This document shows positions 1-64,000 of a DNA stretch of 64,000 nucleotides, one piece after another; the stretch's first letter is position 1, and each line of letters begins with the position of its first letter. The stretch covers positions 51,421-115,420 of the IMG/VR virus record IMGVR_UViG_3300017917_002116, one strand, 5' to 3'. A program made the translations under genes and the position numbers. Source of the DNA: a virus. The notes beneath the pieces were generated by a model. It did not search any database. It saw only the letters and a program-made list of their open reading frames with translations, and was not told the origin of the DNA.

Positions 1-2
1 TG

Positions 3-50
3 GGTGAATTGGCAAAGTCTTTGGGAGAAGACAATACCAAAACCCAATAG
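3..50 (+). CDS. 3' end of an upstream gene (partial)
   Basis: The third reading frame is open from the window edge to a TAG stop and gives a plausible hydrophilic protein tail (GELAKSLGEDNTKTQ). It resembles the LNELAAALGNDAN stretch of the next fibre gene, so it may be the end of another fibre-type protein. Frame 1 is also open, to a TAA at 70-72, but its translation is rich in Trp and Pro and looks out of frame. A small hairpin (GGATTTC/GAAATCC, about 52-69) follows, without a U-run. Too little is visible for any functional call. Confidence 0.3.
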   Translation, partial: GELAKSLGEDNTKTQ

Positions 51-85
51 GATTTCAGTAGAAATCCCCTAATGAGGATAAAAAA

Positions 86-3000
86 ATGCCTTTAATTAAA
101 GCCAGATCAAGTTCTATTCAAGACGACGTTGCACTGCGCGGCCAACCTACATCGCCAACAGCTATGCAAAACGTTAATACAACTCAGATTGCCAGTACTG
201 CGTATGTTCGTACTGCAATTGCAGATTTGATCGACTCTAGTCCAGCACTATTAGATACATTAAATGAATTAGCTGCTGCCCTAGGTAATGATGCAAATTT
301 TGCCACCACCGTTGCTAATGATATCGCCACCAAGGTATCAAAAGCTGGTGACACAATGACAGGCCCACTAGTTTTAAGTGGTGCACCTATACAAAACTTA
401 CACGCTGCTACTAAAAAGTACGTTGATGATGCCATCAACGCACAGATGATTTATAGTACAGACGACGTTAACGAAGGTAGTTTAAATTTATACTACACAG
501 ACACTCGTGTGCGTGCAGCGGTAAGTTTATCTAGTGATAATACTAGCGTATTAGACTATGATTACACAACAGGCCAGTTCACATATAGCCATCCAAACAG
601 TGACGGTATTTTAGAAGGTTCAACAAACAAATATTATACAGACGCTCGTGTTAGAAACGCTGTTAGTTTAACAAGTGATGATGGCCAAATTCTTTCTTAT
701 AGTAGTTCTACCGGTGTGTTTACATTTACAACACCCGATACAGACAAAATTGTTGAAGGTAGCACAAACTTATATTTTACAACAGCCCGTGCCCGTAATA
801 GCGTAAGCAATGGTTCAAACATTGATTATGATAGCTCAACTGGTATCATCAGTACACAGGCTGCTGTTTGGAGCGTTAACGGTCAAAACCACACTGTTGT
901 ATTAGATACAGATGACATCAGCGAAGGCAGTGCTAATTTATATTTTACCAACGCACGCGGCCGCAGTTCCGTAAGTCTAACAACTGACAACAGCAACATT
1001 CTAAGCTACAGCAGTGGTACTGGTGTATTCACATGGACAACACCTGATACAGATGCTATCAGTGAAGGTAGCACAAATCTATATTTTACAAACGCTCGTG
1101 CTCGCTCAGCAATTAGTGTAAGTTCCAGCTGGAACAACATTAGCTATGATAATTCCTCTGGTGTCATCACAGTAAACGCACCAAATACAGACGATGTTAC
1201 TGAAGGTAGTACAAACAAGTATTACACAGATGCAAGAGCTCGTAATGCTGTAAGTCTATCATCTGATAATGCCAGCGTTTTAGACTATGACAATACAACT
1301 GGTGTATTCACATTTACACTGGGCAATCAGACAACTGATGACGTTGCTGAAGGTACTAATAACTTATATTTTACTACAGCCCGTGCACGTCAGAGCATTA
1401 GTACAAGTGGTTGGGGTAACCTAAGTTACAATAGTTCTACAGGTATTATTGATATCACAGCACCTAGCACAGATGATGTCAGTGAAGGTTCTAACCTATA
1501 TTTCACAACTACAAGAGCACGTAACTCTGTAAGTGCTAATGATGCAGGTGGTGATGGTAGCTTCAGCTATGATAGCGCAACTGGTACATTCACATATACT
1601 GGTCCTAGTGCATCAGAAGCTCGTGCACATTTTGGTGCCACACAATTAGGTGGTGATGGTAGCTTTAGTTATGACAGTACAACTGGTGTATTCACTTATG
1701 ATGGCCCAACTAATGCAGATTACCGTCAGGCTGTAAGTGCCAACGCTAACAGTGGCGACGGCAATTTACAATACGACAGTACAACTGGTGTATTCACTTA
1801 TGATGGTCCAACTAATGCAGACTATCGTGGTGCAATCAGTGCAACAAAAGTCAGCGGAGATGGCGACATTTCTTATAGCACAGTTACTGGTGTAATCAGC
1901 TACACAGGACCAAGTGCTAGTGAAACTCGCGCTCACTTCAGTGCTACTACAAGTGGTACAGGTTTCGGTGGCCTAACATATGATAGTGCAACCGGTGTTT
2001 TCACATATGCCAAAGTTACCGCCAGCGACGTTCGCGGTAACCTAAGTGCTACAACAGCAACTGGTGCTCAATATGACAGCTCAACTGGCGTATTCAGCTT
2101 ATCAGGAATTCCTAACAGCAGCCTAACAAACAGCGACATCACTGTTAACGGTTATACTACTGCTTTAGGCTCTAGCGTAACACTAGATACCGATGATGTA
2201 TCAGAAGGTTCAAATAACCTATACTACACACAGGCTCGTTTTGACAGCGCATTAGCTGCCAAGACAACTGATGATGTATCAGAAGGTTCAAATAACCTAT
2301 ACTACACACAGGCTCGTTTTGACAGTGCATTTGCTGCCAAAGACACAGGTGATCTAGCTGAAGATCCAAACGCAACAGTAACAAGCGGTACAATGTACTT
2401 TACACAAAGTCGCGCTCGTAACACACTAAGTGGTGGTACTGGTGTAACATATACAGCCGCAACTGGTGTTATTGAGATTGGTCAGGCAGTTGGTACAACT
2501 GACAACGTTACATTCAACGATGTAACAGTTGCAGGTGACTTAACAGTTCAAGGTACAATGACTGCTATCCAGTCAACTACTGTTGAAATTAACGATTTGA
2601 ACCTAACATTGGCTAAAGGTAGTGCTAATGCCGCTCAAGCTAACGGTGCAGGTTTAACAGTTGACGGTGCCGGTGCTACCATCACTTATGCAAGTGGTAC
2701 AGATAGCTGGGACTTCAATAAAGATGTAAATGTTAATGGTGACTTTGCAACAACAGGTAGCTTGACAGCCGCTAGCTTTACTGGTCCTCTAACCGGTGAT
2801 GTAACTGGTAACGTAACTGGTAACGTAACTGGTAACGTAACAGGCAACATAACAAGTTCAGGTACTAGCACATTTGCTACGGTTGACATCAATGGTGGTA
2901 ACATCGATGGTACAACAATTGGTGGTGCAACTCCTGCCGCTATAACAGGTACAACTGTAACAGCTACAACAGGCTTTACAGGCGACCTAACTGGTAATGT

Positions 3001-4927
3001 AACTGGTAATGTAACTGGTGACCTAACTGGTAATGTAACTGGTAATGTAACTGGTGACCTAACTGGTAATGTAACTGGTCAAGTTAGCGATCTAAGCAAT
3101 CACGATACAGATGATGTTGCTGAAGGCGTTACAAACCTATACTTTACAGATGCCCGTGCAAGAGCAGCAGTAAGTGCCAACGATGCAGGCGGTGATGGTA
3201 GCTTCAGTTATAATAGCACAACTGGTGTATTCACATATACTGGACCAAGCGCAAGCGAAACTCGCGCACATCTAAGTGCCACAACAAGTGGTACTGGTCA
3301 TGGTAACCTAACATACGATAACACAACTGGTGTATTCACATATGCTAAAGTTACAGCGTCTGACGTACGCGGTGACTTGGGTGCTAATAAATCAGGCGGT
3401 GACGGTAACTTCAGTTATGACAGTGCAACTGGTGTGTTCACATACACTGGTCCTGACTTCAATGACTATCGTCAGGCTGTAAGTGCTAATGATGCAGGTG
3501 GTGATGGTAGCTTCAGCTATGACAGTTCAACCGGTACATTCACATATACCGGACCAAGCGCAAGCGAAACTCGCGCTCACTTCAGTGCAACAAGCAACAC
3601 AGGTATCACATACGACAGCTCAACTGGCGTATTTGCTCTATCTAATATTCCTAATAGCAGTCTAAGCAATGATAGTATCACCATTAACGGTGCAACTATT
3701 GCTCTTGGTGGTAGTGATACCCTAGATACCGATGACATCGGTGAAGGTACAACAAACCTATACTTCTTGAACAGTCGTGCTAGAAATGCAGTTAGTTTGA
3801 CAACAAACAACTCTACAGTTCTAGACTATGACAATACAACTGGTGTGTTTACATTTGATCTAGGTAATTCCACTACAGATGATATCGCTGAAGGTGCTAC
3901 AAACCTATATTTTACAGATGCTCGTGCACGTAACAGTATCAGCGTAAGCGGTTGGGGCAATTTAAGCTACAACAGCACATCTGGTGTTATTACTATTAGT
4001 GCACCAAGTACAGATGATGTGTCTGAAGGCACAAACTTATACTTTACACAGGCCCGCGCTCGTCAGAGTGTAAGTTTAACCAGTGATAACCAAGGCGTAT
4101 TGTCTTATGACAATTCTACTGGTACATTCACGTTCAGTCTATCAAGTAGTACAACTGATGATGTCGCTGAAGGTAGCACAAACTTATACTTCACTACCGC
4201 TCGCGCACGTAATAGTATAAGCAACGGCTCAAATATCAACTACGATAGTTCAACTGGTATTATTAGCACACAGGCAGCAGTCTGGAGTGTTAACGGTCAA
4301 AACCACACAGTTGTACTAGATACAGATGACATCAGCGAAGGCAGTACAAATCTATACTTCACTGATGCCCGTGCTCGTAGTGCTATCACTCTAAATACAG
4401 ATAATAGCAATATTCTGGATTACGATACAGGTACTGGTGTATTTGATTTTGTAACGCCAACAACTGACGCAATCAGTGAAGGTTCAACTAACCTATACTA
4501 CACAAATGCTCGTGCAGATGCCCGTATAGCAGCGGCAAGTATCCGTGATTTAAGTGATGTCAATAAGACAGAATCTTTACAAGACGGTTATACACTAGTT
4601 TGGTCTAGTGCTTTAGGCGAATTCGTTCCACAGAACGTTGCTGTAACAGCTACTACATTGAACTTTACTGGTGACGGTACAACAGATACTTTCAGTACTG
4701 GCGTTGAAGTTACTAGTATTGATAACACTCAAGTGTATATCAACGGTTTAATTCAGGCACCTACATACTCTTACACACTTAGCACAACTAATAATGTAAC
4801 AAGTATCGTGTTTGACGTCGCTCCAGAAACCAACGACTACATTTTCGTTCGTGTAACTGCTACAAGTAGTTTAACTGCTGGTGGTATTCTAAACGAAAAC
4901 AGTACTGTTGACGGTGGTACATTCTAA
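86..4927 (+). CDS. Very long repetitive tail fibre protein
   Basis: This 1613-aa virion protein is built from repeats and probably forms a trimeric tail fibre shaft. Residues 1-120 carry a typical fibre start, including the TMTGPLVLSGAP motif followed by a KKYVDDAI segment. Most of the rest is about 18 copies of a unit with the core TDDxxEGSTNLYFTxARAR followed by SYDSSTGVFTYTGP-like beta motifs. A Gly-Asn-Val-Thr tract lies near residues 895-1000. The C-terminal 100 residues are not repetitive and may be the tip. The start is preceded by a GAGG ribosome site. No enzymatic domain is visible. It heads a run of four fibre-type genes. The fibre class is secure; its place on the virion is inference. 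Confidence 0.85.
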   Translation: MPLIKARSSSIQDDVALRGQPTSPTAMQNVNTTQIASTAYVRTAIADLIDSSPALLDTLNELAAALGNDANFATTVANDIATKVSKAGDTMTGPLVLSGAPIQNLHAATKKYVDDAINAQMIYSTDDVNEGSLNLYYTDTRVRAAVSLSSDNTSVLDYDYTTGQFTYSHPNSDGILEGSTNKYYTDARVRNAVSLTSDDGQILSYSSSTGVFTFTTPDTDKIVEGSTNLYFTTARARNSVSNGSNIDYDSSTGIISTQAAVWSVNGQNHTVVLDTDDISEGSANLYFTNARGRSSVSLTTDNSNILSYSSGTGVFTWTTPDTDAISEGSTNLYFTNARARSAISVSSSWNNISYDNSSGVITVNAPNTDDVTEGSTNKYYTDARARNAVSLSSDNASVLDYDNTTGVFTFTLGNQTTDDVAEGTNNLYFTTARARQSISTSGWGNLSYNSSTGIIDITAPSTDDVSEGSNLYFTTTRARNSVSANDAGGDGSFSYDSATGTFTYTGPSASEARAHFGATQLGGDGSFSYDSTTGVFTYDGPTNADYRQAVSANANSGDGNLQYDSTTGVFTYDGPTNADYRGAISATKVSGDGDISYSTVTGVISYTGPSASETRAHFSATTSGTGFGGLTYDSATGVFTYAKVTASDVRGNLSATTATGAQYDSSTGVFSLSGIPNSSLTNSDITVNGYTTALGSSVTLDTDDVSEGSNNLYYTQARFDSALAAKTTDDVSEGSNNLYYTQARFDSAFAAKDTGDLAEDPNATVTSGTMYFTQSRARNTLSGGTGVTYTAATGVIEIGQAVGTTDNVTFNDVTVAGDLTVQGTMTAIQSTTVEINDLNLTLAKGSANAAQANGAGLTVDGAGATITYASGTDSWDFNKDVNVNGDFATTGSLTAASFTGPLTGDVTGNVTGNVTGNVTGNITSSGTSTFATVDINGGNIDGTTIGGATPAAITGTTVTATTGFTGDLTGNVTGNVTGDLTGNVTGNVTGDLTGNVTGQVSDLSNHDTDDVAEGVTNLYFTDARARAAVSANDAGGDGSFSYNSTTGVFTYTGPSASETRAHLSATTSGTGHGNLTYDNTTGVFTYAKVTASDVRGDLGANKSGGDGNFSYDSATGVFTYTGPDFNDYRQAVSANDAGGDGSFSYDSSTGTFTYTGPSASETRAHFSATSNTGITYDSSTGVFALSNIPNSSLSNDSITINGATIALGGSDTLDTDDIGEGTTNLYFLNSRARNAVSLTTNNSTVLDYDNTTGVFTFDLGNSTTDDIAEGATNLYFTDARARNSISVSGWGNLSYNSTSGVITISAPSTDDVSEGTNLYFTQARARQSVSLTSDNQGVLSYDNSTGTFTFSLSSSTTDDVAEGSTNLYFTTARARNSISNGSNINYDSSTGIISTQAAVWSVNGQNHTVVLDTDDISEGSTNLYFTDARARSAITLNTDNSNILDYDTGTGVFDFVTPTTDAISEGSTNLYYTNARADARIAAASIRDLSDVNKTESLQDGYTLVWSSALGEFVPQNVAVTATTLNFTGDGTTDTFSTGVEVTSIDNTQVYINGLIQAPTYSYTLSTTNNVTSIVFDVAPETNDYIFVRVTATSSLTAGGILNENSTVDGGTF
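2192..2347 (+). repeat. 78-bp tandem duplication in the fibre gene
   Basis: Two adjacent, almost identical 78-bp units (26 codons, starting at 2192 and 2270) encode the segment DDVSEGSNNLYYTQARFDSA. Near identity at the DNA level points to a recent in-frame duplication, whereas the other copies of the protein repeat have diverged. Confidence 0.8.
2983..3078 (+). repeat. 36-bp tandem repeat (GDLTGNVTGNVT units)
   Basis: A 36-bp unit starting GACCTAACTGGTAATGTAAC is repeated 2.7 times with no visible change. It is itself built from 12-bp GGTAATGTAACT sub-repeats. A shorter related run lies at about 2795-2850. In-frame microsatellite-like repeats of this kind can change copy number by slippage or recombination. 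Confidence 0.85.
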
Positions 4928-4951
4928 TTAAGAAATTGGTTAGAAAATACT

Positions 4952-4987
4952 AGGAAAAGGTGCAGAAATGCACCTTTTCTTATTTTT
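4952..4987 (+). terminator. Intrinsic terminator after the long fibre gene
   Basis: A 13-bp stem (4952-4964 pairing with 4969-4981) closes a GAAA tetraloop and runs into TATTTTT. It lies 25 nt after the fibre stop codon and just before a late promoter box. Confidence 0.85.
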
Positions 4988-4994
4988 GATTTCG

Positions 4995-5002
4995 TATAAA
5001 TA
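4995..5002 (+). promoter_or_regulatory. T4-type late promoter TATAAATA
   Basis: This is an exact match to the T4 late consensus TATAAATA, 20 nt before the ATG at 5023. It sits inside a 14-bp dyad (CGTATA-AA-TATACG). With T4 spacing the transcript would start near 5008, leaving a 15-nt leader. Confidence 0.8.
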
Positions 5003-5022
5003 TACGATAATGGATCTAAAAT

Positions 5023-6834
5023 ATGCCACTTTTTAGAGGTAAAAATTTCGTCAGTGCGGTATCTGATTATAAAGACAGCGTCAGAGTAGCAACGAGGTCA
5101 AATGTAAATTTGGCCGCGACCGTTACCACAGTTGATGGTGTGAATCTTGCCGATAAAGACAGGGTATTATTGGTTGGTCAAACAAATCTAACACAAAATG
5201 GCATCTACGCATGGTCAATATCAGACAGCAGATTAGCAAGAGCCACTGATTCCGACAGTATTTTTGAATTAAGTCCCGGTAACAAGGTCTATGTAGAAGA
5301 AGGCAATAGCCACGCCAAAACCACCTGGACATTGATCACTCAGGGTGTAATCACACCTGGCATCAGTAATTTGGTTTTCGCCAAGGAAACCAGAATTAGT
5401 ACTTCAGAAATTAGTGGTACCTATGGTAGTGCAACAAAAACACTTCAAATTACAGTTGATGAAACCGGCCAAATCAATGCAGTAACGGAATACACAATCG
5501 ATGGATTGCCCAGTCAAACTGGCAATACTGGAAAGTATTTAAAAACAAACGGATCAACGGCTAGCTGGGATACAATATCAACTACATTGGCAGGATTATC
5601 AGATGTAGATGTAACTGGCGTCGCCGACAATTATATTTTAATTTATAACGATGCTACAGATACTTGGGTAGCAGGCCAAGGTGTGGCAGATGGTACGGTT
5701 GTTGATGGCGGTAATTTGGATGGTCCTAGTGGCAATTCCGGTGTTACTGCGGTAACTGAAACGCATAGTATCGATGACCTAAGTGATGTTGACACTACCA
5801 CAACAGCACCAACCAATGGTCAGGCCCTTGTTTGGAATAGCACAAGTAGTAAATGGTTACCAGGTACCATATCTGCAGGCGGCGGAGGTGGAATTAGCCT
5901 GACTGATTTAAGTGTCACTGTAAATTCTGCAGGGTCTTCCACACTAAGTTATAATAATTCAACTGGCGTGTTCACGTTTACTCCGCCGGATTTGTCTTGG
6001 TCAAATATTACAAGCAAACCTACATTTGCCACAGTGGCAACTAGTGGCAGTTATACTGATTTAACTAACAAGCCAACTATACCAACAGTTCCAACCACAG
6101 TAAGTTCATTTACAAATGATGCTGGATATTTGACCAGTGTTGGTTCAATTAGCTATAACGACCTAACAAATAAGCCAACATTGTTCTCGGGTGCGTATGC
6201 AGATTTAACCGGCAAGCCAACATTGTTCAGTGGTAGTTATACTGATCTAACAAGTAAACCAACTATACCAACAAAAGTAAGCGATTTAACAAATGATAGT
6301 GGTTTTATTACCGGAGTAAGTTGGACGCAAGTAACCAGTAAACCCACATTTGCCACAGTGGCAACTAGTGGCAGTTATAATGACTTAACAAGTAAACCAA
6401 CAATACCAACAAATGTCAGTGATTTAACAAATGATTCAGGATTTGTTACTACGTCAGGAGCAAGAAGTGCAATTAGTGTTAGTGGTAGTCTAAGTTATAA
6501 TAATTCTACCGGTGTTATTAGTTATACTCAACCAAATCCTTACTTGACTTGGGAAATAGTTACATCGAATACTACCTGTGTAGCAGGTAAAGGGTATTTT
6601 GTTGATACCTCATCCAGTGCAGTAACAATGACATTACCTGTGTCAGCGACATTGGGTGACACTATAAGATTTAATGATTTAGCAGGAACATTTGCTACAA
6701 ACAATTTAACTGTATCTAGAAATGGACATAAAATACAAGGACAAACAGACAATTTAGTAGTAACAACAAATCAATCGAGTTTTGGTTTGGTATACAGTAA
6801 TGCCACATACGGCTGGAAGATAATGGAGTTATAA
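5023..6834 (+). CDS. Tail fibre or tail-associated adhesin
   Basis: This 603-aa fibre-type protein begins with a 115-residue globular segment (VRVATRSNVNLA, then DKDRVLLVGQTNLTQNGIYA), a start seen in many phage fibre proteins. The middle carries LxDLSDVD motifs and about seven SYxDLTxKPTIPT repeats typical of beta-structured fibre shafts. The last 90 residues (GYFVDTSSSAVTMTLP onward, ending YGWKIMEL) look like a compact beta tip domain. The stop overlaps the next start (ATAATG), so the two are translationally coupled. A late promoter precedes it. Family assignment rests on motif resemblance only. Confidence 0.75.
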   Translation: MPLFRGKNFVSAVSDYKDSVRVATRSNVNLAATVTTVDGVNLADKDRVLLVGQTNLTQNGIYAWSISDSRLARATDSDSIFELSPGNKVYVEEGNSHAKTTWTLITQGVITPGISNLVFAKETRISTSEISGTYGSATKTLQITVDETGQINAVTEYTIDGLPSQTGNTGKYLKTNGSTASWDTISTTLAGLSDVDVTGVADNYILIYNDATDTWVAGQGVADGTVVDGGNLDGPSGNSGVTAVTETHSIDDLSDVDTTTTAPTNGQALVWNSTSSKWLPGTISAGGGGGISLTDLSVTVNSAGSSTLSYNNSTGVFTFTPPDLSWSNITSKPTFATVATSGSYTDLTNKPTIPTVPTTVSSFTNDAGYLTSVGSISYNDLTNKPTLFSGAYADLTGKPTLFSGSYTDLTSKPTIPTKVSDLTNDSGFITGVSWTQVTSKPTFATVATSGSYNDLTSKPTIPTNVSDLTNDSGFVTTSGARSAISVSGSLSYNNSTGVISYTQPNPYLTWEIVTSNTTCVAGKGYFVDTSSSAVTMTLPVSATLGDTIRFNDLAGTFATNNLTVSRNGHKIQGQTDNLVVTTNQSSFGLVYSNATYGWKIMEL

Positions 6835-7979
6835 TGCCATTAGATTTAGGAAATATAAAAAGCGCCAATACAATACCCGCAGACAGTTCAGTATCATCTA
6901 ATAAACTAGCCTCTGGTGCAGTAACCTTGGATAAATTAGGAACCGACGCGGTAATTCCAAGAATTTCTACAATAGAAGTAACAGATAGTAGTTGGACAGT
7001 TTTAGATGATACCGCAGTAGACACCTCCGGTGGATATATCAAAATTACGGGTTCGGGATTTTTAACTGGTTGCAATGTTGTTATTGGCACTACAACAGCA
7101 ACTTCGGTTACTGTGGTTAACAGCACTACTTTGAGAGTTCAAGTGCCTGCGCTGTCAGCAGCCACTTATAATGTTTATGCTGTTAACACCGACGGAGGTA
7201 CAGGAACAAAAATTAACGGATTAACTTATAGTGCATTACCTTCTTGGGTAACATCTAGCAGTCTTTCAGCAACATCCGGAGTTGCATTTAGTACACAATT
7301 AAGTGCTACAGAAGCAACTAGTTATGCGTTAGTTAGTGGTTCTTCCTTACCCACCGGGGCAACATTAACATCGGGTGGATTACTAAGTGGTACTATTACG
7401 GTGGCTAATCCAACCACATATAATTTTACTATCAATGCTGTTGATGCTCAAAATCAAGATAGTCAGCGAGCATTTTCCTTAGCAGTTAGTACATTGGCTG
7501 GAATACGTTGTAGATATATGCGTATTGTTCAGACTAGCACTGCTTATGGAAACCATACGGTATGGCAACTTATAGTTAAAGGTAATACAGATGCTAATGG
7601 TACACAACGTTTCTTATTTAATGATAGTGCAATCCGTTCAGCAATTACTGCACCTGCTGCTAGTTGGGGCAACGGCTTTGCACAAATAGACGGAAGCACA
7701 GGCGCTTTCCAAACTTATTTCAGAAATACTGCTGGCCTTGCTTCTGGGGGATACTATTACTATATTTCAGATGCCAACGCTAATATAAGTTATACATTTG
7801 ATTTTACTACAGCCTTTCCTACTATTTGTGAAGTGTGGATTTCTGGGGTCGCGACCAACGGATATACTTATTATAATAACGGATACGTTCAATTTAGTTT
7901 AAATGGTACTACTTGGTCTAATAATTACGCTCTTACCGGTGCTAATGCGTATAACGATATTCCGCCAGTGGTGCTTTGA
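6834..7979 (+). CDS. Adhesin-like virion protein with IPT/TIG, Ig-like and C-terminal beta domains
   Basis: The 381-aa product starts with a short fibre-type lead (MPLDLGNIKSANTIPADSSV). Residues about 42-133 fit an IPT/TIG immunoglobulin-like domain, with GYIKITGSGFLTGCNVVIG and the closing YNVYAVNTDGGT. Residues about 134-216 fit a putative-Ig/cadherin-like domain (LPTGATLTSGGLLSGTI). The last 160 residues, rich in Tyr, Trp and Asn, resemble a discoidin-like carbohydrate-binding fold (YMRIVQTSTAYGNHTVWQL). It is translationally coupled to the upstream fibre gene. A role in binding the host surface is inferred from this architecture. Confidence 0.65.
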   Translation: MPLDLGNIKSANTIPADSSVSSNKLASGAVTLDKLGTDAVIPRISTIEVTDSSWTVLDDTAVDTSGGYIKITGSGFLTGCNVVIGTTTATSVTVVNSTTLRVQVPALSAATYNVYAVNTDGGTGTKINGLTYSALPSWVTSSSLSATSGVAFSTQLSATEATSYALVSGSSLPTGATLTSGGLLSGTITVANPTTYNFTINAVDAQNQDSQRAFSLAVSTLAGIRCRYMRIVQTSTAYGNHTVWQLIVKGNTDANGTQRFLFNDSAIRSAITAPAASWGNGFAQIDGSTGAFQTYFRNTAGLASGGYYYYISDANANISYTFDFTTAFPTICEVWISGVATNGYTYYNNGYVQFSLNGTTWSNNYALTGANAYNDIPPVVL

Positions 7980-7993
7980 TCATATAACCAATA

Positions 7994-8001
7994 GGTAAAT
8001 A
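7994..8001 (+). promoter_or_regulatory. Late promoter box GGTAAATA
   Basis: This TAAATA-type box lies 15 nt after the adhesin stop. The first gene-like sequence downstream is the broken fibre remnant at 8051, so it may be the surviving promoter of a decayed gene. Confidence 0.5.
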
Positions 8002-8050
8002 TTCAATTATGATAAAAAGATTAAATTGTAAATAAGGAATAGAAAAAATA

Positions 8051-8297
8051 ATGTCGTTCCCATCAAGTCCTAGTAACGGTGATCAAGCAACAGTCGGTGG
8101 TATACTCTATCAGTATAGCAGCACTACAATATAGTATCAACACTAATTTACTTGGTACATTGACAACAAGTGCCCTGATAACTACATTTGTGCTGACAGT
8201 GGATAAAAGACTAACTATTTCAACATCTGACGCACTAATTGACCCGGCAGTTGTTAACCCCGAGCAGGCCTACCTGACAGACTCAACTTCTGGTTAA
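8051..8297 (+). pseudogene. Frame-broken small fibre gene, remnant or frameshifted
   Basis: From the ATG at 8051 (AAGGA upstream) the reading MSFPSSPSNGDQATVGGILY is a standard start of T4-like fibre genes, but TAG stops it after 27 codons. A +1 shift near 8129 enters an open frame to 8297 (SINTNLLGTLTTSALITTF and on to YLTDSTSG), giving a coherent composite of about 81 aa. This is either a decayed fibre gene or a frameshift-expressed small protein. It occupies most of the 427-nt gap between genes at 7980-8406; the rest holds late boxes at 7994 and 8341 and nothing else I can identify. Confidence 0.5.
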
Positions 8298-8340
8298 AAC
8301 ACAGAACCTGGGTTATTTTAAAACAATAAAACCAAAGTTT

Positions 8341-8348
8341 GATAAATA
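8341..8348 (+). promoter_or_regulatory. Late promoter box GATAAATA
   Basis: It lies 58 nt upstream of the ATG of the S74 fibre gene, which has its own AGGAG site at about 8391-8395. Confidence 0.65.
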
Positions 8349-8406
8349 CTCTACAGAATAGTAGGAAACGATTGACCTATGACTTCAATAGGAGTATATA
8401 CTCAAA

Positions 8407-11400
8407 ATGGCCAATACAATCATTTTAAAGCGCAGTGCGACCCCTGGTAAGGTACCTACCACGGCTCAACTAGCACTGGGCGAAATTGCTATTAACACAC
8501 ATGACGGTTTAATCTACATCAAGAAAGACAATGGAACACCCAGCGTAGTTCAAATTGGTGGTGTAACCAGTGTTAACGGCGAAACCGGTGCAGTAACAAT
8601 AGACACCGGCGATATTACAGAAAACGGCAATTTGTTCTTTACAAATGCCAGAGCACGTAGCGCACTAAGCGCAGGAACAGGTATTAGCTACAATAGTGGC
8701 ACAGGTGCGATCAGTACATCACAAAACCTAAGCACAGCAGGTAGTCCAACATTTGCTGGCTTGACACTAACAGGTGGTATCAGTAGTATTGCAGGTAGCA
8801 TCATTCCTAGTGCTGACGTTACTTATGACCTAGGTAGCTCATCTAAGCAGTGGAAAGATATCTACGTTGGTCCAGGTTCTTTATACGTTAACGGTAGTAA
8901 AGTTCTTCAAGACGATACAGGCACAATTTCTTTCAGTGCTGACACAGACCAAAATATCCGTATTAAGACACTGGGTACAGGTATTCTACAGTTAGGTTCT
9001 AGCTCAACAATATTACAAGTTGACAGTACATTGCAAATTACCAGCGGTAAGAACATTACTGACAGTTCTGGTATCAAAGTTAATTTCGGTGATAACATCG
9101 AAATGAACGGTAACAAAGTTATCGGTCTTGGTGCCCCAAGTTCTGCTAACGATGCCGCCACAAAGACCTATGTGGACACACAAGTCGCTGCAATTAGCAC
9201 AAGCAGTATCAGTCAAGGTAACAGTAACGTTACAGTAACAGACACAGGTACTGGCACAGTAACAGTTACAGTTGACGGTAGCACAGCTCTTACAGTTGAT
9301 GCAACCGGTGTAACAGTTGCAGGTAACTTTACAGTTAGCGGTACTCAGACCGTTGTTAACTCAAACACAATTAACTTAGCTGACAACATTATTACATTGA
9401 ACAGCGACCATACTGGTGCCCCAAGTCAGAACGCTGGTATTTTAGTTGAGCGTGGCGATGAAGCAGACGTACAACTACGTTGGAACGAGGGTTCTGACAA
9501 GTGGACATTTACCAATGATGGAGCAGTATATTACCCAATGGCGGTAAGCACTACCGATCTAGCTGAAGGTACAAACTTATATTATACAGACACTCGCGCT
9601 CGTGGCGCAGTAAGTGCTACAAGTGCTACTGGTATTAGCTATAACAGCGCAACTGGCACATTCAGTTTAGGAAGTATTCCAAATAGTAGTTTGTCCAACA
9701 ACAGTATTACTATTAACGGCACATCTGTTGCTCTAGGTGGTACACGTACATTAGATACTGATGCAGTTAGTGAAGGTTCTACTAACTTATATCACACAAC
9801 AACTCGCGCACGTAGCGCAGTGAGTGCAGGCACAGGTATTAGTTATAACAGCACAACTGGTGTAATTAGTACAAGTGCTATTCCAAACGCAAGTTTGTCT
9901 AACAGCTCAGTGACTGTTGGTTCTACATCAATCAGCTTGGGTGCTAGCTCTACAACATTGGCTGGTTTAACGAGCGTTACATCTACCAGCTTTATTGGTG
10001 CACTAACTGGTAATGCTGATACAGCAACTAGCGCAGGTAAGTGGACAACTGGTCGCACAATCACTTTAGGTGGTGACTTAACAGGTAGCGTAAGTATTGA
10101 CGGTAGTGCAAACGTAACCCTAACAGCCACAGTGGCCGCCAACAGCGTTGCACTTGGTACAGATACAACTGGTAACTACATGAGCGATGTTACTGCTGGT
10201 ACAGGTATTAGCGTAAGCCACACAGCAGGTGAAGGCTCTACTGCTACAATCAGCATTGATACAGGTACAACAGTTGATAAGACAACTGCTCAAACATTGA
10301 CTAATAAGTCATTGAGCGACAGTACAACTTATTTTATTGATGAAACTGATGGTACTAAGAAACTACAGTTCCAGTTAAGTGGTATTACTACTGCAACAAC
10401 TCGTACATTAACAGTACCTGACGTAAGTGGTACAATTATCACAACTGGCGACACTGGTACAGTCACCAATGCAATGTTGGCAGGTTCTATTGCTAACGCA
10501 AAACTAGCTAACAGCACAATCAGCGGCAAGGCACTAGGTACAAACCTAGACGCATTGACAATTGGCACAGGCCTAAGCGGTACAAGCTATAACGGCAGTA
10601 GCGCAGTTACTATTGCTATTGACAGCACTGTTGCTACATTAACAGGTACACAGACACTAACCAATAAGACATTAGGTGCAACAACTATTTCAGGTCACTT
10701 GACTCCTTCTGTTGACGTGACTTACGACTTGGGTGATGCTACACATAGATTCCGTGATTTATACCTAAGTGGTTCTACAATTAAGTTGGGTTCTGCTACA
10801 ATCTCTGCAAGTGGTTCTGGTGTTGCGATGTCTAGCGTTGTATTGTCCGGTTCTACAAGTGGTACAGTAACATTGTCTGCACCTGCGGTTGCTGGAACAA
10901 CAGCAATTACAGTACCAGCAACAGCTGGCACATTGGTAACAACAGGTGACACTGGTACTGTTACCAACACAATGTTGGCAGGTAGCATTGCTAACGCAAA
11001 ATTAGCAAACTCAAGTGTAACAGTTGGTACAACTGCAATTTCATTAGGTTCTAGTTCAACTACACTAGCTGGTATGACTGGTATTACCTTCAGCGGTAGC
11101 ACTAGTGGTACAGCACAAATTGTTCCAGCCGCAGTAGCAGGTTCTGGCACAGTATTAACATTACCAGCCGCAACAGGTACATTGGCAACATTGGCCGGTA
11201 CTGAAACATTGACTAATAAGACAATTGCCGCAGGTAGCAATACAATTAGTGGTTTGACTAACAGTAACTTGAGTGGTACTGCTGGTATTACTAATGCTAA
11301 CTTAGCAAACAGCAGTGTAACAGTCACAGCTGGCACTGGCCTAAGCGGCGGTGGTTCAGTAGCACTAGGTAGTAGCGTAACATTAACTAACGCAGGTGTA

Positions 11401-12594
11401 ACAAGCATTGCTGGCACAGCAAACCAAATTACTGCAAGTGCTAGCACAGGTAGCGTAACACTAAGCCTACCAAGTAGCGTTACAATGCCTGGTGATCTAA
11501 CAGTTACAGGTAACTTAACAGTTAGCGGTACAACTACAACAGTAAGTTCTACAACATTAAGTGTTGCAGATAAGAACATTGAACTTGCTAAAGGTAGTTC
11601 AACAGACGCGGCAGCAGATGGTGGCGGTATCACATTAATTGGTACCACAAACAAGACCTTCAACTGGGTTAACAGTACAGGTGCTTGGACAAGCAGTGAA
11701 CATATTGCTACAGCAGCCGGCAAGTATCATATTTTTGCTGGTTCTACAAGCGGAACAACTAATGTCCAAGCCAGTGCAACTGCTAGCGGTACATTAACAT
11801 TACCAGCTGCTACAGATACGCTAGTTGGTAAGGCCACAACAGATACACTAACCAACAAGACAATTGCTGCTGGTTCAAACACAATTACTGGTTTGACAAA
11901 CAGCAACTTGAGTGGTACTGCTGGTATTACTAATGCTAACCTAGCCAACAGCACAATTTCTGGCGTAGCACTAGGTAGCAACTTGAACACATTGACACTA
12001 GCTACATCTGGTACAGGTCTAAGTGGTTCTGCTACTTACAACGGTTCCGGTGCAACTACATTCACTGTAACAAGTAACGCAACCAGTGCTAACACAGCAA
12101 GCACAGTAGTTGCTCGTGATGCTAGCGGTAACTTCAGTGCTGGTACTATTACTGCTACCCTAACAGGTACAGCAACAGGTCTAGCAGGCACACCAAACAT
12201 CACAGTTGGTACAATTACATCTGGCGCTATTGCAGCCACTGGTGCAATTACTGCTACTGGTGATATTACAGCTTACTTCTCTGACTTGAGACTGAAGACA
12301 AACATTGTTCCAATCGCTGATGCACTTGCAAAAGTCGAAGCATTGAATGGTGTTGAATTCGATCCTAACGAGACAGCTCTTGGTCTTGGTGTTGACAACA
12401 AACACCAGATCGGTGTTATCGCTCAAGAAGTTGAAGCAGTTGCACCAGAATTGGTTGTTGATAGTGCGATCGCTGGCTATAAGACAGTTAAGTATGACAA
12501 GCTAACAGCATTGTTGATCGAAGCTGTCAAAGAGTTGAGTGCTAAAGTGAAGACACTAGAAGCACAGTTGGGTGGTACTACTCCCCAGCTATAA
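8407..12594 (+). CDS. Tail fibre/spike with C-terminal S74 self-cleaving chaperone
   Basis: The 1395-aa product begins with the fibre start MANTIILKRSATPGKVPTTA plus LALGEIAINTHDGLIYIKKD. A long repetitive beta region follows, with LAEGTNLYYTDTRAR units and TLTNKTIAAGSNTI units. The last 104 residues are an S74 peptidase/intramolecular chaperone domain (SDLRLKTNI, then HQIGVIAQEVEAVAPELV, KYDKLTALLIEAVKEL and a coiled coil). In known S74 domains cleavage occurs just before the Ser of SDxRxK and needs that Ser and the Lys five residues on; here these are Ser1292 and Lys1297, both present. The chaperone folds the trimer and then releases itself. Confidence 0.9.
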   Translation: MANTIILKRSATPGKVPTTAQLALGEIAINTHDGLIYIKKDNGTPSVVQIGGVTSVNGETGAVTIDTGDITENGNLFFTNARARSALSAGTGISYNSGTGAISTSQNLSTAGSPTFAGLTLTGGISSIAGSIIPSADVTYDLGSSSKQWKDIYVGPGSLYVNGSKVLQDDTGTISFSADTDQNIRIKTLGTGILQLGSSSTILQVDSTLQITSGKNITDSSGIKVNFGDNIEMNGNKVIGLGAPSSANDAATKTYVDTQVAAISTSSISQGNSNVTVTDTGTGTVTVTVDGSTALTVDATGVTVAGNFTVSGTQTVVNSNTINLADNIITLNSDHTGAPSQNAGILVERGDEADVQLRWNEGSDKWTFTNDGAVYYPMAVSTTDLAEGTNLYYTDTRARGAVSATSATGISYNSATGTFSLGSIPNSSLSNNSITINGTSVALGGTRTLDTDAVSEGSTNLYHTTTRARSAVSAGTGISYNSTTGVISTSAIPNASLSNSSVTVGSTSISLGASSTTLAGLTSVTSTSFIGALTGNADTATSAGKWTTGRTITLGGDLTGSVSIDGSANVTLTATVAANSVALGTDTTGNYMSDVTAGTGISVSHTAGEGSTATISIDTGTTVDKTTAQTLTNKSLSDSTTYFIDETDGTKKLQFQLSGITTATTRTLTVPDVSGTIITTGDTGTVTNAMLAGSIANAKLANSTISGKALGTNLDALTIGTGLSGTSYNGSSAVTIAIDSTVATLTGTQTLTNKTLGATTISGHLTPSVDVTYDLGDATHRFRDLYLSGSTIKLGSATISASGSGVAMSSVVLSGSTSGTVTLSAPAVAGTTAITVPATAGTLVTTGDTGTVTNTMLAGSIANAKLANSSVTVGTTAISLGSSSTTLAGMTGITFSGSTSGTAQIVPAAVAGSGTVLTLPAATGTLATLAGTETLTNKTIAAGSNTISGLTNSNLSGTAGITNANLANSSVTVTAGTGLSGGGSVALGSSVTLTNAGVTSIAGTANQITASASTGSVTLSLPSSVTMPGDLTVTGNLTVSGTTTTVSSTTLSVADKNIELAKGSSTDAAADGGGITLIGTTNKTFNWVNSTGAWTSSEHIATAAGKYHIFAGSTSGTTNVQASATASGTLTLPAATDTLVGKATTDTLTNKTIAAGSNTITGLTNSNLSGTAGITNANLANSTISGVALGSNLNTLTLATSGTGLSGSATYNGSGATTFTVTSNATSANTASTVVARDASGNFSAGTITATLTGTATGLAGTPNITVGTITSGAIAATGAITATGDITAYFSDLRLKTNIVPIADALAKVEALNGVEFDPNETALGLGVDNKHQIGVIAQEVEAVAPELVVDSAIAGYKTVKYDKLTALLIEAVKELSAKVKTLEAQLGGTTPQL

Positions 12595-12603
12595 TTTCCT
12601 GAA

Positions 12604-12629
12604 ATCGGATGGGACAACTCCCATCCGAT
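12604..12629 (+). other. Perfect 11-bp hairpin after the S74 fibre gene
   Basis: ATCGGATGGGA pairs perfectly with TCCCATCCGAT around a CAAC loop. No U-run follows; instead a late box starts 3 nt later. It may act as a 3'-end stabiliser, an RNA processing site or a weak terminator. Confidence 0.6.
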
Positions 12630-12631
12630 CG

Positions 12632-12639
12632 GATAAATA
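12632..12639 (+). promoter_or_regulatory. Late promoter box GATAAATA
   Basis: It lies 20 nt before the ATG at 12660, with AGGAG at 12649-12653 giving a normal ribosome site. Confidence 0.7.
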
Positions 12640-12659
12640 AACGCATACAGGAGATTTAA

Positions 12660-12854
12660 ATGGCAGTTTTACCAGCAACAGGAACAGCAATCGTTATGGG
12701 TCGTGTTAAAGCGGCTTATACAAACGTTGCGGCCGCCGCAGGACAAAACATTGCTCTAAGTGGTACAATGGCTTCATATTTAGGTCAGGCATCTGCTACT
12801 CAGATCAGTTTAAGTGCTAAATTCGGTGGACGAAACGCACCATATACATACTAA
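12660..12854 (+). CDS. Small late protein, unknown function
   Basis: This 64-aa product (MAVLPATGTAIVMGRVKAAY...) is rich in Ala, Gly and Ser, has no charged cluster, membrane helix or known motif, and ends in NAPYTY. It has its own late promoter and a good AGGAG site, so it is very likely expressed late and could be a minor virion component. It lies right behind the S74 fibre. I do not recognise the family. Confidence 0.6.
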   Translation: MAVLPATGTAIVMGRVKAAYTNVAAAAGQNIALSGTMASYLGQASATQISLSAKFGGRNAPYTY

Positions 12855-12873
12855 TCAAACTAAGAATTAACAC

Positions 12874-12904
12874 AATAAATACCTCAACTAATGTTGGGGT
12901 ATTT
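12874..12904 (+). promoter_or_regulatory. Late promoter fused to a terminator-like, RBS-hiding hairpin
   Basis: The box AATAAATA (12874-12881) overlaps the left arm of a 12-bp hairpin (12877-12888 with 12893-12904, loop TAAT) that is followed by T residues. Transcripts arriving from upstream would form the hairpin, which covers the GGGG (12896-12899) serving the ATG at 12907. A late transcript should start near 12887, lose the left arm and leave the ribosome site free. Confidence 0.6.
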
Positions 12905-12906
12905 TT

Positions 12907-13509
12907 ATGGCTAAAAGAAAAATGGAAGTCACATCAACGGTGGACAGGGCTACTCAATTCAAAGATTTGTTTGAAGCATGTCCTTATGTGTTGATCAGTA
13001 AATTTGAACAGGAAAATTTTAATGCAACATCTGGTGCTGGTTTAGCCAGACACATTATTAATTCTATTAATCGAATAAGAAAATTAGAAAGTGATTTAGA
13101 ATTAGAAACCAGACGATTTGAACGCAAATGTATCGAGCAAGAATTAGATATTTTATATTCTTGGCTTGAGTCACAGGATCCAAATAGCATCAAAAATTCT
13201 GTAGATGGTTGGCAGTCTATAGAAAGAGAGTATTGGATCAATACTCTAGGTAAACAGGCCGCCATCGAACTTATTACTCTTGGTAGAACAAGTCCAGAAA
13301 CAATGAGCAAAATGGTCAAACTACCAGAAGACATGTATATTAAAGTAACGCAAATTTGTGTTAGATTGGCAAATACAATCAAAGAAACCACAGTACGTGC
13401 AGAGCAGGAAATAGGCATCGTTGCCCCGGCACCCGAGGACTCAGCTGAACAAACCCCAGATCCAGCACCTACTGGTCCAAAGAAAATTAACCTTAAAAAA
13501 GTTAAATGA
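12907..13509 (+). CDS. Conserved-type phage protein, unknown function
   Basis: The 200-aa product is mostly helical, with a likely coiled coil at about residues 55-85 (RKLESDLELETRRFERKCIEQ). A low-complexity Pro/Ala/Glu linker and a Lys-rich end (KKINLKKVK) follow. No enzymatic motif is visible. Its stop overlaps the start of the glycosyltransferase-like gene (ATGAG), so the two are probably co-translated. The start is fixed by the ATG right after the hairpin promoter. I do not recognise the family. Confidence 0.6.
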   Translation: MAKRKMEVTSTVDRATQFKDLFEACPYVLISKFEQENFNATSGAGLARHIINSINRIRKLESDLELETRRFERKCIEQELDILYSWLESQDPNSIKNSVDGWQSIEREYWINTLGKQAAIELITLGRTSPETMSKMVKLPEDMYIKVTQICVRLANTIKETTVRAEQEIGIVAPAPEDSAEQTPDPAPTGPKKINLKKVK

Positions 13510-14150
13510 GTTTCATTGACGGCCTGGTTAAAAATATATCCTCGACAAGACTGGCGGTATGCATTCCTGCAAGGGATATGATGCATACCGCAACCACCTA
13601 TTGCCTTTGGCAATTGGCAGAGTTGTTAAAAACTCAGGGTATTGAATCTAGACTTTTCATAAGTCCAGGCACATTAATAGCCAATCAGAGACACGAACTT
13701 GTTCTCTCCGCAATGGACTGGAAAGCCACACATGTTTTATTCATTGACAGTGACATAGAATTCGAACCAGGCGCAGTGCTAACACTGTTGAAGCATAAAA
13801 AAGATATCGTAGCAGGCTGTTATAGTCAAAGGCAAGAACCCTTCGTTAATACAGCCTGGAGCAATATCGGCGTCTGGGATACATGGATTCGTATCAATAA
13901 AGAATCTACAGGATTGATGCCTATAGAAGCAGTTGCTCTTGGTTTCTGCCTAATAGACATAACAGTGTTCGATAAAATAGATGATCCCTGGTTTCAATTA
14001 GGTTATATGAACGGGCAGTACACAGGTGAAGATATAGAATTTTGTAGAAACGCCATATCTAATAATATAAAAATACATCTAGATCTAGATGTCAGTAAAC
14101 GGCTGATACATCTTGGTACGCGGGGATTCAGAGTAATTGGCGATGATTAA
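13506..14150 (+). CDS. Glycosyltransferase-like protein (GT-A fold candidate)
   Basis: The 214-aa product has the layout of a small GT-A enzyme: an opening LAVCIPARDMMHTAT strand-loop, then HVLFIDSDIEFEPGAV with an Asp-Ser-Asp motif at residues 81-83 suited to hold a metal and a nucleotide sugar. DIVAGCYSQRQEP and TGEDIEFCRNA follow, the latter placed like the acidic acceptor-side motif of GT2-type enzymes. Possible roles are glycosylation of a virion protein or of phage DNA; the sequence does not decide. Its end overlaps the convergent gene at 14128-14511 by 23 nt. Confidence 0.65.
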   Translation: MSFIDGLVKNISSTRLAVCIPARDMMHTATTYCLWQLAELLKTQGIESRLFISPGTLIANQRHELVLSAMDWKATHVLFIDSDIEFEPGAVLTLLKHKKDIVAGCYSQRQEPFVNTAWSNIGVWDTWIRINKESTGLMPIEAVALGFCLIDITVFDKIDDPWFQLGYMNGQYTGEDIEFCRNAISNNIKIHLDLDVSKRLIHLGTRGFRVIGDD

Positions 14151-14511
14151 TAAGACTCTGCCACTTATTTTTCCACTTGGTTAATTTAGTAATATTATAG
14201 CTAGTACTAAAGAAACTGCTATAATCATTGAAAGTATTCTGTATACATAAATCTTTTTCAGTGGCATCTAATAAAAGATTTAATGTGTTGTCTTTTTTGT
14301 CTAATAGTAATCTAATTAGTGGGTGGTCTACTTCTTCAACATTTAACAAATGCGTAGTCTGCAAATACCATCTTTCTACGTAACATACTTCTTCTTTGAA
14401 TAGGCTATTGAGCAGTGGGTTATTGAGCCGTTGATCCCAACAAAAATGCAGATCTACAGATCGAACTGATTTATGATTTTTCCTCGGTAGTTGTATTATT
14501 TCTGCTGCCAT
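14128..14511 (-). CDS. Unknown protein, last gene of the gp14-gp15 minus-strand operon
   Basis: This 127-aa product (MAAEIIQLPRKNHKSVRSVD...) is Leu- and Asn-rich with no motif I recognise. Its start lies 41 nt inside the Nudix gene, so it is probably translationally coupled, and its 3' end overlaps the convergent glycosyltransferase-like gene. Confidence 0.55.
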   Translation of the reverse strand: MAAEIIQLPRKNHKSVRSVDLHFCWDQRLNNPLLNSLFKEEVCYVERWYLQTTHLLNVEEVDHPLIRLLLDKKDNTLNLLLDATEKDLCIQNTFNDYSSFFSTSYNITKLTKWKNKWQSLINHRQLL

Positions 14512-14959
14512 TTTTCTTATCTACCCATTGATAAAAGTTCTTAAATTTATCAATAAGCCTACTGGATGAAATCATTTGCCTTGTTTTAGGATGCAATGGC
14601 GTAGGCAGACTATTAATGTCAGTCCAGGCATAACCACTGTTTTCCCAATTTAGCTCGGGCGTAAATTCTTTATTAACCAAAACAATATAAGTTTCGTAGA
14701 CAAAATCTTTTGTTCTACTTTGATATCTGTGTAGTGGGGATATCTTTTTTATTTTAGTTAATTGTAATTCTTCTTTCAACTCTCTGTGCAAGGCGTCGCT
14801 CATGCTTTCGTTATCATCTACCCTGCCGCCGGCAAATGTCCATGTATTAGGATGGCTTTCGCGTGGACTGCGTAAAACAGTCATGACTCTGCCTGTTTCT
14901 TCACTGACAATAATAGCACCGACGCCCTGAAACTGTTTCACAGATACAATCTCCACCAA
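14471..14959 (-). CDS. Nudix hydrolase
   Basis: The 162-aa protein has a clear Nudix box at residues 45-67: Gly45, Glu51, Arg59-Glu60 and Glu63-Glu64 (GGRVDDNESMSDALHRELKE, then ELQL). The usual Gly near the end of the box is Gln66. Nudix enzymes cleave nucleoside diphosphates linked to another group, such as dNTPs, NADH, ADP-ribose or RNA caps; the substrate cannot be read here. Its start overlaps the end of gp15 by 22 nt and it would be made from the gp14-gp15 late transcript, an unusual place for a Nudix gene. Confidence 0.9.
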   Translation of the reverse strand: MVEIVSVKQFQGVGAIIVSEETGRVMTVLRSPRESHPNTWTFAGGRVDDNESMSDALHRELKEELQLTKIKKISPLHRYQSRTKDFVYETYIVLVNKEFTPELNWENSGYAWTDINSLPTPLHPKTRQMISSSRLIDKFKNFYQWVDKKNGSRNNTTTEEKS

Positions 14960-16290
14960 CCGTTCCTATATGTACCTTCGTAAGCACTGATCCACTGGCC
15001 ATAACGCCATTCATATATAAGTCCGTTGCTAATATTTAATACCGAGGCACTATTAGTTGCTGTGTGATCGAAACTTACGATCCAATTGGCGCCGTTGTAT
15101 TCTATGATATCATTAGCATTAGCACCTAGTATGCCCCAGTTGGCAACTGCGGGTACGTCTTCTAATACTAGATATCTTTGACCTAGAGCAGCGGCAGGAA
15201 GGTTACGTCCAGGAGCGGACTTGGTTGGGTCTATAACAGCCGTAACTGCTGGCAATGTTGTGCCAGGTAATGTATTTTCATCTACATCAATGATCAGCTG
15301 ATCTGGATGGGCTGGATCTATACTAACAATAACAGCAATGATGTCATTTGTGCTGTCAGCAGGGTCATCGCCTCTGCGTAATCTTAGATTGCTAATACCC
15401 GGTCTCAACTCTCCAAAAGGCTTTAACTTTTCTTCCCAGGTTAATGGGTTGCCTTGATCGTCAACATTGTCTCCTGATCTACTCAATAATATTGCTCGAT
15501 CTCCTTCTATTTTTACCTGAAGATGCAGATCCTCAAATGTAACTATTACCCATTGTTTGTTTGGTATTGGATCAGTAGGATTCCAATCAACAATGTCAGG
15601 TCCCTTCATCTTTTTAATTTCGTTAAGAATAGTATGAATAAGAACTTGTCTCTTGACCTTGGCAGGAGGATTCAAGAATATAGGCAGGCTAAAATTCAAT
15701 GCTGCAACATCGATGATGTCATCTGTACCCTGCGGCACTTGACGCACACTCCATACTACGTTTACAATTTCTGCATAGGTTAAGTTAGTCCAGTCAAACG
15801 GATTGTCATTGGTCTTAAGGTTAATACTTGGGTTGAACAGGACCAATAACTGTTCCATCAACTGTAGTTTTTGCTCAGTATTGCTAGTCCAGATATCCAC
15901 TTGTACAGTTAGATCGTAGGGAACAGGCATATAACGTTCAATGGTATATGTGTTTCCTATTTCGCCTTCTATATAATCGCCGGTTGTGGGATCAACCTTC
16001 TTTTCGTATACCTGTACCTTATTAACGTGTGTGGGATTATGTCTACGCTCGGCATTTATTTGCAAATCAGTTACATAGACACTGATAAACGGTACAGTGT
16101 TGATAGCGTTCTCGCTCTGATTTTTCATAATGTGACCGGCCATGCGATTAATATCACCGTAACGAACGGGAACCTGTAGATATGATTCTACACCATCTCG
16201 ATCCTTTCCTGTCTTAACACTGAACCCACCCAACAGTCGCATGAACTGTGTTAGATATCGCCTTATCTGATTATCATAAAAATATTGCAT
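14938..16290 (-). CDS. 15: Tail sheath stabiliser/terminator, T4 gp15-like
   Basis: The N-terminus (MQYFYDNQIRRYLTQFMRLL) matches the start of T4 gp15 (YFYNSSFRRY in T4, from memory), and the RVPVRYGD-type strand and the TIERYMPVPYDLTVQVDIWT segment also fit. In T4, gp15 forms the hexameric ring that caps the sheath and joins the tail to the neck. At 450 aa it is clearly longer than T4 gp15 (about 270 aa); the extra C-terminal 220 residues are a likely added beta domain. It follows gp14 end to start (stop at 16290) in the same minus-strand operon. Confidence 0.75.
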   Translation of the reverse strand: MQYFYDNQIRRYLTQFMRLLGGFSVKTGKDRDGVESYLQVPVRYGDINRMAGHIMKNQSENAINTVPFISVYVTDLQINAERRHNPTHVNKVQVYEKKVDPTTGDYIEGEIGNTYTIERYMPVPYDLTVQVDIWTSNTEQKLQLMEQLLVLFNPSINLKTNDNPFDWTNLTYAEIVNVVWSVRQVPQGTDDIIDVAALNFSLPIFLNPPAKVKRQVLIHTILNEIKKMKGPDIVDWNPTDPIPNKQWVIVTFEDLHLQVKIEGDRAILLSRSGDNVDDQGNPLTWEEKLKPFGELRPGISNLRLRRGDDPADSTNDIIAVIVSIDPAHPDQLIIDVDENTLPGTTLPAVTAVIDPTKSAPGRNLPAAALGQRYLVLEDVPAVANWGILGANANDIIEYNGANWIVSFDHTATNSASVLNISNGLIYEWRYGQWISAYEGTYRNGWWRLYL

Positions 16291-17336
16291 TACTTGTCTG
16301 CCTTGGGTCTAATAACTTGGCTAAGAGCCTGCTTCTCCGGCATTTCTTTGTTGCCTATCACTGTAGTATTATTGTTATTAATAAATGGTGCGGCGTTGAG
16401 CACTCGATCTCTAACATCAATTGGTCCGTCTTGAACACTGACACGCTGCCAACGTGTGCCACGATATACAAACAATGCGTTTGGGGTATAATCTGTACGC
16501 ATAAAGAAGTCGCCCTGATGTGGTGTTAATGGAAAACTCAAACCAGTTGGTATTGGCTCACCATGATTGTATTTTTCATAATCAGATCTTTGATAATTCT
16601 TTGTTGTATCTTGTATGATATTTTTAGTTTCATCTAGCAATGTTGGGGCTAGTCTTTCGCCCTGCTCAACAATTGAATTGCTTATCTGAAGTTCTCTCTG
16701 ATAGGTGCTTAGTGCGTCCTTGAGAGTATCAACACCATTGTCTGCTTTTTGTTGTAGTATGTCTCTATATTCTTGAGCATCAGTCATTGGGCTGGCCTTG
16801 ATGCGCCATATGTGCGGGTACCAGGTCTGACTGAAACCCTCGGCAGCACGGCTAGCATCCTGTACAACATAAAATTTATTCACAGCAGGTTTAGTCTGAT
16901 CTAACAGCAAATCATCTCTAACGTGAGGTAGCTCAATAACGTCGCCCGCCATTAATTTTCTGCCCATGCGCTCTACCATGTCATTGGTATGGAAACTTAC
17001 AAAAATTGTATCAGCACTTAGGAACAAACCAAACTGAGTTAGGTCAAAGTCCTGATCACCCACGTTGTAGACGCCGCGAAGTTCGTAGACATCGGGATCA
17101 TATATACGATCTCTATTTTCCAGGAACAGCAGATCCTGTATTTTGGTTTCATCAAGCATGTCATCAGCCGCATAATGTGGCTGAGTAGCATCTGACTTAT
17201 CGCCCTGGTCCGCGGGTTTGAGATATTTGTGTACTAGTACCGCAGTACCACCTACTAGAAACTGCTCACGAATAACCTTGTCCATGAAATGGAAGTCATT
17301 GGTCTTTTCGTTTCTCCATAAACTTAGTCTTGGCAT
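16290..17336 (-). CDS. 14: Neck protein, T4 gp14-like
   Basis: The 348-aa product fits the gp14 neck family: an opening with a capsid-proximal REQFLVGGTAVLVHKYL-like segment, then FGLFLSADTIFVSFHTNDMV, MAGDVIELPHVRDD and FYVVQDASRAAEGFSQTWYP, the order seen in T4-type gp14. The C-terminal part (RGTRWQRVSVQDGPIDVRDR) is an extension relative to T4's 256 aa. gp14 and gp13 form the head-tail connector neck. The late box on this strand puts the transcription start about 2 nt before the ATG. Confidence 0.7.
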   Translation of the reverse strand: MPRLSLWRNEKTNDFHFMDKVIREQFLVGGTAVLVHKYLKPADQGDKSDATQPHYAADDMLDETKIQDLLFLENRDRIYDPDVYELRGVYNVGDQDFDLTQFGLFLSADTIFVSFHTNDMVERMGRKLMAGDVIELPHVRDDLLLDQTKPAVNKFYVVQDASRAAEGFSQTWYPHIWRIKASPMTDAQEYRDILQQKADNGVDTLKDALSTYQRELQISNSIVEQGERLAPTLLDETKNIIQDTTKNYQRSDYEKYNHGEPIPTGLSFPLTPHQGDFFMRTDYTPNALFVYRGTRWQRVSVQDGPIDVRDRVLNAAPFINNNNTTVIGNKEMPEKQALSQVIRPKADK

Positions 17337-17343
17337 AATATAT

Positions 17344-17351
17344 TATTTACC
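17344..17351 (-). promoter_or_regulatory. Late promoter box GGTAAATA, minus strand
   Basis: Read on the minus strand, GGTAAATA ends 8 nt before the ATG of gp14 (17336). With T4 spacing the mRNA would begin near 17338, with a leader of only about 2 nt and no ribosome binding site. Confidence 0.7.
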
Positions 17352-17402
17352 TTTACCTAGGCCAGATGCCTAAAACCACAGTACACCATAAAAACCCGTA
17401 AA

Positions 17403-17431
17403 TAGACAAAAAATCGTAGACGTCGTATACT
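17403..17431 (+). promoter_or_regulatory. Sigma70-type promoter (TAGACA-17-TATACT)
   Basis: The -35 TAGACA (17403-17408) and the -10 TATACT (17426-17431) are 17 bp apart. The ATG at 17459 follows, with AGGAG at about 17447-17451. It is the first of a series of similar promoters in 17.4-18.2 kb. Confidence 0.75.
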
Positions 17432-17458
17432 AGAAGTCTTGCAACTAGGAGATCTTAA

Positions 17459-17647
17459 ATGACTCTGCTTTCCGATCTTAGCGACTTTATCGAAGCTTGT
17501 AAGACTTTGGATAACTACGACATTTTTGACTTGTTCGAAGATGGATGTACCGAAGAACTGCGCGAACTAATTTACGCATTCGGAGATCCGGACTGCTACG
17601 AACCTTTCCGCGATGCTATGTATAATCTTGGGTTTGTAGACTTCTAA
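17459..17647 (+). CDS. Small acidic early protein, unknown
   Basis: The 62-aa product (MTLLSDLSDFIEACKTLDNY...) is strongly acidic and rich in Phe, Tyr and Asp. It has its own sigma70-type promoter and an AGGAG site, and is isolated from its neighbours by a strong hairpin. Small acidic early proteins of phages often bind and redirect host proteins; that is only a general analogy here. I do not recognise it. Confidence 0.65.
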   Translation: MTLLSDLSDFIEACKTLDNYDIFDLFEDGCTEELRELIYAFGDPDCYEPFRDAMYNLGFVDF

Positions 17648-17651
17648 CTAG

Positions 17652-17689
17652 GTTAGTACTCACTGACGTCAATGTCAGTGAGTACTGAC
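17652..17689 (+). other. Strong 16-bp hairpin between early genes
   Basis: Positions 17652-17667 pair with 17674-17689 around a GTCAAT loop, with a single G-T wobble. The next bases are TCAAAAA, so it lacks the U-run of a standard terminator. It starts 5 nt after the stop of the small gene and sits just ahead of the next promoter. Confidence 0.7.
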
Positions 17690-17706
17690 TCAAAAATACC
17701 CAATAA

Positions 17707-17735
17707 TTGACAGAAAATCGGGTTTAGTGTATCAT
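17707..17735 (+). promoter_or_regulatory. Sigma70-type promoter (TTGACA-17-TATCAT)
   Basis: A perfect -35 TTGACA (17707-17712) is 17 bp from TATCAT (17730-17735). The sequence around the -35 (AAAAATACCCAATAATTGAC) is repeated almost exactly at the next promoter (18085-18104), which shows that the cassette has been duplicated. Confidence 0.75.
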
Positions 17736-17763
17736 TATGATACTTTAAAAATTGGAGTAGCGC

Positions 17764-18099
17764 ATGAAAGCTCTTGAGCTAGAAACTAAAGATGCAGGAT
17801 TTTTCAAAGTAGCCGCTTATCTTGATGCTCGAATGAAGAGTCTCGCGGCGTCCTCGCACTACAGTGATGTAGAAAAAATTCGTGCAGAACGCATGCGTCT
17901 AGCACTCAATGAAGTGTATTCTGCGAAGTGTGTATATGTAACATTTCGTAAGAAGTTTATCGTTGTCAAGCTCGACAGTCCCACTATTCGGGATCGCAAA
18001 AATCTGCGTCTGCTTGAGCAGGATTACGAGTCTGAGGGTATAACTAAAGTGTCGACAGCCCAAGGTATCACATACCGCATACCCAAAAATACTCAATAA
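17764..18099 (+). CDS. Small early protein, unknown
   Basis: The 111-aa product is basic and helical in the first half (LDARMKSLAASSHYSDVEKIRAERMRLAL) and beta-rich in the second half (KCVYVTFRKKFIVVKLDSP). It starts at ATG 17764 with GGAG upstream, under the promoter at 17707. Codon use is richer in CTG, CTC and CGC than in the late genes. No known family is recognised. Confidence 0.65.
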   Translation: MKALELETKDAGFFKVAAYLDARMKSLAASSHYSDVEKIRAERMRLALNEVYSAKCVYVTFRKKFIVVKLDSPTIRDRKNLRLLEQDYESEGITKVSTAQGITYRIPKNTQ

Positions 18100-18128
18100 T
18101 TGACGAAAAATACCGGTTCTGTTATACT
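18100..18128 (+). promoter_or_regulatory. Sigma70-type promoter cassette (TTGACG-17-TATACT)
   Basis: TTGACG (18100-18105), 17 bp, TATACT (18123-18128), followed by AACAGTATTGTAA. The -10 region and this downstream tract match the promoter at 40132-40173 almost base for base, including a GGAGCAC ribosome-site context. It drives the operon that ends with the lipoprotein gene at 20080. Confidence 0.8.
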
Positions 18129-18158
18129 AACAGTATTGTAAACACTACGGAGCACGAA

Positions 18159-18428
18159 ATGGCTACTGCGATCTACGAAGCGCTCACTGAGCAACAGAAA
18201 CGCGAAGTGCGTATGTACGGCTGTACCGAAGCCGAAATGCGCGAAGCTGTCGAAGAAAGCCTGACCTTTCGCTTTTCGGGTCCTGCTATGTATGCGGCTA
18301 GCATCATGAGCGACTGCCAAGAAATGTTGGCCTATCGCGACGCAGACGCAATGATCCGCGAAGATGTGCGCCAAGCTCTGAATCGTGCTAAGTGGATTTT
18401 GTTCACTTATGTCATGGAATCCAAGTAA
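18159..18428 (+). CDS. Early protein, unknown, first gene of the lipoprotein operon
   Basis: The 89-aa product (MATAIYEALTEQQKREVRMY...) is helical, highly charged and rich in Met, Ala and Glu. It follows the duplicated promoter cassette and a CGGAGCACGAA ribosome site. Codons are GC-rich compared with the late genes. Four genes follow without a visible terminator, up to the alginate-lyase-like lipoprotein. The family is not recognised. Confidence 0.65.
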   Translation: MATAIYEALTEQQKREVRMYGCTEAEMREAVEESLTFRFSGPAMYAASIMSDCQEMLAYRDADAMIREDVRQALNRAKWILFTYVMESK

Positions 18429-18442
18429 TAGGAGAGACTGTT

Positions 18443-18643
18443 ATGCCCAGCATGAGTTATTGTGTGTGCGAAAACACTAGTTCAGATATGAGCCAGATTC
18501 TGAGTCGCATGTTTGAACGCGGCCGCGATTATGTGGAAGGTATGAACTCTTACGAGCGAGAAGCCTACCACGCACTCTACGAACAGTGCCGTGAATTTAT
18601 GACACTGTACAAAGAAATTGATGAGGAAGTGGCAGAAGAATGA
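18443..18643 (+). CDS. Early protein, unknown
   Basis: Start chosen at ATG 18443 because GGAGAG (18431-18436) lies 6 nt upstream; an earlier in-frame start would overlap the preceding gene by about 37 nt. The 66-aa product (MPSMSYCVCENTSSDMSQIL...) is acidic and helical, with three Cys. Its stop overlaps the next start by 4 nt, so it is coupled to its neighbour. No known family. Confidence 0.6.
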   Translation: MPSMSYCVCENTSSDMSQILSRMFERGRDYVEGMNSYEREAYHALYEQCREFMTLYKEIDEEVAEE

Positions 18644-18870
18644 TCACAGTAGATACCTTGCGTAACTGCGCCTGGCTGAACAGCCTGACCCTGGAAGCTC
18701 TGATTCGAGAAAAGTATCCCAAGGATTCAGTTATCTCTTCTGAGTTTCTTGGTATTACAAATGGCGGCCAGTTCTGCTATAATATCGCATTTCCCGGAGA
18801 AGAAGGCATGGATTATGCCAAGCTCTATGTCTGGGAAGATGTCAACGGAAAGGTAGTGGCGGAGTATTAA
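18640..18870 (+). CDS. Early protein, unknown
   Basis: The 76-aa product (MITVDTLRNCAWLNSLTLEA...) overlaps the gene before it by ATGA and ends 1 nt before the next start. It looks like a small alpha/beta protein with a strand-rich second half (FCYNIAFPGEEGMDYAKLYV). No motif is recognised; real because of the tight operon packing. Confidence 0.6.
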   Translation: MITVDTLRNCAWLNSLTLEALIREKYPKDSVISSEFLGITNGGQFCYNIAFPGEEGMDYAKLYVWEDVNGKVVAEY

Positions 18871-18871
18871 T

Positions 18872-20083
18872 ATGAAACGAACAGTAAAACAAATTGAACA
18901 CGGCAAGACTGCATGGCGATTTGCCGATCCAGTGAAGCCACTGCATAATCGAAATGTCGACGCTAAACAACTGGGTGATGAGCCGCAGTACCCCGACGTC
19001 AAAGTGCAAGATGAGTGGACTCACAGTGAGTACACTTCCAAACTGATGCGTAGTCTTAACTGGTATAACGCCACGCAGGATTACAAGACTTCTTATTCTT
19101 GGCTTAGCCAATTCCTAGAGCGTAATCCACGTAGGCATCTCCTGGCGGCCGCCATCAAGAGCGGTGACGTTCGAGTACCTCCTACTATTGGCTTTGCCCT
19201 ACGTGCCGGCCGAGTAGGCATGAAACTGCGATTCCAGACACTTAGGTCTGTGGTGCGTATCCTGCGAGAGTCACAGGTAGAAAAAGAAGCCAGTATCCTG
19301 TCACCTGCCAAGGAGAAAGCAGAACAGGAAGAAGTCAAAGTAAAAACACCCAACATCCAGGATCGTCTTGCAGAAAAGGCCCGTGAAGCCGCAGGTGAGA
19401 TCGAAGGACGTTTTGACGACTTTATCACCACCAATGAATTCAAAGGTGACCCCAAAGCCGTTGAAGTGTTGAGCCAGTTTAACGTGCAGCCTGCTCACGT
19501 TAAAACCATTCTGTCACTGGCAGATCGACGTCTTGCCGAGTATAATGAAGTACTTGCAGGCAAAGATGGACAACTGGTTGAAGCATACAGCCACTATGGC
19601 AAGCGTCAACTTAATGCTGTCGTCAAATGGTGGCAACAGGTCATTGCAGACTGCAATAGTTATGGTGTGATCAAGAAAGCCAGCAAGGCACCGCGTAAGA
19701 AGAAGGCAGTGCCTCCGGAAAAAGTCGTGAGCAAGATGAAATTCCTCAAGGAATTCGCCGAGCTCAAACTGAAGAGTATTGATGCCACGCAGATTCTGAC
19801 TGCACAAGAACTCTGGATCTATAACACAAAGACTCGCAAACTCGGCATCTACATTGTAGACCAATATGCAGGTGCACTGGGTGTCAAAGGCACAACCATC
19901 CTGGGCTTTGATGCGGTGGCAAGTGTGCAGAAGACTCTACGCAAACCTAAAGAACAACTCAAAGAGTGGGCCAGCAACGGCAAGCCCGCGGCAAAGAAAT
20001 GGTTTAAAGGTGTTAAAAGTGTGGAGACCAAGCTCAACGGCCGTATCAATGCGGATATGATCCTGCTGAAAGCCTACAAATGA
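18872..20083 (+). CDS. Conserved T4-like phage protein, unknown function
   Basis: The 403-aa product is basic and mostly helical, with a charged coiled-coil-like middle (about 130-185) and a Lys-rich segment at 265-285. Its C-terminal part (ELWIYNTKTRKLGIYIVDQY, then KGTTILGFD and KTLRKPKEQLKEWA) resembles an uncharacterised protein I recall from marine T4-like phages. The basic character suggests nucleic-acid or ribonucleoprotein binding, but no fold is recognised. Its stop overlaps the lipoprotein start (ATGA), so the two are translationally coupled. Confidence 0.7.
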   Translation: MKRTVKQIEHGKTAWRFADPVKPLHNRNVDAKQLGDEPQYPDVKVQDEWTHSEYTSKLMRSLNWYNATQDYKTSYSWLSQFLERNPRRHLLAAAIKSGDVRVPPTIGFALRAGRVGMKLRFQTLRSVVRILRESQVEKEASILSPAKEKAEQEEVKVKTPNIQDRLAEKAREAAGEIEGRFDDFITTNEFKGDPKAVEVLSQFNVQPAHVKTILSLADRRLAEYNEVLAGKDGQLVEAYSHYGKRQLNAVVKWWQQVIADCNSYGVIKKASKAPRKKKAVPPEKVVSKMKFLKEFAELKLKSIDATQILTAQELWIYNTKTRKLGIYIVDQYAGALGVKGTTILGFDAVASVQKTLRKPKEQLKEWASNGKPAAKKWFKGVKSVETKLNGRINADMILLKAYK

Positions 20084-21222
20084 AGCGAACGTTACTCGCA
20101 CTAGCGGTTGCCGGCTTCCTTAGCGCATGCGGTGGGGGAGGCGGCACAGCAGAAGCGATACCTATTAAGCAACCTGCCGATCTTGGCATCGCATGTACAC
20201 AAGCAACGGATTCTAATTATCTAGATATACCCCCAATTTATAAATTCGGAGGCCTACTCAGTAATTGGTCAAACGGTGATAGTGTGCCAGGCAAGTTAGA
20301 TGGAGAACATTTTACATGGGCAGTATCTAATTTTAGTGCTATTGCTAGCGAACAGAATAATTCAGTACTGAAATCTAGGATTACAACTAGTATCCATCGT
20401 TGGGCGCAAGCAGATGCTTATCAAGGCAGTCGTTGGTGTTGGTCTCCTAGTAAAGGCTGGGACTCTGCTTGTACACAATGGGTTGATCCAAACGGCAACG
20501 ATTTTAGTGCTATTCAGGATCAAGGATATATCCAACAAAATGTAGAAGCAATACGTAGAGCCTATGCTTTGATATCAGATTGGGCAAAAGTCAATGAGCC
20601 CGCCAAGCATGCTAAAATTACCAATTGGTTGAGCTATTTTGAAGTTAATAGCCCTCCGCCTGACAGGGTGTTTTTTGGTTTGGGCATGGGAAGATATCAT
20701 TGGAGGATACAACAGGTCAGTGACACAGCCGGCCCGGCCGCCACAGTGCCTCTGGTACGCAACCTCTTGGATGGTATTCTACCCCTAATCAATGATGATG
20801 GTTCAATTGCTGAACGGACCTCCAGGGGTAATAGGGCAATGTGGTATCATTATACTTCATTAAATGAAATAATGACATCAATGTACCTGGCCAAACAGGT
20901 AAATGTTGCAATTAATCCTCTGTTAGAAACAAGACTGCACAAAGCCGTTGAGCTTTTTCTGAACACATTGGACAATCCTGCTTTTATTATTCCTTGGGCA
21001 CGAGCAGGTTATAATAACGGCGGTGATGGGTCGACACAGAATTTTAATTTTAGCAACTGGTACAATGACCCCTATGCAGGTTCTTGGGTATATCTATACA
21101 CTAATTGGTATCCCGCCCATGCTAATACACCAAGGTTGAAACAGAAGGTACCCATGGGATCAACTACATCTGCATCCTTGGACACACAATTTGGTGTCCC
21201 ATTAGGTTGTACTCTGTATTAA
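20080..21222 (+). CDS. Exported lipoprotein with alginate-lyase (PL5)-like domain
   Basis: Residues 1-17 form a lipoprotein signal peptide with lipobox LSAC (Cys17) and Gly at +2, which in Gram-negative hosts favours the outer membrane. A Gly-rich linker leads into an about 340-residue helical domain. The segment RGNRAMWYHYTSLNEIMTSM (249-268) closely matches the conserved RGKRALxYHN region of AlgL-type lyases, keeping Arg, Tyr and His. The GMGRYHW segment (202-208) sits where AlgL has its Asn-His-x-Tyr-Trp motif, but the Asn-His pair is not cleanly kept, so activity is uncertain. It may act on host exopolysaccharide or alter the cell surface during infection. It closes the early operon that starts at 18100. 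Confidence 0.65.
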   Translation: MKRTLLALAVAGFLSACGGGGGTAEAIPIKQPADLGIACTQATDSNYLDIPPIYKFGGLLSNWSNGDSVPGKLDGEHFTWAVSNFSAIASEQNNSVLKSRITTSIHRWAQADAYQGSRWCWSPSKGWDSACTQWVDPNGNDFSAIQDQGYIQQNVEAIRRAYALISDWAKVNEPAKHAKITNWLSYFEVNSPPPDRVFFGLGMGRYHWRIQQVSDTAGPAATVPLVRNLLDGILPLINDDGSIAERTSRGNRAMWYHYTSLNEIMTSMYLAKQVNVAINPLLETRLHKAVELFLNTLDNPAFIIPWARAGYNNGGDGSTQNFNFSNWYNDPYAGSWVYLYTNWYPAHANTPRLKQKVPMGSTTSASLDTQFGVPLGCTLY

Positions 21223-21233
21223 TCACTCACATA

Positions 21234-21264
21234 AATCTTCCGATAAATAAAATATCGGGAGATT
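21234..21264 (+). promoter_or_regulatory. Late promoter inside an RBS-hiding terminator-like hairpin (gp13)
   Basis: A 12-bp stem (21234-21245 with 21253-21264) is followed by T residues, and the late box GATAAATA (21242-21249) lies across its left arm and loop. The gp13 ribosome site GGGAG (21257-21261) is in the right arm. Read-through from the lipoprotein operon would be terminated or have its RBS hidden; a late transcript starting near 21255 lacks the left arm and exposes the RBS. T4 uses the same logic at gene e, soc and 49. Confidence 0.7.
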
Positions 21265-21268
21265 TTTC

Positions 21269-22015
21269 ATGAGTGTAAAAGACGATATTATCAAAGAAAT
21301 AGAACTACGTTTGGGAGGCGGTATGGTGGACGTTGAACTTGATTCAGCGCACTACGAGTTGGCTATTACTTCTGCCCTTAGAAAATATAGACAGCGAAGT
21401 CAACGCGGCACCAATGAAAAATTCATCGAACTAAACATAAAGAATGAGCAACAAGAATATCAATTACCACAGAATGTGATCATGGTTCGCGATGTTCTAA
21501 TGCGACAGACAGGAACAATAGGCGCAGGAACTACAGGTGTTGACTTTGATCCCTTTGACGCCATGTATCTGAATAACATGTTGCTACAGAACAGTATGAA
21601 TTTCGCAGGCCTGCAGAACTACGAGTTTTACGCACACCGCAGAGAATTAATTGCTCGTATGTTTGGTGGCTATGTAACCTTTAACTTTAATCAAAACGAC
21701 AAGAAGATTTTTATACACAAGAAGTTCAAGTCAGATGACAAGGCGTTTGTTTGGTGCTTTGTGGATCGTGACGATGAAGATTTATTAAACGATAATTATG
21801 CCAATCCCTGGCTTAAAGACTATGCGTTTGCCAAGGCTAAATTTATGTTGGGCGAGGCCCGTAGTAAGTTTAGTACTATTGCTGGTCCACAAGGTGGCAC
21901 CAGTCTTAACGGAGATAACCTCAAAAGCGAAGCACAGGCAGAACTTGAAAAACTAGAAGAAGATCTAAAAACCTACGCAGAGGGTGGAACACCTCTGGGA
22001 TTCATAATAGGGTAA
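21269..22015 (+). CDS. 13: Neck protein, T4 gp13-like
   Basis: The 248-aa product has the gp13 layout: an N-terminal IIKEIELRLGGGMVDVELDS helix-loop, a central YEFYAHRRELIARMFGGYVTFNFN and the strongly conserved end KFMLGEARSKFSTIAGPQGG, SLNGDNLKSEAQAELEKLEE and PLGFIIG. gp13 forms the neck with gp14 and seals the filled head for tail joining. It has a dedicated late promoter. Here it is on the plus strand, 4 kb from gp14 and gp15 on the minus strand, whereas in T4 the three are collinear. Confidence 0.8.
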   Translation: MSVKDDIIKEIELRLGGGMVDVELDSAHYELAITSALRKYRQRSQRGTNEKFIELNIKNEQQEYQLPQNVIMVRDVLMRQTGTIGAGTTGVDFDPFDAMYLNNMLLQNSMNFAGLQNYEFYAHRRELIARMFGGYVTFNFNQNDKKIFIHKKFKSDDKAFVWCFVDRDDEDLLNDNYANPWLKDYAFAKAKFMLGEARSKFSTIAGPQGGTSLNGDNLKSEAQAELEKLEEDLKTYAEGGTPLGFIIG

Positions 22016-22018
22016 TTT

Positions 22019-22450
22019 ATGAGAATAAGTGAAATATTAAACGAATTAGATCGTAGAGGTTTCCTACGAGGACTAGCCGCCGCGGCATTAACAGGAGCGG
22101 CAGGAACCGCGGCCGCAAGAGTAGTACCCGGACAAGATGATCCAAATATCAATCGTCTAACAGGTAAGCCCAATGCCGCACCTGGTACTAACAATGAACC
22201 GCCTGCATCAAGTGCACAAATGCCAAATCAAAATTTGGAAACTGCTGAAAAAGTAGACCGCACAGATGATGGCATCATTATCACACATAATGGCAAACAG
22301 TATCAGGCAGTAGAAGTGCCCAAGGACGGCCCAACACCTCGCGGCGCCCAAATGATTAAGGTGCAACAAGCACAATTAGGCATGCGAGGGATAGGCAACT
22401 ATACAACTTACCTATTACCAAACGGACGAGCTTACATCTATTCTAAATGA
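22019..22450 (+). CDS. Unknown protein with a Tat-like signal sequence
   Basis: The 143-aa product opens with MRISEILNELDRRGFLRGLA followed by an Ala/Gly-rich hydrophobic run to about residue 33. The DRRGFLR at 11-17 fits the twin-arginine consensus (S/T-R-R-x-F-L-K). Residues 34-85 are Pro/Asn-rich and disordered; 86-143 form a small beta domain (DGIIITHNGKQYQAVEVPKD ... TTYLLPNGRAYIYSK). It lies 3 nt after gp13 and overlaps the next gene by 4 nt, so it is likely made late. Export through Tat is inferred; chance resemblance in a virion protein is the alternative. Confidence 0.6.
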   Translation: MRISEILNELDRRGFLRGLAAAALTGAAGTAAARVVPGQDDPNINRLTGKPNAAPGTNNEPPASSAQMPNQNLETAEKVDRTDDGIIITHNGKQYQAVEVPKDGPTPRGAQMIKVQQAQLGMRGIGNYTTYLLPNGRAYIYSK

Positions 22451-22638
22451 ATCCAGAAGAATTAAGAAAACTCGCCGGCATAGACAAAACAGCTACTAGC
22501 CCTATTAGCGGAGAAATAGGCACAACCAAAGGCGAGTACATGCGTAAACACAATATACAACCAGGCACAGACGAATGGTTCAAGTTATGGTTCGCCCGGC
22601 CTAGTCTAACTGGTGAAAATCCTACTCCTAAAAAGTAA
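22447..22638 (+). CDS. Small late protein, unknown
   Basis: The 63-aa hydrophilic product (MNPEELRKLAGIDKTATSPI...) has no recognised motif. It overlaps the Tat-like gene by ATGA. The early-type promoter of the next gene begins right after its stop, marking the end of the gp13 transcription unit. Confidence 0.55.
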   Translation: MNPEELRKLAGIDKTATSPISGEIGTTKGEYMRKHNIQPGTDEWFKLWFARPSLTGENPTPKK

Positions 22639-22646
22639 AAAACTTA

Positions 22647-22675
22647 TAGACAAATAGATCAAGGTACTATATACT
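22647..22675 (+). promoter_or_regulatory. Sigma70-type promoter placing +1 on the start codon
   Basis: TAGACA (22647-22652), 17 bp, TATACT (22670-22675). Only 6 nt separate the -10 from the ATG at 22682, so the expected transcription start is the A of the ATG, giving a leaderless mRNA. Confidence 0.75.
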
Positions 22676-22681
22676 AGTACG

Positions 22682-23170
22682 ATGATAATTTACCTTGACA
22701 TGGATGATGTAGTAGCAGACTGGATGGGTCTAGCCAAAACTATAGTCAATAGAAACTGGAATTATGGAGAAAGAATTCCAGATTCAGATTGGAAAAAACT
22801 CAAATATAATCCAAGATTCTATAGAAACATTCCTCTTAAAAAGGGTGCAGTAGACCTGGTAAATTATTGTAGGAATTTATTGTCCGAAAATAAAATAGAC
22901 GGGCTGTATTTTTTAACAGCACTCCCACATGATTATTCCATGCCCCATGCAGCTTACGACAAAGTTCTTTGGGCACAAGAGCACTTTCCTGATATCCCTG
23001 TATTTTTTGGACCCTTTAGTCATGACAAATGGCGCCATTGTACGCCAGGCGATATACTAATAGATGATAGATCGAGTAATGTAAGTGAATGGATTTCTGC
23101 TGGCGGCATCGCACACAGATATACCACGTGGGAAAATTGTAAACCTTGGTTAGAGGAAATTTTTAAATGA
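22682..23170 (+). CDS. 5'(3')-deoxyribonucleotidase-like HAD phosphatase
   Basis: The 162-aa product is a compact HAD hydrolase of the NT5C type: nucleophile motif YLDMDDVVADW (Asp6, Asp8), a Thr motif FLTALP, a Lys in the HDKWRHC segment and the acidic motif DILIDDRSSNV. Enzymes of this family remove phosphate from (deoxy)nucleoside monophosphates. Overlapping the dNMP kinase by 4 nt, it probably tunes the dNMP pool during host DNA breakdown and phage synthesis. It has no Shine-Dalgarno site because the promoter abuts the ATG. Confidence 0.8.
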   Translation: MIIYLDMDDVVADWMGLAKTIVNRNWNYGERIPDSDWKKLKYNPRFYRNIPLKKGAVDLVNYCRNLLSENKIDGLYFLTALPHDYSMPHAAYDKVLWAQEHFPDIPVFFGPFSHDKWRHCTPGDILIDDRSSNVSEWISAGGIAHRYTTWENCKPWLEEIFK

Positions 23171-23805
23171 TTATAGGCATCTGCGGTTTTATTGGTGCTG
23201 GTAAAGACACCATTGCTGACTATTTGGTTAATATACATGAATTTAGACGAGAAAGTTTTGCCAACACTCTTAAAGATGCTGTAGCGGCAGTCTTTGGCTG
23301 GGATCGAACTCTACTAGAAGGTCGTACCAAAGAAGCTAGAGAATGGCGCGAGCAGGTAGACCCCTGGTGGGCAGAACGTTTGGGCATGCCTGAACTGACG
23401 CCACGTTGGATACTGCAATATTGGGGCACAGAAGTATGTCGCAAATCATTTCATGATGACATCTGGATCGCAGCCTTAGAAAACAAACTGAGAAATAGTA
23501 AAGATGATGTCGTTATTTCTGATTGCAGATTCCCCAATGAGATTAAAGCTATTAAAAACGCAGGCGGCATTGTAATAAGGGTCAAACGTGGTGCCGAACC
23601 CGAATGGTTAGAGGCCGCGCAACATTATATGAGCGGACCCAGTACTATTGGATGGGCTCTGGGCAAGGGTTTGCTTGATAAGCATAAAGTACATGCTAGT
23701 GAATACAGCTGGGTAGCCACCAACTTTGATCATGTCTTAGAAAATGATGGTAGCATGGATGAACTGTATAAAAAAATACATGATATAGTAGAAAACATGC
23801 AATAA
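23167..23805 (+). CDS. 1: Deoxynucleoside monophosphate kinase, T4 gp1-like
   Basis: The 212-aa product opens with the P-loop GFIGAGKDT (7-15) and continues with the gp1 signatures LKDAVAAVFGWDRTLLEGRT, REWREQVDPWWAERLGMP and ISDCRFPNEIKAIKNAGG. It phosphorylates dNMPs to dNDPs in the phage dNTP pathway that also includes NrdA and NrdB in this window. Translation is coupled to the 5'-nucleotidase through an ATGA overlap. A strong terminator follows. Confidence 0.9.
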   Translation: MIIGICGFIGAGKDTIADYLVNIHEFRRESFANTLKDAVAAVFGWDRTLLEGRTKEAREWREQVDPWWAERLGMPELTPRWILQYWGTEVCRKSFHDDIWIAALENKLRNSKDDVVISDCRFPNEIKAIKNAGGIVIRVKRGAEPEWLEAAQHYMSGPSTIGWALGKGLLDKHKVHASEYSWVATNFDHVLENDGSMDELYKKIHDIVENMQ

Positions 23806-23812
23806 ATTTAAC

Positions 23813-23843
23813 AAATGGACGGTGCACCCTGACCGTCCATTTT
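23813..23843 (+). terminator. Intrinsic terminator after the dNMP kinase
   Basis: An 11-bp perfect stem (23813-23823 with 23832-23842) and an 8-nt loop end in TTTT. It separates the early nucleotide genes from the late sheath gene. Confidence 0.85.
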
Positions 23844-23881
23844 CACGGTTTGGGCTAAATAGCGCCTTTTTCCACCTTTTT

Positions 23882-23889
23882 GGTAAATA
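23882..23889 (+). promoter_or_regulatory. Late promoter box GGTAAATA
   Basis: It lies 28 nt before the ATG of the sheath gene; AAGGAG at about 23906-23911 is the ribosome site. Confidence 0.7.
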
Positions 23890-23917
23890 CTATTAACCTA
23901 CCAACAAGGAGAAAAAT

Positions 23918-26350
23918 ATGCCTACATTAGTTTCACCAGGTGTAGCAGTCAGCGTTAAAGACGAAAGCATGTACGGCCCAGCCGGCAATGGTACAGTTCC
24001 GCTATTAATTCTGGCAACACAATCTAACAAGGCTAACGTCAGTGGCAGTGGTTACGCAGAAGGAACCATGCCAGTGAATGCCAATAAGCCATATCTACTA
24101 ACAAGTCAGAGGGAATTAGTAGAATTATTTGGTAAACCATACTTTAAAGTTATTGATGGCACACCAGTACATGGTGCTGAAGTCAACGAATATGGTCTAA
24201 TGGCTGCTTACAGTTATCTAGGCCTTGCCAATCGTGCCTACGTACTACGTGCAGATATTGACCTAGCACAACTAGAACCAAGAGACGTTGAACCCAAAGG
24301 TGATCCAGTAAATGGAACATACTGGCTAGATCTTACCAGCGCCACAGATGCTACAGGCACAGCTTGGGGTATATTTGAATCAAGAGGCGCAGGCAGAAAT
24401 TGGGCAGCTAAAACTCCATTGGTAATTACAGAATTAACTGACACGGCTGGTAACCTAGGCTTCGCTCCTGCTACAAGTCTTGGCACTGATGGTGACTATG
24501 CTGTAGTTGCCACTTCAGTTGTGAGCAATTATCTATACTATAAAAAAGTATCAGGCCTATGGAAAGCAGTAACTAATGCGTCCCTAAGCACCACTGTGCA
24601 TGTGGCTCCTCACTATCAGATTCCTACAGCCGTGGCAGCAGGTGAAGTCTGGGTCAAGACAACTAACCCAAATAATGGTCTACGTGTTCTTGTCAAGAGA
24701 TACTATGCAAGTAGTAGACAATGGGTAACTTTAGCTTGCCCAAGCTATGTTGATGATGCCGCAGCCACAACAGCTTTTGGTACTGCTCTAACAACAGGCA
24801 AGATCTATGCTAAAGTAACTCCTGGTTATGGTAACGTGACATTGAGATTATACACAGGCACACCAACTAATGGTAGCTGGGGTCCTTTATATGAAGAACC
24901 TAGCGTAAGTGCACCCAAGGGTCCTACTCCAGACGGAACACTATGGTATAATACAGATCTAATGGTAGATCTTTATATCAAGGCCAATGGTAAATGGGAA
25001 CCAGTAACATCTAATATTACTATAGATGCTAGTGCACCAACAAGTCCTGCTGTGGGCGATTTCTGGATCAACAGTGATGACCCAGAAAATTATCCTCTGG
25101 TATACGAATTTGATGGTACAGACTGGATAGCACGCGACATTACAGACCAAACTACTCCTAACGGTATTATTTTTGCAGATTTAACAATGACACCAGCAGA
25201 CACAAGCAACGCTGGCGGCGCAGATGGTATCATGGATAGTCCAGATCCTCTACTACATCCAGATGGCATGCTACTGTGGAACAGTGCAATCAGCACAGGC
25301 AACGTAAAGATCTATGGCGACGTTACACTTGGTGACGAAATCACAGTTGTAAAAGGCTGGAGCACATATAGTGGCAACATGGAAAATGGTGCTCCTTATA
25401 TGTTCCGCAAGGCACAGCGTAGAGCAGTTGTTCGTGCAATGCAAGCGGCAGTAAACAGCAACACACAAATTCGTGAAGAAATGACACAATTTACATTGAT
25501 TGCTGCTCCTGCTTATCCTGAACTATTAGATGAAATGTTAGCACTGAACGTAGATCGTAAAGAAACAGCGTTCATTATTGTTGACACACCTTTCAGACTA
25601 CGTCCACAGAGCCAAGAGCTATTAAATTGGATGAGTGGAAACAAGGCTGTAACCAATGGTGAAGATGGTATTACAACACCAACTCCTCAGGCAGCTTGCT
25701 ACTATCCAAGTGCATACACTAGTGATCTAGATGGCAACGATGTCGTTGTTCCACCAAGTCATATTGTATTGCGTACATATGCATACAATGACCAAGTGGC
25801 TTATCCTTGGTTTGCACCAGCAGGCCTAACACGCGGTATTGTTACAAACGCCAGCAACGTTGGTTACATCAACAGCGAAGGCGAATTTATACCAGTTGCA
25901 TTGACCAATGGTCAGCGTGACGTTCTATACGGTGACGGTAAGAGAATGGGTATCAACCCAATCACACGTTTCCCAGGACAGGGTCTATTCGTATTCGGTC
26001 AGCGTACAATGCAGAGCTATGCTAGTGCACTTGATCGTGTTAACGTCGGTCGTCTATTGGCTTACCTACGTGAGCGTTTTGATCCTCTTGCTCGTCCGTT
26101 CATATTTGAACCTAACGACAAGATCACAAGAGCAAATGCTAAACAGGTATTTGATAGCTTCCTAGCAGATATGATTGCCAAGAGAGCGATCTATGATTTT
26201 ATTGTTGTTTGCGACGAGACAAATAATACTCCTGCTCGAATTGACAGGAACGAATTGTGGATTGATGTTGCTATTGAACCAGTTAAGGCTGTTGAATTTA
26301 TCTACATCCCAATCCGTGTTGTCAACACCGGCGCTTTGTCAGCAAGATAA
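23918..26350 (+). CDS. 18: Contractile tail sheath protein, T4 gp18-like
   Basis: The 810-aa product has the sheath start (MPTLVSPGVAVSVKDESMYG) and the sheath-core segments LMAAYSYLGLANRAYVLRAD, PWFAPAGLTRGIV and FVFGQRTMQSYASALDRVNV. These lead to the terminal RERFDPLARPFIFEPND and the strand-exchange C-terminus (YDFIVVCDETNNTPARIDRN). It is longer than T4 gp18 (659 aa); the extra mass is in the central part (about 100-440), with repeated GxxWxxxT(D)S and PxDGTLWYNTDL-like motifs, probably surface domains. Followed at once by the tube gene, as in T4. Confidence 0.95.
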   Translation: MPTLVSPGVAVSVKDESMYGPAGNGTVPLLILATQSNKANVSGSGYAEGTMPVNANKPYLLTSQRELVELFGKPYFKVIDGTPVHGAEVNEYGLMAAYSYLGLANRAYVLRADIDLAQLEPRDVEPKGDPVNGTYWLDLTSATDATGTAWGIFESRGAGRNWAAKTPLVITELTDTAGNLGFAPATSLGTDGDYAVVATSVVSNYLYYKKVSGLWKAVTNASLSTTVHVAPHYQIPTAVAAGEVWVKTTNPNNGLRVLVKRYYASSRQWVTLACPSYVDDAAATTAFGTALTTGKIYAKVTPGYGNVTLRLYTGTPTNGSWGPLYEEPSVSAPKGPTPDGTLWYNTDLMVDLYIKANGKWEPVTSNITIDASAPTSPAVGDFWINSDDPENYPLVYEFDGTDWIARDITDQTTPNGIIFADLTMTPADTSNAGGADGIMDSPDPLLHPDGMLLWNSAISTGNVKIYGDVTLGDEITVVKGWSTYSGNMENGAPYMFRKAQRRAVVRAMQAAVNSNTQIREEMTQFTLIAAPAYPELLDEMLALNVDRKETAFIIVDTPFRLRPQSQELLNWMSGNKAVTNGEDGITTPTPQAACYYPSAYTSDLDGNDVVVPPSHIVLRTYAYNDQVAYPWFAPAGLTRGIVTNASNVGYINSEGEFIPVALTNGQRDVLYGDGKRMGINPITRFPGQGLFVFGQRTMQSYASALDRVNVGRLLAYLRERFDPLARPFIFEPNDKITRANAKQVFDSFLADMIAKRAIYDFIVVCDETNNTPARIDRNELWIDVAIEPVKAVEFIYIPIRVVNTGALSAR

Positions 26351-26353
26351 ATA
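26346..26353 (+). promoter_or_regulatory. Late promoter box GATAAATA
   Basis: The box overlaps the sheath stop codon and lies 22 nt before the tail-tube ATG (AAAGGAG between them), so the tube can be made from its own transcript as well. Confidence 0.65.
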
Positions 26354-26375
26354 AAATAGCCAAAGGAGAAGATAC

Positions 26376-26987
26376 ATGGCAGATTTAACACAATACGGAG
26401 TCCCAACAACAACATCTAACGTTATCATGATGCCAAAACTCCAGTACAGATTCAGAGTGAACATGTACGGTTTTGGCAAGGATAATGGTAGTACGCTGGA
26501 CTTCACACAGAACGTAGTTAGCGTAACACGCCCAAGTCTAACTCATGATGAAGTAACCTTAGATGCATATAACAGTCGTGCATATTTGGCTGCTAAACAT
26601 ACATGGGAACCTATAACACTTACAATTCGTGATGATATGAACAACGCTGCAAGCAAGCACGTTGCAAGCCAATTGCAGAAACAATTGAATCATGGTTTGC
26701 AAAGCGCACCTGCCGCTGGTAAGGATTATAAGTTTGGTCTTGTTATCGAGCAGTTAGACGGTAGCCAACCAGGTCTTGTAGTTGAAACATGGAGCTTGAA
26801 TGGTTGCTTCATTCAGAACGTTAACTATGGTGAAAACAACTACGCTACTAGCGATGTAATGTTGATTACACTACAGATTCGTTATGATGGTGCAGATATC
26901 CATAGTGAGCCTCAGGCTGCTGCTACAGAGCCTGGCAAGTTAACAAGCGGATTACTAGGCAATTCAGCTATTAATCCTGCTGTTTAA
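26376..26987 (+). CDS. 19: Tail tube protein, T4 gp19-like
   Basis: The 203-aa product has the tube signatures LQYRFRVNMYGFG, VVSVTRPSLTHDEVTLDAYN, KHTWEPITLTIRDDMNN and the closing YATSDVMLITLQIRYDGADI. The subunit stacks as hexamers inside the sheath. Position right after gp18 with a good AGGAG site supports the call. It is slightly longer than T4 gp19 (163 aa). Confidence 0.93.
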   Translation: MADLTQYGVPTTTSNVIMMPKLQYRFRVNMYGFGKDNGSTLDFTQNVVSVTRPSLTHDEVTLDAYNSRAYLAAKHTWEPITLTIRDDMNNAASKHVASQLQKQLNHGLQSAPAAGKDYKFGLVIEQLDGSQPGLVVETWSLNGCFIQNVNYGENNYATSDVMLITLQIRYDGADIHSEPQAAATEPGKLTSGLLGNSAINPAV

Positions 26988-26998
26988 GGAGCGCACTA

Positions 26999-27766
26999 AT
27001 GGCGGCACTTACTGACGCTATGAAGTGGTACGGTTTAGGCGCGGACATGGCTCCGCGCCTTAAGTATCATTTTAACATCGAAATCTATAGTTCACAGGCA
27101 CAAGAGTATGCGAGAGATGTCTACAACTGTGTAAGGACAGTAGAACTTCCCAAGTACAGCATAGACACACAGGTGGTAAATGCCTGGAACGTACAACAGC
27201 TAATCCCCACAAAAGTGGTCTTCGAACCATTGAGTATATCATTTAATGACACTCACGATAATAGATTCCAAAAATTTATCAAGGCATATCTTGCCGCAGC
27301 CACAGATAGTTTCCAACCGATTACTAGTGGCTACAGAACCGGTTTTGATACGTTTGGTCTTAAAATGCAAGATACTACCTATGACGTCATTATTGAAAAA
27401 ATAGTCATAAGACGCTTCTATGGTGCAGATGCAGACAGACAAAATTTTGGCGATGAAAGTATCGTAACACTGTACAGACCAAAAATAATTGATGTACAAC
27501 ACGACACATTAGACTACAGTGCAAGCGAAGCAATAACCTGGCAGATTAGTATTAGATACGAAAGTATGACCTATGAAGAAATCGGTGGGCCGCCAAAGAC
27601 CAACACAGAAACGGCACCTGAGCCTACATTATTGAATGCAGGTGAAGTTCCAGTCGAAGAATCACTAGGCCCGGGAGAGACGGTGGTTGACTTGACAAAT
27701 AGCCCACTAATTAGTGGCGGTGGCATCGGCGGCGTTACTGGTGGTGGAATAGTAGGAGGTATATAA
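26999..27766 (+). CDS. Second tail-tube-fold protein (tube paralogue or tube initiator)
   Basis: The 255-aa product shares the tube pattern with its neighbour: LKYHFNIEIYSSQA, VRTVELPKYSIDTQVVNAWN, KVVFEPLSISFNDTHDNRFQ and ITWQISIRYESMTYEEI. The C-terminal 55 residues are Pro/Glu then Gly-rich (ISGGGIGGVTGGGIVGGI). It could be a gp54- or gp48-like baseplate tube initiator, a tail terminator-side ring, or a minor tube paralogue. The 11-nt gap to gp19 and AAGGAGCG site show that it is in the same operon. Confidence 0.7.
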   Translation: MAALTDAMKWYGLGADMAPRLKYHFNIEIYSSQAQEYARDVYNCVRTVELPKYSIDTQVVNAWNVQQLIPTKVVFEPLSISFNDTHDNRFQKFIKAYLAAATDSFQPITSGYRTGFDTFGLKMQDTTYDVIIEKIVIRRFYGADADRQNFGDESIVTLYRPKIIDVQHDTLDYSASEAITWQISIRYESMTYEEIGGPPKTNTETAPEPTLLNAGEVPVEESLGPGETVVDLTNSPLISGGGIGGVTGGGIVGGI

Positions 27767-28101
27767 TGAGTTTTGAAACATCTAAATTTGATTTATTATA
27801 CGGCAAACTACTAGGCAAAGGTCTAACCCCATCGCTGTCAAAGCAGCTGGCCTCCACTCTATATCGATTAAGTCAGAATATAGATGTTAGCATAGATGAT
27901 ATAGTACGCAATGTTACTACCAATGGTATACGATTTGACAATGTGATATATGCGTCACTGAATCGTTATAGATCCAACAGCAGCCAAGTAGGCTATCTAG
28001 ATATTAATAATATTCCGCTAGGCATATCGCAACAAATACCAACTATTGCTGAATCTAGTTACATTGCACCAGGCTATGTTAAAAAGGGTTATGTAGAATA
28101 A
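27766..28101 (+). CDS. Unknown late protein
   Basis: The 111-aa product (MSFETSKFDLLYGKLLGKGL...) has a helical first half and a Ser/Asn/Ile-rich second half ending VKKGYVE. It overlaps the tube-like gene by ATAATG and precedes the collagen-like fibre by 10 nt, so it belongs to the tail operon. The family is not recognised. Confidence 0.6.
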   Translation: MSFETSKFDLLYGKLLGKGLTPSLSKQLASTLYRLSQNIDVSIDDIVRNVTTNGIRFDNVIYASLNRYRSNSSQVGYLDINNIPLGISQQIPTIAESSYIAPGYVKKGYVE

Positions 28102-28111
28102 GGAACACGAT

Positions 28112-30268
28112 ATGACATTGACATTACGCAGAGACAAAGGGTCTATTCTAACATACGACGAATTAGATGATAACTTTGTTCATCTAAGTAACTATGAGAA
28201 TCTGTCTAACAAGCCCACTTCATTAGAAGGACCGGCCGGACCTAAGGGAGACACCGGCGAACCCGGACCACAGGGACCACAAGGACCCGCAGGAGCAGAT
28301 GGAGCACAAGGACCACAAGGCGAACCCGGAACAACAGATTATAACGAACTGGTTAACAAACCAACTATTCCTACAAATCTTAGTGAACTTAACAATGATG
28401 TCGGCTTCATTACAGACTGGATGCAGGCCGATTGGAATGAGACTGCCGTAGATAGTCCTGCATTTATTAATAATAAACCTACAATTCCTACAGATGTCAG
28501 TGACCTAACAGATGTTAATGGTTTATTAGGCAGCGGCAGCGGGCTGCTACCACCATACAAAGGCTTCAGAGCACATTACGGCAGAATGTGGGGAAATACA
28601 GACGATCCCAACGGCCCGATCAACAAAATTGTAATCTACAAAAATTCTGCGTCCCCTAGCTCTACTATTGACGAAAGTACCAGCAACGATACCTTTAACG
28701 TGTCAGGCTTGACTGGTAGTGATGTTGTAGCCATGGTAGTTGTGGTTGGACAAAACGTTAATCAAACTACAACTGCCGAACTAAAAACCCTTGCCGAATC
28801 TATCATCGACACGGTTATTTTGAATAATGGTGTAGAAGGTGATATTAATAGCATTGAATTGATGCACGATTATTTCTATGACAACTATTCCACATTTAGT
28901 GCAGTCGTTACAGATAGAAAAACTGATTTAGAATTCTTTAGCGTTAACAATCAATTCAATATCAATCCTACATTCGCCACCGGCGATGGCGCCAACTTTA
29001 GCAGTATCTCTTACAATATGAATAATGATACTCTAGATCTAGGCAGTTGGGGACAAGGCGCTCCAAATACACACGAAGTTGGCGATGTGCATGTAATTCC
29101 AGGCAACACCATTCAAGATGCTAACGGTAATTTCCTTTTAACACCCGACAACGATGTTACAGTAACCATCACCGGAGTCAGCGACGGGTGGATTCAAACT
29201 TATTCGGTGACAGGCAATTTGCCCCGCCCGGCAGAAGTTTGGCCTGATAACTATATCAGCGATGGCGGCGATGACGAATATGATACTGCAAACTATATTA
29301 ACACAAACTTGCAAAGTGAGATCAGCTATAACAGTGGCAATGCAGTAATAGGTAGTTCAGCCTTTGGCGGTGGCAACTATGTTGTTGCTTACAAGGATGG
29401 TATTTTTGGTATTTTTGCTGTTAACGCAGATATTGACAGTATAGGCACTAGCGGTAACAGCGGCTTTGACGGTGATGGCCAAGCAGACACAGGTAGTTTA
29501 TATGGTGCTGTTACTGAAGACAATACTATGGCAGACATTACCTTCGAAGGTACAGCGTTAAAAACCGAGAACGGCAATAGCCCATGGTATAATGGTGTTA
29601 TCAGTTTAATGCCCGGTTCATTAAACGAGCCACAGTATGCTAACTATGGTCAGTTTATTAATATCTATCCAACATGGGGTTACGATCAGCCGCACATTCA
29701 CGTCGACTCCGGCGAAGGTCCCAACGGAAAAGGCGACTTAATATTGGGTCCAGACGGATATCATATAGATGTTAATCACGATGGCAATGTTTACATAAAG
29801 ACTAATAACCAGAACAACACTTGGACTTTTGATAATAACGGCAACTTAGCGTTACCTTACGGCGGTGATATTAAAGACAGTTCGGGTAATTCAGTATTAA
29901 CCGGCGGTGATACATTGCCAAGAGCAAGTGTTATTAACATTCCCGATCCCGACGTCACATGCGGTATTATCAGGGTAAGGATTACCAACGGTGTCGTCAC
30001 AGTAGAAGAAGCCAACGGTGGATCACTAACTGTGGTATATTCGGGTCGTGTTGTATCATCGACAGGAACTCAAACTATACTTTCTACAGGTGGCTCTAGT
30101 GCAGCACCCGGTGGACAATTAACACTGGGAACCTTAGTCAATCGCGGCGATAGCTTGATTATGGATTATCTATACGACGCCAATACAAATCATGCATACA
30201 GAATAAATGCTATGGTGACATGGAGTAGTGTTCCTTACGGCGGTATCATCGTAGAACGAATAGCTTAA
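28112..30268 (+). CDS. Collagen-like fibre/adhesin protein
   Basis: The 718-aa product starts with a fibre lead ([20 protein letters not shown]). A true collagen Gly-X-Y run follows at about residues 38-72 ([20 protein letters not shown] ...), which should form a triple helix. After [19 protein letters not shown]-type fibre repeats there is an about 560-residue beta-rich region containing [20 protein letters not shown] and a final compact domain (residues about 610-718). No S74 chaperone is visible. Probably a trimeric fibre or whisker. An AAGGA site is upstream; it is transcribed with the tail tube genes. Confidence 0.8.
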
Positions 30269-30276
30269 TCACTAGA

Positions 30277-30744
30277 ATGGCTAACAATTATAATCAAGGA
30301 TTTTTCACACCCAGCAACCCAGAACGATATATTGGCAGCAACAGTCCAAAATATCGTAGTGGTTGGGAACTTACTGTAATGCGGTTTTGTGATAATCATC
30401 CCAGTATTATAGCCTGGGCCAGTGAAAGTTTACGCATACCTTATCGTAATCCATTTACTGGCAAAGACACTCATTACTATCCTGATTTTCTGATAACATA
30501 TCAGGATAAAGAAGGCAATAAAATAAGCGAAGTTATTGAAGTCAAGCCACGCAACCAAGCATTATTAGAGCAAGCGAGAACCCAACAAGAAAAGGCAGCA
30601 GTAGTTCTTAACATGGCTAAATGGGAAGCATGTAGGATATGGTGCCAGAAACATGGTATGCGTTTTAGAATACTCACTGAAGAAGATATATACAATAACT
30701 GGCAACCAAGAAGCAAGCCCAAACAAAAGCGAGTTAAAAGATGA
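30277..30744 (+). CDS. 4: Head completion protein, T4 gp4-like (nuclease fold)
   Basis: The 155-aa product matches the gp4/gp50 family: NPERYIGSNSPKYRSGWELTVM at the start, then WASESLRIPYRNPFTGKDTHYYPDFLITY and VIEVKPRNQ. Pro69-Asp70 and Glu88-x-Lys90 give the PD-(D/E)XK arrangement of TnsA-like endonuclease folds. In T4, gp4 acts after packaging to complete the head before tail joining. It overlaps the gp16-like gene by 4 nt, a typical late packaging cluster. Confidence 0.9.
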   Translation: MANNYNQGFFTPSNPERYIGSNSPKYRSGWELTVMRFCDNHPSIIAWASESLRIPYRNPFTGKDTHYYPDFLITYQDKEGNKISEVIEVKPRNQALLEQARTQQEKAAVVLNMAKWEACRIWCQKHGMRFRILTEEDIYNNWQPRSKPKQKRVKR

Positions 30745-31250
30745 CAAAAAAGCTGGAAGAATTCTTCAACGTTGAACCTTTAGATAGAAGCGAAAGTGAA
30801 TCAGAAGAGCAAACAGTGCTACCCACAGCAGAGGTGGTGCCATTGCCCACAGTGGTAGACCATGAGGAACTCAGCATGCAATTGGACATTGCCAATAGAA
30901 TAGACAAGGCATTACCGCAAGTTAGAGGTCTGGAAACAGAAGATAAAGACCTAGATAGTTATGCAGATCAGGCCATGGACAGTTATCAAAAGCTCATGGA
31001 CCTAGGTTTTAATGTAGATGATCGCAATGCTGGTAAAATATTTGAAGTTGCTAGTACTATGATGAATAATGCTATTTCTGCTAAAACTGCCAAGTTAGAA
31101 AAGAAGCTCAAAATGGTTGAATTGCAGCTAAAGGCTGCTAGATTAGCACAGACACAAAAGCCTGAAGAGGAAACAAAGCCCAATCAGGAACTCAATACCG
31201 ATCGTAATGCTATTTTAAATCTAATCAACCAAAATCTTAAGAAACACTAA
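30741..31250 (+). CDS. 16: Small terminase subunit, T4 gp16-like
   Basis: The 169-aa product has an acidic N-terminus followed by a helical core DLDSYADQAMDSYQKLMDLG and RNAGKIFEVASTMMNNAISA, then a coiled-coil segment (KLEKKLKMVELQLKAARLAQ). This is the layout of T4-type gp16, which forms a ring and regulates the gp17 motor. The assignment is supported by position between gp4 and gp17. Start overlaps gp4 by ATGA. Confidence 0.7.
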   Translation: MTKKLEEFFNVEPLDRSESESEEQTVLPTAEVVPLPTVVDHEELSMQLDIANRIDKALPQVRGLETEDKDLDSYADQAMDSYQKLMDLGFNVDDRNAGKIFEVASTMMNNAISAKTAKLEKKLKMVELQLKAARLAQTQKPEEETKPNQELNTDRNAILNLINQNLKKH

Positions 31251-31291
31251 AGTACGGTGATAGTATGCTGTTTTTTTAATAAACAGTATAA

Positions 31292-31693
31292 ATGAAGCTT
31301 CACGAAATAATCACCGAAGATAGGAATTATACTAAAACGCATGGGCGCATGGATAAGAGCTACTCCCAGGTTCTGCCCAGCACGCACCTTGTGGCTGGTA
31401 CGGCAGATAGATTCTACGATCTATATAGAATAAGCATGAGAACTGCCATGGCAGATGGTAAGAATATGCCCAAATTCGAACCAGAAAGCTGGGTTGGTAG
31501 AAATAACACCATGCACCCTTATACCAAAGAAGAAGCAGACATGCTCAAACATGCCTATGCTGCCACAGGGGTACAATGGACAGATGAACTGCATCCAAAT
31601 AGTGAAAACCGTAGTTTAGAACCCGATGACACCTATACAGTTAGTCCCGTGGCCTCCGGATGGAAAAAGAAACGACGCAGGAGTGATAAATAA
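31292..31693 (+). CDS. Unknown protein in the packaging cluster
   Basis: The 133-aa basic product (MKLHEIITEDRNYTKTHGRM...) ends in a cluster of Lys and Arg (KKKRRRSDK). It looks hydrophilic with no recognised motif. The upstream 42 nt hold a weak T-rich hairpin (31268-31286) and no clear Shine-Dalgarno site. A late box for the next gene overlaps its stop codon. The family is not recognised. Confidence 0.6.
   Translation: MKLHEIITEDRNYTKTHGRMDKSYSQVLPSTHLVAGTADRFYDLYRISMRTAMADGKNMPKFEPESWVGRNNTMHPYTKEEADMLKHAYAATGVQWTDELHPNSENRSLEPDDTYTVSPVASGWKKKRRRSDK
31685..31692 (+). promoter_or_regulatory. Late promoter box GATAAATA
   Basis: The box overlaps the stop of the upstream gene and lies 19 nt before the ATG at 31712, with GGAG at 31701-31704. 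Confidence 0.65.
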
Positions 31694-31711
31694 TGTATCC
31701 GGAGATATTAG

Positions 31712-32353
31712 ATGTCAACCCTATTAGAATATATAAATTCAGTAAAGACACAACATAAGTATCGCATCAAGTTGGCCTGCGGCTGTGATGATGCGATCAT
31801 GGACAAAATCGAAAAGCATCTGGAAAAGTATGATGCAGAAGAAATCAGTAATCCACAAAAACTTATTCTTCAAAGACGTCCATTAGACTTCCCCAACTTA
31901 GACATGGCTGAAGTTCATATTGTTGATTTTACTGCCAACCTTCCTGTAAGCCAGGATATGCTCAGAGCAGAACTATCTAAAATATTGAGAGTCCCAGAAG
32001 GCATGATCGTTGTAAGAAACGCATTAGAGCCTAGAGAACAAGAAGCTGAACATGACGAAGAAGCAGAAAAGTTCATGAAGGACCCCAAGAAATTAGAAGC
32101 TAAATTAGGCACAGATTATAGCAAGGATGAAGGTTCTGAAGTAACAGCAGAAGAAACATTCGGCAACAAGTACAATACTAATCTGCTAAAAGAATTGAAA
32201 AAATTAGCAGATGATCGTAAGAAAAAACTGGAGACACCTAAAGTAACAGATCCTGATATTCCTGCTAGTGAACCAGAGATCGGCGACAGTCCACGCACCA
32301 ACACAAAGAGTACAGTTCGTGCATTTACATCTCCAACAGGTAAAGGAAAATAA
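31712..32353 (+). CDS. Unknown late protein between gp16 and gp17
   Basis: The 213-aa product has an N-terminal alpha/beta domain of about 110 residues (YRIKLACGCDDAIMDKIEKH ... MAEVHIVDFTANLPVSQDML), plausibly a ferredoxin-like fold. A very charged, probably disordered tail with DPKKLEAKLGTDYSKDEGSE and a Pro/Thr/Ser end follows. It has its own late promoter. The next gene starts 2 nt after its stop. I do not recognise a named family. Confidence 0.65.
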   Translation: MSTLLEYINSVKTQHKYRIKLACGCDDAIMDKIEKHLEKYDAEEISNPQKLILQRRPLDFPNLDMAEVHIVDFTANLPVSQDMLRAELSKILRVPEGMIVVRNALEPREQEAEHDEEAEKFMKDPKKLEAKLGTDYSKDEGSEVTAEETFGNKYNTNLLKELKKLADDRKKKLETPKVTDPDIPASEPEIGDSPRTNTKSTVRAFTSPTGKGK

Positions 32354-32355
32354 TC

Positions 32356-33369
32356 ATGGATCTAGTAAAACTATTAGCCAAGCTACAAACTATTGGCGTC
32401 ACCGAAGAAAAGAAGCCAGATGCTGACGGTGACGGTGTGCCTGATTGGGCAGACAAAAAGCCTGGTGCAGATGACACCGAGGACAAAAAAGAAAAAGCCA
32501 ACGAAGATATTGAAAATGTACTTCGCAAACTACAAGCCATTCAAGAAGGCAATAACGAAGATACAGAAGTCGATGAAGCAGTTAAAGTAATGCGTAAAGA
32601 TCAGTTTACTGGTGACTTTGAAAGATATAGTAGAGACGCCACAGATCCAGATGCTCAAGCACATAGAGATCAAACTGCCGCTGCTATGAAAGATTTTAGA
32701 AAGCAGACTGGCATATCAGGCGCAAAAAAACTTGCTGGCGATTACAGAGCCAAGCAGGCAGGATTAAATATTCATTCTCGTAAAACATTTGAAGAAGAAG
32801 ATGTGGAAGAAGGCAACGAATTTGCACAAAAAGTTCAACAACTCAAAGCACAAGGCGCCAAACCTGGTACTAAGTTCAAGACCAGCGATGGTAAAGAGCA
32901 TGTACTGGAGGCGGAAGAAGCATGTGAAGATTGTGGCAAAGTTCACGAAGGTGCATGTAAAGAAGAAGATCTTAAAGAATGCGATATGAGTCCATTAAGT
33001 TCTATGGGCGGTATGGAACAGCAAGCAACTCCTGATCGCTACACATTAACAATTCAGCGCGGTGACAAGAATCTAAACGTTACCACAGATAATCCTGCAG
33101 AATTGCTACAGCTAATGAAATTGGCAGGCGTAACACAGGGTGCAGAAGTACAACAGGCACCTGCAGAAGAACAGGAAGTTGAAGAAGATTGGGGCAATAC
33201 TCCTGCACAAACCAATGAACCAGAACCACGTGGCCATGGTGACATACGTGACTGGGGACTACCTGGCACAGCAAAAGCCAAAGTACGTTATACTCCTCAA
33301 CAACAAGGCGACAATCCAATGGAAAGCAAAATGTTTGAGGAATATAAACAGTTCAAACAAGGTAAATGA
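32356..33369 (+). CDS. Acidic low-complexity protein with a calcium-type Asp loop
   Basis: The 337-aa product is very acidic and repetitive in Glu, Asp, Lys and Gln. Residues 22-37 (DADGDGVPDWADKKPG) match the Asp-rich DxDGDGxPD loop of thrombospondin type-3/dockerin-like calcium sites. A Cys cluster (EACEDCGKVHEGACKEEDLKEC, about 192-213) could bind a metal. Its location, overlapping the large terminase start by ATGA, suggests a late role, perhaps inside the capsid or as a scaffold-type factor; this is inference. The family is not recognised. Confidence 0.6.
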   Translation: MDLVKLLAKLQTIGVTEEKKPDADGDGVPDWADKKPGADDTEDKKEKANEDIENVLRKLQAIQEGNNEDTEVDEAVKVMRKDQFTGDFERYSRDATDPDAQAHRDQTAAAMKDFRKQTGISGAKKLAGDYRAKQAGLNIHSRKTFEEEDVEEGNEFAQKVQQLKAQGAKPGTKFKTSDGKEHVLEAEEACEDCGKVHEGACKEEDLKECDMSPLSSMGGMEQQATPDRYTLTIQRGDKNLNVTTDNPAELLQLMKLAGVTQGAEVQQAPAEEQEVEEDWGNTPAQTNEPEPRGHGDIRDWGLPGTAKAKVRYTPQQQGDNPMESKMFEEYKQFKQGK

Positions 33370-34898
33370 GCACCGACAATTTCATAAAGTCGCCTTATAA
33401 GAAGGAAAATTATACAGAGGATCAGATAGCGGAGATTATAAAGTCCGCTACTGATCCAGTATATTTTTTAACGACCTACATGTGGATACAACACCCCGTC
33501 AAGGGGCGTGTTAAATTTGATCTATTTGATTATCAGATAGATCTTATCAATACCTACCATAATCACAAATACAGCATTAACATGCTAGGTCGTCAGATGG
33601 GCAAGTCCACCTGTGCTGCCGGTTATCTATTATGGTATGCCATGTTTGTACCGGACAGCACGATTCTAATTGCCGCACACAAGTACACAGGCGCACAGGA
33701 AATTATGCAACGTGTTCGTTTTATGTACGAGCATTTGCCCAATTGGATCAAAGCAGGTGTCACTAGTTATAACAAAGGCAGCATAGACTTTGACAACGGC
33801 AGTCGTATAGTAAGTGCAACTACAACAGAAAACACTGGTCGTGGTATGAGTATTACACTAGTATACCTGGACGAATTCGCCTTCGTGCCACCTCGAATCG
33901 CCAAGGAATTCTGGACAGCACTAAGCCCAACATTGTCTACTGGTGGTAAGTGTATTATTACAAGCACACCTAGCCAGGATAATGACCAGTTCGCACAGAT
34001 CTGGAATGAAGCAATAAAGAACATAGATGAGTATGGTAACCCCAGGGACGTTGGTAAAAACGGCTTTAAGAGTATCAAATATATCTGGAGTGATCATCCT
34101 GACAGAGATGATGCCTGGGCGGATCATGAACGCAGTAAGATTGGCGAAGACAGATTCATGCGTGAGCATGAGTGTAAGTTTATTGCAGCCGATGAGACCT
34201 TGGTTAACAGTATTAAACTATCATTACTTGAAGGCAAGGAACCCATTAATAAAATGGGACAGCTTAGGATATACACTCCTATAGTCAAGGACATGACTTA
34301 TATTATAGGATGGGACCCTAGTCTAGGCACTGGTGGTGACTATGCAGCCATAGAAGTATTTAGGCTACCAGACCTGGTACAGGTGGCAGAGTGGCAGCAC
34401 AATAAAACAGATGTTCGTGGACAGTTGAAAGTTCTAGTAAATCTATTAGACTACATGAAAGAACAGGGTTTGGACAACGATCAAATGTATTGGAGCGTAG
34501 AGAATAACACTCTGGGCGAAGCAGCCCTAGTGGCTATTACAGAATATGGTGAAGAACGCATACCAGGATATTTTATCAGTGAACCAGGAAACAAACGCAG
34601 GGGTTTCAATACCACAAACAAAAGCAAATTAGCCGCATGTACTAAATTCAAATACTATTTAGAAACAGACAAAATGCGCCTGCAGAGTAAAAATCTAATA
34701 CAGGAAGTCAAAACCTTTGTGGCTCACGGCGCTAGTTTTGCTGCCAAAGAGGGTGAAACAGACGATTTGGTCATGGCATCCTTGCTAGTTACAAGAATAG
34801 TAGAACACATGATGAAGTACGACGAAAAAACATATCAAGCTCTGGTTGAGCGCAGTAGCAGTGATTTCGTAGCTCCCATGCCAATCGGCATAATATAA
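33366..34898 (+). CDS. 17: Large terminase subunit, T4 gp17-like
   Basis: The 510-aa product carries both activities of the packaging motor. The ATPase part has Walker A GRQMGKST (75-82) and Walker B LVYLDE (165-170), with the coupling motif ITSTPS (198-203). The nuclease part has Asp317 (GWDPSLGTGGDYAAIE), Glu379 (SVENNTLGEAAL) and Asp466-Asp467 (TDDLVMASL), fitting the T4 Asp401, Glu458, Asp542 triad. It cuts concatemeric DNA and pumps it into the prohead. It overlaps the upstream acidic gene by 4 nt. Confidence 0.96.
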   Translation: MSTDNFIKSPYKKENYTEDQIAEIIKSATDPVYFLTTYMWIQHPVKGRVKFDLFDYQIDLINTYHNHKYSINMLGRQMGKSTCAAGYLLWYAMFVPDSTILIAAHKYTGAQEIMQRVRFMYEHLPNWIKAGVTSYNKGSIDFDNGSRIVSATTTENTGRGMSITLVYLDEFAFVPPRIAKEFWTALSPTLSTGGKCIITSTPSQDNDQFAQIWNEAIKNIDEYGNPRDVGKNGFKSIKYIWSDHPDRDDAWADHERSKIGEDRFMREHECKFIAADETLVNSIKLSLLEGKEPINKMGQLRIYTPIVKDMTYIIGWDPSLGTGGDYAAIEVFRLPDLVQVAEWQHNKTDVRGQLKVLVNLLDYMKEQGLDNDQMYWSVENNTLGEAALVAITEYGEERIPGYFISEPGNKRRGFNTTNKSKLAACTKFKYYLETDKMRLQSKNLIQEVKTFVAHGASFAAKEGETDDLVMASLLVTRIVEHMMKYDEKTYQALVERSSSDFVAPMPIGII

Positions 34899-34906
34899 TA
34901 AAAAAA

Positions 34907-34914
34907 GGTAAATA
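34907..34914 (+). promoter_or_regulatory. Late promoter box GGTAAATA placing +1 on the start codon
   Basis: Only 5 nt separate the box from the ATG at 34920. If the T4 spacing holds (box at -13 to -6), transcription starts at the A of that ATG and the mRNA has no leader. Confidence 0.65.
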
Positions 34915-34919
34915 ATAAC

Positions 34920-36170
34920 ATGGCCGTTGATTTTGATACAGTAGCTGAACGAGTTTTTGACCAACTAAAAGGTTTTGGGCACAATCTTGCCATTTTTGAC
35001 AAAGATGGTAAGCAGACTGTTAATGCCGAGGATGGCAGGCAGTTTTATAGCAAAGATCAAAAATTGACAGTGGAATTAGATGAAAATGATAACACTATCA
35101 AAATTAAATATGGCGACAGTTCTGATCCAGATAGGGTTAAAAAATTAATTAACTCCATACGTGGCGGAATAGCAAAAAAATACTTAATAGGAGTTGATGT
35201 TATGCCTTATACAGGTAGAGACATAGAGCTTAAAGACGTTCAAAATTTAGTCAAAGAAAGCCTGGGCCCTGCGGCTGGTTCTGTCAAGACCAGCTACCAG
35301 CAAACAGAAGGCGCCAGACTAATTATACGTCACAGTAAGCCAGTAAACGAAGAAATACGCGGTAGCAGAAGCAGAAATATTAGTGCACTATTCATAGAAA
35401 ACGCTCAGGGTGAACGTTTCCGCTATCCACATAAACATCTTGCCGCCGCAAGAATTATGACACGACATGTCGCAGAAGGTGGCACACCTTATGACGAAGT
35501 TGGTCAAAAGATTATCAGCCTAAGCGAAGAACGTTCCAACCTTATCAAGGTCGCAGGCTATATCAAGCACAACGGACTACAAGAACAAGCCAGTGATGTT
35601 GGCTATGCTGTACAACAACGTCTAAGTGAAATCAAGCACCTATTAGGTAGATACAATGCCGAGAGTCTATTGGCAGATATGTACGAAAGTGATGAAAGCA
35701 ACGTAGAAGAACTAAAAGAAAAATTAACCAAGAATGTCTTTGATGAAAGCATTACAGACATGTTGCCTAAACTAGGTGGTTATGTAAAAGCATATCAAAA
35801 CAGAATTCAGGCTGAACAGGCGCTCACAGGATTGCAACAACAAGTTGAAGAAAGTGCAGGCATTCCAGTTAATGAAATTCCTGATATGGAATTGGCCAGC
35901 ATGATTGTTTATGAAAGCCCAACAGTCAATACAACTGAGTTGATCAACATGGTATTACCTGTACTAGAAGATCAAGAGTTAAAACAACAATTGGAACAGG
36001 TCAATGCCTACGTTCAAGAAGGCCTACTAGATCCTGCCAAGGTTGATAATTTAACCAGAAGCATTGTTGGTAAGGCTCAATTGGTCACATTCGAATCTGA
36101 CAGAACTTTTGATGACATGTTCGAAAGTGCCATAAAGAAAAAATTTGATATCAGAGAAATTTTGAAGTAA
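34920..36170 (+). CDS. Conserved-type late protein, unknown function
   Basis: The 416-aa product contains an N-terminal region with alternating charged strands (NLAIFDKDGKQTVNAEDGRQF), a basic middle (HSKPVNEEIRGSRSRNISAL, then GERFRYPHKHLAAARIMTRH) and a long helical C-terminal half. The segment around residues 95-150 is the most conserved-looking part. It ends in IREILK, similar to the RELK endings of two other late proteins here. Placed between gp17 and gp32 with a leaderless-type late promoter. I do not recognise its family. Confidence 0.7.
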   Translation: MAVDFDTVAERVFDQLKGFGHNLAIFDKDGKQTVNAEDGRQFYSKDQKLTVELDENDNTIKIKYGDSSDPDRVKKLINSIRGGIAKKYLIGVDVMPYTGRDIELKDVQNLVKESLGPAAGSVKTSYQQTEGARLIIRHSKPVNEEIRGSRSRNISALFIENAQGERFRYPHKHLAAARIMTRHVAEGGTPYDEVGQKIISLSEERSNLIKVAGYIKHNGLQEQASDVGYAVQQRLSEIKHLLGRYNAESLLADMYESDESNVEELKEKLTKNVFDESITDMLPKLGGYVKAYQNRIQAEQALTGLQQQVEESAGIPVNEIPDMELASMIVYESPTVNTTELINMVLPVLEDQELKQQLEQVNAYVQEGLLDPAKVDNLTRSIVGKAQLVTFESDRTFDDMFESAIKKKFDIREILK

Positions 36171-36173
36171 TGA

Positions 36174-36181
36174 TATAAATA
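36174..36181 (+). promoter_or_regulatory. Late promoter box TATAAATA upstream of gp32
   Basis: An exact T4 late box inside the perfect dyad TGATAT-AA-ATATCA, 140 nt before the gp32 ATG. A TTGACG at 36216-36221 with a poor -10 (TTACAT, 36239-36244) could be an additional early start. Confidence 0.6.
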
Positions 36182-36184
36182 TCA

Positions 36185-36300
36185 GTGTAGGATGATCGTT
36201 TTGGTCATCTTACACTTGACGTAACAAGCATAAGCATGTTACATTACGTTCACAAGATAGGATGTCTTGTGATCCAGGCAAACAATTTGGTATTACCCTG
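36185..36300 (+). promoter_or_regulatory. Structured leader of gp32 (three hairpins)
   Basis: Three hairpins are visible: 36185-36215 (13-bp stem with wobbles, loop GTTTT), 36250-36272 (TCACAAGA with TCTTGTGA, 7-nt loop) and a weaker CCAGG/CCTGG pair (36274-36300). T4 gp32 represses its own translation by binding a structured leader and adjacent single-stranded RNA, so this leader is a candidate autoregulatory element. Confidence 0.5.
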
Positions 36301-36321
36301 GCTTAACATTGGAGAAAAACT

Positions 36322-37302
36322 ATGGCTACACTAGCAGAAATTCGCGCTCGTTTGATGGAGCAAGAAAACCGTTCTACCGGTACAAAAATGGTTGCAGACA
36401 ATGCAATCTTTCCTTTCTGGAACATCCCAGAAAATTCCACAGCAGTTATTCGTTTCCTGCCTGATGGAGATGACACAAATACTTTCCCCTGGCGCGAACG
36501 CCAAATGATTCGTCTAGCCTTCCCTGGCGTTAAGGGTGGAGACGAAGGCAAGGCAGTGACTGTTACTGTTCCTTGTATGGAAATGTGGAAAGAAACTTGC
36601 CCGATCCACGCAGAGATTCGTCCTTGGTTTAAGGACAAGAGTCTTGAGGATCTTGGTCGCAAATATTGGAAAAAGAAGTCTTATATCTTCCAGGGCTTTG
36701 TTGTACAAAGTAGCCTGCAGGAAGAAGTTCTTCCGGAGAATCCTATTCGACGTTTCATTATCAATCCCAGCATCTTTAACATTGTTAAGGGTGCTCTAAT
36801 GGATCCTGAAATGGAAAGTCTATTCACTGACTATGAGAATGGCACAGACTTCCGTCTGACTAAGACCACTAAGGGTCAGTATGCTGATTACAGCACTTCA
36901 AGTTTCGCACGTCGTGAACGTGGCCTGAATGAAGTTGAACTGCAAGCCATTGCTTCACATGGTCTGTTCAACCTTAATGACTTCATGCCTAAGAAGCCAA
37001 CCAAAGAAGAAGTTGATATCATCTATGATATGTTCAAGGCCAGCGTTGATGGTGAACTCTATGATCCTCAGCGTTGGGGTCAGCACTTCAAACCAGGTGG
37101 TCTAAATCTTGACACCGGCTCTGCGTCAGCAGAACGTGCTAGTGCATCTGCTGCCAAGCCCGCTGTTAGCGTGGTTAAGCCATCTGCACCAGTAGAAGAA
37201 GATGACGAACCTCCTTTTGAAGTAGAATCCAGCACTCCTGCTCCTGCAGGCAAAAAGGATGTCAACGACATTCTAGCAATGATTCGCAATCGTAAGCAAT
37301 AA
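36322..37302 (+). CDS. 32: Single-stranded DNA-binding protein, T4 gp32-like
   Basis: The 326-aa product has the gp32 architecture. A basic N-terminal segment (LAEIRARLMEQENRSTGTKM) serves cooperativity. The OB-fold core has FWNIPENSTAVIRFLPDGD and a zinc region with Cys85, Cys93 and His96 (VPCMEMWKETCPIH). KKSYIFQGFVV and RRFIINPSIFNIVKG follow. An acidic Ala/Pro-rich C-terminal tail recruits partners. It coats ssDNA in replication and recombination with UvsX, UvsY and the helicase encoded nearby. It has a long structured leader, and a strong terminator follows. Confidence 0.95.
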   Translation: MATLAEIRARLMEQENRSTGTKMVADNAIFPFWNIPENSTAVIRFLPDGDDTNTFPWRERQMIRLAFPGVKGGDEGKAVTVTVPCMEMWKETCPIHAEIRPWFKDKSLEDLGRKYWKKKSYIFQGFVVQSSLQEEVLPENPIRRFIINPSIFNIVKGALMDPEMESLFTDYENGTDFRLTKTTKGQYADYSTSSFARRERGLNEVELQAIASHGLFNLNDFMPKKPTKEEVDIIYDMFKASVDGELYDPQRWGQHFKPGGLNLDTGSASAERASASAAKPAVSVVKPSAPVEEDDEPPFEVESSTPAPAGKKDVNDILAMIRNRKQ

Positions 37303-37309
37303 TAGGCTC

Positions 37310-37333
37310 CCCGGGCTACGGCCCGGGTTTTTT
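37310..37333 (+). terminator. Intrinsic terminator after gp32
   Basis: CCCGGGC pairs with GCCCGGG around a TACG (UNCG-type) tetraloop and is followed by six T. This is one of the strongest terminators in the window. Confidence 0.95.
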
Positions 37334-37377
37334 CTGTGCAGAAAAAACGATTACTATCTCAAAGTAGGGAGTATCCT

Positions 37378-37650
37378 GTGACATTACCAGACGAACGATA
37401 TCGTGCTGTTGTGTGGGCAGAGCGGTTCCTCAAAGAACTAGCTCATGACACTAAAAAATATCCTCGAGTACCCAAGGCCGTACGTCGAGAAGCATATTCT
37501 ATTTTAAGACATTACCCAAGCAAATGGGATATGACTCGTGTATCAGAAGCATCACCAGAAGTATTTCAGGAAAAGATGGAACCTTTGACACGAATGCTAG
37601 AAGTTTATAAAATAGAGAAGAAGGAAGAACTAAATGGCAAAATTGACTAA
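37378..37650 (+). CDS. BPSL0761-like small protein
   Basis: Start chosen at GTG 37378 because the product then begins MTLPDERYRAVVWAERFLKE, the typical start of this small family, and AGGGAG lies upstream; an earlier ATG at 37336 would add residues lying in the gp32 terminator. The 90-aa product is basic and helical (AVRREAYSILRHYPSKWDMT). The family name is recalled from a Burkholderia hypothetical; its function is unknown to me. It overlaps the next gene by 17 nt and leads the uvsX operon. Confidence 0.6.
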   Translation: MTLPDERYRAVVWAERFLKELAHDTKKYPRVPKAVRREAYSILRHYPSKWDMTRVSEASPEVFQEKMEPLTRMLEVYKIEKKEELNGKID

Positions 37651-37825
37651 ACTAGTAAAAGTAAATGAATCAATCACTATCAACCGTTATGACAACGTAT
37701 GGATGGTGGAAATTGGTGGCAGAAACAAAAAAGACGATTGGGCAAATACCAAGACTGTATGCAATACCGAGCAAGAGCTTCTGGAACTCATCAAAGAGTG
37801 GAATACAATGGAAGTGAACGACTAA
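37634..37825 (+). CDS. Small protein, unknown, upstream of uvsX
   Basis: The 63-aa product (MAKLTKLVKVNESITINRYD...) has a strand-rich first half (VWMVEIGGRNKKDDW) and an acidic helical end. It overlaps the gene before it by 17 nt and ends 1 nt before uvsX. GAAGGAAG upstream is a good ribosome site. The family is not recognised. Confidence 0.6.
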   Translation: MAKLTKLVKVNESITINRYDNVWMVEIGGRNKKDDWANTKTVCNTEQELLELIKEWNTMEVND

Positions 37826-37826
37826 T

Positions 37827-38894
37827 ATGACTAAGCCATTTGATGTAAGTAAATTTAGAAAAGAAATCACTAAGAGCATTGAAGGTCTTAGTATTGGTTT
37901 CAATGATCCAACTGATTGGATTTCAACAGGCAACTATACACTGAACTATCTGATCAGTGGAGACTTTTTTAAAGGTGTACCACTAGGCAAGGTTACAGTA
38001 TTTGCCGGTGAATCAGGTGCAGGTAAGAGTTATATCTGTTCAGGCAACCTTGTGCGCCACGCACAAGAGCAAGGTATCTTTGTTGTACTGATTGATAGTG
38101 AAAATGCTCTTGACGAGGCCTGGCTACACGCACTAGGTGTGAGCACTGATGAAAGTAAACTGTTAAAACTTAACATGGCCATGATTGATGATGTGGCAAA
38201 AACTATCAGTAAGTTTATTGCTGATTATAAGGCACTACCCGAAGATGATCGTCCCAAGGTCTTGTTTGTAATTGACAGCCTGGGTATGTTGCTGACACCC
38301 ACCGATGTAAACCAGTTCGATGCGGGTGATCTCAAAGGCGACATGGGTCGTAAACCCAAAGCATTAACTGCCCTAGTACGCAATTGCGTAAATATGTTCG
38401 GTAGCCATAATGTCGGTCTAGTGGCAACTAACCATACCTACGCTAGTCAAGACATGTTTGATCCTGATGACAAGATCAGTGGCGGCCAAGGCTTCATCTA
38501 TGCAAGCTCTATTGTGGTTGCCATGCGTAAACTCAAACTCAAAGAGGACGAGGAAGGTAATAAAACTACCGAAGTCAATGGTATTCGTGCAGCCTGTAAG
38601 GTTATGAAAACACGCTATGCAAAGCCATTTGAGAGCGTTCATGTAAAAATTCCTTATGCCACAGGTATGAGTCCTTATAGTGGCCTGTTTGACATGCTGG
38701 AAGAGCGAGGCCTGCTTAAACGTGAGGGCAATAGCTATCTTTATACAACTAAGGATGGTGAAATCTTCAAGGCCATGCGTAAAGGCTGGACAAATGAACT
38801 ACTAGACAAGGTTATGGCAGACATAATGCTCAGAGATTTGACTAAAGGTGTAAATACAGCGGAAATCAAAAAGGAGCCCGCTGATGCTGCATGA
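37827..38894 (+). CDS. uvsX: RecA-like recombinase, T4 UvsX-like
   Basis: The 355-aa product carries Walker A GESGAGKS (61-68), Walker B VLFVIDSLGML, the UvsX-type segment LVATNHTYASQDMFDPDDKI and SGGQGFIYASSIVVAMRKLK. UvsX forms filaments on ssDNA for strand exchange and recombination-dependent replication. It works with gp32 and UvsY, both close by. Its stop overlaps the next gene start by 11 nt. Confidence 0.95.
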   Translation: MTKPFDVSKFRKEITKSIEGLSIGFNDPTDWISTGNYTLNYLISGDFFKGVPLGKVTVFAGESGAGKSYICSGNLVRHAQEQGIFVVLIDSENALDEAWLHALGVSTDESKLLKLNMAMIDDVAKTISKFIADYKALPEDDRPKVLFVIDSLGMLLTPTDVNQFDAGDLKGDMGRKPKALTALVRNCVNMFGSHNVGLVATNHTYASQDMFDPDDKISGGQGFIYASSIVVAMRKLKLKEDEEGNKTTEVNGIRAACKVMKTRYAKPFESVHVKIPYATGMSPYSGLFDMLEERGLLKREGNSYLYTTKDGEIFKAMRKGWTNELLDKVMADIMLRDLTKGVNTAEIKKEPADAA

Positions 38895-39153
38895 AGAAGA
38901 AGTTAACCTTATCGTAGACGTTTGGACTAGTGTTAAGAGTTATATTGATCGAAAAGAAAGATATGATGCCGCCAGTGCATTACTACGCAGTTTAGAAAAT
39001 CACTATGACATGGATAGTGTCAGTGAAGAACTGCTGGGCAATGACACCACGCTAGACACTGTTATTGCTGATATCTATGGAACAAGCGCCATGGGTGAAG
39101 ATGAGGACGGCTACGAAGAAGACAACTACGACAGTGACTACGACGACGAATGA
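38884..39153 (+). CDS. Small acidic protein between uvsX and uvsY
   Basis: The 89-aa product has a helical first part (EEVNLIVDVWTSVKSYIDRK) and an extremely acidic tail (GEDEDGYEEDNYDSDYDDE). It overlaps uvsX by 11 nt and uvsY by 4 nt, so it is translationally coupled to both and likely works with recombination proteins. The acidic tail could mimic DNA or bind a basic partner; inference only. Confidence 0.65.
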   Translation: MLHEEEVNLIVDVWTSVKSYIDRKERYDAASALLRSLENHYDMDSVSEELLGNDTTLDTVIADIYGTSAMGEDEDGYEEDNYDSDYDDE

Positions 39154-39611
39154 GTGATTGGTTCAGGCTTGTATCGGGCGACTTATCTCAGTTGCCCGAT
39201 GCCATAGCATATTTCGAGAGTGAACTACAAGGCGCTAGGATAGAAACTAGCCTCAAGGGTAACCTTGAAATGAACAGCAGACTCATGCCTGGTATAGTTG
39301 AGCATAGATTCAATCAACTGCAAGAGATTGAAGCCATATTAGAATACCTGAATATACAATTGCGTAAAAAACGCAGTGAGGTATTCAGAAAGTATATCGA
39401 AAACTATAACAGGGCACTGAGTAGTCGTGATGCTGAAAAGTACGTGGATGGTGATGCGGATGTAGTACAATGGCAATTGTTGATCAATGAATTTTCCATG
39501 GTGCGTAACAAGTACCTTGGTCTAATGAAGGCCATCGACAGTAAACAATTTCAGATTAATAACATTACTAAACTCAGAGTTGCTGGTATGGAAGATACCA
39601 CTCTGGGTTGA
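39150..39611 (+). CDS. uvsY: Recombination mediator, T4 UvsY-like
   Basis: The 153-aa helical product aligns by eye with the C-terminal half of T4 UvsY: RKYIENYNRALSSRDAEKYV, then DVVQWQLLINEFSMVRNKYL and KQFQINNITKLRVAGMEDTT parallel the T4 order YYSGR... LQYWGILLDFCSGALDAI... IKHIQDMRAFE (from memory). UvsY loads UvsX onto gp32-coated ssDNA. Position downstream of uvsX in the same operon supports the call. Confidence 0.75.
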   Translation: MSDWFRLVSGDLSQLPDAIAYFESELQGARIETSLKGNLEMNSRLMPGIVEHRFNQLQEIEAILEYLNIQLRKKRSEVFRKYIENYNRALSSRDAEKYVDGDADVVQWQLLINEFSMVRNKYLGLMKAIDSKQFQINNITKLRVAGMEDTTLG

Positions 39612-39612
39612 C

Positions 39613-39684
39613 ATGACAGACGAAGAATATTCAAGGCAAAAATATCTATTACAAATAGAACTGTTAAAATGGCAACAGCTATGA
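39613..39684 (+). CDS. 23-codon micro-ORF resembling a PPK2 N-terminus
   Basis: The ATG 1 nt after the uvsY stop opens a reading frame MTDEEYSRQKYLLQIELLKW ending QQL. The pattern YxRxxxxLQxELLKxQ resembles the first helix of polyphosphate kinase 2 enzymes, but no kinase follows. It may be a real micropeptide translated by coupling, a gene remnant or chance. Confidence 0.3.
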   Translation: MTDEEYSRQKYLLQIELLKWQQL

Positions 39685-39716
39685 CAACAAGAATTTAAGC
39701 TATGTGTACGAATTAT

Positions 39717-39724
39717 GATAAATA
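39717..39724 (+). promoter_or_regulatory. Late promoter box GATAAATA
   Basis: It lies 21 nt before ATG 39746, with AAGGAG at 39734-39739. Confidence 0.6.
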
Positions 39725-39745
39725 AAAAAGTATAAGGAGATGGAT

Positions 39746-39970
39746 ATGGCAACATTTATAGAATGGCAAGCTACATTATCAGAGGTTGAACAAGCAAGAT
39801 GTAATGAGCTATGCAATAAAGAAGAGGAACGTAGAAATGCGTCTGGTTTCCCCAAGGATGCAGAAGGCAGACTGATTTTTCCTAATGATGAAGCTCGTAA
39901 GCAATATCAAGCAGGTGCAGACCCGGAGTTTGTTTCCTATAGGACAAGATACGAAATATCACAGCAATAA
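39746..39970 (+). CDS. Small late protein, unknown
   Basis: Start chosen at ATG 39746 (MATFIEWQATLSEVEQARCN...), 6 nt after AAGGAG; the ATG at 39740 is too close to that site. The 74-aa product is highly charged and helical, with no recognised motif. It has its own late box and a strong terminator downstream, so it is a single-gene late unit inserted between recombination and early genes. Confidence 0.65.
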   Translation: MATFIEWQATLSEVEQARCNELCNKEEERRNASGFPKDAEGRLIFPNDEARKQYQAGADPEFVSYRTRYEISQQ

Positions 39971-39994
39971 CATATAAGTAAAACACAATATATT

Positions 39995-40018
39995 GGCCCG
40001 GCTTCCCCCGGGCCATTT
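39995..40018 (+). terminator. Intrinsic terminator
   Basis: GGCCCGG (39995-40001) pairs with CCGGGCC (40008-40014) around a CTTCCC loop, followed by ATTTTATT. Confidence 0.9.
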
Positions 40019-40030
40019 TATTCAGTAAAA

Positions 40031-40059
40031 TTGACATAAAATCCCAGTTATTGTATACT
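40031..40059 (+). promoter_or_regulatory. Consensus-like sigma70 promoter (TTGACA-17-TATACT)
   Basis: A perfect -35 TTGACA (40031-40036) and TATACT (40054-40059) at 17-bp spacing, just after a terminator. It is the upstream one of two tandem promoters for the AAA+ ATPase operon. The 130 nt to the gene contain only a doubtful 31-codon reading frame. Confidence 0.85.
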
Positions 40060-40131
40060 ACTGTTTTAGTTAGCGAAATGCATGAATTTTGGGTATTTTT
40101 CGGGATTTTTGAGCTAGAAAAACACCGAAAA

Positions 40132-40160
40132 TTGACCGAAAATACCAATTCTGCTATACT
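40132..40160 (+). promoter_or_regulatory. Second sigma70 promoter, copy of the 18100 cassette
   Basis: TTGACC (40132-40137), 17 bp, TATACT (40155-40160), then AACAGTATTGTAA and GGAGCACAAA. The whole stretch 40132-40190 parallels 18100-18158 closely, so the two operons share a promoter and leader cassette. Confidence 0.85.
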
Positions 40161-40190
40161 AACAGTATTGTAACGCAACAGGAGCACAAA

Positions 40191-41261
40191 TTGGCTACAG
40201 TCACTATTCTGAAGGGTTCGTATCGCAACACCCCCGTTCGCAACCAAACGTTCCGTTTGGTTAGCGACTTTAAGACGGGTGCCAAGGGTGCATACGTTAC
40301 TGTAGAAGATGATGGCTCGCTGGGTTTCCCTGGCAAGAGCATTCGCATTAAGGTTAAAGGTATGCAAGATATTGAAGTCGCCCGCAGTGGCGTTGAAGAC
40401 ATGAACGACAGCGAACGCCGTCGTGCCGCTAAGGATGACGGCAACGTGTTCAGCATTGTTAAGCCTGCTGAACCCGAGACTTATACTGAAACTGAAGAAG
40501 CCGCTATCGAACGCATTCGCGAACGATTCGACATTCTGGATCAGATGTCGGAAGGTTGTACTACCGGTGCAGTTCGTGCTATGATTGTGTCCGGCCCCCC
40601 TGGAGTTGGTAAGAGCTTCGGTGTTGAGCGAGTGCTCGAGCAAGCCGCTCTGTTTGACAAGATGGCTCAGCGTAAGAACCGCTTCGAGGTTGTCAAGGGT
40701 GCTATGTCAGCAATTGGTTTGTATGCCAAACTGTATCAGTTCAGCGATGCCAATAACGTGCTAGTGTTTGACGACTGTGACAGCATTCTGCTTGATGACC
40801 TGTCGCTGAACATTCTTAAGGCTGCTCTGGACTCTAGCTCTAAGCGTACTATCTCCTGGAACACTGACTCCAGCATGTTGCGTCGTGAAGGTGTACCCGA
40901 TCGTTTCGACTTTAAGGGCTCTGTGATCTTCATCACCAACATCAAGTTCGAGCACGTTCGTTCTAAGAAGTTGCGCGATCACCTGGACGCTCTGGAATCA
41001 CGTTGCCACTATCTGGACCTGACTCTGGATACCATGCGCGACAAATTCCTGCGTATCAAGCAGATCGTGCGTGACGGCATGTTGGATCGTTACGATTTCG
41101 AAGACGGTGCTAGCGATGAAATCGTCGACTACGTCTGGGAACAGCGTAACCGACTGCGCGAGCTGAGCCTGCGTACTGTGCTGAAGATTGCGGATCTGCG
41201 TAAGATGTCTGCTACCAACTGGAAGCGTCTTGCAGAAACTACGATCCTGAAGCGAGCCTAA
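40191..41261 (+). CDS. AAA+ family ATPase
   Basis: The start is TTG at 40191, 6 nt after AGGAG (40180-40184); no ATG fits. The 356-aa product has an N-terminal beta domain (1-90), then Walker A GPPGVGKS (135-142) and Walker B LVFDDCD (191-197). Sensor-1-like VIFITNIKFEHV and Arg-rich helices follow (RSKKLRDHLDALESRCHYLD). The target is not evident; such proteins can remodel complexes or load helicases. It is not the clamp loader gp44, which has a different layout. Codon use is richer in CTG, CGT and CGC than in the late genes. The subtilase gene follows in the same operon. Confidence 0.8.
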   Translation: MATVTILKGSYRNTPVRNQTFRLVSDFKTGAKGAYVTVEDDGSLGFPGKSIRIKVKGMQDIEVARSGVEDMNDSERRRAAKDDGNVFSIVKPAEPETYTETEEAAIERIRERFDILDQMSEGCTTGAVRAMIVSGPPGVGKSFGVERVLEQAALFDKMAQRKNRFEVVKGAMSAIGLYAKLYQFSDANNVLVFDDCDSILLDDLSLNILKAALDSSSKRTISWNTDSSMLRREGVPDRFDFKGSVIFITNIKFEHVRSKKLRDHLDALESRCHYLDLTLDTMRDKFLRIKQIVRDGMLDRYDFEDGASDEIVDYVWEQRNRLRELSLRTVLKIADLRKMSATNWKRLAETTILKRA

Positions 41262-41266
41262 TAACA

Positions 41267-41284
41267 GGGAGGAGCAATCCTCCC
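41267..41284 (+). other. GNRA hairpin between the ATPase and the subtilase
   Basis: GGGAGGA pairs with TCCTCCC around a GCAA tetraloop, starting 5 nt after the ATPase stop. There is no proper U-run, so it may be an mRNA stabiliser or partial attenuator. The left arm GGGAGGA resembles a ribosome site but is sealed in the stem. Confidence 0.6.
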
Positions 41285-41299
41285 ACTTTAAGGAATATC

Positions 41300-43366
41300 A
41301 TGAAACTCCGTCCTACTCTTATTGCACTTGCAGTATCAGCGATAGCAGGAAGTGTGCAGGCACAGGTCTTTACCAATCAGGAAACTGTTGCTAAGACAAA
41401 TTACCTGAATGCTATTGGTGCACCGGCAGCATGGGCCCGTGGCATTACAGGTAAAGGAGGTGTGATCGCAGTTCTGGATAATGGTTTTGCTGTCAATCAC
41501 ACCGACATTAAACCCAACGTCCTTGCCTACAAGAATTTTTATGTAGGCGACACCTACACATGGGGCTTGCATGGAACGCAGATGGCCAGCATTGCCGCAG
41601 GCGTAGCCAACGGCGCAGGCACTGTGGGCGTGGCACCCGACGCTAAATTGATTCTTGGACAAGTCGGTACTGGCGGAACCAGTCCCAGCATCGACATGAA
41701 TGCAGTTATCAAAGGTATGACCTGGGCTGAAGGTCTCGGTGCTAATGTTATTAACCTGAGTCTTGGTAGCAACTATGACTCTACGTTCAAGGCAGGCACT
41801 ACGCAGATTGCTCCTGGTATTTTTAAGTCTGCTCCTGGTTACGGCACTATGTATGGTAACAGCCTGACTGACATGCTACAATTTACCGGTGCCACAAAGA
41901 GCACTGTGATTGTTGCCAGCGCAGGTAATAGTGCCACACCTTATGCTCAATTTCCTGCGGCATTCGCAGTACAAACGGACGCTAATGGCAATTTGATTAT
42001 GGGCGGCCGAGTGCTGATCGTTGGTAATGTCAAGTCAGATGGCAAGGGCGGCTGGGTTATGGATGCTAGCAGTAATCGAGCAGGCACCCTCTGCCAGAAA
42101 ATTGTTGCCAATGTTTGTCAAGACAAATACTATGTCAAAGACTTCTACGTCGTGGCTCCTGGAAATGCCATCTGGGGCGCAGTACCTGACGAAGCACGAA
42201 CCGCGACTGCTATCAAAGCAGGTCTAACTAATGGTGTTGGTGGCGTAACAGGAACCAGTCCCAGTGCCGCGTTGGTTAGTGGCGGCATCGCGCTCATGCG
42301 CCAGGCCTGGCCGCAACTCAAGGCAGCACAATTGGTTAATCTTGTTTTAGACACTGCTACTCCTCTCGGTGACAGCAATGTCTACGGCAAGGGTATGGTG
42401 AACTTTGACAAGGCAACGCAACCTACAGCAGGCCTGAAATACACCACTGCTAGCCTTACTTCAGGCCCTACAGTGTCTGGTACTAGTGTACAAAACACAG
42501 GTGTTGCAGTATCAGGTAATGTAGGGGCCGCACTGAAAACCAGTAGTGTGTTGCAGAGCGTTCAGGTGGTTGATGGTTTGAATCGTAACTTTACCGCAGA
42601 CTTTACCAAGGCAATCGGTGTTAATACTCCTGCAAATAGCCTTTACACTAGTCCCTATCTTGCAATGCAGAGTTTGGGCTACAAGGAATTCACTGTGCCC
42701 ATGGGCAAGGATAGTACTCTGACATTGATGCAGAGTTTTAATGGTGTAGCGGCACAATATGAAACTGGTTACAAGGAAGGTCGTATTAGTTTCCAGACCG
42801 GTACTATGACTGAACGCAACGGTTTCTTGAATAACTCTGGTACAGGCCTGTTTGGTATGGGCAATAGTGCTACCAGCTATGCAATGATCGGTGGTAGTTA
42901 CCCCATTGTTAGAAGTGTGGATCTGATCGGAAATTATGGTGTTGGTATTACTCGCACTAGTAACGCACAAGATAGCATGCTGGCCCTGAGCCCTACAATT
43001 ATCAGCGATACCTGGAAACTGGGTATTGCCAAGAAGGAGATCTTCTTCAGCGGTAGTACACAAGATCAACTGACCTTGGCAGTGCATGGACCGGTGGCAG
43101 TGCGTCGTGGTTCTGCAGACGTGACCGCTGTGACTGGCTACACTTATTCAGGTGCAGAAGATGATGTGACTGCCAATCCGATTATCAGCAAACAACGAGT
43201 CAACCTTGCGGCAGGACAACGCCAACAAGATCTGATTCTGAGCTATAGTGTTAGTGTAAGTAATAAGACTTATGCTGGTATCAGTGTTGCCAAACAGTTT
43301 AATGTTGGTGGTATCGGCGGACAAACTGGATCGGCATTTGGTCTAATGGTGCGTAGTGTGTTCTAA
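41300..43366 (+). CDS. Secreted subtilisin-like (S8) serine protease with a C-terminal outer-membrane-like domain
   Basis: The 688-aa product begins with a Sec signal peptide (MKLRPTLIALAVSAIAGSVQ, cleavage expected after Ala21). The S8 catalytic triad is complete: Asp60 (GGVIAVLDNGF), His91 (GLHGTQMASIAAG) and Ser320 (GTSPSAALVSGG), with the oxyanion Asn210 (VASAGN). Residues about 385-688 are beta-rich and end in GSAFGLMVRSVF, with a terminal Phe as in outer-membrane barrels and autotransporters; the fold is inferred. The ribosome site AAGGA precedes the ATG. It would be exported by the infected host cell and could act on surface or extracellular proteins. A phage virion role is less likely given the signal peptide and early-type promoters. 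Confidence 0.85.
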   Translation: MKLRPTLIALAVSAIAGSVQAQVFTNQETVAKTNYLNAIGAPAAWARGITGKGGVIAVLDNGFAVNHTDIKPNVLAYKNFYVGDTYTWGLHGTQMASIAAGVANGAGTVGVAPDAKLILGQVGTGGTSPSIDMNAVIKGMTWAEGLGANVINLSLGSNYDSTFKAGTTQIAPGIFKSAPGYGTMYGNSLTDMLQFTGATKSTVIVASAGNSATPYAQFPAAFAVQTDANGNLIMGGRVLIVGNVKSDGKGGWVMDASSNRAGTLCQKIVANVCQDKYYVKDFYVVAPGNAIWGAVPDEARTATAIKAGLTNGVGGVTGTSPSAALVSGGIALMRQAWPQLKAAQLVNLVLDTATPLGDSNVYGKGMVNFDKATQPTAGLKYTTASLTSGPTVSGTSVQNTGVAVSGNVGAALKTSSVLQSVQVVDGLNRNFTADFTKAIGVNTPANSLYTSPYLAMQSLGYKEFTVPMGKDSTLTLMQSFNGVAAQYETGYKEGRISFQTGTMTERNGFLNNSGTGLFGMGNSATSYAMIGGSYPIVRSVDLIGNYGVGITRTSNAQDSMLALSPTIISDTWKLGIAKKEIFFSGSTQDQLTLAVHGPVAVRRGSADVTAVTGYTYSGAEDDVTANPIISKQRVNLAAGQRQQDLILSYSVSVSNKTYAGISVAKQFNVGGIGGQTGSAFGLMVRSVF

Positions 43367-43380
43367 GCAAACACATTCCT

Positions 43381-43406
43381 AAAAAGCAACCCCGGGGTTG
43401 CTTTTT
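43381..43406 (+). terminator. Bidirectional terminator after the subtilase
   Basis: The symmetric sequence AAAAA-GCAACC-CCGG-GGTTGC-TTTTT forms a strong stem with A and T tracts on both sides, so it can stop transcription in either direction. Confidence 0.9.
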
Positions 43407-43413
43407 CATTGAT

Positions 43414-43421
43414 AATAAATA
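43414..43421 (+). promoter_or_regulatory. Late promoter box AATAAATA abutting a GTG start
   Basis: Only 4 nt separate it from the GTG at 43426, so the predicted start of transcription coincides, within 1 nt, with the start codon. Confidence 0.55.
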
Positions 43422-43425
43422 TTAG

Positions 43426-44148
43426 GTGATCGAAAATATTTTTATTAGCTTCACCGGCGGGACTGGTGGCAATTTTATATCTGCACTATTGTCCTCGATG
43501 AAATTTCCTGACAGAGATTTCTCTGTTAATCTTTCTGCATACGGAAACGCACACCGGTGTGTGCACTTTGACGGTATAGTTCAACCTGAATTTAGCAATG
43601 TTGACGATCCCAGAATTGTGACAGATATTAGTTTAACTGAACCAATAAAATATCCGCGCATAGGCAGAGCTCACTGGACTAGAATTCATGAATTATTAGA
43701 ATACTTTCCCAACAGCAAAGTTATCTACATTTACAGCGAACGCAGTGAGTATCAACTAATAGCCTTCAATATCTTTTTTAAAAAATTTATTGAAAATTAT
43801 GAGAAATCTGAAGCTGGGAAAATAGACTTTGTGAATTTTCTCTATAACAATAGAGACCTAGATATAGATCCGTCTACATCACCCAGGGCCCTAACTAAAA
43901 ATCAGTATTCATCGATCATCAAAAGAATTGTATCGCAACCAGATCGTCGATGGAGGAAATTATTGTATGATCACCCATCAATATTGCAGGTCAATTTTGC
44001 AGATATTGGTTACGGTCGAATGAAATTGTTAGGGCAGTTATCCACATTTACAGGCCTGCCAGTGTCAGATAATGCTCTTAATTTTTTTAGAACATATGTT
44101 GATAGACAACCAAAACCATCGGATTTTATTAATAGTCTGAAAGATTAA
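43426..44148 (+). CDS. Possible sulfotransferase-fold protein, stand-alone cassette
   Basis: The 240-aa product starts with GTG (MIENIFISFTGGTGGNFISA). The FTGGTGGNFISALL segment resembles the phosphosulfate-binding loop at the start of sulfotransferases, and SKVIYIYSERSEYQLIAFNI resembles their second nucleotide-binding region. This is weak, motif-only evidence. The gene is isolated: it has its own late box and is bracketed by terminators with the same GCAACC/GGTTGC stem, so it looks like an independently acquired one-gene cassette. Codon use is AT-rich like the late genes. Confidence 0.45.
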   Translation: MIENIFISFTGGTGGNFISALLSSMKFPDRDFSVNLSAYGNAHRCVHFDGIVQPEFSNVDDPRIVTDISLTEPIKYPRIGRAHWTRIHELLEYFPNSKVIYIYSERSEYQLIAFNIFFKKFIENYEKSEAGKIDFVNFLYNNRDLDIDPSTSPRALTKNQYSSIIKRIVSQPDRRWRKLLYDHPSILQVNFADIGYGRMKLLGQLSTFTGLPVSDNALNFFRTYVDRQPKPSDFINSLKD

Positions 44149-44149
44149 C

Positions 44150-44172
44150 GCAACCAAAAAGGTTGCTTTATT
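44150..44172 (+). terminator. Intrinsic terminator with GCAACC stem
   Basis: GCAACC (44150-44155) pairs with GGTTGC (44161-44166) around AAAAA, followed by TTTATT. The stem sequence equals that of the terminator at 43386-43401. Confidence 0.8.
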
Positions 44173-44192
44173 GTCTGTAAACGTGTTATACT
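44163..44192 (+). promoter_or_regulatory. Promoter overlapping the terminator, +1 on the uvsW start codon
   Basis: The -10 TATACT (44187-44192) lies 7 nt before the ATG at 44200, so the expected transcript is leaderless. The -35 is weak (TTGCTT, 44163-44168, 18-bp spacing) and lies in the right arm of the preceding terminator. Confidence 0.55.
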
Positions 44193-44199
44193 ACCGTCT

Positions 44200-45654
44200 A
44201 TGACATCTTGTACTATACATATTCGTGACGAAGTCAATATCAAAATATCAGGACTAGAAGTTAGTACCAGGAGAAAACTAGAGAAGGCGTTAAAGTATTT
44301 TATGCCCTATGCCTACCACACACCAGCATATAAACTAGGACGCTGGGACGGCTGTGTAAGTTATTTTTCTCTTGGTGGCGCTAGCTACTTCAATTTGTTA
44401 GATCGAATTCTGCCTACTATAGTAGACGAAGGCTACAAGGTAGAGGTAGATGACCAACGTTCTGCTTGGAATTTCGAATTTCCAGAAGTGTGCGAAACAA
44501 CACATGAGCAGACATTATGGCCCAAAGGTCACCCTGCCGCAGGCACACCAGTTCTTTTACGTGACTATCAAGTCACCGCCGTGAATCAGTTTCTAAAGAA
44601 TCCGCAGTGTGTTCAAGAGATTGCCACTGGTGCAGGTAAAACTGTGATGACTGCTACATTGAGCAAGTGTGTAGAAGGCTATGGACGTAGCATTGTGATT
44701 GTACCCAACAAGGATCTGGTAAAACAAACTCTAGAAGATTATGAGCTATTGGGACTGGATGTTGGTGTATATTTTGGTGACAAAAAAGAGCTAGGAAAAA
44801 CACATACCATTTGTACATGGCAAAGTCTGCATAGCCTTCAAAAACGATTCAAGGAAGGTGACAGCCCCATTGGACTGGACGAGTTCGCTGAGGACATGGT
44901 GGCGCTGATTGTTGACGAAGTGCACCAAGCCAAAGCAGATGTACTCAAACAATTACTCAGTGGACCATTTGCACATGTGCCCATACGCTGGGGACTAACA
45001 GGTACCATACCCAAAGAGGAATTTGAGCGAATTGGTCTGGTGGCATGTATAGGTAATGTGGTAAATAAGATTGCAGCCAAAGATCTTCAGGACCTGGGAG
45101 TACTTGCAAACTGCCAAGTAAATGTGTTACAATTACAAGATACCGTTGAGTATCCTACCTACCAGGAAGAATTAACTTATTTGACCACCAACACCAAACG
45201 CATAGATTTTATTGCAGAGTTTATAGATAAACTGTCTGCATCCGGCAATACTCTTGTGTTAGTGGATAGGGTTAAGTGTGGTGAGATGCTCTGTGAGAGA
45301 ATACAGGACGCTGTATTTGTTAGTGGTACAATGAAAACAACAGACAGAAAAGAGCACTACGATGAGATTAAAGAATCTGATGGCAAGGTTATTGTGGCGA
45401 CTTATGGTGTGGCCGCTGTGGGTATTAATGTTCCTCGTATTTTTAATTTGGTTCTTCTGGAGCCCGGAAAGAGCTTTGTCCGCGTTATACAAAGCATTGG
45501 GCGAGGTATTAGACGAGCTCAAGACAAGGACCATGTAGAAATCTGGGACATAACCTCCAGTGCAAAATTTAGTAAACGTCACCTTACCACCAGAAAAAAA
45601 TATTATGAAGAAGCCGGATATCCCTACAAGGTTGAGAAAGTTAGACACCAATGA
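44200..45654 (+). CDS. uvsW: Superfamily 2 helicase, T4 UvsW-like
   Basis: The 484-aa product has an N-terminal DNA-binding domain (LEVSTRRKLEKALKYFMPYA, then YKLGRWDGCVSYF). The helicase motifs follow: Walker A ATGAGKT (142-148), motif II DEVH (239-242), motif III LTGTIP and motif VI QSIGRGIRR. UvsW unwinds R-loops and branched DNA and helps switch from origin to recombination-dependent replication. No Shine-Dalgarno site is present, since the -10 box abuts the start. It overlaps the next gene by 4 nt and leads a six-gene operon. Confidence 0.93.
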   Translation: MTSCTIHIRDEVNIKISGLEVSTRRKLEKALKYFMPYAYHTPAYKLGRWDGCVSYFSLGGASYFNLLDRILPTIVDEGYKVEVDDQRSAWNFEFPEVCETTHEQTLWPKGHPAAGTPVLLRDYQVTAVNQFLKNPQCVQEIATGAGKTVMTATLSKCVEGYGRSIVIVPNKDLVKQTLEDYELLGLDVGVYFGDKKELGKTHTICTWQSLHSLQKRFKEGDSPIGLDEFAEDMVALIVDEVHQAKADVLKQLLSGPFAHVPIRWGLTGTIPKEEFERIGLVACIGNVVNKIAAKDLQDLGVLANCQVNVLQLQDTVEYPTYQEELTYLTTNTKRIDFIAEFIDKLSASGNTLVLVDRVKCGEMLCERIQDAVFVSGTMKTTDRKEHYDEIKESDGKVIVATYGVAAVGINVPRIFNLVLLEPGKSFVRVIQSIGRGIRRAQDKDHVEIWDITSSAKFSKRHLTTRKKYYEEAGYPYKVEKVRHQ

Positions 45655-46151
45655 ATATACTTACAGTAGACAACAGGGCATTTGAATTGAATCAATTGCC
45701 AGACGAAGTAGAGGATTTGCGCTACGGCATACTAGACTGGAACGATCCTAAGAATGTAGACTATCACTTTGTGCCACTGATATTCATGGAAACATTTCAT
45801 GCTCCGGCCGCAGTATTAAAGATAGGTGACCATGTAGTACAAGTACCACTAGATTGGTATATTGTTATAGGTGAAAAAGAGCACGGTGATCCTGAAATTG
45901 TACCTATCATGAATATTAACGACAGGGGTTTTAGTGCCTTTGTGTTTAATCCTATTAGCAGTTTTAGGATGGATTTTTTACCGCTAGAAATTATTAATGT
46001 GTTTCAGGATGTGCGTTGGTTTACTCCTAAACTAAAACATGGACACATACTGGCAGTGCCTTTGACCACTGGCGAGAAGCCACTGTGCGCCTATTTTGTA
46101 AAAGAAACAACTAAACTTCCAGAAGTTCTCAGCATTGAAAAAATGTTTTAA
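45651..46151 (+). CDS. Conserved T4-like phage protein, unknown
   Basis: The 166-aa product resembles, from memory, an uncharacterised protein of marine T4-like phages: VDYHFVPLIFMETFHAPAAV, then VPLDWYIVIGEKEHGDPEIV and FMLE-type closing segments with TTGEKPLCAYFVKETTKLPE. It looks like a compact beta protein. Being coupled to UvsW by a 4-nt overlap and lying just before the clamp-loader-like gene, it probably belongs to the replication machinery. Confidence 0.65.
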   Translation: MNILTVDNRAFELNQLPDEVEDLRYGILDWNDPKNVDYHFVPLIFMETFHAPAAVLKIGDHVVQVPLDWYIVIGEKEHGDPEIVPIMNINDRGFSAFVFNPISSFRMDFLPLEIINVFQDVRWFTPKLKHGHILAVPLTTGEKPLCAYFVKETTKLPEVLSIEKMF

Positions 46152-46153
46152 AC

Positions 46154-46654
46154 ATGGCTAGGCAAAAAACAGCAGGCGAAAAGCCCAAGTTAGATATGTT
46201 TAACAAGATACTGCCGGGCATCGACCGCAGGGATCGTAGTGTTTATGCAAACTTAAACGAAGATGAACGCAAGGCATTTGGCGCATGGCTAATCATGCGT
46301 TATATGAGCAGTGCAGAATATAGTAGGGCAGATGTAATTGAGAGATATCTAATATGCACTAATGAAGCAGTAAATGTAAATTTTAGTGACATAAAAGATG
46401 ATGAGTTCAAATGGTTGCTGATGACCACCGTGGGGTGTGGGGCAAGTATTAAGCATCCATATATTGCACCAGGTGGTGGCAAGCGCAAGAAGAAAAATCA
46501 TTTTCGTGAATGGCTGCGAGAACAATATCCACATTTAGACGATCAAGAGCTAGATCTAATGATGTCTAACATGGATAAACATATAGCCAAAGACATACTG
46601 GAACAGTTTCAGGTAAAAGATAAAGATATTATTGATAGTGCAAATGACCTATAA
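46154..46654 (+). CDS. 62: Probable sliding-clamp loader small subunit (gp62-like)
   Basis: The 166-aa helical product has the segment pattern I associate with phage clamp-loader A subunits: KAFGAWLIMRYMSSA, YLICTNEAVNVNF, DEFKWLLMTTVGCG and a basic linker (PGGGKRKKKNHFREWLREQY). In T4, gp62 joins gp44 to load the gp45 clamp; no gp44 or gp45 lies in this window. The identification is by loose resemblance and context only. The next gene starts inside its last codons. Confidence 0.45.
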   Translation: MARQKTAGEKPKLDMFNKILPGIDRRDRSVYANLNEDERKAFGAWLIMRYMSSAEYSRADVIERYLICTNEAVNVNFSDIKDDEFKWLLMTTVGCGASIKHPYIAPGGGKRKKKNHFREWLREQYPHLDDQELDLMMSNMDKHIAKDILEQFQVKDKDIIDSANDL

Positions 46655-47321
46655 GTGTAAATTTTGCAAAAAAGAATTCGTCAGAGAAACAACTTTGGTC
46701 AGCCACCTTTGCGAACAAAAGCGCAGAATAGCAGCCAAAGATGACAAACAAAATAGAATAGCATATTTAAGTTGGTTGACATTTAGAAAGACCACCATAG
46801 CGAATACTAAAAAAGATAAACCCTACGAAGATTTTGCCACCAGCAGATACTATACTGATTTCATGAAATTGAGTAAGTATATGATAGAACTTAAATTAGA
46901 CTGTGATGACTTTATAAAGTTCTTACTCAAGCATAGTGTAAAAATGTCTGACTGGACAAAGAATTTTGTCTACGAAGAATACGTGCGTGAAAAATTAAAG
47001 AAGGAAACGGTGGAACGTGCAGTAGAGAGAAGTATTCTGCACATGAAAGAATGGGCCGAAAAGACAGGCGGCAGTTGGGAAGAATATTTTGCCAAAGTAC
47101 CACCAGCGCAGGCAGTACATGATTTTAAAACAGGCAGGCTAAGTCCCTGGTGTACTTTCGCCACAGACCAAGGTAGTAGATTGATAGATAGACTCGAACC
47201 AGGTCAGATCACTGACCTTATTGAATTTTTAGACGCCAAGCCCTGGAGGGCTCGTGTAAAAAGACAGGCAGCAGACGCAGCCTGGGTGCAACTAGTTTTT
47301 AACAAAGCAGGAATACTATGA
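46644..47321 (+). CDS. Zinc-finger protein, conserved phage type
   Basis: Start set at ATG 46644 (MTYKCKFCKKEFVRETTLVS), 11 nt inside the previous gene; an upstream TTG would lengthen the overlap. The N-terminus is a C2HC-type finger: Cys-x2-Cys (KCKFC), then His-x-Cys (SHLC). The rest (225 aa in all) is helical and basic, with PWCTFATDQGSRLIDRL near the end. A nucleic-acid or replisome-binding role is inferred from the finger and the operon. It overlaps the next gene by 4 nt. Confidence 0.7.
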   Translation: MTYKCKFCKKEFVRETTLVSHLCEQKRRIAAKDDKQNRIAYLSWLTFRKTTIANTKKDKPYEDFATSRYYTDFMKLSKYMIELKLDCDDFIKFLLKHSVKMSDWTKNFVYEEYVREKLKKETVERAVERSILHMKEWAEKTGGSWEEYFAKVPPAQAVHDFKTGRLSPWCTFATDQGSRLIDRLEPGQITDLIEFLDAKPWRARVKRQAADAAWVQLVFNKAGIL

Positions 47322-47545
47322 ATCAATATGCAGAAAAACCTAGGGTAGCGGCATTACTACGCTCGCCCATCAAGGAGAATTCAACAGCCAAGGTTGTTAA
47401 TGGCATGGTGGAGATAATCATTGATGGCGAACGAGTACTTGCACCCAGCATGGAGGCCTTTGCCAAGTTAGCAGCCAAGGTGGCCAGTCTGGAACAACGA
47501 CTAAACAATGTAGAAAATAAAACTAATAGGGTTAGGCGCGAATGA
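47318..47545 (+). CDS. Small coiled-coil protein, unknown
   Basis: The 75-aa product has a short beta segment (VVNGMVEIIIDGERVLAPSM) followed by a coiled-coil helix (LAAKVASLEQRLNNVENKTN). It overlaps both neighbours by 4 nt (ATGA), typical of stoichiometric partners. No family recognised. Confidence 0.65.
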   Translation: MNQYAEKPRVAALLRSPIKENSTAKVVNGMVEIIIDGERVLAPSMEAFAKLAAKVASLEQRLNNVENKTNRVRRE

Positions 47546-48105
47546 GCACAGATATTGATATAGACTTTGCAGATAGAGAACAAGTACTCAAGGTCTTAAA
47601 GCATACACCTGCAATGCAGATGGATGGGAATAAACCACGCAAACATAATACAGGTGTTTACTTTCATCATGTACCACTGAATCCATTTACTGGATTGAGC
47701 ACTCTTGATTATAAACAGGCAGAAGAAGAGGGTTGGTTTAAAATAGACCTGCTTAATGTAGGCATATACACAGATTTTAAAAGCAATGAAGAAATTGATG
47801 AGCTTTTAGAAAAAGAACCCGTATGGGAAATGTTGCAACACAGGGAAATAATTGAGCAATTATTTCACATACATAATCACGCAGACACGGTGATTAAAAT
47901 GCGGCCCACAAGTATAGAGCAGTTGGCCATGGTCCTGGCCTGTATACGTCCAGGTAAACGGCACCTAATAGGTAAATCCTGGGCGGAGATTGAACGTGAA
48001 GTTTGGGTTAAAACTGATGATGCTTATAGTTTCAAGCAAAGTCACGCTATTGGGTATGCTGTGGCTATTGTGCTACAGATGAACAAAATGGCTTATAGTT
48101 TTTGA
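47542..48105 (+). CDS. Miniature DnaE/PolC-like protein (C-family polymerase palm motifs)
   Basis: In only 187 aa this protein keeps, in order, the main signatures of bacterial DNA polymerase III alpha. TDIDIDFADR (Asp6 and Asp8, matching the catalytic DxD) comes first, then HNTGVYFHHVPL (like HAAGVVI), GWFKIDLLNVG (Asp69, like the third catalytic Asp in KFDFLGL), SIEQLAMVLACIRPG (like the RPG segment) and SFKQSHAIGYAVA (like FNKSHSAAYA). Exonuclease PHP, tau-binding and OB regions are absent. Similar proteins occur, as I recall, unnamed in marine T4-like phages. Whether it polymerises, binds DNA ends or decoys a host factor is unknown. It sits in the UvsW operon near primase and helicase. 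Confidence 0.7.
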   Translation: MSTDIDIDFADREQVLKVLKHTPAMQMDGNKPRKHNTGVYFHHVPLNPFTGLSTLDYKQAEEEGWFKIDLLNVGIYTDFKSNEEIDELLEKEPVWEMLQHREIIEQLFHIHNHADTVIKMRPTSIEQLAMVLACIRPGKRHLIGKSWAEIEREVWVKTDDAYSFKQSHAIGYAVAIVLQMNKMAYSF

Positions 48106-48461
48106 ACTAACTGAATTTGTCTGCGTTTAATTCTTTTTGTTATTATATTTTGTAGGCTAACGGGTATACCGTGAATAATGTCGAAGTCTTTTACATTAAA
48201 TGTTTTAAGACAGTAACTTAATTGTTTGAATCTGGGGCCTATGACGAGATTAATGGGGAGAGTTCTACTACTGCCCCACCACCATTCTTCCCCGAGTTCT
48301 AGAAATAATTGTTTGTCGTCCTTGCCCTGCAGGTTGTTATAGACATAAACGCTAGCTATGGTAGTGGTATAATTCTGAATTATGCCCAAAAACTCCTCTT
48401 CGCCGCTCTTACACAAACTCAAAAATGGGAATTTTTCTAATATTTCGTTATGGTTCGCCAT
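48093..48461 (-). CDS. Unknown minus-strand late protein
   Basis: The 122-aa product (MANHNEILEKFPFLSLCKSG...) is a mixed alpha/beta protein with IVRR-like basic end (TKRIKRRQIQLVQKL). It converges on the miniature DnaE-like gene with a 13-nt overlap of their ends. A minus-strand late box lies 6 nt before its ATG, so its mRNA should have a leader of about 1 nt. No family recognised. Confidence 0.6.
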   Translation of the reverse strand: MANHNEILEKFPFLSLCKSGEEEFLGIIQNYTTTIASVYVYNNLQGKDDKQLFLELGEEWWWGSSRTLPINLVIGPRFKQLSYCLKTFNVKDFDIIHGIPVSLQNIITKRIKRRQIQLVQKL

Positions 48462-48467
48462 CGGTTA

Positions 48468-48475
48468 TATTTAGT
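48468..48475 (-). promoter_or_regulatory. Late promoter box ACTAAATA, minus strand
   Basis: It ends 6 nt before the ATG of the 48093-48461 gene. Together with the plus-strand box at 48489 it forms a divergent late promoter pair within 30 bp. Confidence 0.55.
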
Positions 48476-48488
48476 TGAGTCAATTCAA

Positions 48489-48496
48489 AATAAATA
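48489..48496 (+). promoter_or_regulatory. Late promoter box AATAAATA placing +1 on the start codon
   Basis: Exactly 5 nt separate it from the ATG at 48502. With the T4 spacing, transcription starts on the A of the ATG. Confidence 0.6.
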
Positions 48497-48501
48497 TAAC
48501 T

Positions 48502-49284
48502 ATGAGTGACACAATTACATTTACAGACTACCCACAGCGTGTTATATTAATAGACGCTGAAGGTTATAGTAGGACAAGAAACATGCCATTTAATACCACA
48601 CGTAAAACCATCTATAAAGGTGTAGACAGCGTTATTGGATTCGACGTTAAGAATCAGGATAGAAAACCCATCAACCTATTGGGTAAAACTGTAATGGTTA
48701 ACCTAATGCAGGTTCGCACTGGTGAGCTACTAGTTCAGCGCAGAGCAAAATTGGTCAAACCAGAAGATGGATTCTGTGAATTTACCATATTCAGCAGTGA
48801 TGTAGTAGACCTGGATCCAGGCATGTATCAGCTCAGTGCAGTTACCTATGAGACAGATGGCTTGGCAAGAACTCTATACACTGATGGCAATAGACGTGCC
48901 ACACTGGAAGTAGAATTGTTGGATGGCGCATATCCAAAATTCCTACCAAGTACAGAATTGTCATTTACACAATTGGGCAGTAGTTTTGTAAGTCAACCCG
49001 TTGCTAGCAATCTACAAAAGAATGACAGCAGCACTCTGCATACCATTCAAATAGGTGTCACCAATTATACCGGTACAATCGAAGCATTGGTTAGTTTAGA
49101 ATATGATAGCATGGGTAATTATTTCCCTGTCAAGTTTGTCAATGACAAATACAAAATCGAGTTCACCAATACAACTGACATACAAGGATGGAATTTTATC
49201 GCCGATGCTCGTTGGATAAAAATAGTCTATACTCCGGATCCATCCAACACTGGAACAGTTGACAAAATACTCTACAGAAGCTAA
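48502..49284 (+). CDS. Beta-rich virion-type protein, unknown
   Basis: Start set at ATG 48502 (MSDTITFTDYPQRVILIDAE), because the late box lies directly before it and the region further upstream is promoter. The 260-aa product looks like Ig-like beta domains: VIGFDVKNQDRKPINLLGKT and MYQLSAVTYETDGLARTLYT in the first half, and HTIQIGVTNYTGTIEALVSL to the C-terminus in the second. Such two-domain proteins are often baseplate or fibre-adaptor components. Named family not recognised. Confidence 0.65.
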   Translation: MSDTITFTDYPQRVILIDAEGYSRTRNMPFNTTRKTIYKGVDSVIGFDVKNQDRKPINLLGKTVMVNLMQVRTGELLVQRRAKLVKPEDGFCEFTIFSSDVVDLDPGMYQLSAVTYETDGLARTLYTDGNRRATLEVELLDGAYPKFLPSTELSFTQLGSSFVSQPVASNLQKNDSSTLHTIQIGVTNYTGTIEALVSLEYDSMGNYFPVKFVNDKYKIEFTNTTDIQGWNFIADARWIKIVYTPDPSNTGTVDKILYRS

Positions 49285-49288
49285 AATA

Positions 49289-49309
49289 GTAAGGCTATGA
49301 TGGCCTTAC
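49289..49309 (+). promoter_or_regulatory. Hairpin with the primase start codon in its loop
   Basis: GTAAGGC (49289-49295) pairs perfectly with GCCTTAC (49303-49309), and the 7-nt loop TATGATG contains both candidate ATG codons (49297 and 49300). No Shine-Dalgarno site is visible upstream, so the hairpin may present or restrict the start codon. Confidence 0.6.
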
Positions 49310-50268
49310 AAAATCTACTACGCAGCAGACTAAATGGTAGGACCAGCCCCAAGGGTTGGGTATCATTCAACTGCCCCATGTGCGTGGTAAATGGTCAAAG
49401 TCGTCCTGATACTAGACATCGTGGCGGCGTAATGTACAATCCTGATGGAGCAGTGAGCTATCACTGTTTCAACTGCCATTATAAAACTAGTTGGCAACCA
49501 GGTAGAACGCTGAGCTTTAAGATGCGTAAACTGCTCAGGCAATTGGGATTTGACGAAGCAGAGATACAGCGACTGAATCTAGAACTGCTGAGCCAAGCAG
49601 ATATAGAAAATATCAAGTTTAAAGAACCAGAACCCACGTGGACACCTGATTGGCCTGATTTTGAATTTGGGTTTGATGTAAAACAGTTAACTAGTCACGA
49701 CAAAGTAGATTATTTGGAAAGCAGACAGATTTACAACCTAGCCGTGTGGTTGGAGACGGACTATAAAGATCGCGCCTTTGACCGCAGGGTTATACTGCCC
49801 TATACATACGAAAATAGACTAGTTGGTTATGTGGCAAGGTGTGTAGGCGATATGCCGCCAAAGACAAGCAAATATATACGCAAGGCGCCTGCTGACTTTG
49901 TCTATGGACTGGATAATCAAAGAGATCAAAGACAATTTGTTATTGTTAGCGAAGGGGAATTTGATGCACTGCTTACATCTGGACTTGCCATTGGTGGTAA
50001 CAATTTAAGTGATAGGCAGGCACAGTTGATTGAGGACTTAAACATAGAGCCCATAGTTATTCCAGACAGAGACTCCGCTGGTAGACAACTGGCAGAACGT
50101 GCGGCAGATTTTGGCTGGAGTGTAAGTTTTCCGGATTGGGAAGATTGCAAAGACGTGACCGATGCTGTATTAAAATATGGCAGGCTGTTTACTATACATA
50201 GTATCCTACAGGCCGCAGAACACAGTCCTACAAAAATAAGATTATTATCTAGGAGGCTTGGTGGATAA
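49297..50268 (+). CDS. 61: DNA primase, T4 gp61-like
   Basis: The 323-aa product has an N-terminal zinc-binding domain with Cys26-x2-Cys29 (CPMC) and Cys57-x2-Cys60 (CFNC). A TOPRIM-type catalytic core follows, with VIVSEGEFDALL (acidic motif) and VIPDRDSAG (the DxD motif). It lays RNA primers for lagging-strand synthesis with the gp41 helicase encoded just downstream. The start is at 49297 or 49300, both in a hairpin loop. It overlaps the next small gene by a few bases. Confidence 0.9.
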   Translation: MMALQNLLRSRLNGRTSPKGWVSFNCPMCVVNGQSRPDTRHRGGVMYNPDGAVSYHCFNCHYKTSWQPGRTLSFKMRKLLRQLGFDEAEIQRLNLELLSQADIENIKFKEPEPTWTPDWPDFEFGFDVKQLTSHDKVDYLESRQIYNLAVWLETDYKDRAFDRRVILPYTYENRLVGYVARCVGDMPPKTSKYIRKAPADFVYGLDNQRDQRQFVIVSEGEFDALLTSGLAIGGNNLSDRQAQLIEDLNIEPIVIPDRDSAGRQLAERAADFGWSVSFPDWEDCKDVTDAVLKYGRLFTIHSILQAAEHSPTKIRLLSRRLGG

Positions 50269-50476
50269 TTACGGATATGAGGTACGCAAAGACTGGCGGC
50301 TTGGCCAGAACACAGACGATTGGTGGACCAGCGTATGTGTATGGGTCATTGAACAATTTGGCATGCCCGGGGACAATTATATCACAGAGTTAAGTAGTGA
50401 GTACATGATTTTTAAATTTAAGCAAAAAGAACACGCAATGATAACAGCCTTGCGTTGGGGGAATGACAATGGCTGA
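50261..50476 (+). CDS. Small conserved-type protein between primase and helicase
   Basis: Start set at GTG 50261, because AGGAGG (50251-50256) lies 4 nt upstream; a TTG at 50258 is too close. The 71-aa product (MDNYGYEVRKDWRLGQNTDD...) contains WWTSVCVWVIEQFGMPGDNY and KFKQKEHAMITALRWGN. From memory, similar small proteins are encoded next to primase in marine T4-like phages. It is coupled to gp61 and gp41 by overlaps. Function unknown. Confidence 0.65.
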   Translation: MDNYGYEVRKDWRLGQNTDDWWTSVCVWVIEQFGMPGDNYITELSSEYMIFKFKQKEHAMITALRWGNDNG

Positions 50477-51869
50477 TGAAGTTAAAGAATATAGCACAGA
50501 ATTACAAAAACTATTTTTGGAGTTTTTGATCAGTGATAAGGAACTGTTGGCTCGTTGCCAAAACGTTTTAGATGATACACATTTTACTCGTAGCCTGCAG
50601 GCAACTGCTGCCTTTATCAAGGACTATGCAAACAAATACAGTGACTGCCCAACCACAGAACAAATACAGGCAGTCACAGGTCTAGACATTAAACCTATAC
50701 CTGCGGAAGTTACCAACCACAAGGATTGGTTTCTAGAAGAATTCGAACAATTTGCTAGACACAAAGCACTTGAAAAAGCCATTCTTAAAAGTGCAGACCT
50801 GCTGGACAAGCAACGCTATGGCGAAGTTGAGCGATTAATCAAAGATGCCAGTAGCGTAGGCCTGCCCAAGAGCTTTGGTACAGACTATTATGCTGACCCC
50901 ATGGAACGTTTGACCAAGTTAAAGAACCAAAATGGTGGTACAAGTACAGGCTGGAAGACCATTGACGACAAACTGTATGGTGGTTTCAATCGCGGCGAAC
51001 TTAATATATTTGCTGGTGGATCTGGTGCAGGCAAATCATTGTTCTTGCAGAACTTGGCACTGAACTGGAGTCAGATAGGACTCAATGGAGTTTACTTTAG
51101 TCTTGAACTTAGTGAAGGTCTGTGTAGTATGCGTATGGATGCCATGCTTATGGGCATTGCAACTAAAGAAATTTATCGCAACTTAGAAGATGTTGACCTT
51201 AAGGTTAGGATGAAAGGTAAGACTGCGGGTAAGATACAGATTGTACAACTTACAGCAGGTGTAACAGTAAATGATCTTAAGAGTTGGCTTAAAGAGTTTC
51301 AGATACAGAGTAATAGAAAAATTGACTTTGTTATTGTGGACTACCTAGACTTGATGATGCCAGCAAGCCAAAAGATCAGCGTGGCAGATTTGTTTATCAA
51401 AGACAAGCTAGTATCTGAAGAGTTACGTGCCATGGCCACACAAGGCAATTATCTATTCTGCACAGCAAGTCAGTTGAATAGAGGCGCCGTGGAAACAGTG
51501 GAGTTTGATCACAGTCATATTTCAGGTGGCTTGAGTAAGATTCAGACTGCTGACAACGTGATTGGTATCTTTACCAGCACAACAATGCGTGAGCGAGGCA
51601 GAGTTCAGTTACAGTTTATGAAGACTCGTTCAAGTAGCGCAGTTGGTACTAAAATAGAGCTAGAGTTTAATGTAACTAGCCTGCGTATCACAGACCTTGG
51701 TGAAGACTCTGCAGACGCACCAACCACAACAGATGTATTAACTGAACGACTTAAAAGATCCAGCACAACCATTGATAGGGAAACGGGCGAAGTTGTAGAG
51801 CGCCGCCCCGAGCCCGCAATGGCTATCAGAGGCATGGACGACAAAATTAAGAAAATGCTTCAGAAGTAA
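50469..51869 (+). CDS. 41: Replicative DNA helicase, T4 gp41-like
   Basis: Start set at ATG 50469 (MADEVKEYSTELQKLFLEFL), 7 nt after GGGGG; the ATG at 50463 is too close to that site. The 466-aa product is a DnaB-type helicase: N-terminal helical domain (DCPTTEQIQAVTG), linker, Walker A GGSGAGKS (183-190), Walker B IDFVIVDYLDLM and the C-terminal CTASQLNRGAVETVEFDHSH, ISGGLSKIQTADN segment. It forms a hexamer on the lagging strand with the gp61 primase. Confidence 0.95.
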   Translation: MADEVKEYSTELQKLFLEFLISDKELLARCQNVLDDTHFTRSLQATAAFIKDYANKYSDCPTTEQIQAVTGLDIKPIPAEVTNHKDWFLEEFEQFARHKALEKAILKSADLLDKQRYGEVERLIKDASSVGLPKSFGTDYYADPMERLTKLKNQNGGTSTGWKTIDDKLYGGFNRGELNIFAGGSGAGKSLFLQNLALNWSQIGLNGVYFSLELSEGLCSMRMDAMLMGIATKEIYRNLEDVDLKVRMKGKTAGKIQIVQLTAGVTVNDLKSWLKEFQIQSNRKIDFVIVDYLDLMMPASQKISVADLFIKDKLVSEELRAMATQGNYLFCTASQLNRGAVETVEFDHSHISGGLSKIQTADNVIGIFTSTTMRERGRVQLQFMKTRSSSAVGTKIELEFNVTSLRITDLGEDSADAPTTTDVLTERLKRSSTTIDRETGEVVERRPEPAMAIRGMDDKIKKMLQK

Positions 51870-52379
51870 TTACTTTAATTCTCTCATAGAAGCAGGCCTG
51901 GGTGCTGGCTGCTCGGGAGGATTAGTTTGTGTATGTGGAGCACCGGCCATGGCGGGCTCGTCGTCTTGCTGTGGCTCATCTTCAACTTCGGGTGTCGCGC
52001 CACCGTCTTGAGCAAGGTCTGCTTTGAGTCTTTGAAACAGGCTATTATCCTCAGCAACGTAGGCAAGCACAGTTTCTAACAAGCCCATTAGAGCTGTCAT
52101 TTGTTGTAGATTGGGTCTACGGTTCATGTATAGGCTACGAACACCTGCTCTAAGAGCATTATATTGGTCCTCGCCAACAGCGTCCTTGATCGCTGCTAGT
52201 CGCTGCATCGCTCTAGTAAATCCAGCAGTATCTATATCCTTGCTGGCCGCACCCATACCAGGATCTGGTTTGTCCATGTGAGATAGATCATCACCCGGTT
52301 CATTTGGTTTGGCCTCGGCAATGGCACGAAGCCTGTTCATGACCCCAGACATGTCAAATCTTGTACTCTGAAAGCTCAT
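51870..52379 (-). CDS. Late protein with RELK C-terminus, unknown
   Basis: Start set at ATG 52379 (MSFQSTRFDMSGVMNRLRAI), because GGAG lies 7 nt upstream; a TTG 12 nt earlier would leave no ribosome site. The 169-aa product is helical, with an acidic Gln/Pro-rich tail ending PAPRPASMRELK. The ending resembles that of the protein at 56234-56920 (TGRELK). Its minus-strand late box (52401-52408) is half of a palindromic divergent promoter. Convergent with the helicase, whose stop it meets exactly. The family is not recognised. Confidence 0.65.
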   Translation of the reverse strand: MSFQSTRFDMSGVMNRLRAIAEAKPNEPGDDLSHMDKPDPGMGAASKDIDTAGFTRAMQRLAAIKDAVGEDQYNALRAGVRSLYMNRRPNLQQMTALMGLLETVLAYVAEDNSLFQRLKADLAQDGGATPEVEDEPQQDDEPAMAGAPHTQTNPPEQPAPRPASMRELK

Positions 52380-52400
52380 TTCTAACTCCAACGTTTTGAT

Positions 52401-52417
52401 TATTTATCAGATAAATA
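52401..52417. promoter_or_regulatory. Palindromic divergent late promoter
   Basis: TATTTATCAGATAAATA is a 17-bp perfect palindrome around one central base. Read on the plus strand it gives GATAAATA (52410-52417) for the gene at 52427; read on the minus strand it gives the same box for the gene at 52379. The two start sites would be about 28 bp apart. Confidence 0.75.
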
Positions 52418-52426
52418 TTATTAAGG

Positions 52427-52687
52427 ATGGATGCAATTTTGCGTAAACAGACAAGATCTTTATTAGAAGAAATAACTGATATTGTACCACAAAGGGACAA
52501 GGAATACTTTGTGGAAAATAAGGCCATTAACATAATCGCCAGCACACGATATCTAGTAGAATATATTAATGAGCATTTTCCTAAAGAACAAAGCGAAGAC
52601 CTAGTTAAAAGGTTATTCAATAGTTTAAAAACAGGCGACGAATCTAAATTCCGTCGTGGCATCAAATATATAAAAGAAACAAAATAA
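52427..52687 (+). CDS. Small late protein, unknown
   Basis: The 86-aa helical, charged product (MDAILRKQTRSLLEEITDIV...) is translated under the plus half of the palindromic late promoter, with a predicted leader of about 4 nt. Its stop overlaps the next ATG by one base, so the two are coupled. No family recognised. Confidence 0.65.
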   Translation: MDAILRKQTRSLLEEITDIVPQRDKEYFVENKAINIIASTRYLVEYINEHFPKEQSEDLVKRLFNSLKTGDESKFRRGIKYIKETK

Positions 52688-53442
52688 TGGACAACCTAGA
52701 AGATCTAAATTGGGAAATAATGGTAGAAAGCCGTCAATACCGTGCAGGTGGCGGCAGAGGGCTCAATCTAAGACAGGTTGCAAATTTTGCCTTCTTGGAC
52801 CTGCTGACATTATATATTTTGCACAATGAGTATGAAACTGCACCGGTTGCGGGCAATTACAGCGGTAGCACAATGAGCTATAGAAACTTTGTAAGACCAA
52901 GATTAAGTGGCACAGATTTATATGTAAGTCTAAACATATTGAGCAATCCTGATAGCGTGTTTAGTAAATCAATTAAGCAAAATCCAGACGCAGATGCATT
53001 TTTAAGACAAAAGATTAAATTAAATTTACCTACTTTAAAACGTTATCTTGATCTAATACAAGAAGGCACTATAACAAGCAGCGATGCAGCACAATTATTA
53101 TTAAGAATAGAAAAACAGCTTAACATAACGGATAGCCAATATAAAAGCATGAGAAGATTGGTGCAGGACTGGGCAGGCCTAAACAAAATGCAACGTGAAA
53201 TCGTTGTTACTAGGATACTTCAACAATATAAAAAATTTGCCAAACGCAGTGAATTATCTGTATTCTTAGAGGACCTGGGCAAACAAAAAGGCTATGAGTT
53301 ACGTGGTGCAGAAGATGCTGAAATAAAGAATTTAGAGGCAGGTCCATGGAGCAAGTTATTAGGAGCAGTGGCACCGGCAGCACTAATGTATGGTGCCTAT
53401 AAAGCAGGATATAGCTTGACAGCCCCTAAAAAACAGCATTAA
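52687..53442 (+). CDS. Late protein with C-terminal hydrophobic segment
   Basis: The 251-aa product is helical with an N-terminal Gly/Arg-rich run (RQYRAGGGRGLNLRQVANFA). A single hydrophobic stretch near the end (LLGAVAPAALMYGAYKAGYS, about 224-243) is long enough for one membrane helix. It overlaps the upstream small gene, and is therefore expressed late. A structural or membrane-associated late role is possible; no family recognised. Confidence 0.6.
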   Translation: MDNLEDLNWEIMVESRQYRAGGGRGLNLRQVANFAFLDLLTLYILHNEYETAPVAGNYSGSTMSYRNFVRPRLSGTDLYVSLNILSNPDSVFSKSIKQNPDADAFLRQKIKLNLPTLKRYLDLIQEGTITSSDAAQLLLRIEKQLNITDSQYKSMRRLVQDWAGLNKMQREIVVTRILQQYKKFAKRSELSVFLEDLGKQKGYELRGAEDAEIKNLEAGPWSKLLGAVAPAALMYGAYKAGYSLTAPKKQH

Positions 53443-53465
53443 TCTATTCAAGAACTCAAGAAGAA

Positions 53466-53473
53466 GATAAATA
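53466..53473 (+). promoter_or_regulatory. Late promoter box GATAAATA
   Basis: It lies 43 nt before the ATG at 53517, with AAAGGAG at about 53504-53510. Confidence 0.65.
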
Positions 53474-53516
53474 AAAGTAAGAAACAAACGTTTCGACAGA
53501 TTAAAAGGAGTCTATT

Positions 53517-53834
53517 ATGACAACAAGAGTAAATGGTGGTGTTAAATCCGGTGGATTCGGTACAGCAACACTAAAAATGTTCACAGTTGATCCTAATGTC
53601 GACCTAACAGGCGATGTTGGTCTTCCAGGTACAGCTTTAGAAGCTATCGTTCAAACAGTTCAAACTAAAGCAACAACTTTCCTAATTGGTGCAGTTGATG
53701 CAAGTAATGGTTTCCGTGTTGCTTGCGAGCCAAGCGCATGGGCCGCCGCTGACCTTCAGGCTGCTATCCGCGCCCTAGGTACAGTTAACGGTGACGACCT
53801 AACAGGTGCTACAGTTGCTGATTTCACATTCTAA
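53517..53834 (+). CDS. Small late virion-type protein, unknown
   Basis: The 105-aa product (MTTRVNGGVKSGGFGTATLK...) is Gly/Ala/Thr/Val-rich, as in structural proteins, and ends in VADFTF. It has its own late promoter, a good ribosome site and its own terminator, so it is a single-gene unit and may be abundant. Not recognised. Confidence 0.65.
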   Translation: MTTRVNGGVKSGGFGTATLKMFTVDPNVDLTGDVGLPGTALEAIVQTVQTKATTFLIGAVDASNGFRVACEPSAWAAADLQAAIRALGTVNGDDLTGATVADFTF

Positions 53835-53860
53835 TTAGTTCTTACTGATTTCGGGATGGG

Positions 53861-53892
53861 AAGCCGCAGTATCGAAAGATCTGCGGTTTTTC
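53861..53892 (+). terminator. Intrinsic terminator
   Basis: AAGCCGCAG pairs with CTGCGGTTT, with an inner ATC/GAT pairing and a GAAA loop, and is followed by T residues. It separates two single-gene late units. Confidence 0.85.
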
Positions 53893-53894
53893 TA

Positions 53895-53902
53895 TGTAAA
53901 TA
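53895..53902 (+). promoter_or_regulatory. Late promoter box TGTAAATA
   Basis: It starts 2 nt after the terminator and lies 17 nt before ATG 53920, with AAGGAG at 53908-53913. Confidence 0.6.
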
Positions 53903-53919
53903 TAGTAAAGGAGTTTAGC

Positions 53920-54372
53920 ATGACTAGAATGCAAGGAACAGGAAGAACAGGTGAAAATATCGGGGGTAATATAGAATATTTCACTTGCTACACACTGGTA
54001 GATATCAGCGACACAGGCATATATGACCCAACAGCAGGCAAGGACTACGAACAAGCACAGAATCTGAATGCACTACTACAAGCAATCAGTCTTGGCAGTC
54101 AACCTGTGCTGGCCAGCGTGGAAAAATTAGTTGCGGCCGATCTAGAAGACTTTGTCTTTGGCGACAATTTTACAGGCAATCATAATGTCTGGATTTTGCG
54201 TTTTGCCAGTGAAAGAGTTGGTAGTATCACAGTAAACACCCTAGTAAGAGACATAGCCGGATTACCAGTCTATGTTGATCTAGATGAAACTGCGGTGTTC
54301 GATACAGATGTATTTGAAACAGGTGATAATTCAGACAAAAACATCTACTTTGTAAGAAACGATAACCTATAA
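53920..54372 (+). CDS. Late virion-type protein, unknown
   Basis: The 150-aa product (MTRMQGTGRTGENIGGNIEY...) is beta-rich with many Asp and Thr (LVRDIAGLPVYVDLDETAVF), probably a small virion protein. It has its own late box and a strong AAGGAG site. The family is not recognised. Confidence 0.65.
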   Translation: MTRMQGTGRTGENIGGNIEYFTCYTLVDISDTGIYDPTAGKDYEQAQNLNALLQAISLGSQPVLASVEKLVAADLEDFVFGDNFTGNHNVWILRFASERVGSITVNTLVRDIAGLPVYVDLDETAVFDTDVFETGDNSDKNIYFVRNDNL

Positions 54373-54378
54373 GTTTTT

Positions 54379-54386
54379 GATAAATA
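54379..54386 (+). promoter_or_regulatory. Late promoter box GATAAATA
   Basis: It lies 84 nt before ATG 54471. The leader is very AT-rich and ends in AAAGGGGGG. Confidence 0.55.
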
Positions 54387-54470
54387 CAACGTAAATTTTT
54401 GGCTACTATTTTTTGGTCTCAATCATGGTCTTTATAATAATATTATAATTTTTAAAGGGGGGTATGATTG

Positions 54471-54776
54471 ATGGCCACAGTAGTGGAAAGAGTTAGTATA
54501 GTTGAAACCAAGGTTGAATCCTTGGGCGAGAAAATTGATGATCTTAAAGTAGATGTTAAGGACATGCATGACTGTTTGGATCGTACAAGAGATGAGATAG
54601 GCACTCAACTCGAAAAAATGTATTCAGCTAGCTGTGAGCAACATGCTCAGCTGGCTAAAAAGATAAGTGCTCTTGAACGTATCAAGGACAGGGGAACATA
54701 TCTTGCTCTAGGTGGAGTAGCAGTGGCAGGTTGGGTAGTTGGTCACATGGATCTGTTGACAAAGATACTTAAATGA
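54471..54776 (+). CDS. Coiled-coil protein with one C-terminal membrane helix
   Basis: Start set at ATG 54471 with a run of G residues 8 nt upstream. The 101-aa product (MATVVERVSIVETKVESLGE) is a long coiled coil (about 5-70) followed by a hydrophobic segment (YLALGGVAVAGWVVGH, about 76-93) and a short basic tail. This topology resembles XhlA- or holin-associated phage proteins, so a role in lysis is possible but unproven. It overlaps the next gene by 4 nt. Confidence 0.6.
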   Translation: MATVVERVSIVETKVESLGEKIDDLKVDVKDMHDCLDRTRDEIGTQLEKMYSASCEQHAQLAKKISALERIKDRGTYLALGGVAVAGWVVGHMDLLTKILK

Positions 54777-55069
54777 ACGAAGAATTGGAAATCATTGGCG
54801 AGGATATTGTTACAGAGGCCAAACGGGTTTGGGCAAAGCGCGGCAAAAAACTCAAGCGAATGATTCGTTGCACTAGCGGTAAGAAAAAAGGCAGAATTGT
54901 TGCCAACACTGGTGCATGCAGCAAGGCAATAAACGTTAAAAAGCGTTTTCTAATGAAACGTATTAGGAAGCGTTTTAATGCTAAGATAGTTAGAAAAGCA
55001 AAAAGAACAAAGGCGTTTAATCCATTAAGCAAGAGGCTTAAAGCACTGAATAAATCAGTAAATAGGTAA
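54773..55069 (+). CDS. Very basic conserved-type phage protein
   Basis: The 98-aa product is dominated by Lys and Arg. VTEAKRVWAKRGKKLKRMIR, CTSGKKKGRIVANTGACSKA and INVKKRFLMKRIRKRFNAK resemble, from memory, a conserved small protein of marine T4-like phages. Probably binds DNA or RNA, possibly packaged with DNA; the family has no named function that I know. It is in the late operon starting at 54471. Confidence 0.65.
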   Translation: MNEELEIIGEDIVTEAKRVWAKRGKKLKRMIRCTSGKKKGRIVANTGACSKAINVKKRFLMKRIRKRFNAKIVRKAKRTKAFNPLSKRLKALNKSVNR

Positions 55070-55072
55070 TAT

Positions 55073-55546
55073 ATGGCAGATCGTAGTTTAACAGATATAA
55101 TTAGATTTCTAGACCCTAGCGGTGATATGGGCGATGCAGATATTGCCGGCCTTACTAAGAAACTAAAATTTACTGATGTATTAGATCTTGTGTCCAGTGT
55201 TAGTGGTAATAACATGACCAAGGCCAGAGAGATATTAGCAAAATACGATGATAGATTTGGAGCAGGGGGTGAAGCACCTGCGCAGGAAGCCGCAGTAGTA
55301 CAACCCCCAGCAAAAATAGGCGGCGGCGTGTCCAAACCCCCCGGTGGTTTTAAGCCAATCAAACCTATAGGAACAGCACCAACCACAGCGGGCACTCCAA
55401 CTAATCCCAACGGACCCAATGCTGGAAATGACAGTGATGAAGATTCTGGACAAGAACTTGATACACTTATGAGTGATCCCGCAACAAAAAACAAGCCAGA
55501 AGTTCAACAAATTGCTAGACTTCTTCAAAGGATGAATAAGCAATGA
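55073..55546 (+). CDS. Late protein, unknown, with disordered C-terminal half
   Basis: The 157-aa product has a folded first 62 residues (MADRSLTDIIRFLDPSGDMG to ILAKYDDRF) and a Gly/Pro/Asn-rich disordered second half ending in a short helix (VQQIARLLQRMNKQ). It follows the basic gene by 3 nt and overlaps the next by 4 nt. No family recognised. Confidence 0.6.
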   Translation: MADRSLTDIIRFLDPSGDMGDADIAGLTKKLKFTDVLDLVSSVSGNNMTKAREILAKYDDRFGAGGEAPAQEAAVVQPPAKIGGGVSKPPGGFKPIKPIGTAPTTAGTPTNPNGPNAGNDSDEDSGQELDTLMSDPATKNKPEVQQIARLLQRMNKQ

Positions 55547-55758
55547 GAATAGGCGAGCTTGTTACAGGCCTACGCTATATGACCACTAACGAACAGCGTG
55601 GCATTTTTGAATTATTGAAAGAAATGAAATCAGTTACGCCAGAGCAACTGGATGAACGTGCACAGCAAGTTGCCCATGAGATGCATACCATGGGTTTAAT
55701 TGATCGACAAATCAATGAAGATACACAGGAAATCACGTACCGTCTCTATAAGAGATAA
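55543..55758 (+). CDS. Small late protein, unknown
   Basis: The 71-aa product (MRIGELVTGLRYMTTNEQRG...) looks like a compact winged-helix-sized alpha/beta domain with EQLDERAQQVAHEMHTMGLI followed by a strand pair (DTQEITYRLYKR). Overlaps of 4 nt upstream and about 44 nt downstream pack it tightly in the operon. The family is not recognised. Confidence 0.6.
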   Translation: MRIGELVTGLRYMTTNEQRGIFELLKEMKSVTPEQLDERAQQVAHEMHTMGLIDRQINEDTQEITYRLYKR

Positions 55759-56203
55759 AAAAGAATCTCAGGTGTATTCTAGTAAGATAAAGGATCTTAT
55801 TAGTACAACATTACCACGAAACATTTTGGGCATGTTGGCATCTGCACATGAAACTGAGGATTCATTGATTTTTAATAATCGCTACCATCTAGGCGCCTCG
55901 GGTCCCAACGATTATTACATTTATGATGCGTACCTACAAGAATATACCTATAAAAATATAGCATTGTTTTCAAGCGCCGTTAAGATGCTGTGGTATATTA
56001 ATAGACCCTCTGGTATGACAACTAGCCACGACAAAACAATATATTCCCTGGATCAAGAATACTATAGATGTTTAGAAGATATAAGATTTTTTAAGAGTAA
56101 GATAGTGTCAATTCCAGAAGACCGTGAGTTTTACGCCCATAGATTAAGCCAATCCAAGTACCGATTGGAAGATATCAAAACCGAAATATCTAAAATATAT
56201 TGA
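55715..56203 (+). CDS. Late protein, unknown
   Basis: Start set at ATG 55715, which lies 44 nt inside the upstream gene; a TTG 15 nt earlier is the alternative. The 162-aa product (MKIHRKSRTVSIRDKKESQV...) is basic at its N-terminus and then mixed alpha/beta, with LGASGPNDYYIYDAYLQEYT and a helical end. The unusually long overlap with its neighbour is notable. Not recognised. Confidence 0.55.
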   Translation: MKIHRKSRTVSIRDKKESQVYSSKIKDLISTTLPRNILGMLASAHETEDSLIFNNRYHLGASGPNDYYIYDAYLQEYTYKNIALFSSAVKMLWYINRPSGMTTSHDKTIYSLDQEYYRCLEDIRFFKSKIVSIPEDREFYAHRLSQSKYRLEDIKTEISKIY

Positions 56204-56209
56204 TAAATA
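56202..56209 (+). promoter_or_regulatory. Late promoter box GATAAATA
   Basis: The box overlaps the stop codon of the upstream gene and lies 24 nt before ATG 56234, with AAAAGGA between them. Confidence 0.65.
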
Positions 56210-56233
56210 AAACTAATAAAAGGACATGTCGTT

Positions 56234-56920
56234 ATGAACACATCTGAAATTTTCAATCCTGCACAGCGCAAACAGCGTGTAGTAGAGGAATTTTTAAATA
56301 GCCATTATGGCTTAAAACTAGCTGCCTATGGTGATGTTGCCAAGGTTAATGCTATGAAAGCCAAGCTGACAAATGAAAACCATCATATGGCTAGTAGCAT
56401 TGTTGGCTATGAAAAGAATCCACGTTACGTTAAAAATACGCTGATCATTGAAGCTCTTAACCAACTGCTAAAAGAAATAGCACCCGCACGTCGACGCGGC
56501 CGCGTTAACGAGCAAAGTGGCGAAGACCTAGCACAAGCAGAACTAATACTTGTTGCTAAGAACATGGTCGAGAAGCTACAGGGTATGGCTGAAGACGTTG
56601 CCAAGATGGCCACAGACGATCTAATGCCACTAGCAGAAAAATTAAAAGTTAGTTTTGGTCAAGACATGGGCAATCAATTTAATGATGCTGCTGATGCTGC
56701 CTTACAAACTCTATTGACTGCGATCAAATCCGGCAAGGATGAACTAAGCAATGCAGTAGGCATCCTAACAGGCGAAGCACCTGCAGGCGGCGACATGGGC
56801 GGCATGCCTGGTGAAGAACCTGGTATGGAACCTGTACCTGGCGAAGAAGGTGACCAATTTGGTGCCACAGATGCTGCTGCCGGAGCAGAAGAATTACCCA
56901 CTGGTCGTGAACTAAAATAA
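56234..56920 (+). CDS. Late helical protein with GRELK C-terminus
   Basis: The 228-aa product has an N-terminal DNA-binding-sized domain (RKQRVVEEFLNSHYGLKLAA), a helical core (AELILVAKNMVEKLQGMAED ... LQTLLTAIKSGKDELSNAVG) and a Gly/Glu/Met-rich acidic tail ending ELPTGRELK. From memory, similar proteins with a GREKR-type ending are common and unnamed in marine T4-like phages. It has its own late promoter and leads three coupled genes. A head-core or scaffold-type role is possible. Confidence 0.7.
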   Translation: MNTSEIFNPAQRKQRVVEEFLNSHYGLKLAAYGDVAKVNAMKAKLTNENHHMASSIVGYEKNPRYVKNTLIIEALNQLLKEIAPARRRGRVNEQSGEDLAQAELILVAKNMVEKLQGMAEDVAKMATDDLMPLAEKLKVSFGQDMGNQFNDAADAALQTLLTAIKSGKDELSNAVGILTGEAPAGGDMGGMPGEEPGMEPVPGEEGDQFGATDAAAGAEELPTGRELK

Positions 56921-57261
56921 TGCTTATAAATGAGTTGGTGGATTCTGAATCTGAATTGCTGGATACTGTAATAAGTATTCTACTTCGTGCCAAGGCAGAA
57001 GGAGCAAAAGCAGTCAACATGCAACAACTCATTAACGATCTTGATGATCCAAGCATAACACCAGAGTTCATGGTGGATCTACTAAGTAGAAACACAGGCA
57101 AACTTAAAAACATAATTGCAGGCAGTGACGTTGATAATGTTGACCTTGACACCATAGCAAAAACACAACGTATGACCACAAAGTCAGAAAAAGATAGCGC
57201 AAAAATGAAACAAACAGCAGTGTCTCAGGCACTAGACAGCCTTAAAGGATCATTAGCATGA
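56920..57261 (+). CDS. Late protein, unknown
   Basis: The 113-aa acidic helical product (MLINELVDSESELLDTVISI...) overlaps its upstream neighbour by one base and the next gene by 4 nt. It has no recognised motif. Being in a three-gene late operon with the GRELK protein, it may be its partner. Confidence 0.6.
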   Translation: MLINELVDSESELLDTVISILLRAKAEGAKAVNMQQLINDLDDPSITPEFMVDLLSRNTGKLKNIIAGSDVDNVDLDTIAKTQRMTTKSEKDSAKMKQTAVSQALDSLKGSLA

Positions 57262-57596
57262 ACAGTATAATGTTAACAGCATCTCAGGCCAGAGCAAAAA
57301 GTAAAAATGATTCTGTCATTTTTAATGAGACACGAAGTATTGAATCAGAAATTCTAAACGCATGCAGCCTTGGCAATTTAGAAGTCTACGTTACAGGTAC
57401 CACGATGACTGATACTGGTACAGGTATTGCGCTAGCCAGAAATTATTTTAAAGCCTGGAACGGCTCAGTACCAGACAGAGCCAAAGAACAACAAATGGCG
57501 GATATTATAACCTATTTTAGCAACCTGGGTTATCAAATTGAACGACGAGTAAATTCCGCCACCGGCGACACCTTCAAGTGGGCCATATTCTGGTAA
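57258..57596 (+). CDS. Conserved-type late protein, unknown
   Basis: The 112-aa product (MNSIMLTASQARAKSKNDSV...) with RSIESEILNACSLGNLEVYV and YFSNLGYQIERRVNSATGDT resembles, from memory, a small protein repeated in several T4-like phage genomes, sometimes near tail genes. It looks like a compact alpha/beta domain. Function is unknown. It ends just before the promoter of the exonuclease gene. Confidence 0.65.
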   Translation: MNSIMLTASQARAKSKNDSVIFNETRSIESEILNACSLGNLEVYVTGTTMTDTGTGIALARNYFKAWNGSVPDRAKEQQMADIITYFSNLGYQIERRVNSATGDTFKWAIFW

Positions 57597-57604
57597 CATA
57601 TCAA

Positions 57605-57633
57605 TAGACATTAGGTCATTGATATTGTATTAT
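57605..57633 (+). promoter_or_regulatory. Sigma70-type promoter placing +1 on the start codon
   Basis: TAGACA (57605-57610), 17 bp, TATTAT (57628-57633). Six nt separate the -10 from the ATG at 57640, so the transcript should be leaderless. Confidence 0.7.
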
Positions 57634-57639
57634 AGCGGC

Positions 57640-58302
57640 ATGCAATTCAACCCGCGATATCAATACGAAAAACTTAAACGAGTAGAAACAAATGGCAATA
57701 GGTTATATGAAACGCCACTTGGTTCCGTTCCCAGTGTAACAACTATTCTAGATAAAACCGCAGACAAGACATTCTTAATCGAATGGCGAAAACGTGTCGG
57801 CGAGGAACAAGCAAATCAAATAAGCAAAGAAGCCAGTGGTCTTGGCACCTTAATGCATACTCATCTTGAGTATCATGTATTAGGCAAGGAACGACCTAAA
57901 GGCAACAACATGGTACAGGAAATGGCACGTGCCATGGCGGATACCATGATACGCGAAGCCTTTCCTCTAATAGATGAAGTATGGGGAATAGAAGCAAGTC
58001 TATACTATCCTGGTCTTTATGCTGGTACTACGGACATGGTCGGAGTACACAACGGCAAACCCGCCATCATTGACCATAAGACCAGTAAAAAGCCCAAGAA
58101 ACGTGAATGGATTGAAGATTATTTCCTCCAGACCTGTGCATACGCTCTAGCACATAATGATGTTCATGGCACAGACATTAAAAAATGCGTAGTTAATATA
58201 GTGGATAGAGATGCTAAACTACAGAGTTTTGTGATAGAAGGTTCCGAGTTTGATCACTACGCCGAGTTGTGGACCAAGCGTGTAGATCAATACTATAGAT
58301 AA
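57640..58302 (+). CDS. PD-(D/E)XK exonuclease
   Basis: Start set at ATG 57640, because the -10 box occupies 57628-57633 and excludes an upstream TTG. The 220-aa product begins MQFNPRYQYEKLKRVETNGN and carries the nuclease core: YAGTTDMVGVHNGKPAIIDH with the Asp and the IIDHKTSKK motif, and the following QTCAYALAH (the QxxxY motif of RecB-type nucleases). Such phage enzymes degrade or process DNA in recombination or host DNA breakdown. It is a single-gene unit between two late units. Confidence 0.85.
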   Translation: MQFNPRYQYEKLKRVETNGNRLYETPLGSVPSVTTILDKTADKTFLIEWRKRVGEEQANQISKEASGLGTLMHTHLEYHVLGKERPKGNNMVQEMARAMADTMIREAFPLIDEVWGIEASLYYPGLYAGTTDMVGVHNGKPAIIDHKTSKKPKKREWIEDYFLQTCAYALAHNDVHGTDIKKCVVNIVDRDAKLQSFVIEGSEFDHYAELWTKRVDQYYR

Positions 58303-58305
58303 ATA
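58298..58305 (+). promoter_or_regulatory. Late promoter box GATAAATA with about 3-nt leader
   Basis: The box overlaps the exonuclease stop codon, with 8 nt to the ATG at 58314. The predicted start is near 58311. Confidence 0.6.
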
Positions 58306-58313
58306 CTCTTACT

Positions 58314-58976
58314 ATGACAGATACTATTATAGCAAAAATACAAGTGCGTCGAGGAGAACTAGACGACTTGCCTATTTTAGACGAAGGCGAATTTGGTTAC
58401 GCCATGGATTATAACAGGTTGTTTATTGGAAATTCGCCTGTTACTTTCACAGCAGATGGTGTTACCACAAGATTTTCTTTGTACACAAGAAGCATACTAC
58501 CTGGACAATTAAAAGTTCTAGTAGACGATGTAGAACAAATGCCCGGCCAGGAATACAATATTCAAAATACAGACATTGTGTTTGCTGAGGCACCAACTGT
58601 AAATCAAATAATCAAGGTTAGTTACAACACAGAACTTGCTGTGGTTAATAATAGAATTCAACTGGACAACATATTTCTGTCTGACAACGCATATAACTAT
58701 GACACAGGCATAAGCTGGAATCTCGCTAATTTCAACAGTGCAAGCATCGACTATAGTTTTAGAAATACTAACAATGAGATGAATATAGGCACCATTAAGA
58801 TAATTACAGATGGCAATGTAGTCAGTGTTGTCGATAGTGGCGGTGGCATAGGCAACAGTCAAATCAGTTTTGATGGAAGAATAAGTGATGACAACAGACT
58901 CTATGTGACATACACTAATCCAACAAATTATCAAGCTAACTTTTTTTATACTATACAACTTTGGAACACGATCTAA
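58314..58976 (+). CDS. Fibre-type virion protein
   Basis: The 220-aa product opens with IAKIQVRRGELDDLPILDEG and EFGYAMDYNRLFIGNSPVTF, the fibre start domain also seen, in variant form, at 8407. The rest is beta-rich (YSFRNTNNEMNIGTIKIITD) and ends FYTIQLWNTI. It is short, so it may be a fibre adaptor or a minor tail fibre. It has a late box with almost no leader. Confidence 0.7.
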   Translation: MTDTIIAKIQVRRGELDDLPILDEGEFGYAMDYNRLFIGNSPVTFTADGVTTRFSLYTRSILPGQLKVLVDDVEQMPGQEYNIQNTDIVFAEAPTVNQIIKVSYNTELAVVNNRIQLDNIFLSDNAYNYDTGISWNLANFNSASIDYSFRNTNNEMNIGTIKIITDGNVVSVVDSGGGIGNSQISFDGRISDDNRLYVTYTNPTNYQANFFYTIQLWNTI

Positions 58977-59416
58977 CTCATTGGTATGGAACGACCAGTG
59001 AAAAAATTCTAAGCTGGCGCGAATTAAGAAGGCAGTCTGCTCAACAGACATTTGAAGAAGCCATCAAGACTATAACGGATTGGTGGACTTATGCACCCTG
59101 GGTCAAAAAGACCATAGACCCATATAAACCAGAGACCTGGCCCACACCCTGGGACATGATTAATCTAGGTCACTTTTGCCGAAGCGCCTTGGCGTTAGGG
59201 CAAGCATACACAATATGGATGTTATTTCCTAACTCTGAATGTGAGCTCTGGTTGATTAATAATAAATCAGAACAGGACGTTCATCTTGTCGTTGTTATTG
59301 ATAAACAACTGGTATTAAACTATAATATGGGATACGTAGAACGTCTGGAAGACTTGGACTATGAGCTTTTAGCAGTAACAACAAAAAATGATCTAGATCA
59401 TATTAAGTTGTATTAA
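58961..59416 (+). CDS. Conserved-type phage protein, unknown
   Basis: Start set at TTG 58961 (MEHDLTHWYGTTSEKILSWR), 16 nt inside the fibre gene; no ATG fits the N-terminus. The 151-aa product is rich in Trp and Pro (WWTYAPWVKKTIDPYKPETW, then PTPWDMINLGHFCRSALALG) and resembles, from memory, an unnamed protein of marine T4-like phages. A TATACT at 58947-58952 has no good -35. Function unknown. Confidence 0.6.
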   Translation: MEHDLTHWYGTTSEKILSWRELRRQSAQQTFEEAIKTITDWWTYAPWVKKTIDPYKPETWPTPWDMINLGHFCRSALALGQAYTIWMLFPNSECELWLINNKSEQDVHLVVVIDKQLVLNYNMGYVERLEDLDYELLAVTTKNDLDHIKLY

Positions 59417-59473
59417 AATAATATATAGACACGGTTAAATAGAAACTACAAAATGAAAAAAGGAAAAGAACAT

Positions 59474-61825
59474 ATGTCTACCACGGCCAAAACCATTAAT
59501 GTACTAAAGAGATCTGGTAATTACGAACCTCTAGCGGTAGAAAAATGGCAGGCACAGGTGGCAAAAGTATGCAGTGGTATTGCTGATGTAAGTCAGTCAA
59601 TGATTGAAATTAAGGCTCAGCCACATTTTTATGATGGTACTAGTACCAGAGAAATCGATGAGATTACACTTAGGGCCATTGTCGATCTGATCGACATTGA
59701 AGCTAATCCAGAAATAGGTAATATCAACTACCAATACGTAGCAGGCAAACAACGCCTAAGTATGTTGCGTAAAGACGTTTATGGTACCTACGATCCACCA
59801 CACCTATATGAGATCGTTAAGAAGAATGTGGGCGTGGGCCTGTATACTCCAGAACTTCTTGAATGGTATTCAGAAGAAGACTGGAACAAGATGAATGATC
59901 TATTGGATCATAGCAAAGATGAATTATATAGTTATGCAGCCATTGAACAACTGATTGAAAAATATTTGGTTCGCAATCGTAGCACTAAAGAAATCTATGA
60001 AACACCACAAGTGCGATACATAGTTGCCGCGGCCACCGTGTTCCATAAAGAAGAGCCCAATAGTGCTCGTATGCGTTATATAAAGGAATATTACAATGCA
60101 GCTTCAGACGGTCTATTTACTCTCGCTACTCCTGTTCTTGCTGGGCTTGGCACTCCCACTAAGCAGTTCAGTAGTTGTGTACTCATACGCAGTGATGATG
60201 ATCTTGACAGCATTTTTGCTAGTGGCGAAATGATGGCCAAGTATGCTAGCAAACGTGCTGGCATAGGTTTAGAAATTGGACGACTACGTCCTTTGGGCAG
60301 TCCCATTAGGGGCGGTGAAATAATGCACACAGGCATGATCCCATTCCTTAAAAAATGGTTTGGTGACCTGCGTAGTTGTAGCCAAGGAGGTATTCGCAAT
60401 GCGTCAGCTACTGTCTTTTATCCAATATGGCATCATCAATTTGACGACCTTATTGTACTCAAGAACAACCAGGGAACAGAAGAAACAAGAGTAAGACACA
60501 TGGACTACGGTGTAGTGCTGTCTGCTTTCTTCTTTCGCCGTTTTAAGAACAAAGAAAATATTACTTTCTTTGATCCCAATGAAGTACCAGATTTATACGA
60601 AGCATTTTATTCAAACACAGAAAAGTTTGAAGAACTTTATGTAAAATACGAAAAGACTCCGGGTCTACGTAAAAAGACCATGAGTGCTGAAGAAGTCTTC
60701 AAGAGTGGTATCTTAAAGGAGCGCACTGATACAGGTAGAATTTATCTTGTATTCATTGATAACGTCATGAACCAAGGTCCATTTGATCCTGAATACCACA
60801 CCATCTATCAGTCTAATTTATGTTGTGAGATTCTTTTACCTACTAAGCCTTTTAAGCGTCTTGATGATAGTGACGGCCGCATTGCCCTTTGCACCTTGGG
60901 CAGCATCAACTGGGGTGCGTTCCGTAATCCTGAAGACATGCGCCGCGCTTGCCGCATTCTACAGCGTAGCCTATGTAATATATTGGATTATCAAGACTTT
61001 CTAAGTATTCAATCTAAGTTAAGTAATGACGAAATTCAGCCACTGGGTATTGGTGTTACTAACCTTGCCTACTGGCATGCAAAGAAAGGATTAAAATATG
61101 GTGATGCAGATAGTCTTGCAGAAGTTAAGTCGTGGATGGAGCACCAGGCGTACTACCTTACAGAAGCCACAGTTGAACTTGCCAAAGAAAGAGGCAAGTG
61201 CAAAGACTCTGACAAAACTTGGTATGGACAAGGAATCTTTCCCTGGGAAAGACGAGCCAAAGGTGTAAATGAACTTGCCAACTTCAACCCAGAATTAGAC
61301 TGGGAACCATTACGTAAGGAGATGAAGCTTCATGGAGTTCGAAATGCAACGCTTATGGCCATTGCTCCTGTTGAATCTAGTTCTGTGGTTATTAACAGCA
61401 CGAATGGCATTGAAATGCCTATGTCGCTTATCAGCACTAAGGAAAGCAAGGCAGGATCTTTTACACAAGTTGTCCCAGAATATCACAAGCTAAAGAACAA
61501 ATATCAATTAATGTGGGATCAGAAAGATTGTGTGGGTTACATTAAGACTGCGGCGGTATTGGCAGCTTATGTTGATCAGAGTATCAGTACCAATACATTC
61601 TATAATCCAGCATACTTCCTGGATAGGAAAGTACCTACCACATTGATAGCAAAGAATTTAATGTTAGCACACCATTGGGGCATCAAGACCTTCTATTATA
61701 GTTTGATTAATAAGGCAGGTGCCAAGGCAGCTCAAGAAGAGCAACAGCCAGACAATGTTATAAGTTTGAATTTCAATCAACCGATGGAAATGGATGACGA
61801 AGACTGCGAAGCATGTAAATTATAA
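59474..61825 (+). CDS. nrdA: Ribonucleotide reductase class Ia large subunit
   Basis: Start set at ATG 59474, about 10 nt after AAAAAGG; an upstream ATG at 59453 is less well placed. The 783-aa product has the NrdA layout: N-terminal ATP-cone, FSSCVLIRSDDDLDSIFASG, RAGIGLEIGRLRPLGSPIRG, the catalytic loop QSNLCCEILLPTKP, and VESSSVVINSTNGIEMPMSL. The C-terminal CEACKL has the redox Cys-x2-Cys. It converts NDPs to dNDPs for phage DNA synthesis, with NrdB encoded 2 kb downstream. Between them lie isocitrate lyase and an ATP-grasp-like gene, an unusual arrangement. Confidence 0.95.
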   Translation: MSTTAKTINVLKRSGNYEPLAVEKWQAQVAKVCSGIADVSQSMIEIKAQPHFYDGTSTREIDEITLRAIVDLIDIEANPEIGNINYQYVAGKQRLSMLRKDVYGTYDPPHLYEIVKKNVGVGLYTPELLEWYSEEDWNKMNDLLDHSKDELYSYAAIEQLIEKYLVRNRSTKEIYETPQVRYIVAAATVFHKEEPNSARMRYIKEYYNAASDGLFTLATPVLAGLGTPTKQFSSCVLIRSDDDLDSIFASGEMMAKYASKRAGIGLEIGRLRPLGSPIRGGEIMHTGMIPFLKKWFGDLRSCSQGGIRNASATVFYPIWHHQFDDLIVLKNNQGTEETRVRHMDYGVVLSAFFFRRFKNKENITFFDPNEVPDLYEAFYSNTEKFEELYVKYEKTPGLRKKTMSAEEVFKSGILKERTDTGRIYLVFIDNVMNQGPFDPEYHTIYQSNLCCEILLPTKPFKRLDDSDGRIALCTLGSINWGAFRNPEDMRRACRILQRSLCNILDYQDFLSIQSKLSNDEIQPLGIGVTNLAYWHAKKGLKYGDADSLAEVKSWMEHQAYYLTEATVELAKERGKCKDSDKTWYGQGIFPWERRAKGVNELANFNPELDWEPLRKEMKLHGVRNATLMAIAPVESSSVVINSTNGIEMPMSLISTKESKAGSFTQVVPEYHKLKNKYQLMWDQKDCVGYIKTAAVLAAYVDQSISTNTFYNPAYFLDRKVPTTLIAKNLMLAHHWGIKTFYYSLINKAGAKAAQEEQQPDNVISLNFNQPMEMDDEDCEACKL

Positions 61826-61833
61826 GGTAACAA

Positions 61834-63039
61834 ATGAAAAAGAGAAATTACTCCAAAGAAGCAGTACAGCGTCTACAAGGAAGTTTACAAATAGAACATA
61901 CTCTTGCTAAAAGAGGTGCACATAAACTAAGAGAATTATTGACCAATGAGCCATTCATCAATACACTAGGTGCCTACAACGGACAGATGGCTGTACAACA
62001 TGCCAAGGCAGGATTAAAAGCAATTTATCTAAGTGGCTGGCAAGTTGCCGCCGCAAACAACACGGCACTACAAACATATCCAGATCAAAGTTTGTATCCA
62101 GTTAACAGTGTGCCACAGGTAGTTAGGGGTATCAATAATGCCTTCCGTCGTGCGGATCAAATTGATTACAGCGAAGGCAAAACTGATACAGATTATTTCT
62201 TGCCTATTGTTGCTGATGCAGAAGCAGGCTTTGGTGGCGCACTAAACGCATACGAGTTAATGATGGCCATGATTGAAGCTGGTGCTGCCGGCGTACATTT
62301 TGAAGATCAGTTGAGTAGTGAAAAGAAATGCGGACACCTGGGTGGTAAGGTTTTAATTCCTACTGGTCAAGCAATACGTAATTTAACTGCCGCACGATTA
62401 GCGGCTGATGTTGCGGGTATTGACACAGTTATCATGGCTCGCACTGACGCAGAAAGTGCAACATTAATCACCAGTGACCACGACCCATTAGACAAGGATT
62501 TTATTATCAATGAACGCACTGAAGAAGGCTTTTACAAATTCCGTAATGGCATCGAGGCATGTATTCGAAGAGGCCTTGCTTATGCCCCTTACGCTGATCT
62601 CCTTTGGTTCGAGACTAGCACACCTGATATCGCACAGGCTAAAAAGTTTGCCGATGCTATACATGCTGAGTTTCCGGATCAAATGCTTGCTTATAATTGT
62701 AGCCCTAGTTTTAATTGGCGTAAGTTTTTAAGTGAAGATGAATGTGAAACATTCCAACGCGAACTAGGTGAATTAGGTTACAAATTCCAGTTCATTACAC
62801 TAGCAGGCTTCCACTCAGTTAACCTTGCTACATTTGAACTAGCAGAAGCATATAGGGCACGTGGTATGGCAGGTTACAGTGAAATGCAACAACGCGAGTT
62901 TGCCGCACAAGAACGTGGCTTCACAACAGTTAAACATCAGCGTGAAGTGGGAGTTGGTTATTTTGATTTAATTAGTGAAGCAGTTGGTGCTACCAGTACA
63001 GTGGCTAACAAACACAGCACCGAGGCTGATCAATTCTAA
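61834..63039 (+). CDS. aceA: Isocitrate lyase (auxiliary metabolic gene)
   Basis: The 401-aa product matches proteobacterial isocitrate lyase along its length: [12 protein letters not shown] (65-76), the metal-binding [10 protein letters not shown] (126-135), the catalytic KKCGHLGGK (164-172, Cys166), [40 protein letters not shown] and ITLAGFHS. E. coli AceA is 434 aa. It splits isocitrate into succinate and glyoxylate, the first step of the glyoxylate shunt. No malate synthase is in the window. Lying 8 nt after nrdA and overlapping the next gene, it is in the nrd operon, so it is expressed with dNTP synthesis. Confidence 0.93.
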
Positions 63040-63647
63040 TGACTGACGAGGAGGCATACCGATTAAATCCGCGAGATAATATCTGGTATAATAAACTCTA
63101 TCTAGCAGAAAGATTAAATTATATAGCAGGGTATGGTCCGATCCCCTATGATGGTGAATTTGTTATTAAACCTACTATTAATTTAACTGGCTGCGGTATT
63201 GGTGCTAAGATTGGTTCTTTTAAAAGAAATGATCCAGTGCCGCCCGATTGTTTTTGGAGTGAAGCCTTTAAGGGTAGACATATTACTATAGATTATAGTA
63301 AAATTAACGGGCAATGGCAGCAGGGCCATACATTTGAAGGATTTCGAGACGACCCTGCTGATCTACTAAAATTCAGTTTGTGGCGTCGTGTTGATTATTC
63401 ATATCAATTACCTGGTGTTTTTAATGACATAAAAGCAGACAAATTAAATATAGAAATAATAGGCGATCGAATAATTGAAGTGCACTTAAGACATAATACA
63501 GATCCTATACAATATGATTGGTTTATTCCTATATGGTCAGACGATCAAGTATGCCCTGACGATTGCATAAGAATAGATGATCAAGAAGATCATCCAGGGA
63601 GATTGGGATTTTTTGTGAGAAAAGAATATGAGCAACAAACAATATAA
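63039..63647 (+). CDS. ATP-grasp-like protein, conserved phage type, unknown substrate
   Basis: The 202-aa product overlaps the isocitrate lyase gene by one base and nrdB by 20 nt. GEFVIKPTINLTGCGIGAKI resembles the Lys-Pro strand and Gly loop of ATP-grasp enzymes, CFWSEAFKGRHITIDY resembles the acidic ExxxxGxH segment, and IEIIGDRIIEVHLRHNTDP resembles the Glu...Asn metal-binding end. It is only the core of such a fold. Function and substrate are unknown. It is tightly coupled to nrdB. Confidence 0.5.
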   Translation: MTDEEAYRLNPRDNIWYNKLYLAERLNYIAGYGPIPYDGEFVIKPTINLTGCGIGAKIGSFKRNDPVPPDCFWSEAFKGRHITIDYSKINGQWQQGHTFEGFRDDPADLLKFSLWRRVDYSYQLPGVFNDIKADKLNIEIIGDRIIEVHLRHNTDPIQYDWFIPIWSDDQVCPDDCIRIDDQEDHPGRLGFFVRKEYEQQTI

Positions 63648-64000
63648 TTTAAACACCAAGACAGACTATCTTCATCGTAAGATGTTCCTAGATCCTCAAG
63701 GTCCAGTTACTATTCAACGATTTGAAGAAGTCAAGTATAACAAGATTGCTGACTTTGAAAAGACAGCCCGCGGTTTCTTTTGGGTACCGGAGGAAATTAG
63801 TTTAACCAAAGATGCACAAGACTTTAAGGATGCCAGTGACGCAGTCAAGCATATCTTCACCAGTAACTTGTTGCGTCAAACTGCTCTTGACAGTCTGCAA
63901 GGTCGCGGCCCAAGTCAAATCTTTACTCCGGTGATCAGCTTACCCGAACTTGAAGCACTAGTGTACAACTGGACATTCTTTGAGACTAACATTCATAGTC
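63628..64000 (+). CDS. nrdB: Ribonucleotide reductase class I small subunit (partial, cut by window end)
   Basis: The visible 124 residues start MSNKQYNLNTKTDYLHRKMF and continue with HIFTSNLLRQTALDSLQGRG (an Asp iron ligand), then LPELEALVYNWTFFETNIHS (a Glu and His ligand pair). The gene runs past the end of the window. The Glu and His are separated by three residues here, whereas the E. coli NrdB sequence has two; this may be a normal variant of the phage family. NrdB carries the radical cofactor for NrdA. Start overlaps the upstream gene by 20 nt. Confidence 0.9.
   Translation, partial: MSNKQYNLNTKTDYLHRKMFLDPQGPVTIQRFEEVKYNKIADFEKTARGFFWVPEEISLTKDAQDFKDASDAVKHIFTSNLLRQTALDSLQGRGPSQIFTPVISLPELEALVYNWTFFETNIHS

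Follow-up and report, generated by a model that had tools for sequence, protein, structure and literature searches.

A 187-residue phage protein as the C-terminal half of a split miniature Pol III alpha, probably one part of a two-protein nucleotidyltransferase

Introduction

What is a protein of only 187 residues that carries the palm motifs of a bacterial replicative polymerase, and what might it do for a phage? The question is raised by a gene in a 64,000-nucleotide stretch of viral DNA (the window), which is part of a virus record of 115,420 bases (IMGVR_UViG_3300017917_002116, here the 115-kb fragment). Iyer et al. (2021; PMC7824862) reported split minimal Pol III alpha proteins from jumbo phages of "group 2.2", and 51.9% of one cluster of marine jumbo phages have the PF07733 domain (PMC9123017). 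Already in 2017, a truncated Pol III alpha of 172 aa was noted in phage CBB (PMC5259590); judging by its record position (242989-243483), it is probably the N-terminal half (N-half) of such a pair. A search of the literature found no experimental study of the split mini Pol III alpha. Our analysis places the window protein in this family, which was described in 2021 and is common in large T4-like phages, as a new member. It adds the exact seam between the halves, conservation at the level of residues, a measure of how much thumb and fingers have shrunk, and a corrected assignment of the catalytic aspartates.

Results

Homology to the palm of DnaE

The gene and its product are as follows.

47542..48105, + strand: C-terminal half (C-half) of a split mini Pol III alpha, 187 aa (phrog_11778, PF17657, Foldseek, hhalign)

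The open reading frame is real and its translation is as first described. Residues 3-183 match phrog_11778, annotated "DNA polymerase" (E 1.1e-65), and identity to the members in Phosso, PA5oct, Atu_ph07 and 121Q is 38-52%. Members of the family occur in 90 isolate-phage records and in no fewer than 595 IMG/VR stretches. The first-pass annotation had expected unnamed relatives in T4-like phages. They exist, but they are not unnamed, since PHROG 11778 is called a DNA polymerase, several GenBank records are labelled DnaE-like, and two papers discuss such proteins (PMC5259590, PMC7824862).

As a single query, the window protein retrieved nothing useful from Pfam, NCBIfam or the PDB, so that profiles and fold were needed to establish homology to DnaE; matches to the estrogen receptor in the single-sequence PDB search were due to chance. 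Eleven of 16 family members matched the DnaE finger domain PF17657 (best E 6e-5), and hhalign of the family against a DnaE profile, the kind of comparison that the first-pass annotation had proposed, gave E 1e-5 over residues 33-139. A search of PDB sequences with the family profile gave weak Pol III alpha matches in four stretches, in the correct order. An AlphaFold2 model built on a 57-sequence alignment had a pLDDT of 90.5. In a Foldseek comparison of this model with the PDB, ranks 1-13 were all Pol III alpha, with probabilities up to 1.00 and modest E-values (best 6e-3), which identifies the palm fold of Pol III alpha in the C-half, and the top-ranked matches in BFVD were phage DnaE proteins. 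The claim of homology to the DnaE/PolC palm is therefore borne out by PF17657, hhalign and Foldseek together. Bacterial DnaE was represented in our comparisons by plasmid-borne proteins; a search of genome contigs with a phage query found no bacterial DnaE.

Active-site residues

Five motifs had been reported in DnaE order, and this order was confirmed, with DIDIDF at residues 4-9, HNTGV at 35, KIDLL at 67, RPG at 136 and FKQSHA at 164.

47551..47565, + strand: DxDxD strand with Asp4, Asp6 and Asp8 (invariant in 91/91; strand E5-9 in the model)
47644..47670, + strand: HNTGVYFHH, corresponding to DnaE HAGGV at residue 511 (hhalign; His35 and Gly38 invariant in 91/91)
47740..47763, + strand: KIDLLNVG with Asp69, corresponding to DnaE KFDFLG with Asp555 (Lys67, Asp69 and Leu71 invariant in 91/91; strand E68-72)
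47938..47955, + strand: ACIRPG, corresponding to DnaE ALFRPG (Arg136-Pro137 in all complete members)
48031..48060, + strand: FKQSHAIGYA, corresponding to DnaE FNKSHAAAYS (start of a long C-terminal helix)

When the protein was shuffled 300,000 times, no ordered pattern of this kind arose, and a slightly looser form of it is present in 90 of 91 relatives. As reference for the positions of DnaE motifs we used a plasmid-borne Catenovulum DnaE (GPGRGS 359, RFLNP 390, DFDVDF 401, HAGGV 511, KFDFLG 553, RPG 639, FNKSH 756), with which the E. coli numbering agrees at residue 393. The catalytic aspartates of E. coli Pol III alpha are Asp401, Asp403 and Asp555. From the DnaE numbering of RFLNP, DFDVDF and KFDFLG, their counterparts in the window protein are Asp4, Asp6 and Asp69. 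The earlier statement that the catalytic aspartates are retained thus stands, but the trio named there (Asp6, Asp8, Asp69) does not, Asp8 being a further invariant aspartate. All four positions are D in each of the 91 distinct sequences, and His35, Gly38, Pro45, Ala60, Lys67 and Leu71 are equally invariant. By their match to Pol III alpha, the three catalytic aspartates would be expected to cluster in the fold.

Segments lost relative to DnaE

The interval between DxDxD and HxxG, which in DnaE holds the thumb, measures 31 residues against 110 in DnaE, and that between RPG and SH, which in DnaE holds the later fingers with the QEQVM and MGKK motifs, 28 against 117. The C-half consequently has neither a thumb nor most of the fingers, both finger motifs lying in the lost stretch. 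Deletions of this size could suggest a decayed, functionless remnant of a host-derived dnaE. This reading is in practice refuted by hundreds of phages in which the frame is intact, the catalytic residues are invariant and the gene order is conserved.

In every DnaE read, the GxGRGS triphosphate loop is within the same site as the aspartates. It is absent from the C-half, so that loop and aspartates are not found in one chain.

A second protein with the missing loop

In 121Q, Phosso and Atu_ph07, the sole PF07733 match lies elsewhere in the genome from the C-half gene, in an N-half protein. N-half proteins measure about 175-180 aa and end, in these three phages, in "...ELDFDEFLN". GxGRGS is present in all 80 IMG/VR copies of the N-half. 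By hhalign, the N-half aligns with DnaE 318-394 (E 2.4e-9), the alignment ending at FLNP, and the top six PDB matches of its model (pLDDT 84.8) are Pol III alpha.

In sequence, the two proteins almost abut. Every N-half examined ends at the DnaE "FLN", 1-4 residues past the EFL motif, and all C-halves but one start 1-8 residues ahead of DxDxD; in intact DnaE, 8 residues separate the two motifs. These complementary ends indicate that the cut puts triphosphate loop and metal ligands on different chains, with almost no loss at the seam.

The first-pass annotation had suggested, among other roles, a minimal nucleotidyltransferase. A complete enzyme of 187 aa that needs no partner would be compatible with the presence of all three metal-binding aspartates and with the confident monomer model. 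The complementary cut and the location of GxGRGS on a separate protein, which accompanies the C-half in 8/8 genomes, make a stand-alone enzyme very improbable and point instead to one half of a split enzyme.

Some annotations near the two genes deserve mention. In RefSeq, the Atu_ph07 C-half (YP_009611739.1) starts at locus position 8067, past the catalytic DIDID. An in-frame ATG at 7986 restores the motif (L016:7986-8561), so that the annotated protein is N-terminally truncated. In Phosso, a GroES-like gene (Cpn10, E 7e-6) follows closely downstream of the N-half gene; similar ORFs of 108-111 aa have the corresponding position in 121Q and Atu_ph07 (L019:2226-2576, L020:2163-2489 and L021:744-1079, Phosso included).

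Co-occurrence of the halves

The N-half was present in all eight isolate genomes with a C-half that were examined. Conversely, the C-half was present in 10/10 IMG/VR records longer than 220 kb that had been found by their N-half (two of which are once more 121Q and Atu_ph07), and in one of seven shorter ones. Between the two genes lie 15 kb or more; in 121Q, Vibrio 2.275, XaC1 and PA5oct the distance is 30-44 kb. Distances among N-halves correlate with distances among C-halves (r = 0.77 for 17 pairs, reached in 0 of 10,000 permutations, computed without a control gene), which is consistent with co-inheritance; co-inheritance alone would correlate the distances without any contact between the proteins.

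In the 115-kb fragment and the contigs of ten relatives, a 3-row profile did not detect the N-half, nor did a 54-row profile that works on the eight genomes detect it in the 115-kb fragment. This may be because only 16 kb of the record follow the C-half. A T4-like family B polymerase was found in all three relatives tested (121Q, Phosso and Atu_ph07), and not within the 115-kb fragment.

Gene neighborhood

The C-half gene is surrounded by genes for SSB, UvsX, UvsY, UvsW, primase, DnaB helicase, exonuclease and the large terminase subunit, and the neighborhood is a T4-like replication and recombination cluster.

44200..45654, + strand: UvsW-type DNA helicase (phrog_16, E 6e-73)
46632..47321, + strand: conserved 229-aa protein, phrog_11058, with a zinc-finger-like CxxC...H...C at its N-terminus
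47318..47545, + strand: 75-aa ORF with a weak match to phrog_34730
48093..48461, - strand: convergent 122-aa ORF, phrog_11637
49297..50268, + strand: DNA primase (phrog_47, E 1e-31)
50463..51869, + strand: DnaB/gp41-like replicative helicase (phrog_19, E 5e-67)

The proximity of UvsW, primase and DnaB to the C-half gene is conserved in the isolate relatives read. The 75-aa ORF overlaps the start codon of the mini-Pol gene by 4 nt (ATGA), which implies translational coupling, and short ORFs are similarly placed in 121Q, Phosso and Vibrio 2.275. Several relatives have an upstream ORF comparable in size to the phrog_11058 protein. The phrog_11637 gene, whose tail overlaps that of the mini-Pol gene by 13 nt, is convergent with it in most isolate relatives read; an antisense or regulatory relation between the two is possible.

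Further from the mini-Pol gene, the window contains three genes that are noted here for their own sake. An isocitrate lyase, an enzyme of the glyoxylate shunt, is encoded directly behind NrdA in this jumbo-phage fragment (61834-63039, + strand; PF00463, E 2e-101; no match in a PHROG search at E 0.001). A subtilisin-like S8 protease (41300-43366, + strand; PF00082, E 6e-32), unusual within a phage replication cluster, has a signal-peptide-like start and an autotransporter-like C-terminus ending in Phe. A putative lipoprotein (20080-21222, + strand) has a marginal alginate lyase match just above the cut-off (PF05426, E 4e-5).

Discussion

Together, our data identify the window protein as the C-half of a split mini Pol III alpha, and make it probable that the pair acts as a single nucleotidyltransferase for short synthesis. 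The C-half would contribute the palm strands with the metal-binding Asp4, Asp6 and Asp69, as well as a short remnant of the fingers. The helices before these strands, and the GxGRGS loop for holding the triphosphate of the dNTP, would come from the other phage protein, which measures about 175 aa and is encoded elsewhere in the genome. Both proteins would associate non-covalently and thereby rebuild one Pol-beta-like nucleotidyltransferase site. We infer this assembly, as well as its catalytic activity and its task in the cell, from the homology of each half, the invariant catalytic residues, the complementary cut, the co-occurrence of the halves and the gene context.

That both halves of the active site are conserved speaks for a catalytic enzyme made of two proteins. 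Processive synthesis is disfavored by the loss of thumb and fingers, and a replicase role is unnecessary in the presence of a family B enzyme. Even ordinary polymerisation by the split pair is doubtful, as thumb, QEQVM and MGKK are all gone. The conserved place of the C-half gene next to those for primase, DnaB and UvsW hints at synthesis of short stretches, either at primers or on recombination intermediates. With thumb, most of the fingers and all accessory domains of DnaE absent, and with a T4-like family B polymerase in these phages, the most likely role would be short extension of 3' ends, in primer maturation or in recombination and gap repair.

The same losses, and the other replicative polymerase of this phage group, could also be explained if the assembled pair were not a polymerase at all, but a regulatory or clamping subunit that binds nucleotides or DNA, or a decoy for replisome proteins. 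We consider this unlikely, as the three aspartates (91/91) and GxGRGS (80/80) are invariant down to about 37% identity, which fits catalysis and not mere binding. For the primer-end binding factor or decoy of host replisome proteins that had been suggested earlier, we found no evidence.

A bolder version of the two-protein enzyme can be put forward only tentatively. The Pol III core in two chains, some 360 residues in all, thumbless and nearly fingerless, might be a working enzyme with a job of its own, such as the maturation of primers between primase and family B polymerase, and a living model of an ancestral C-family nucleotidyltransferase.

Compared with the split mini Pol III alpha of Iyer et al. 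(PMC7824862), the window protein is of the same size and likewise represents the C-terminal, Mg2+-binding half. In their system the N-half is encoded far away and a family B polymerase occurs in the same phage group, two traits unseen in the 115-kb fragment; we found no difference in kind. Bacterial DnaE (PF07733, PF17657) and the mini form have in common the order of palm and early-finger motifs, the three catalytic aspartates and the fold (AlphaFold2/Foldseek). They differ in that the mini form consists of two chains of about 187 and 175 aa, whereas DnaE has roughly 1160, and lacks the PHP domain, the thumb, the QEQVM and MGKK finger segments, the HhH and the C-terminal domains.

Should the two halves make up an active enzyme, a C-family polymerase core would exist that is much smaller than DnaE and divided within its own active site. 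Its place of work would be phages already equipped with a family B replicase, so that the bacterial and the archaeo-eukaryotic logic of replication would be mixed. The family is widespread, and the exactly complementary cut opens the way to a direct test by reconstitution from the two proteins.

A fracture at this place occurs beyond the miniature form too, since the two-gene DnaE of Tenacibaculum phage Larrie (ON950054; L195:3646-7226) is broken at the same position of PF07733 (positions 98 and 100), between FLN and DIDSDF. Unlike the mini form, the Larrie enzyme is full-size, with PHP, fingers and HhH, its genes are adjacent, and there are extra residues at the break. These amount to about 56 at the end of the first gene; they have no Pfam intein match and, judged by eye, bear a faint resemblance to Hint/intein sequences, so that the Larrie fracture may stem from a split intein.
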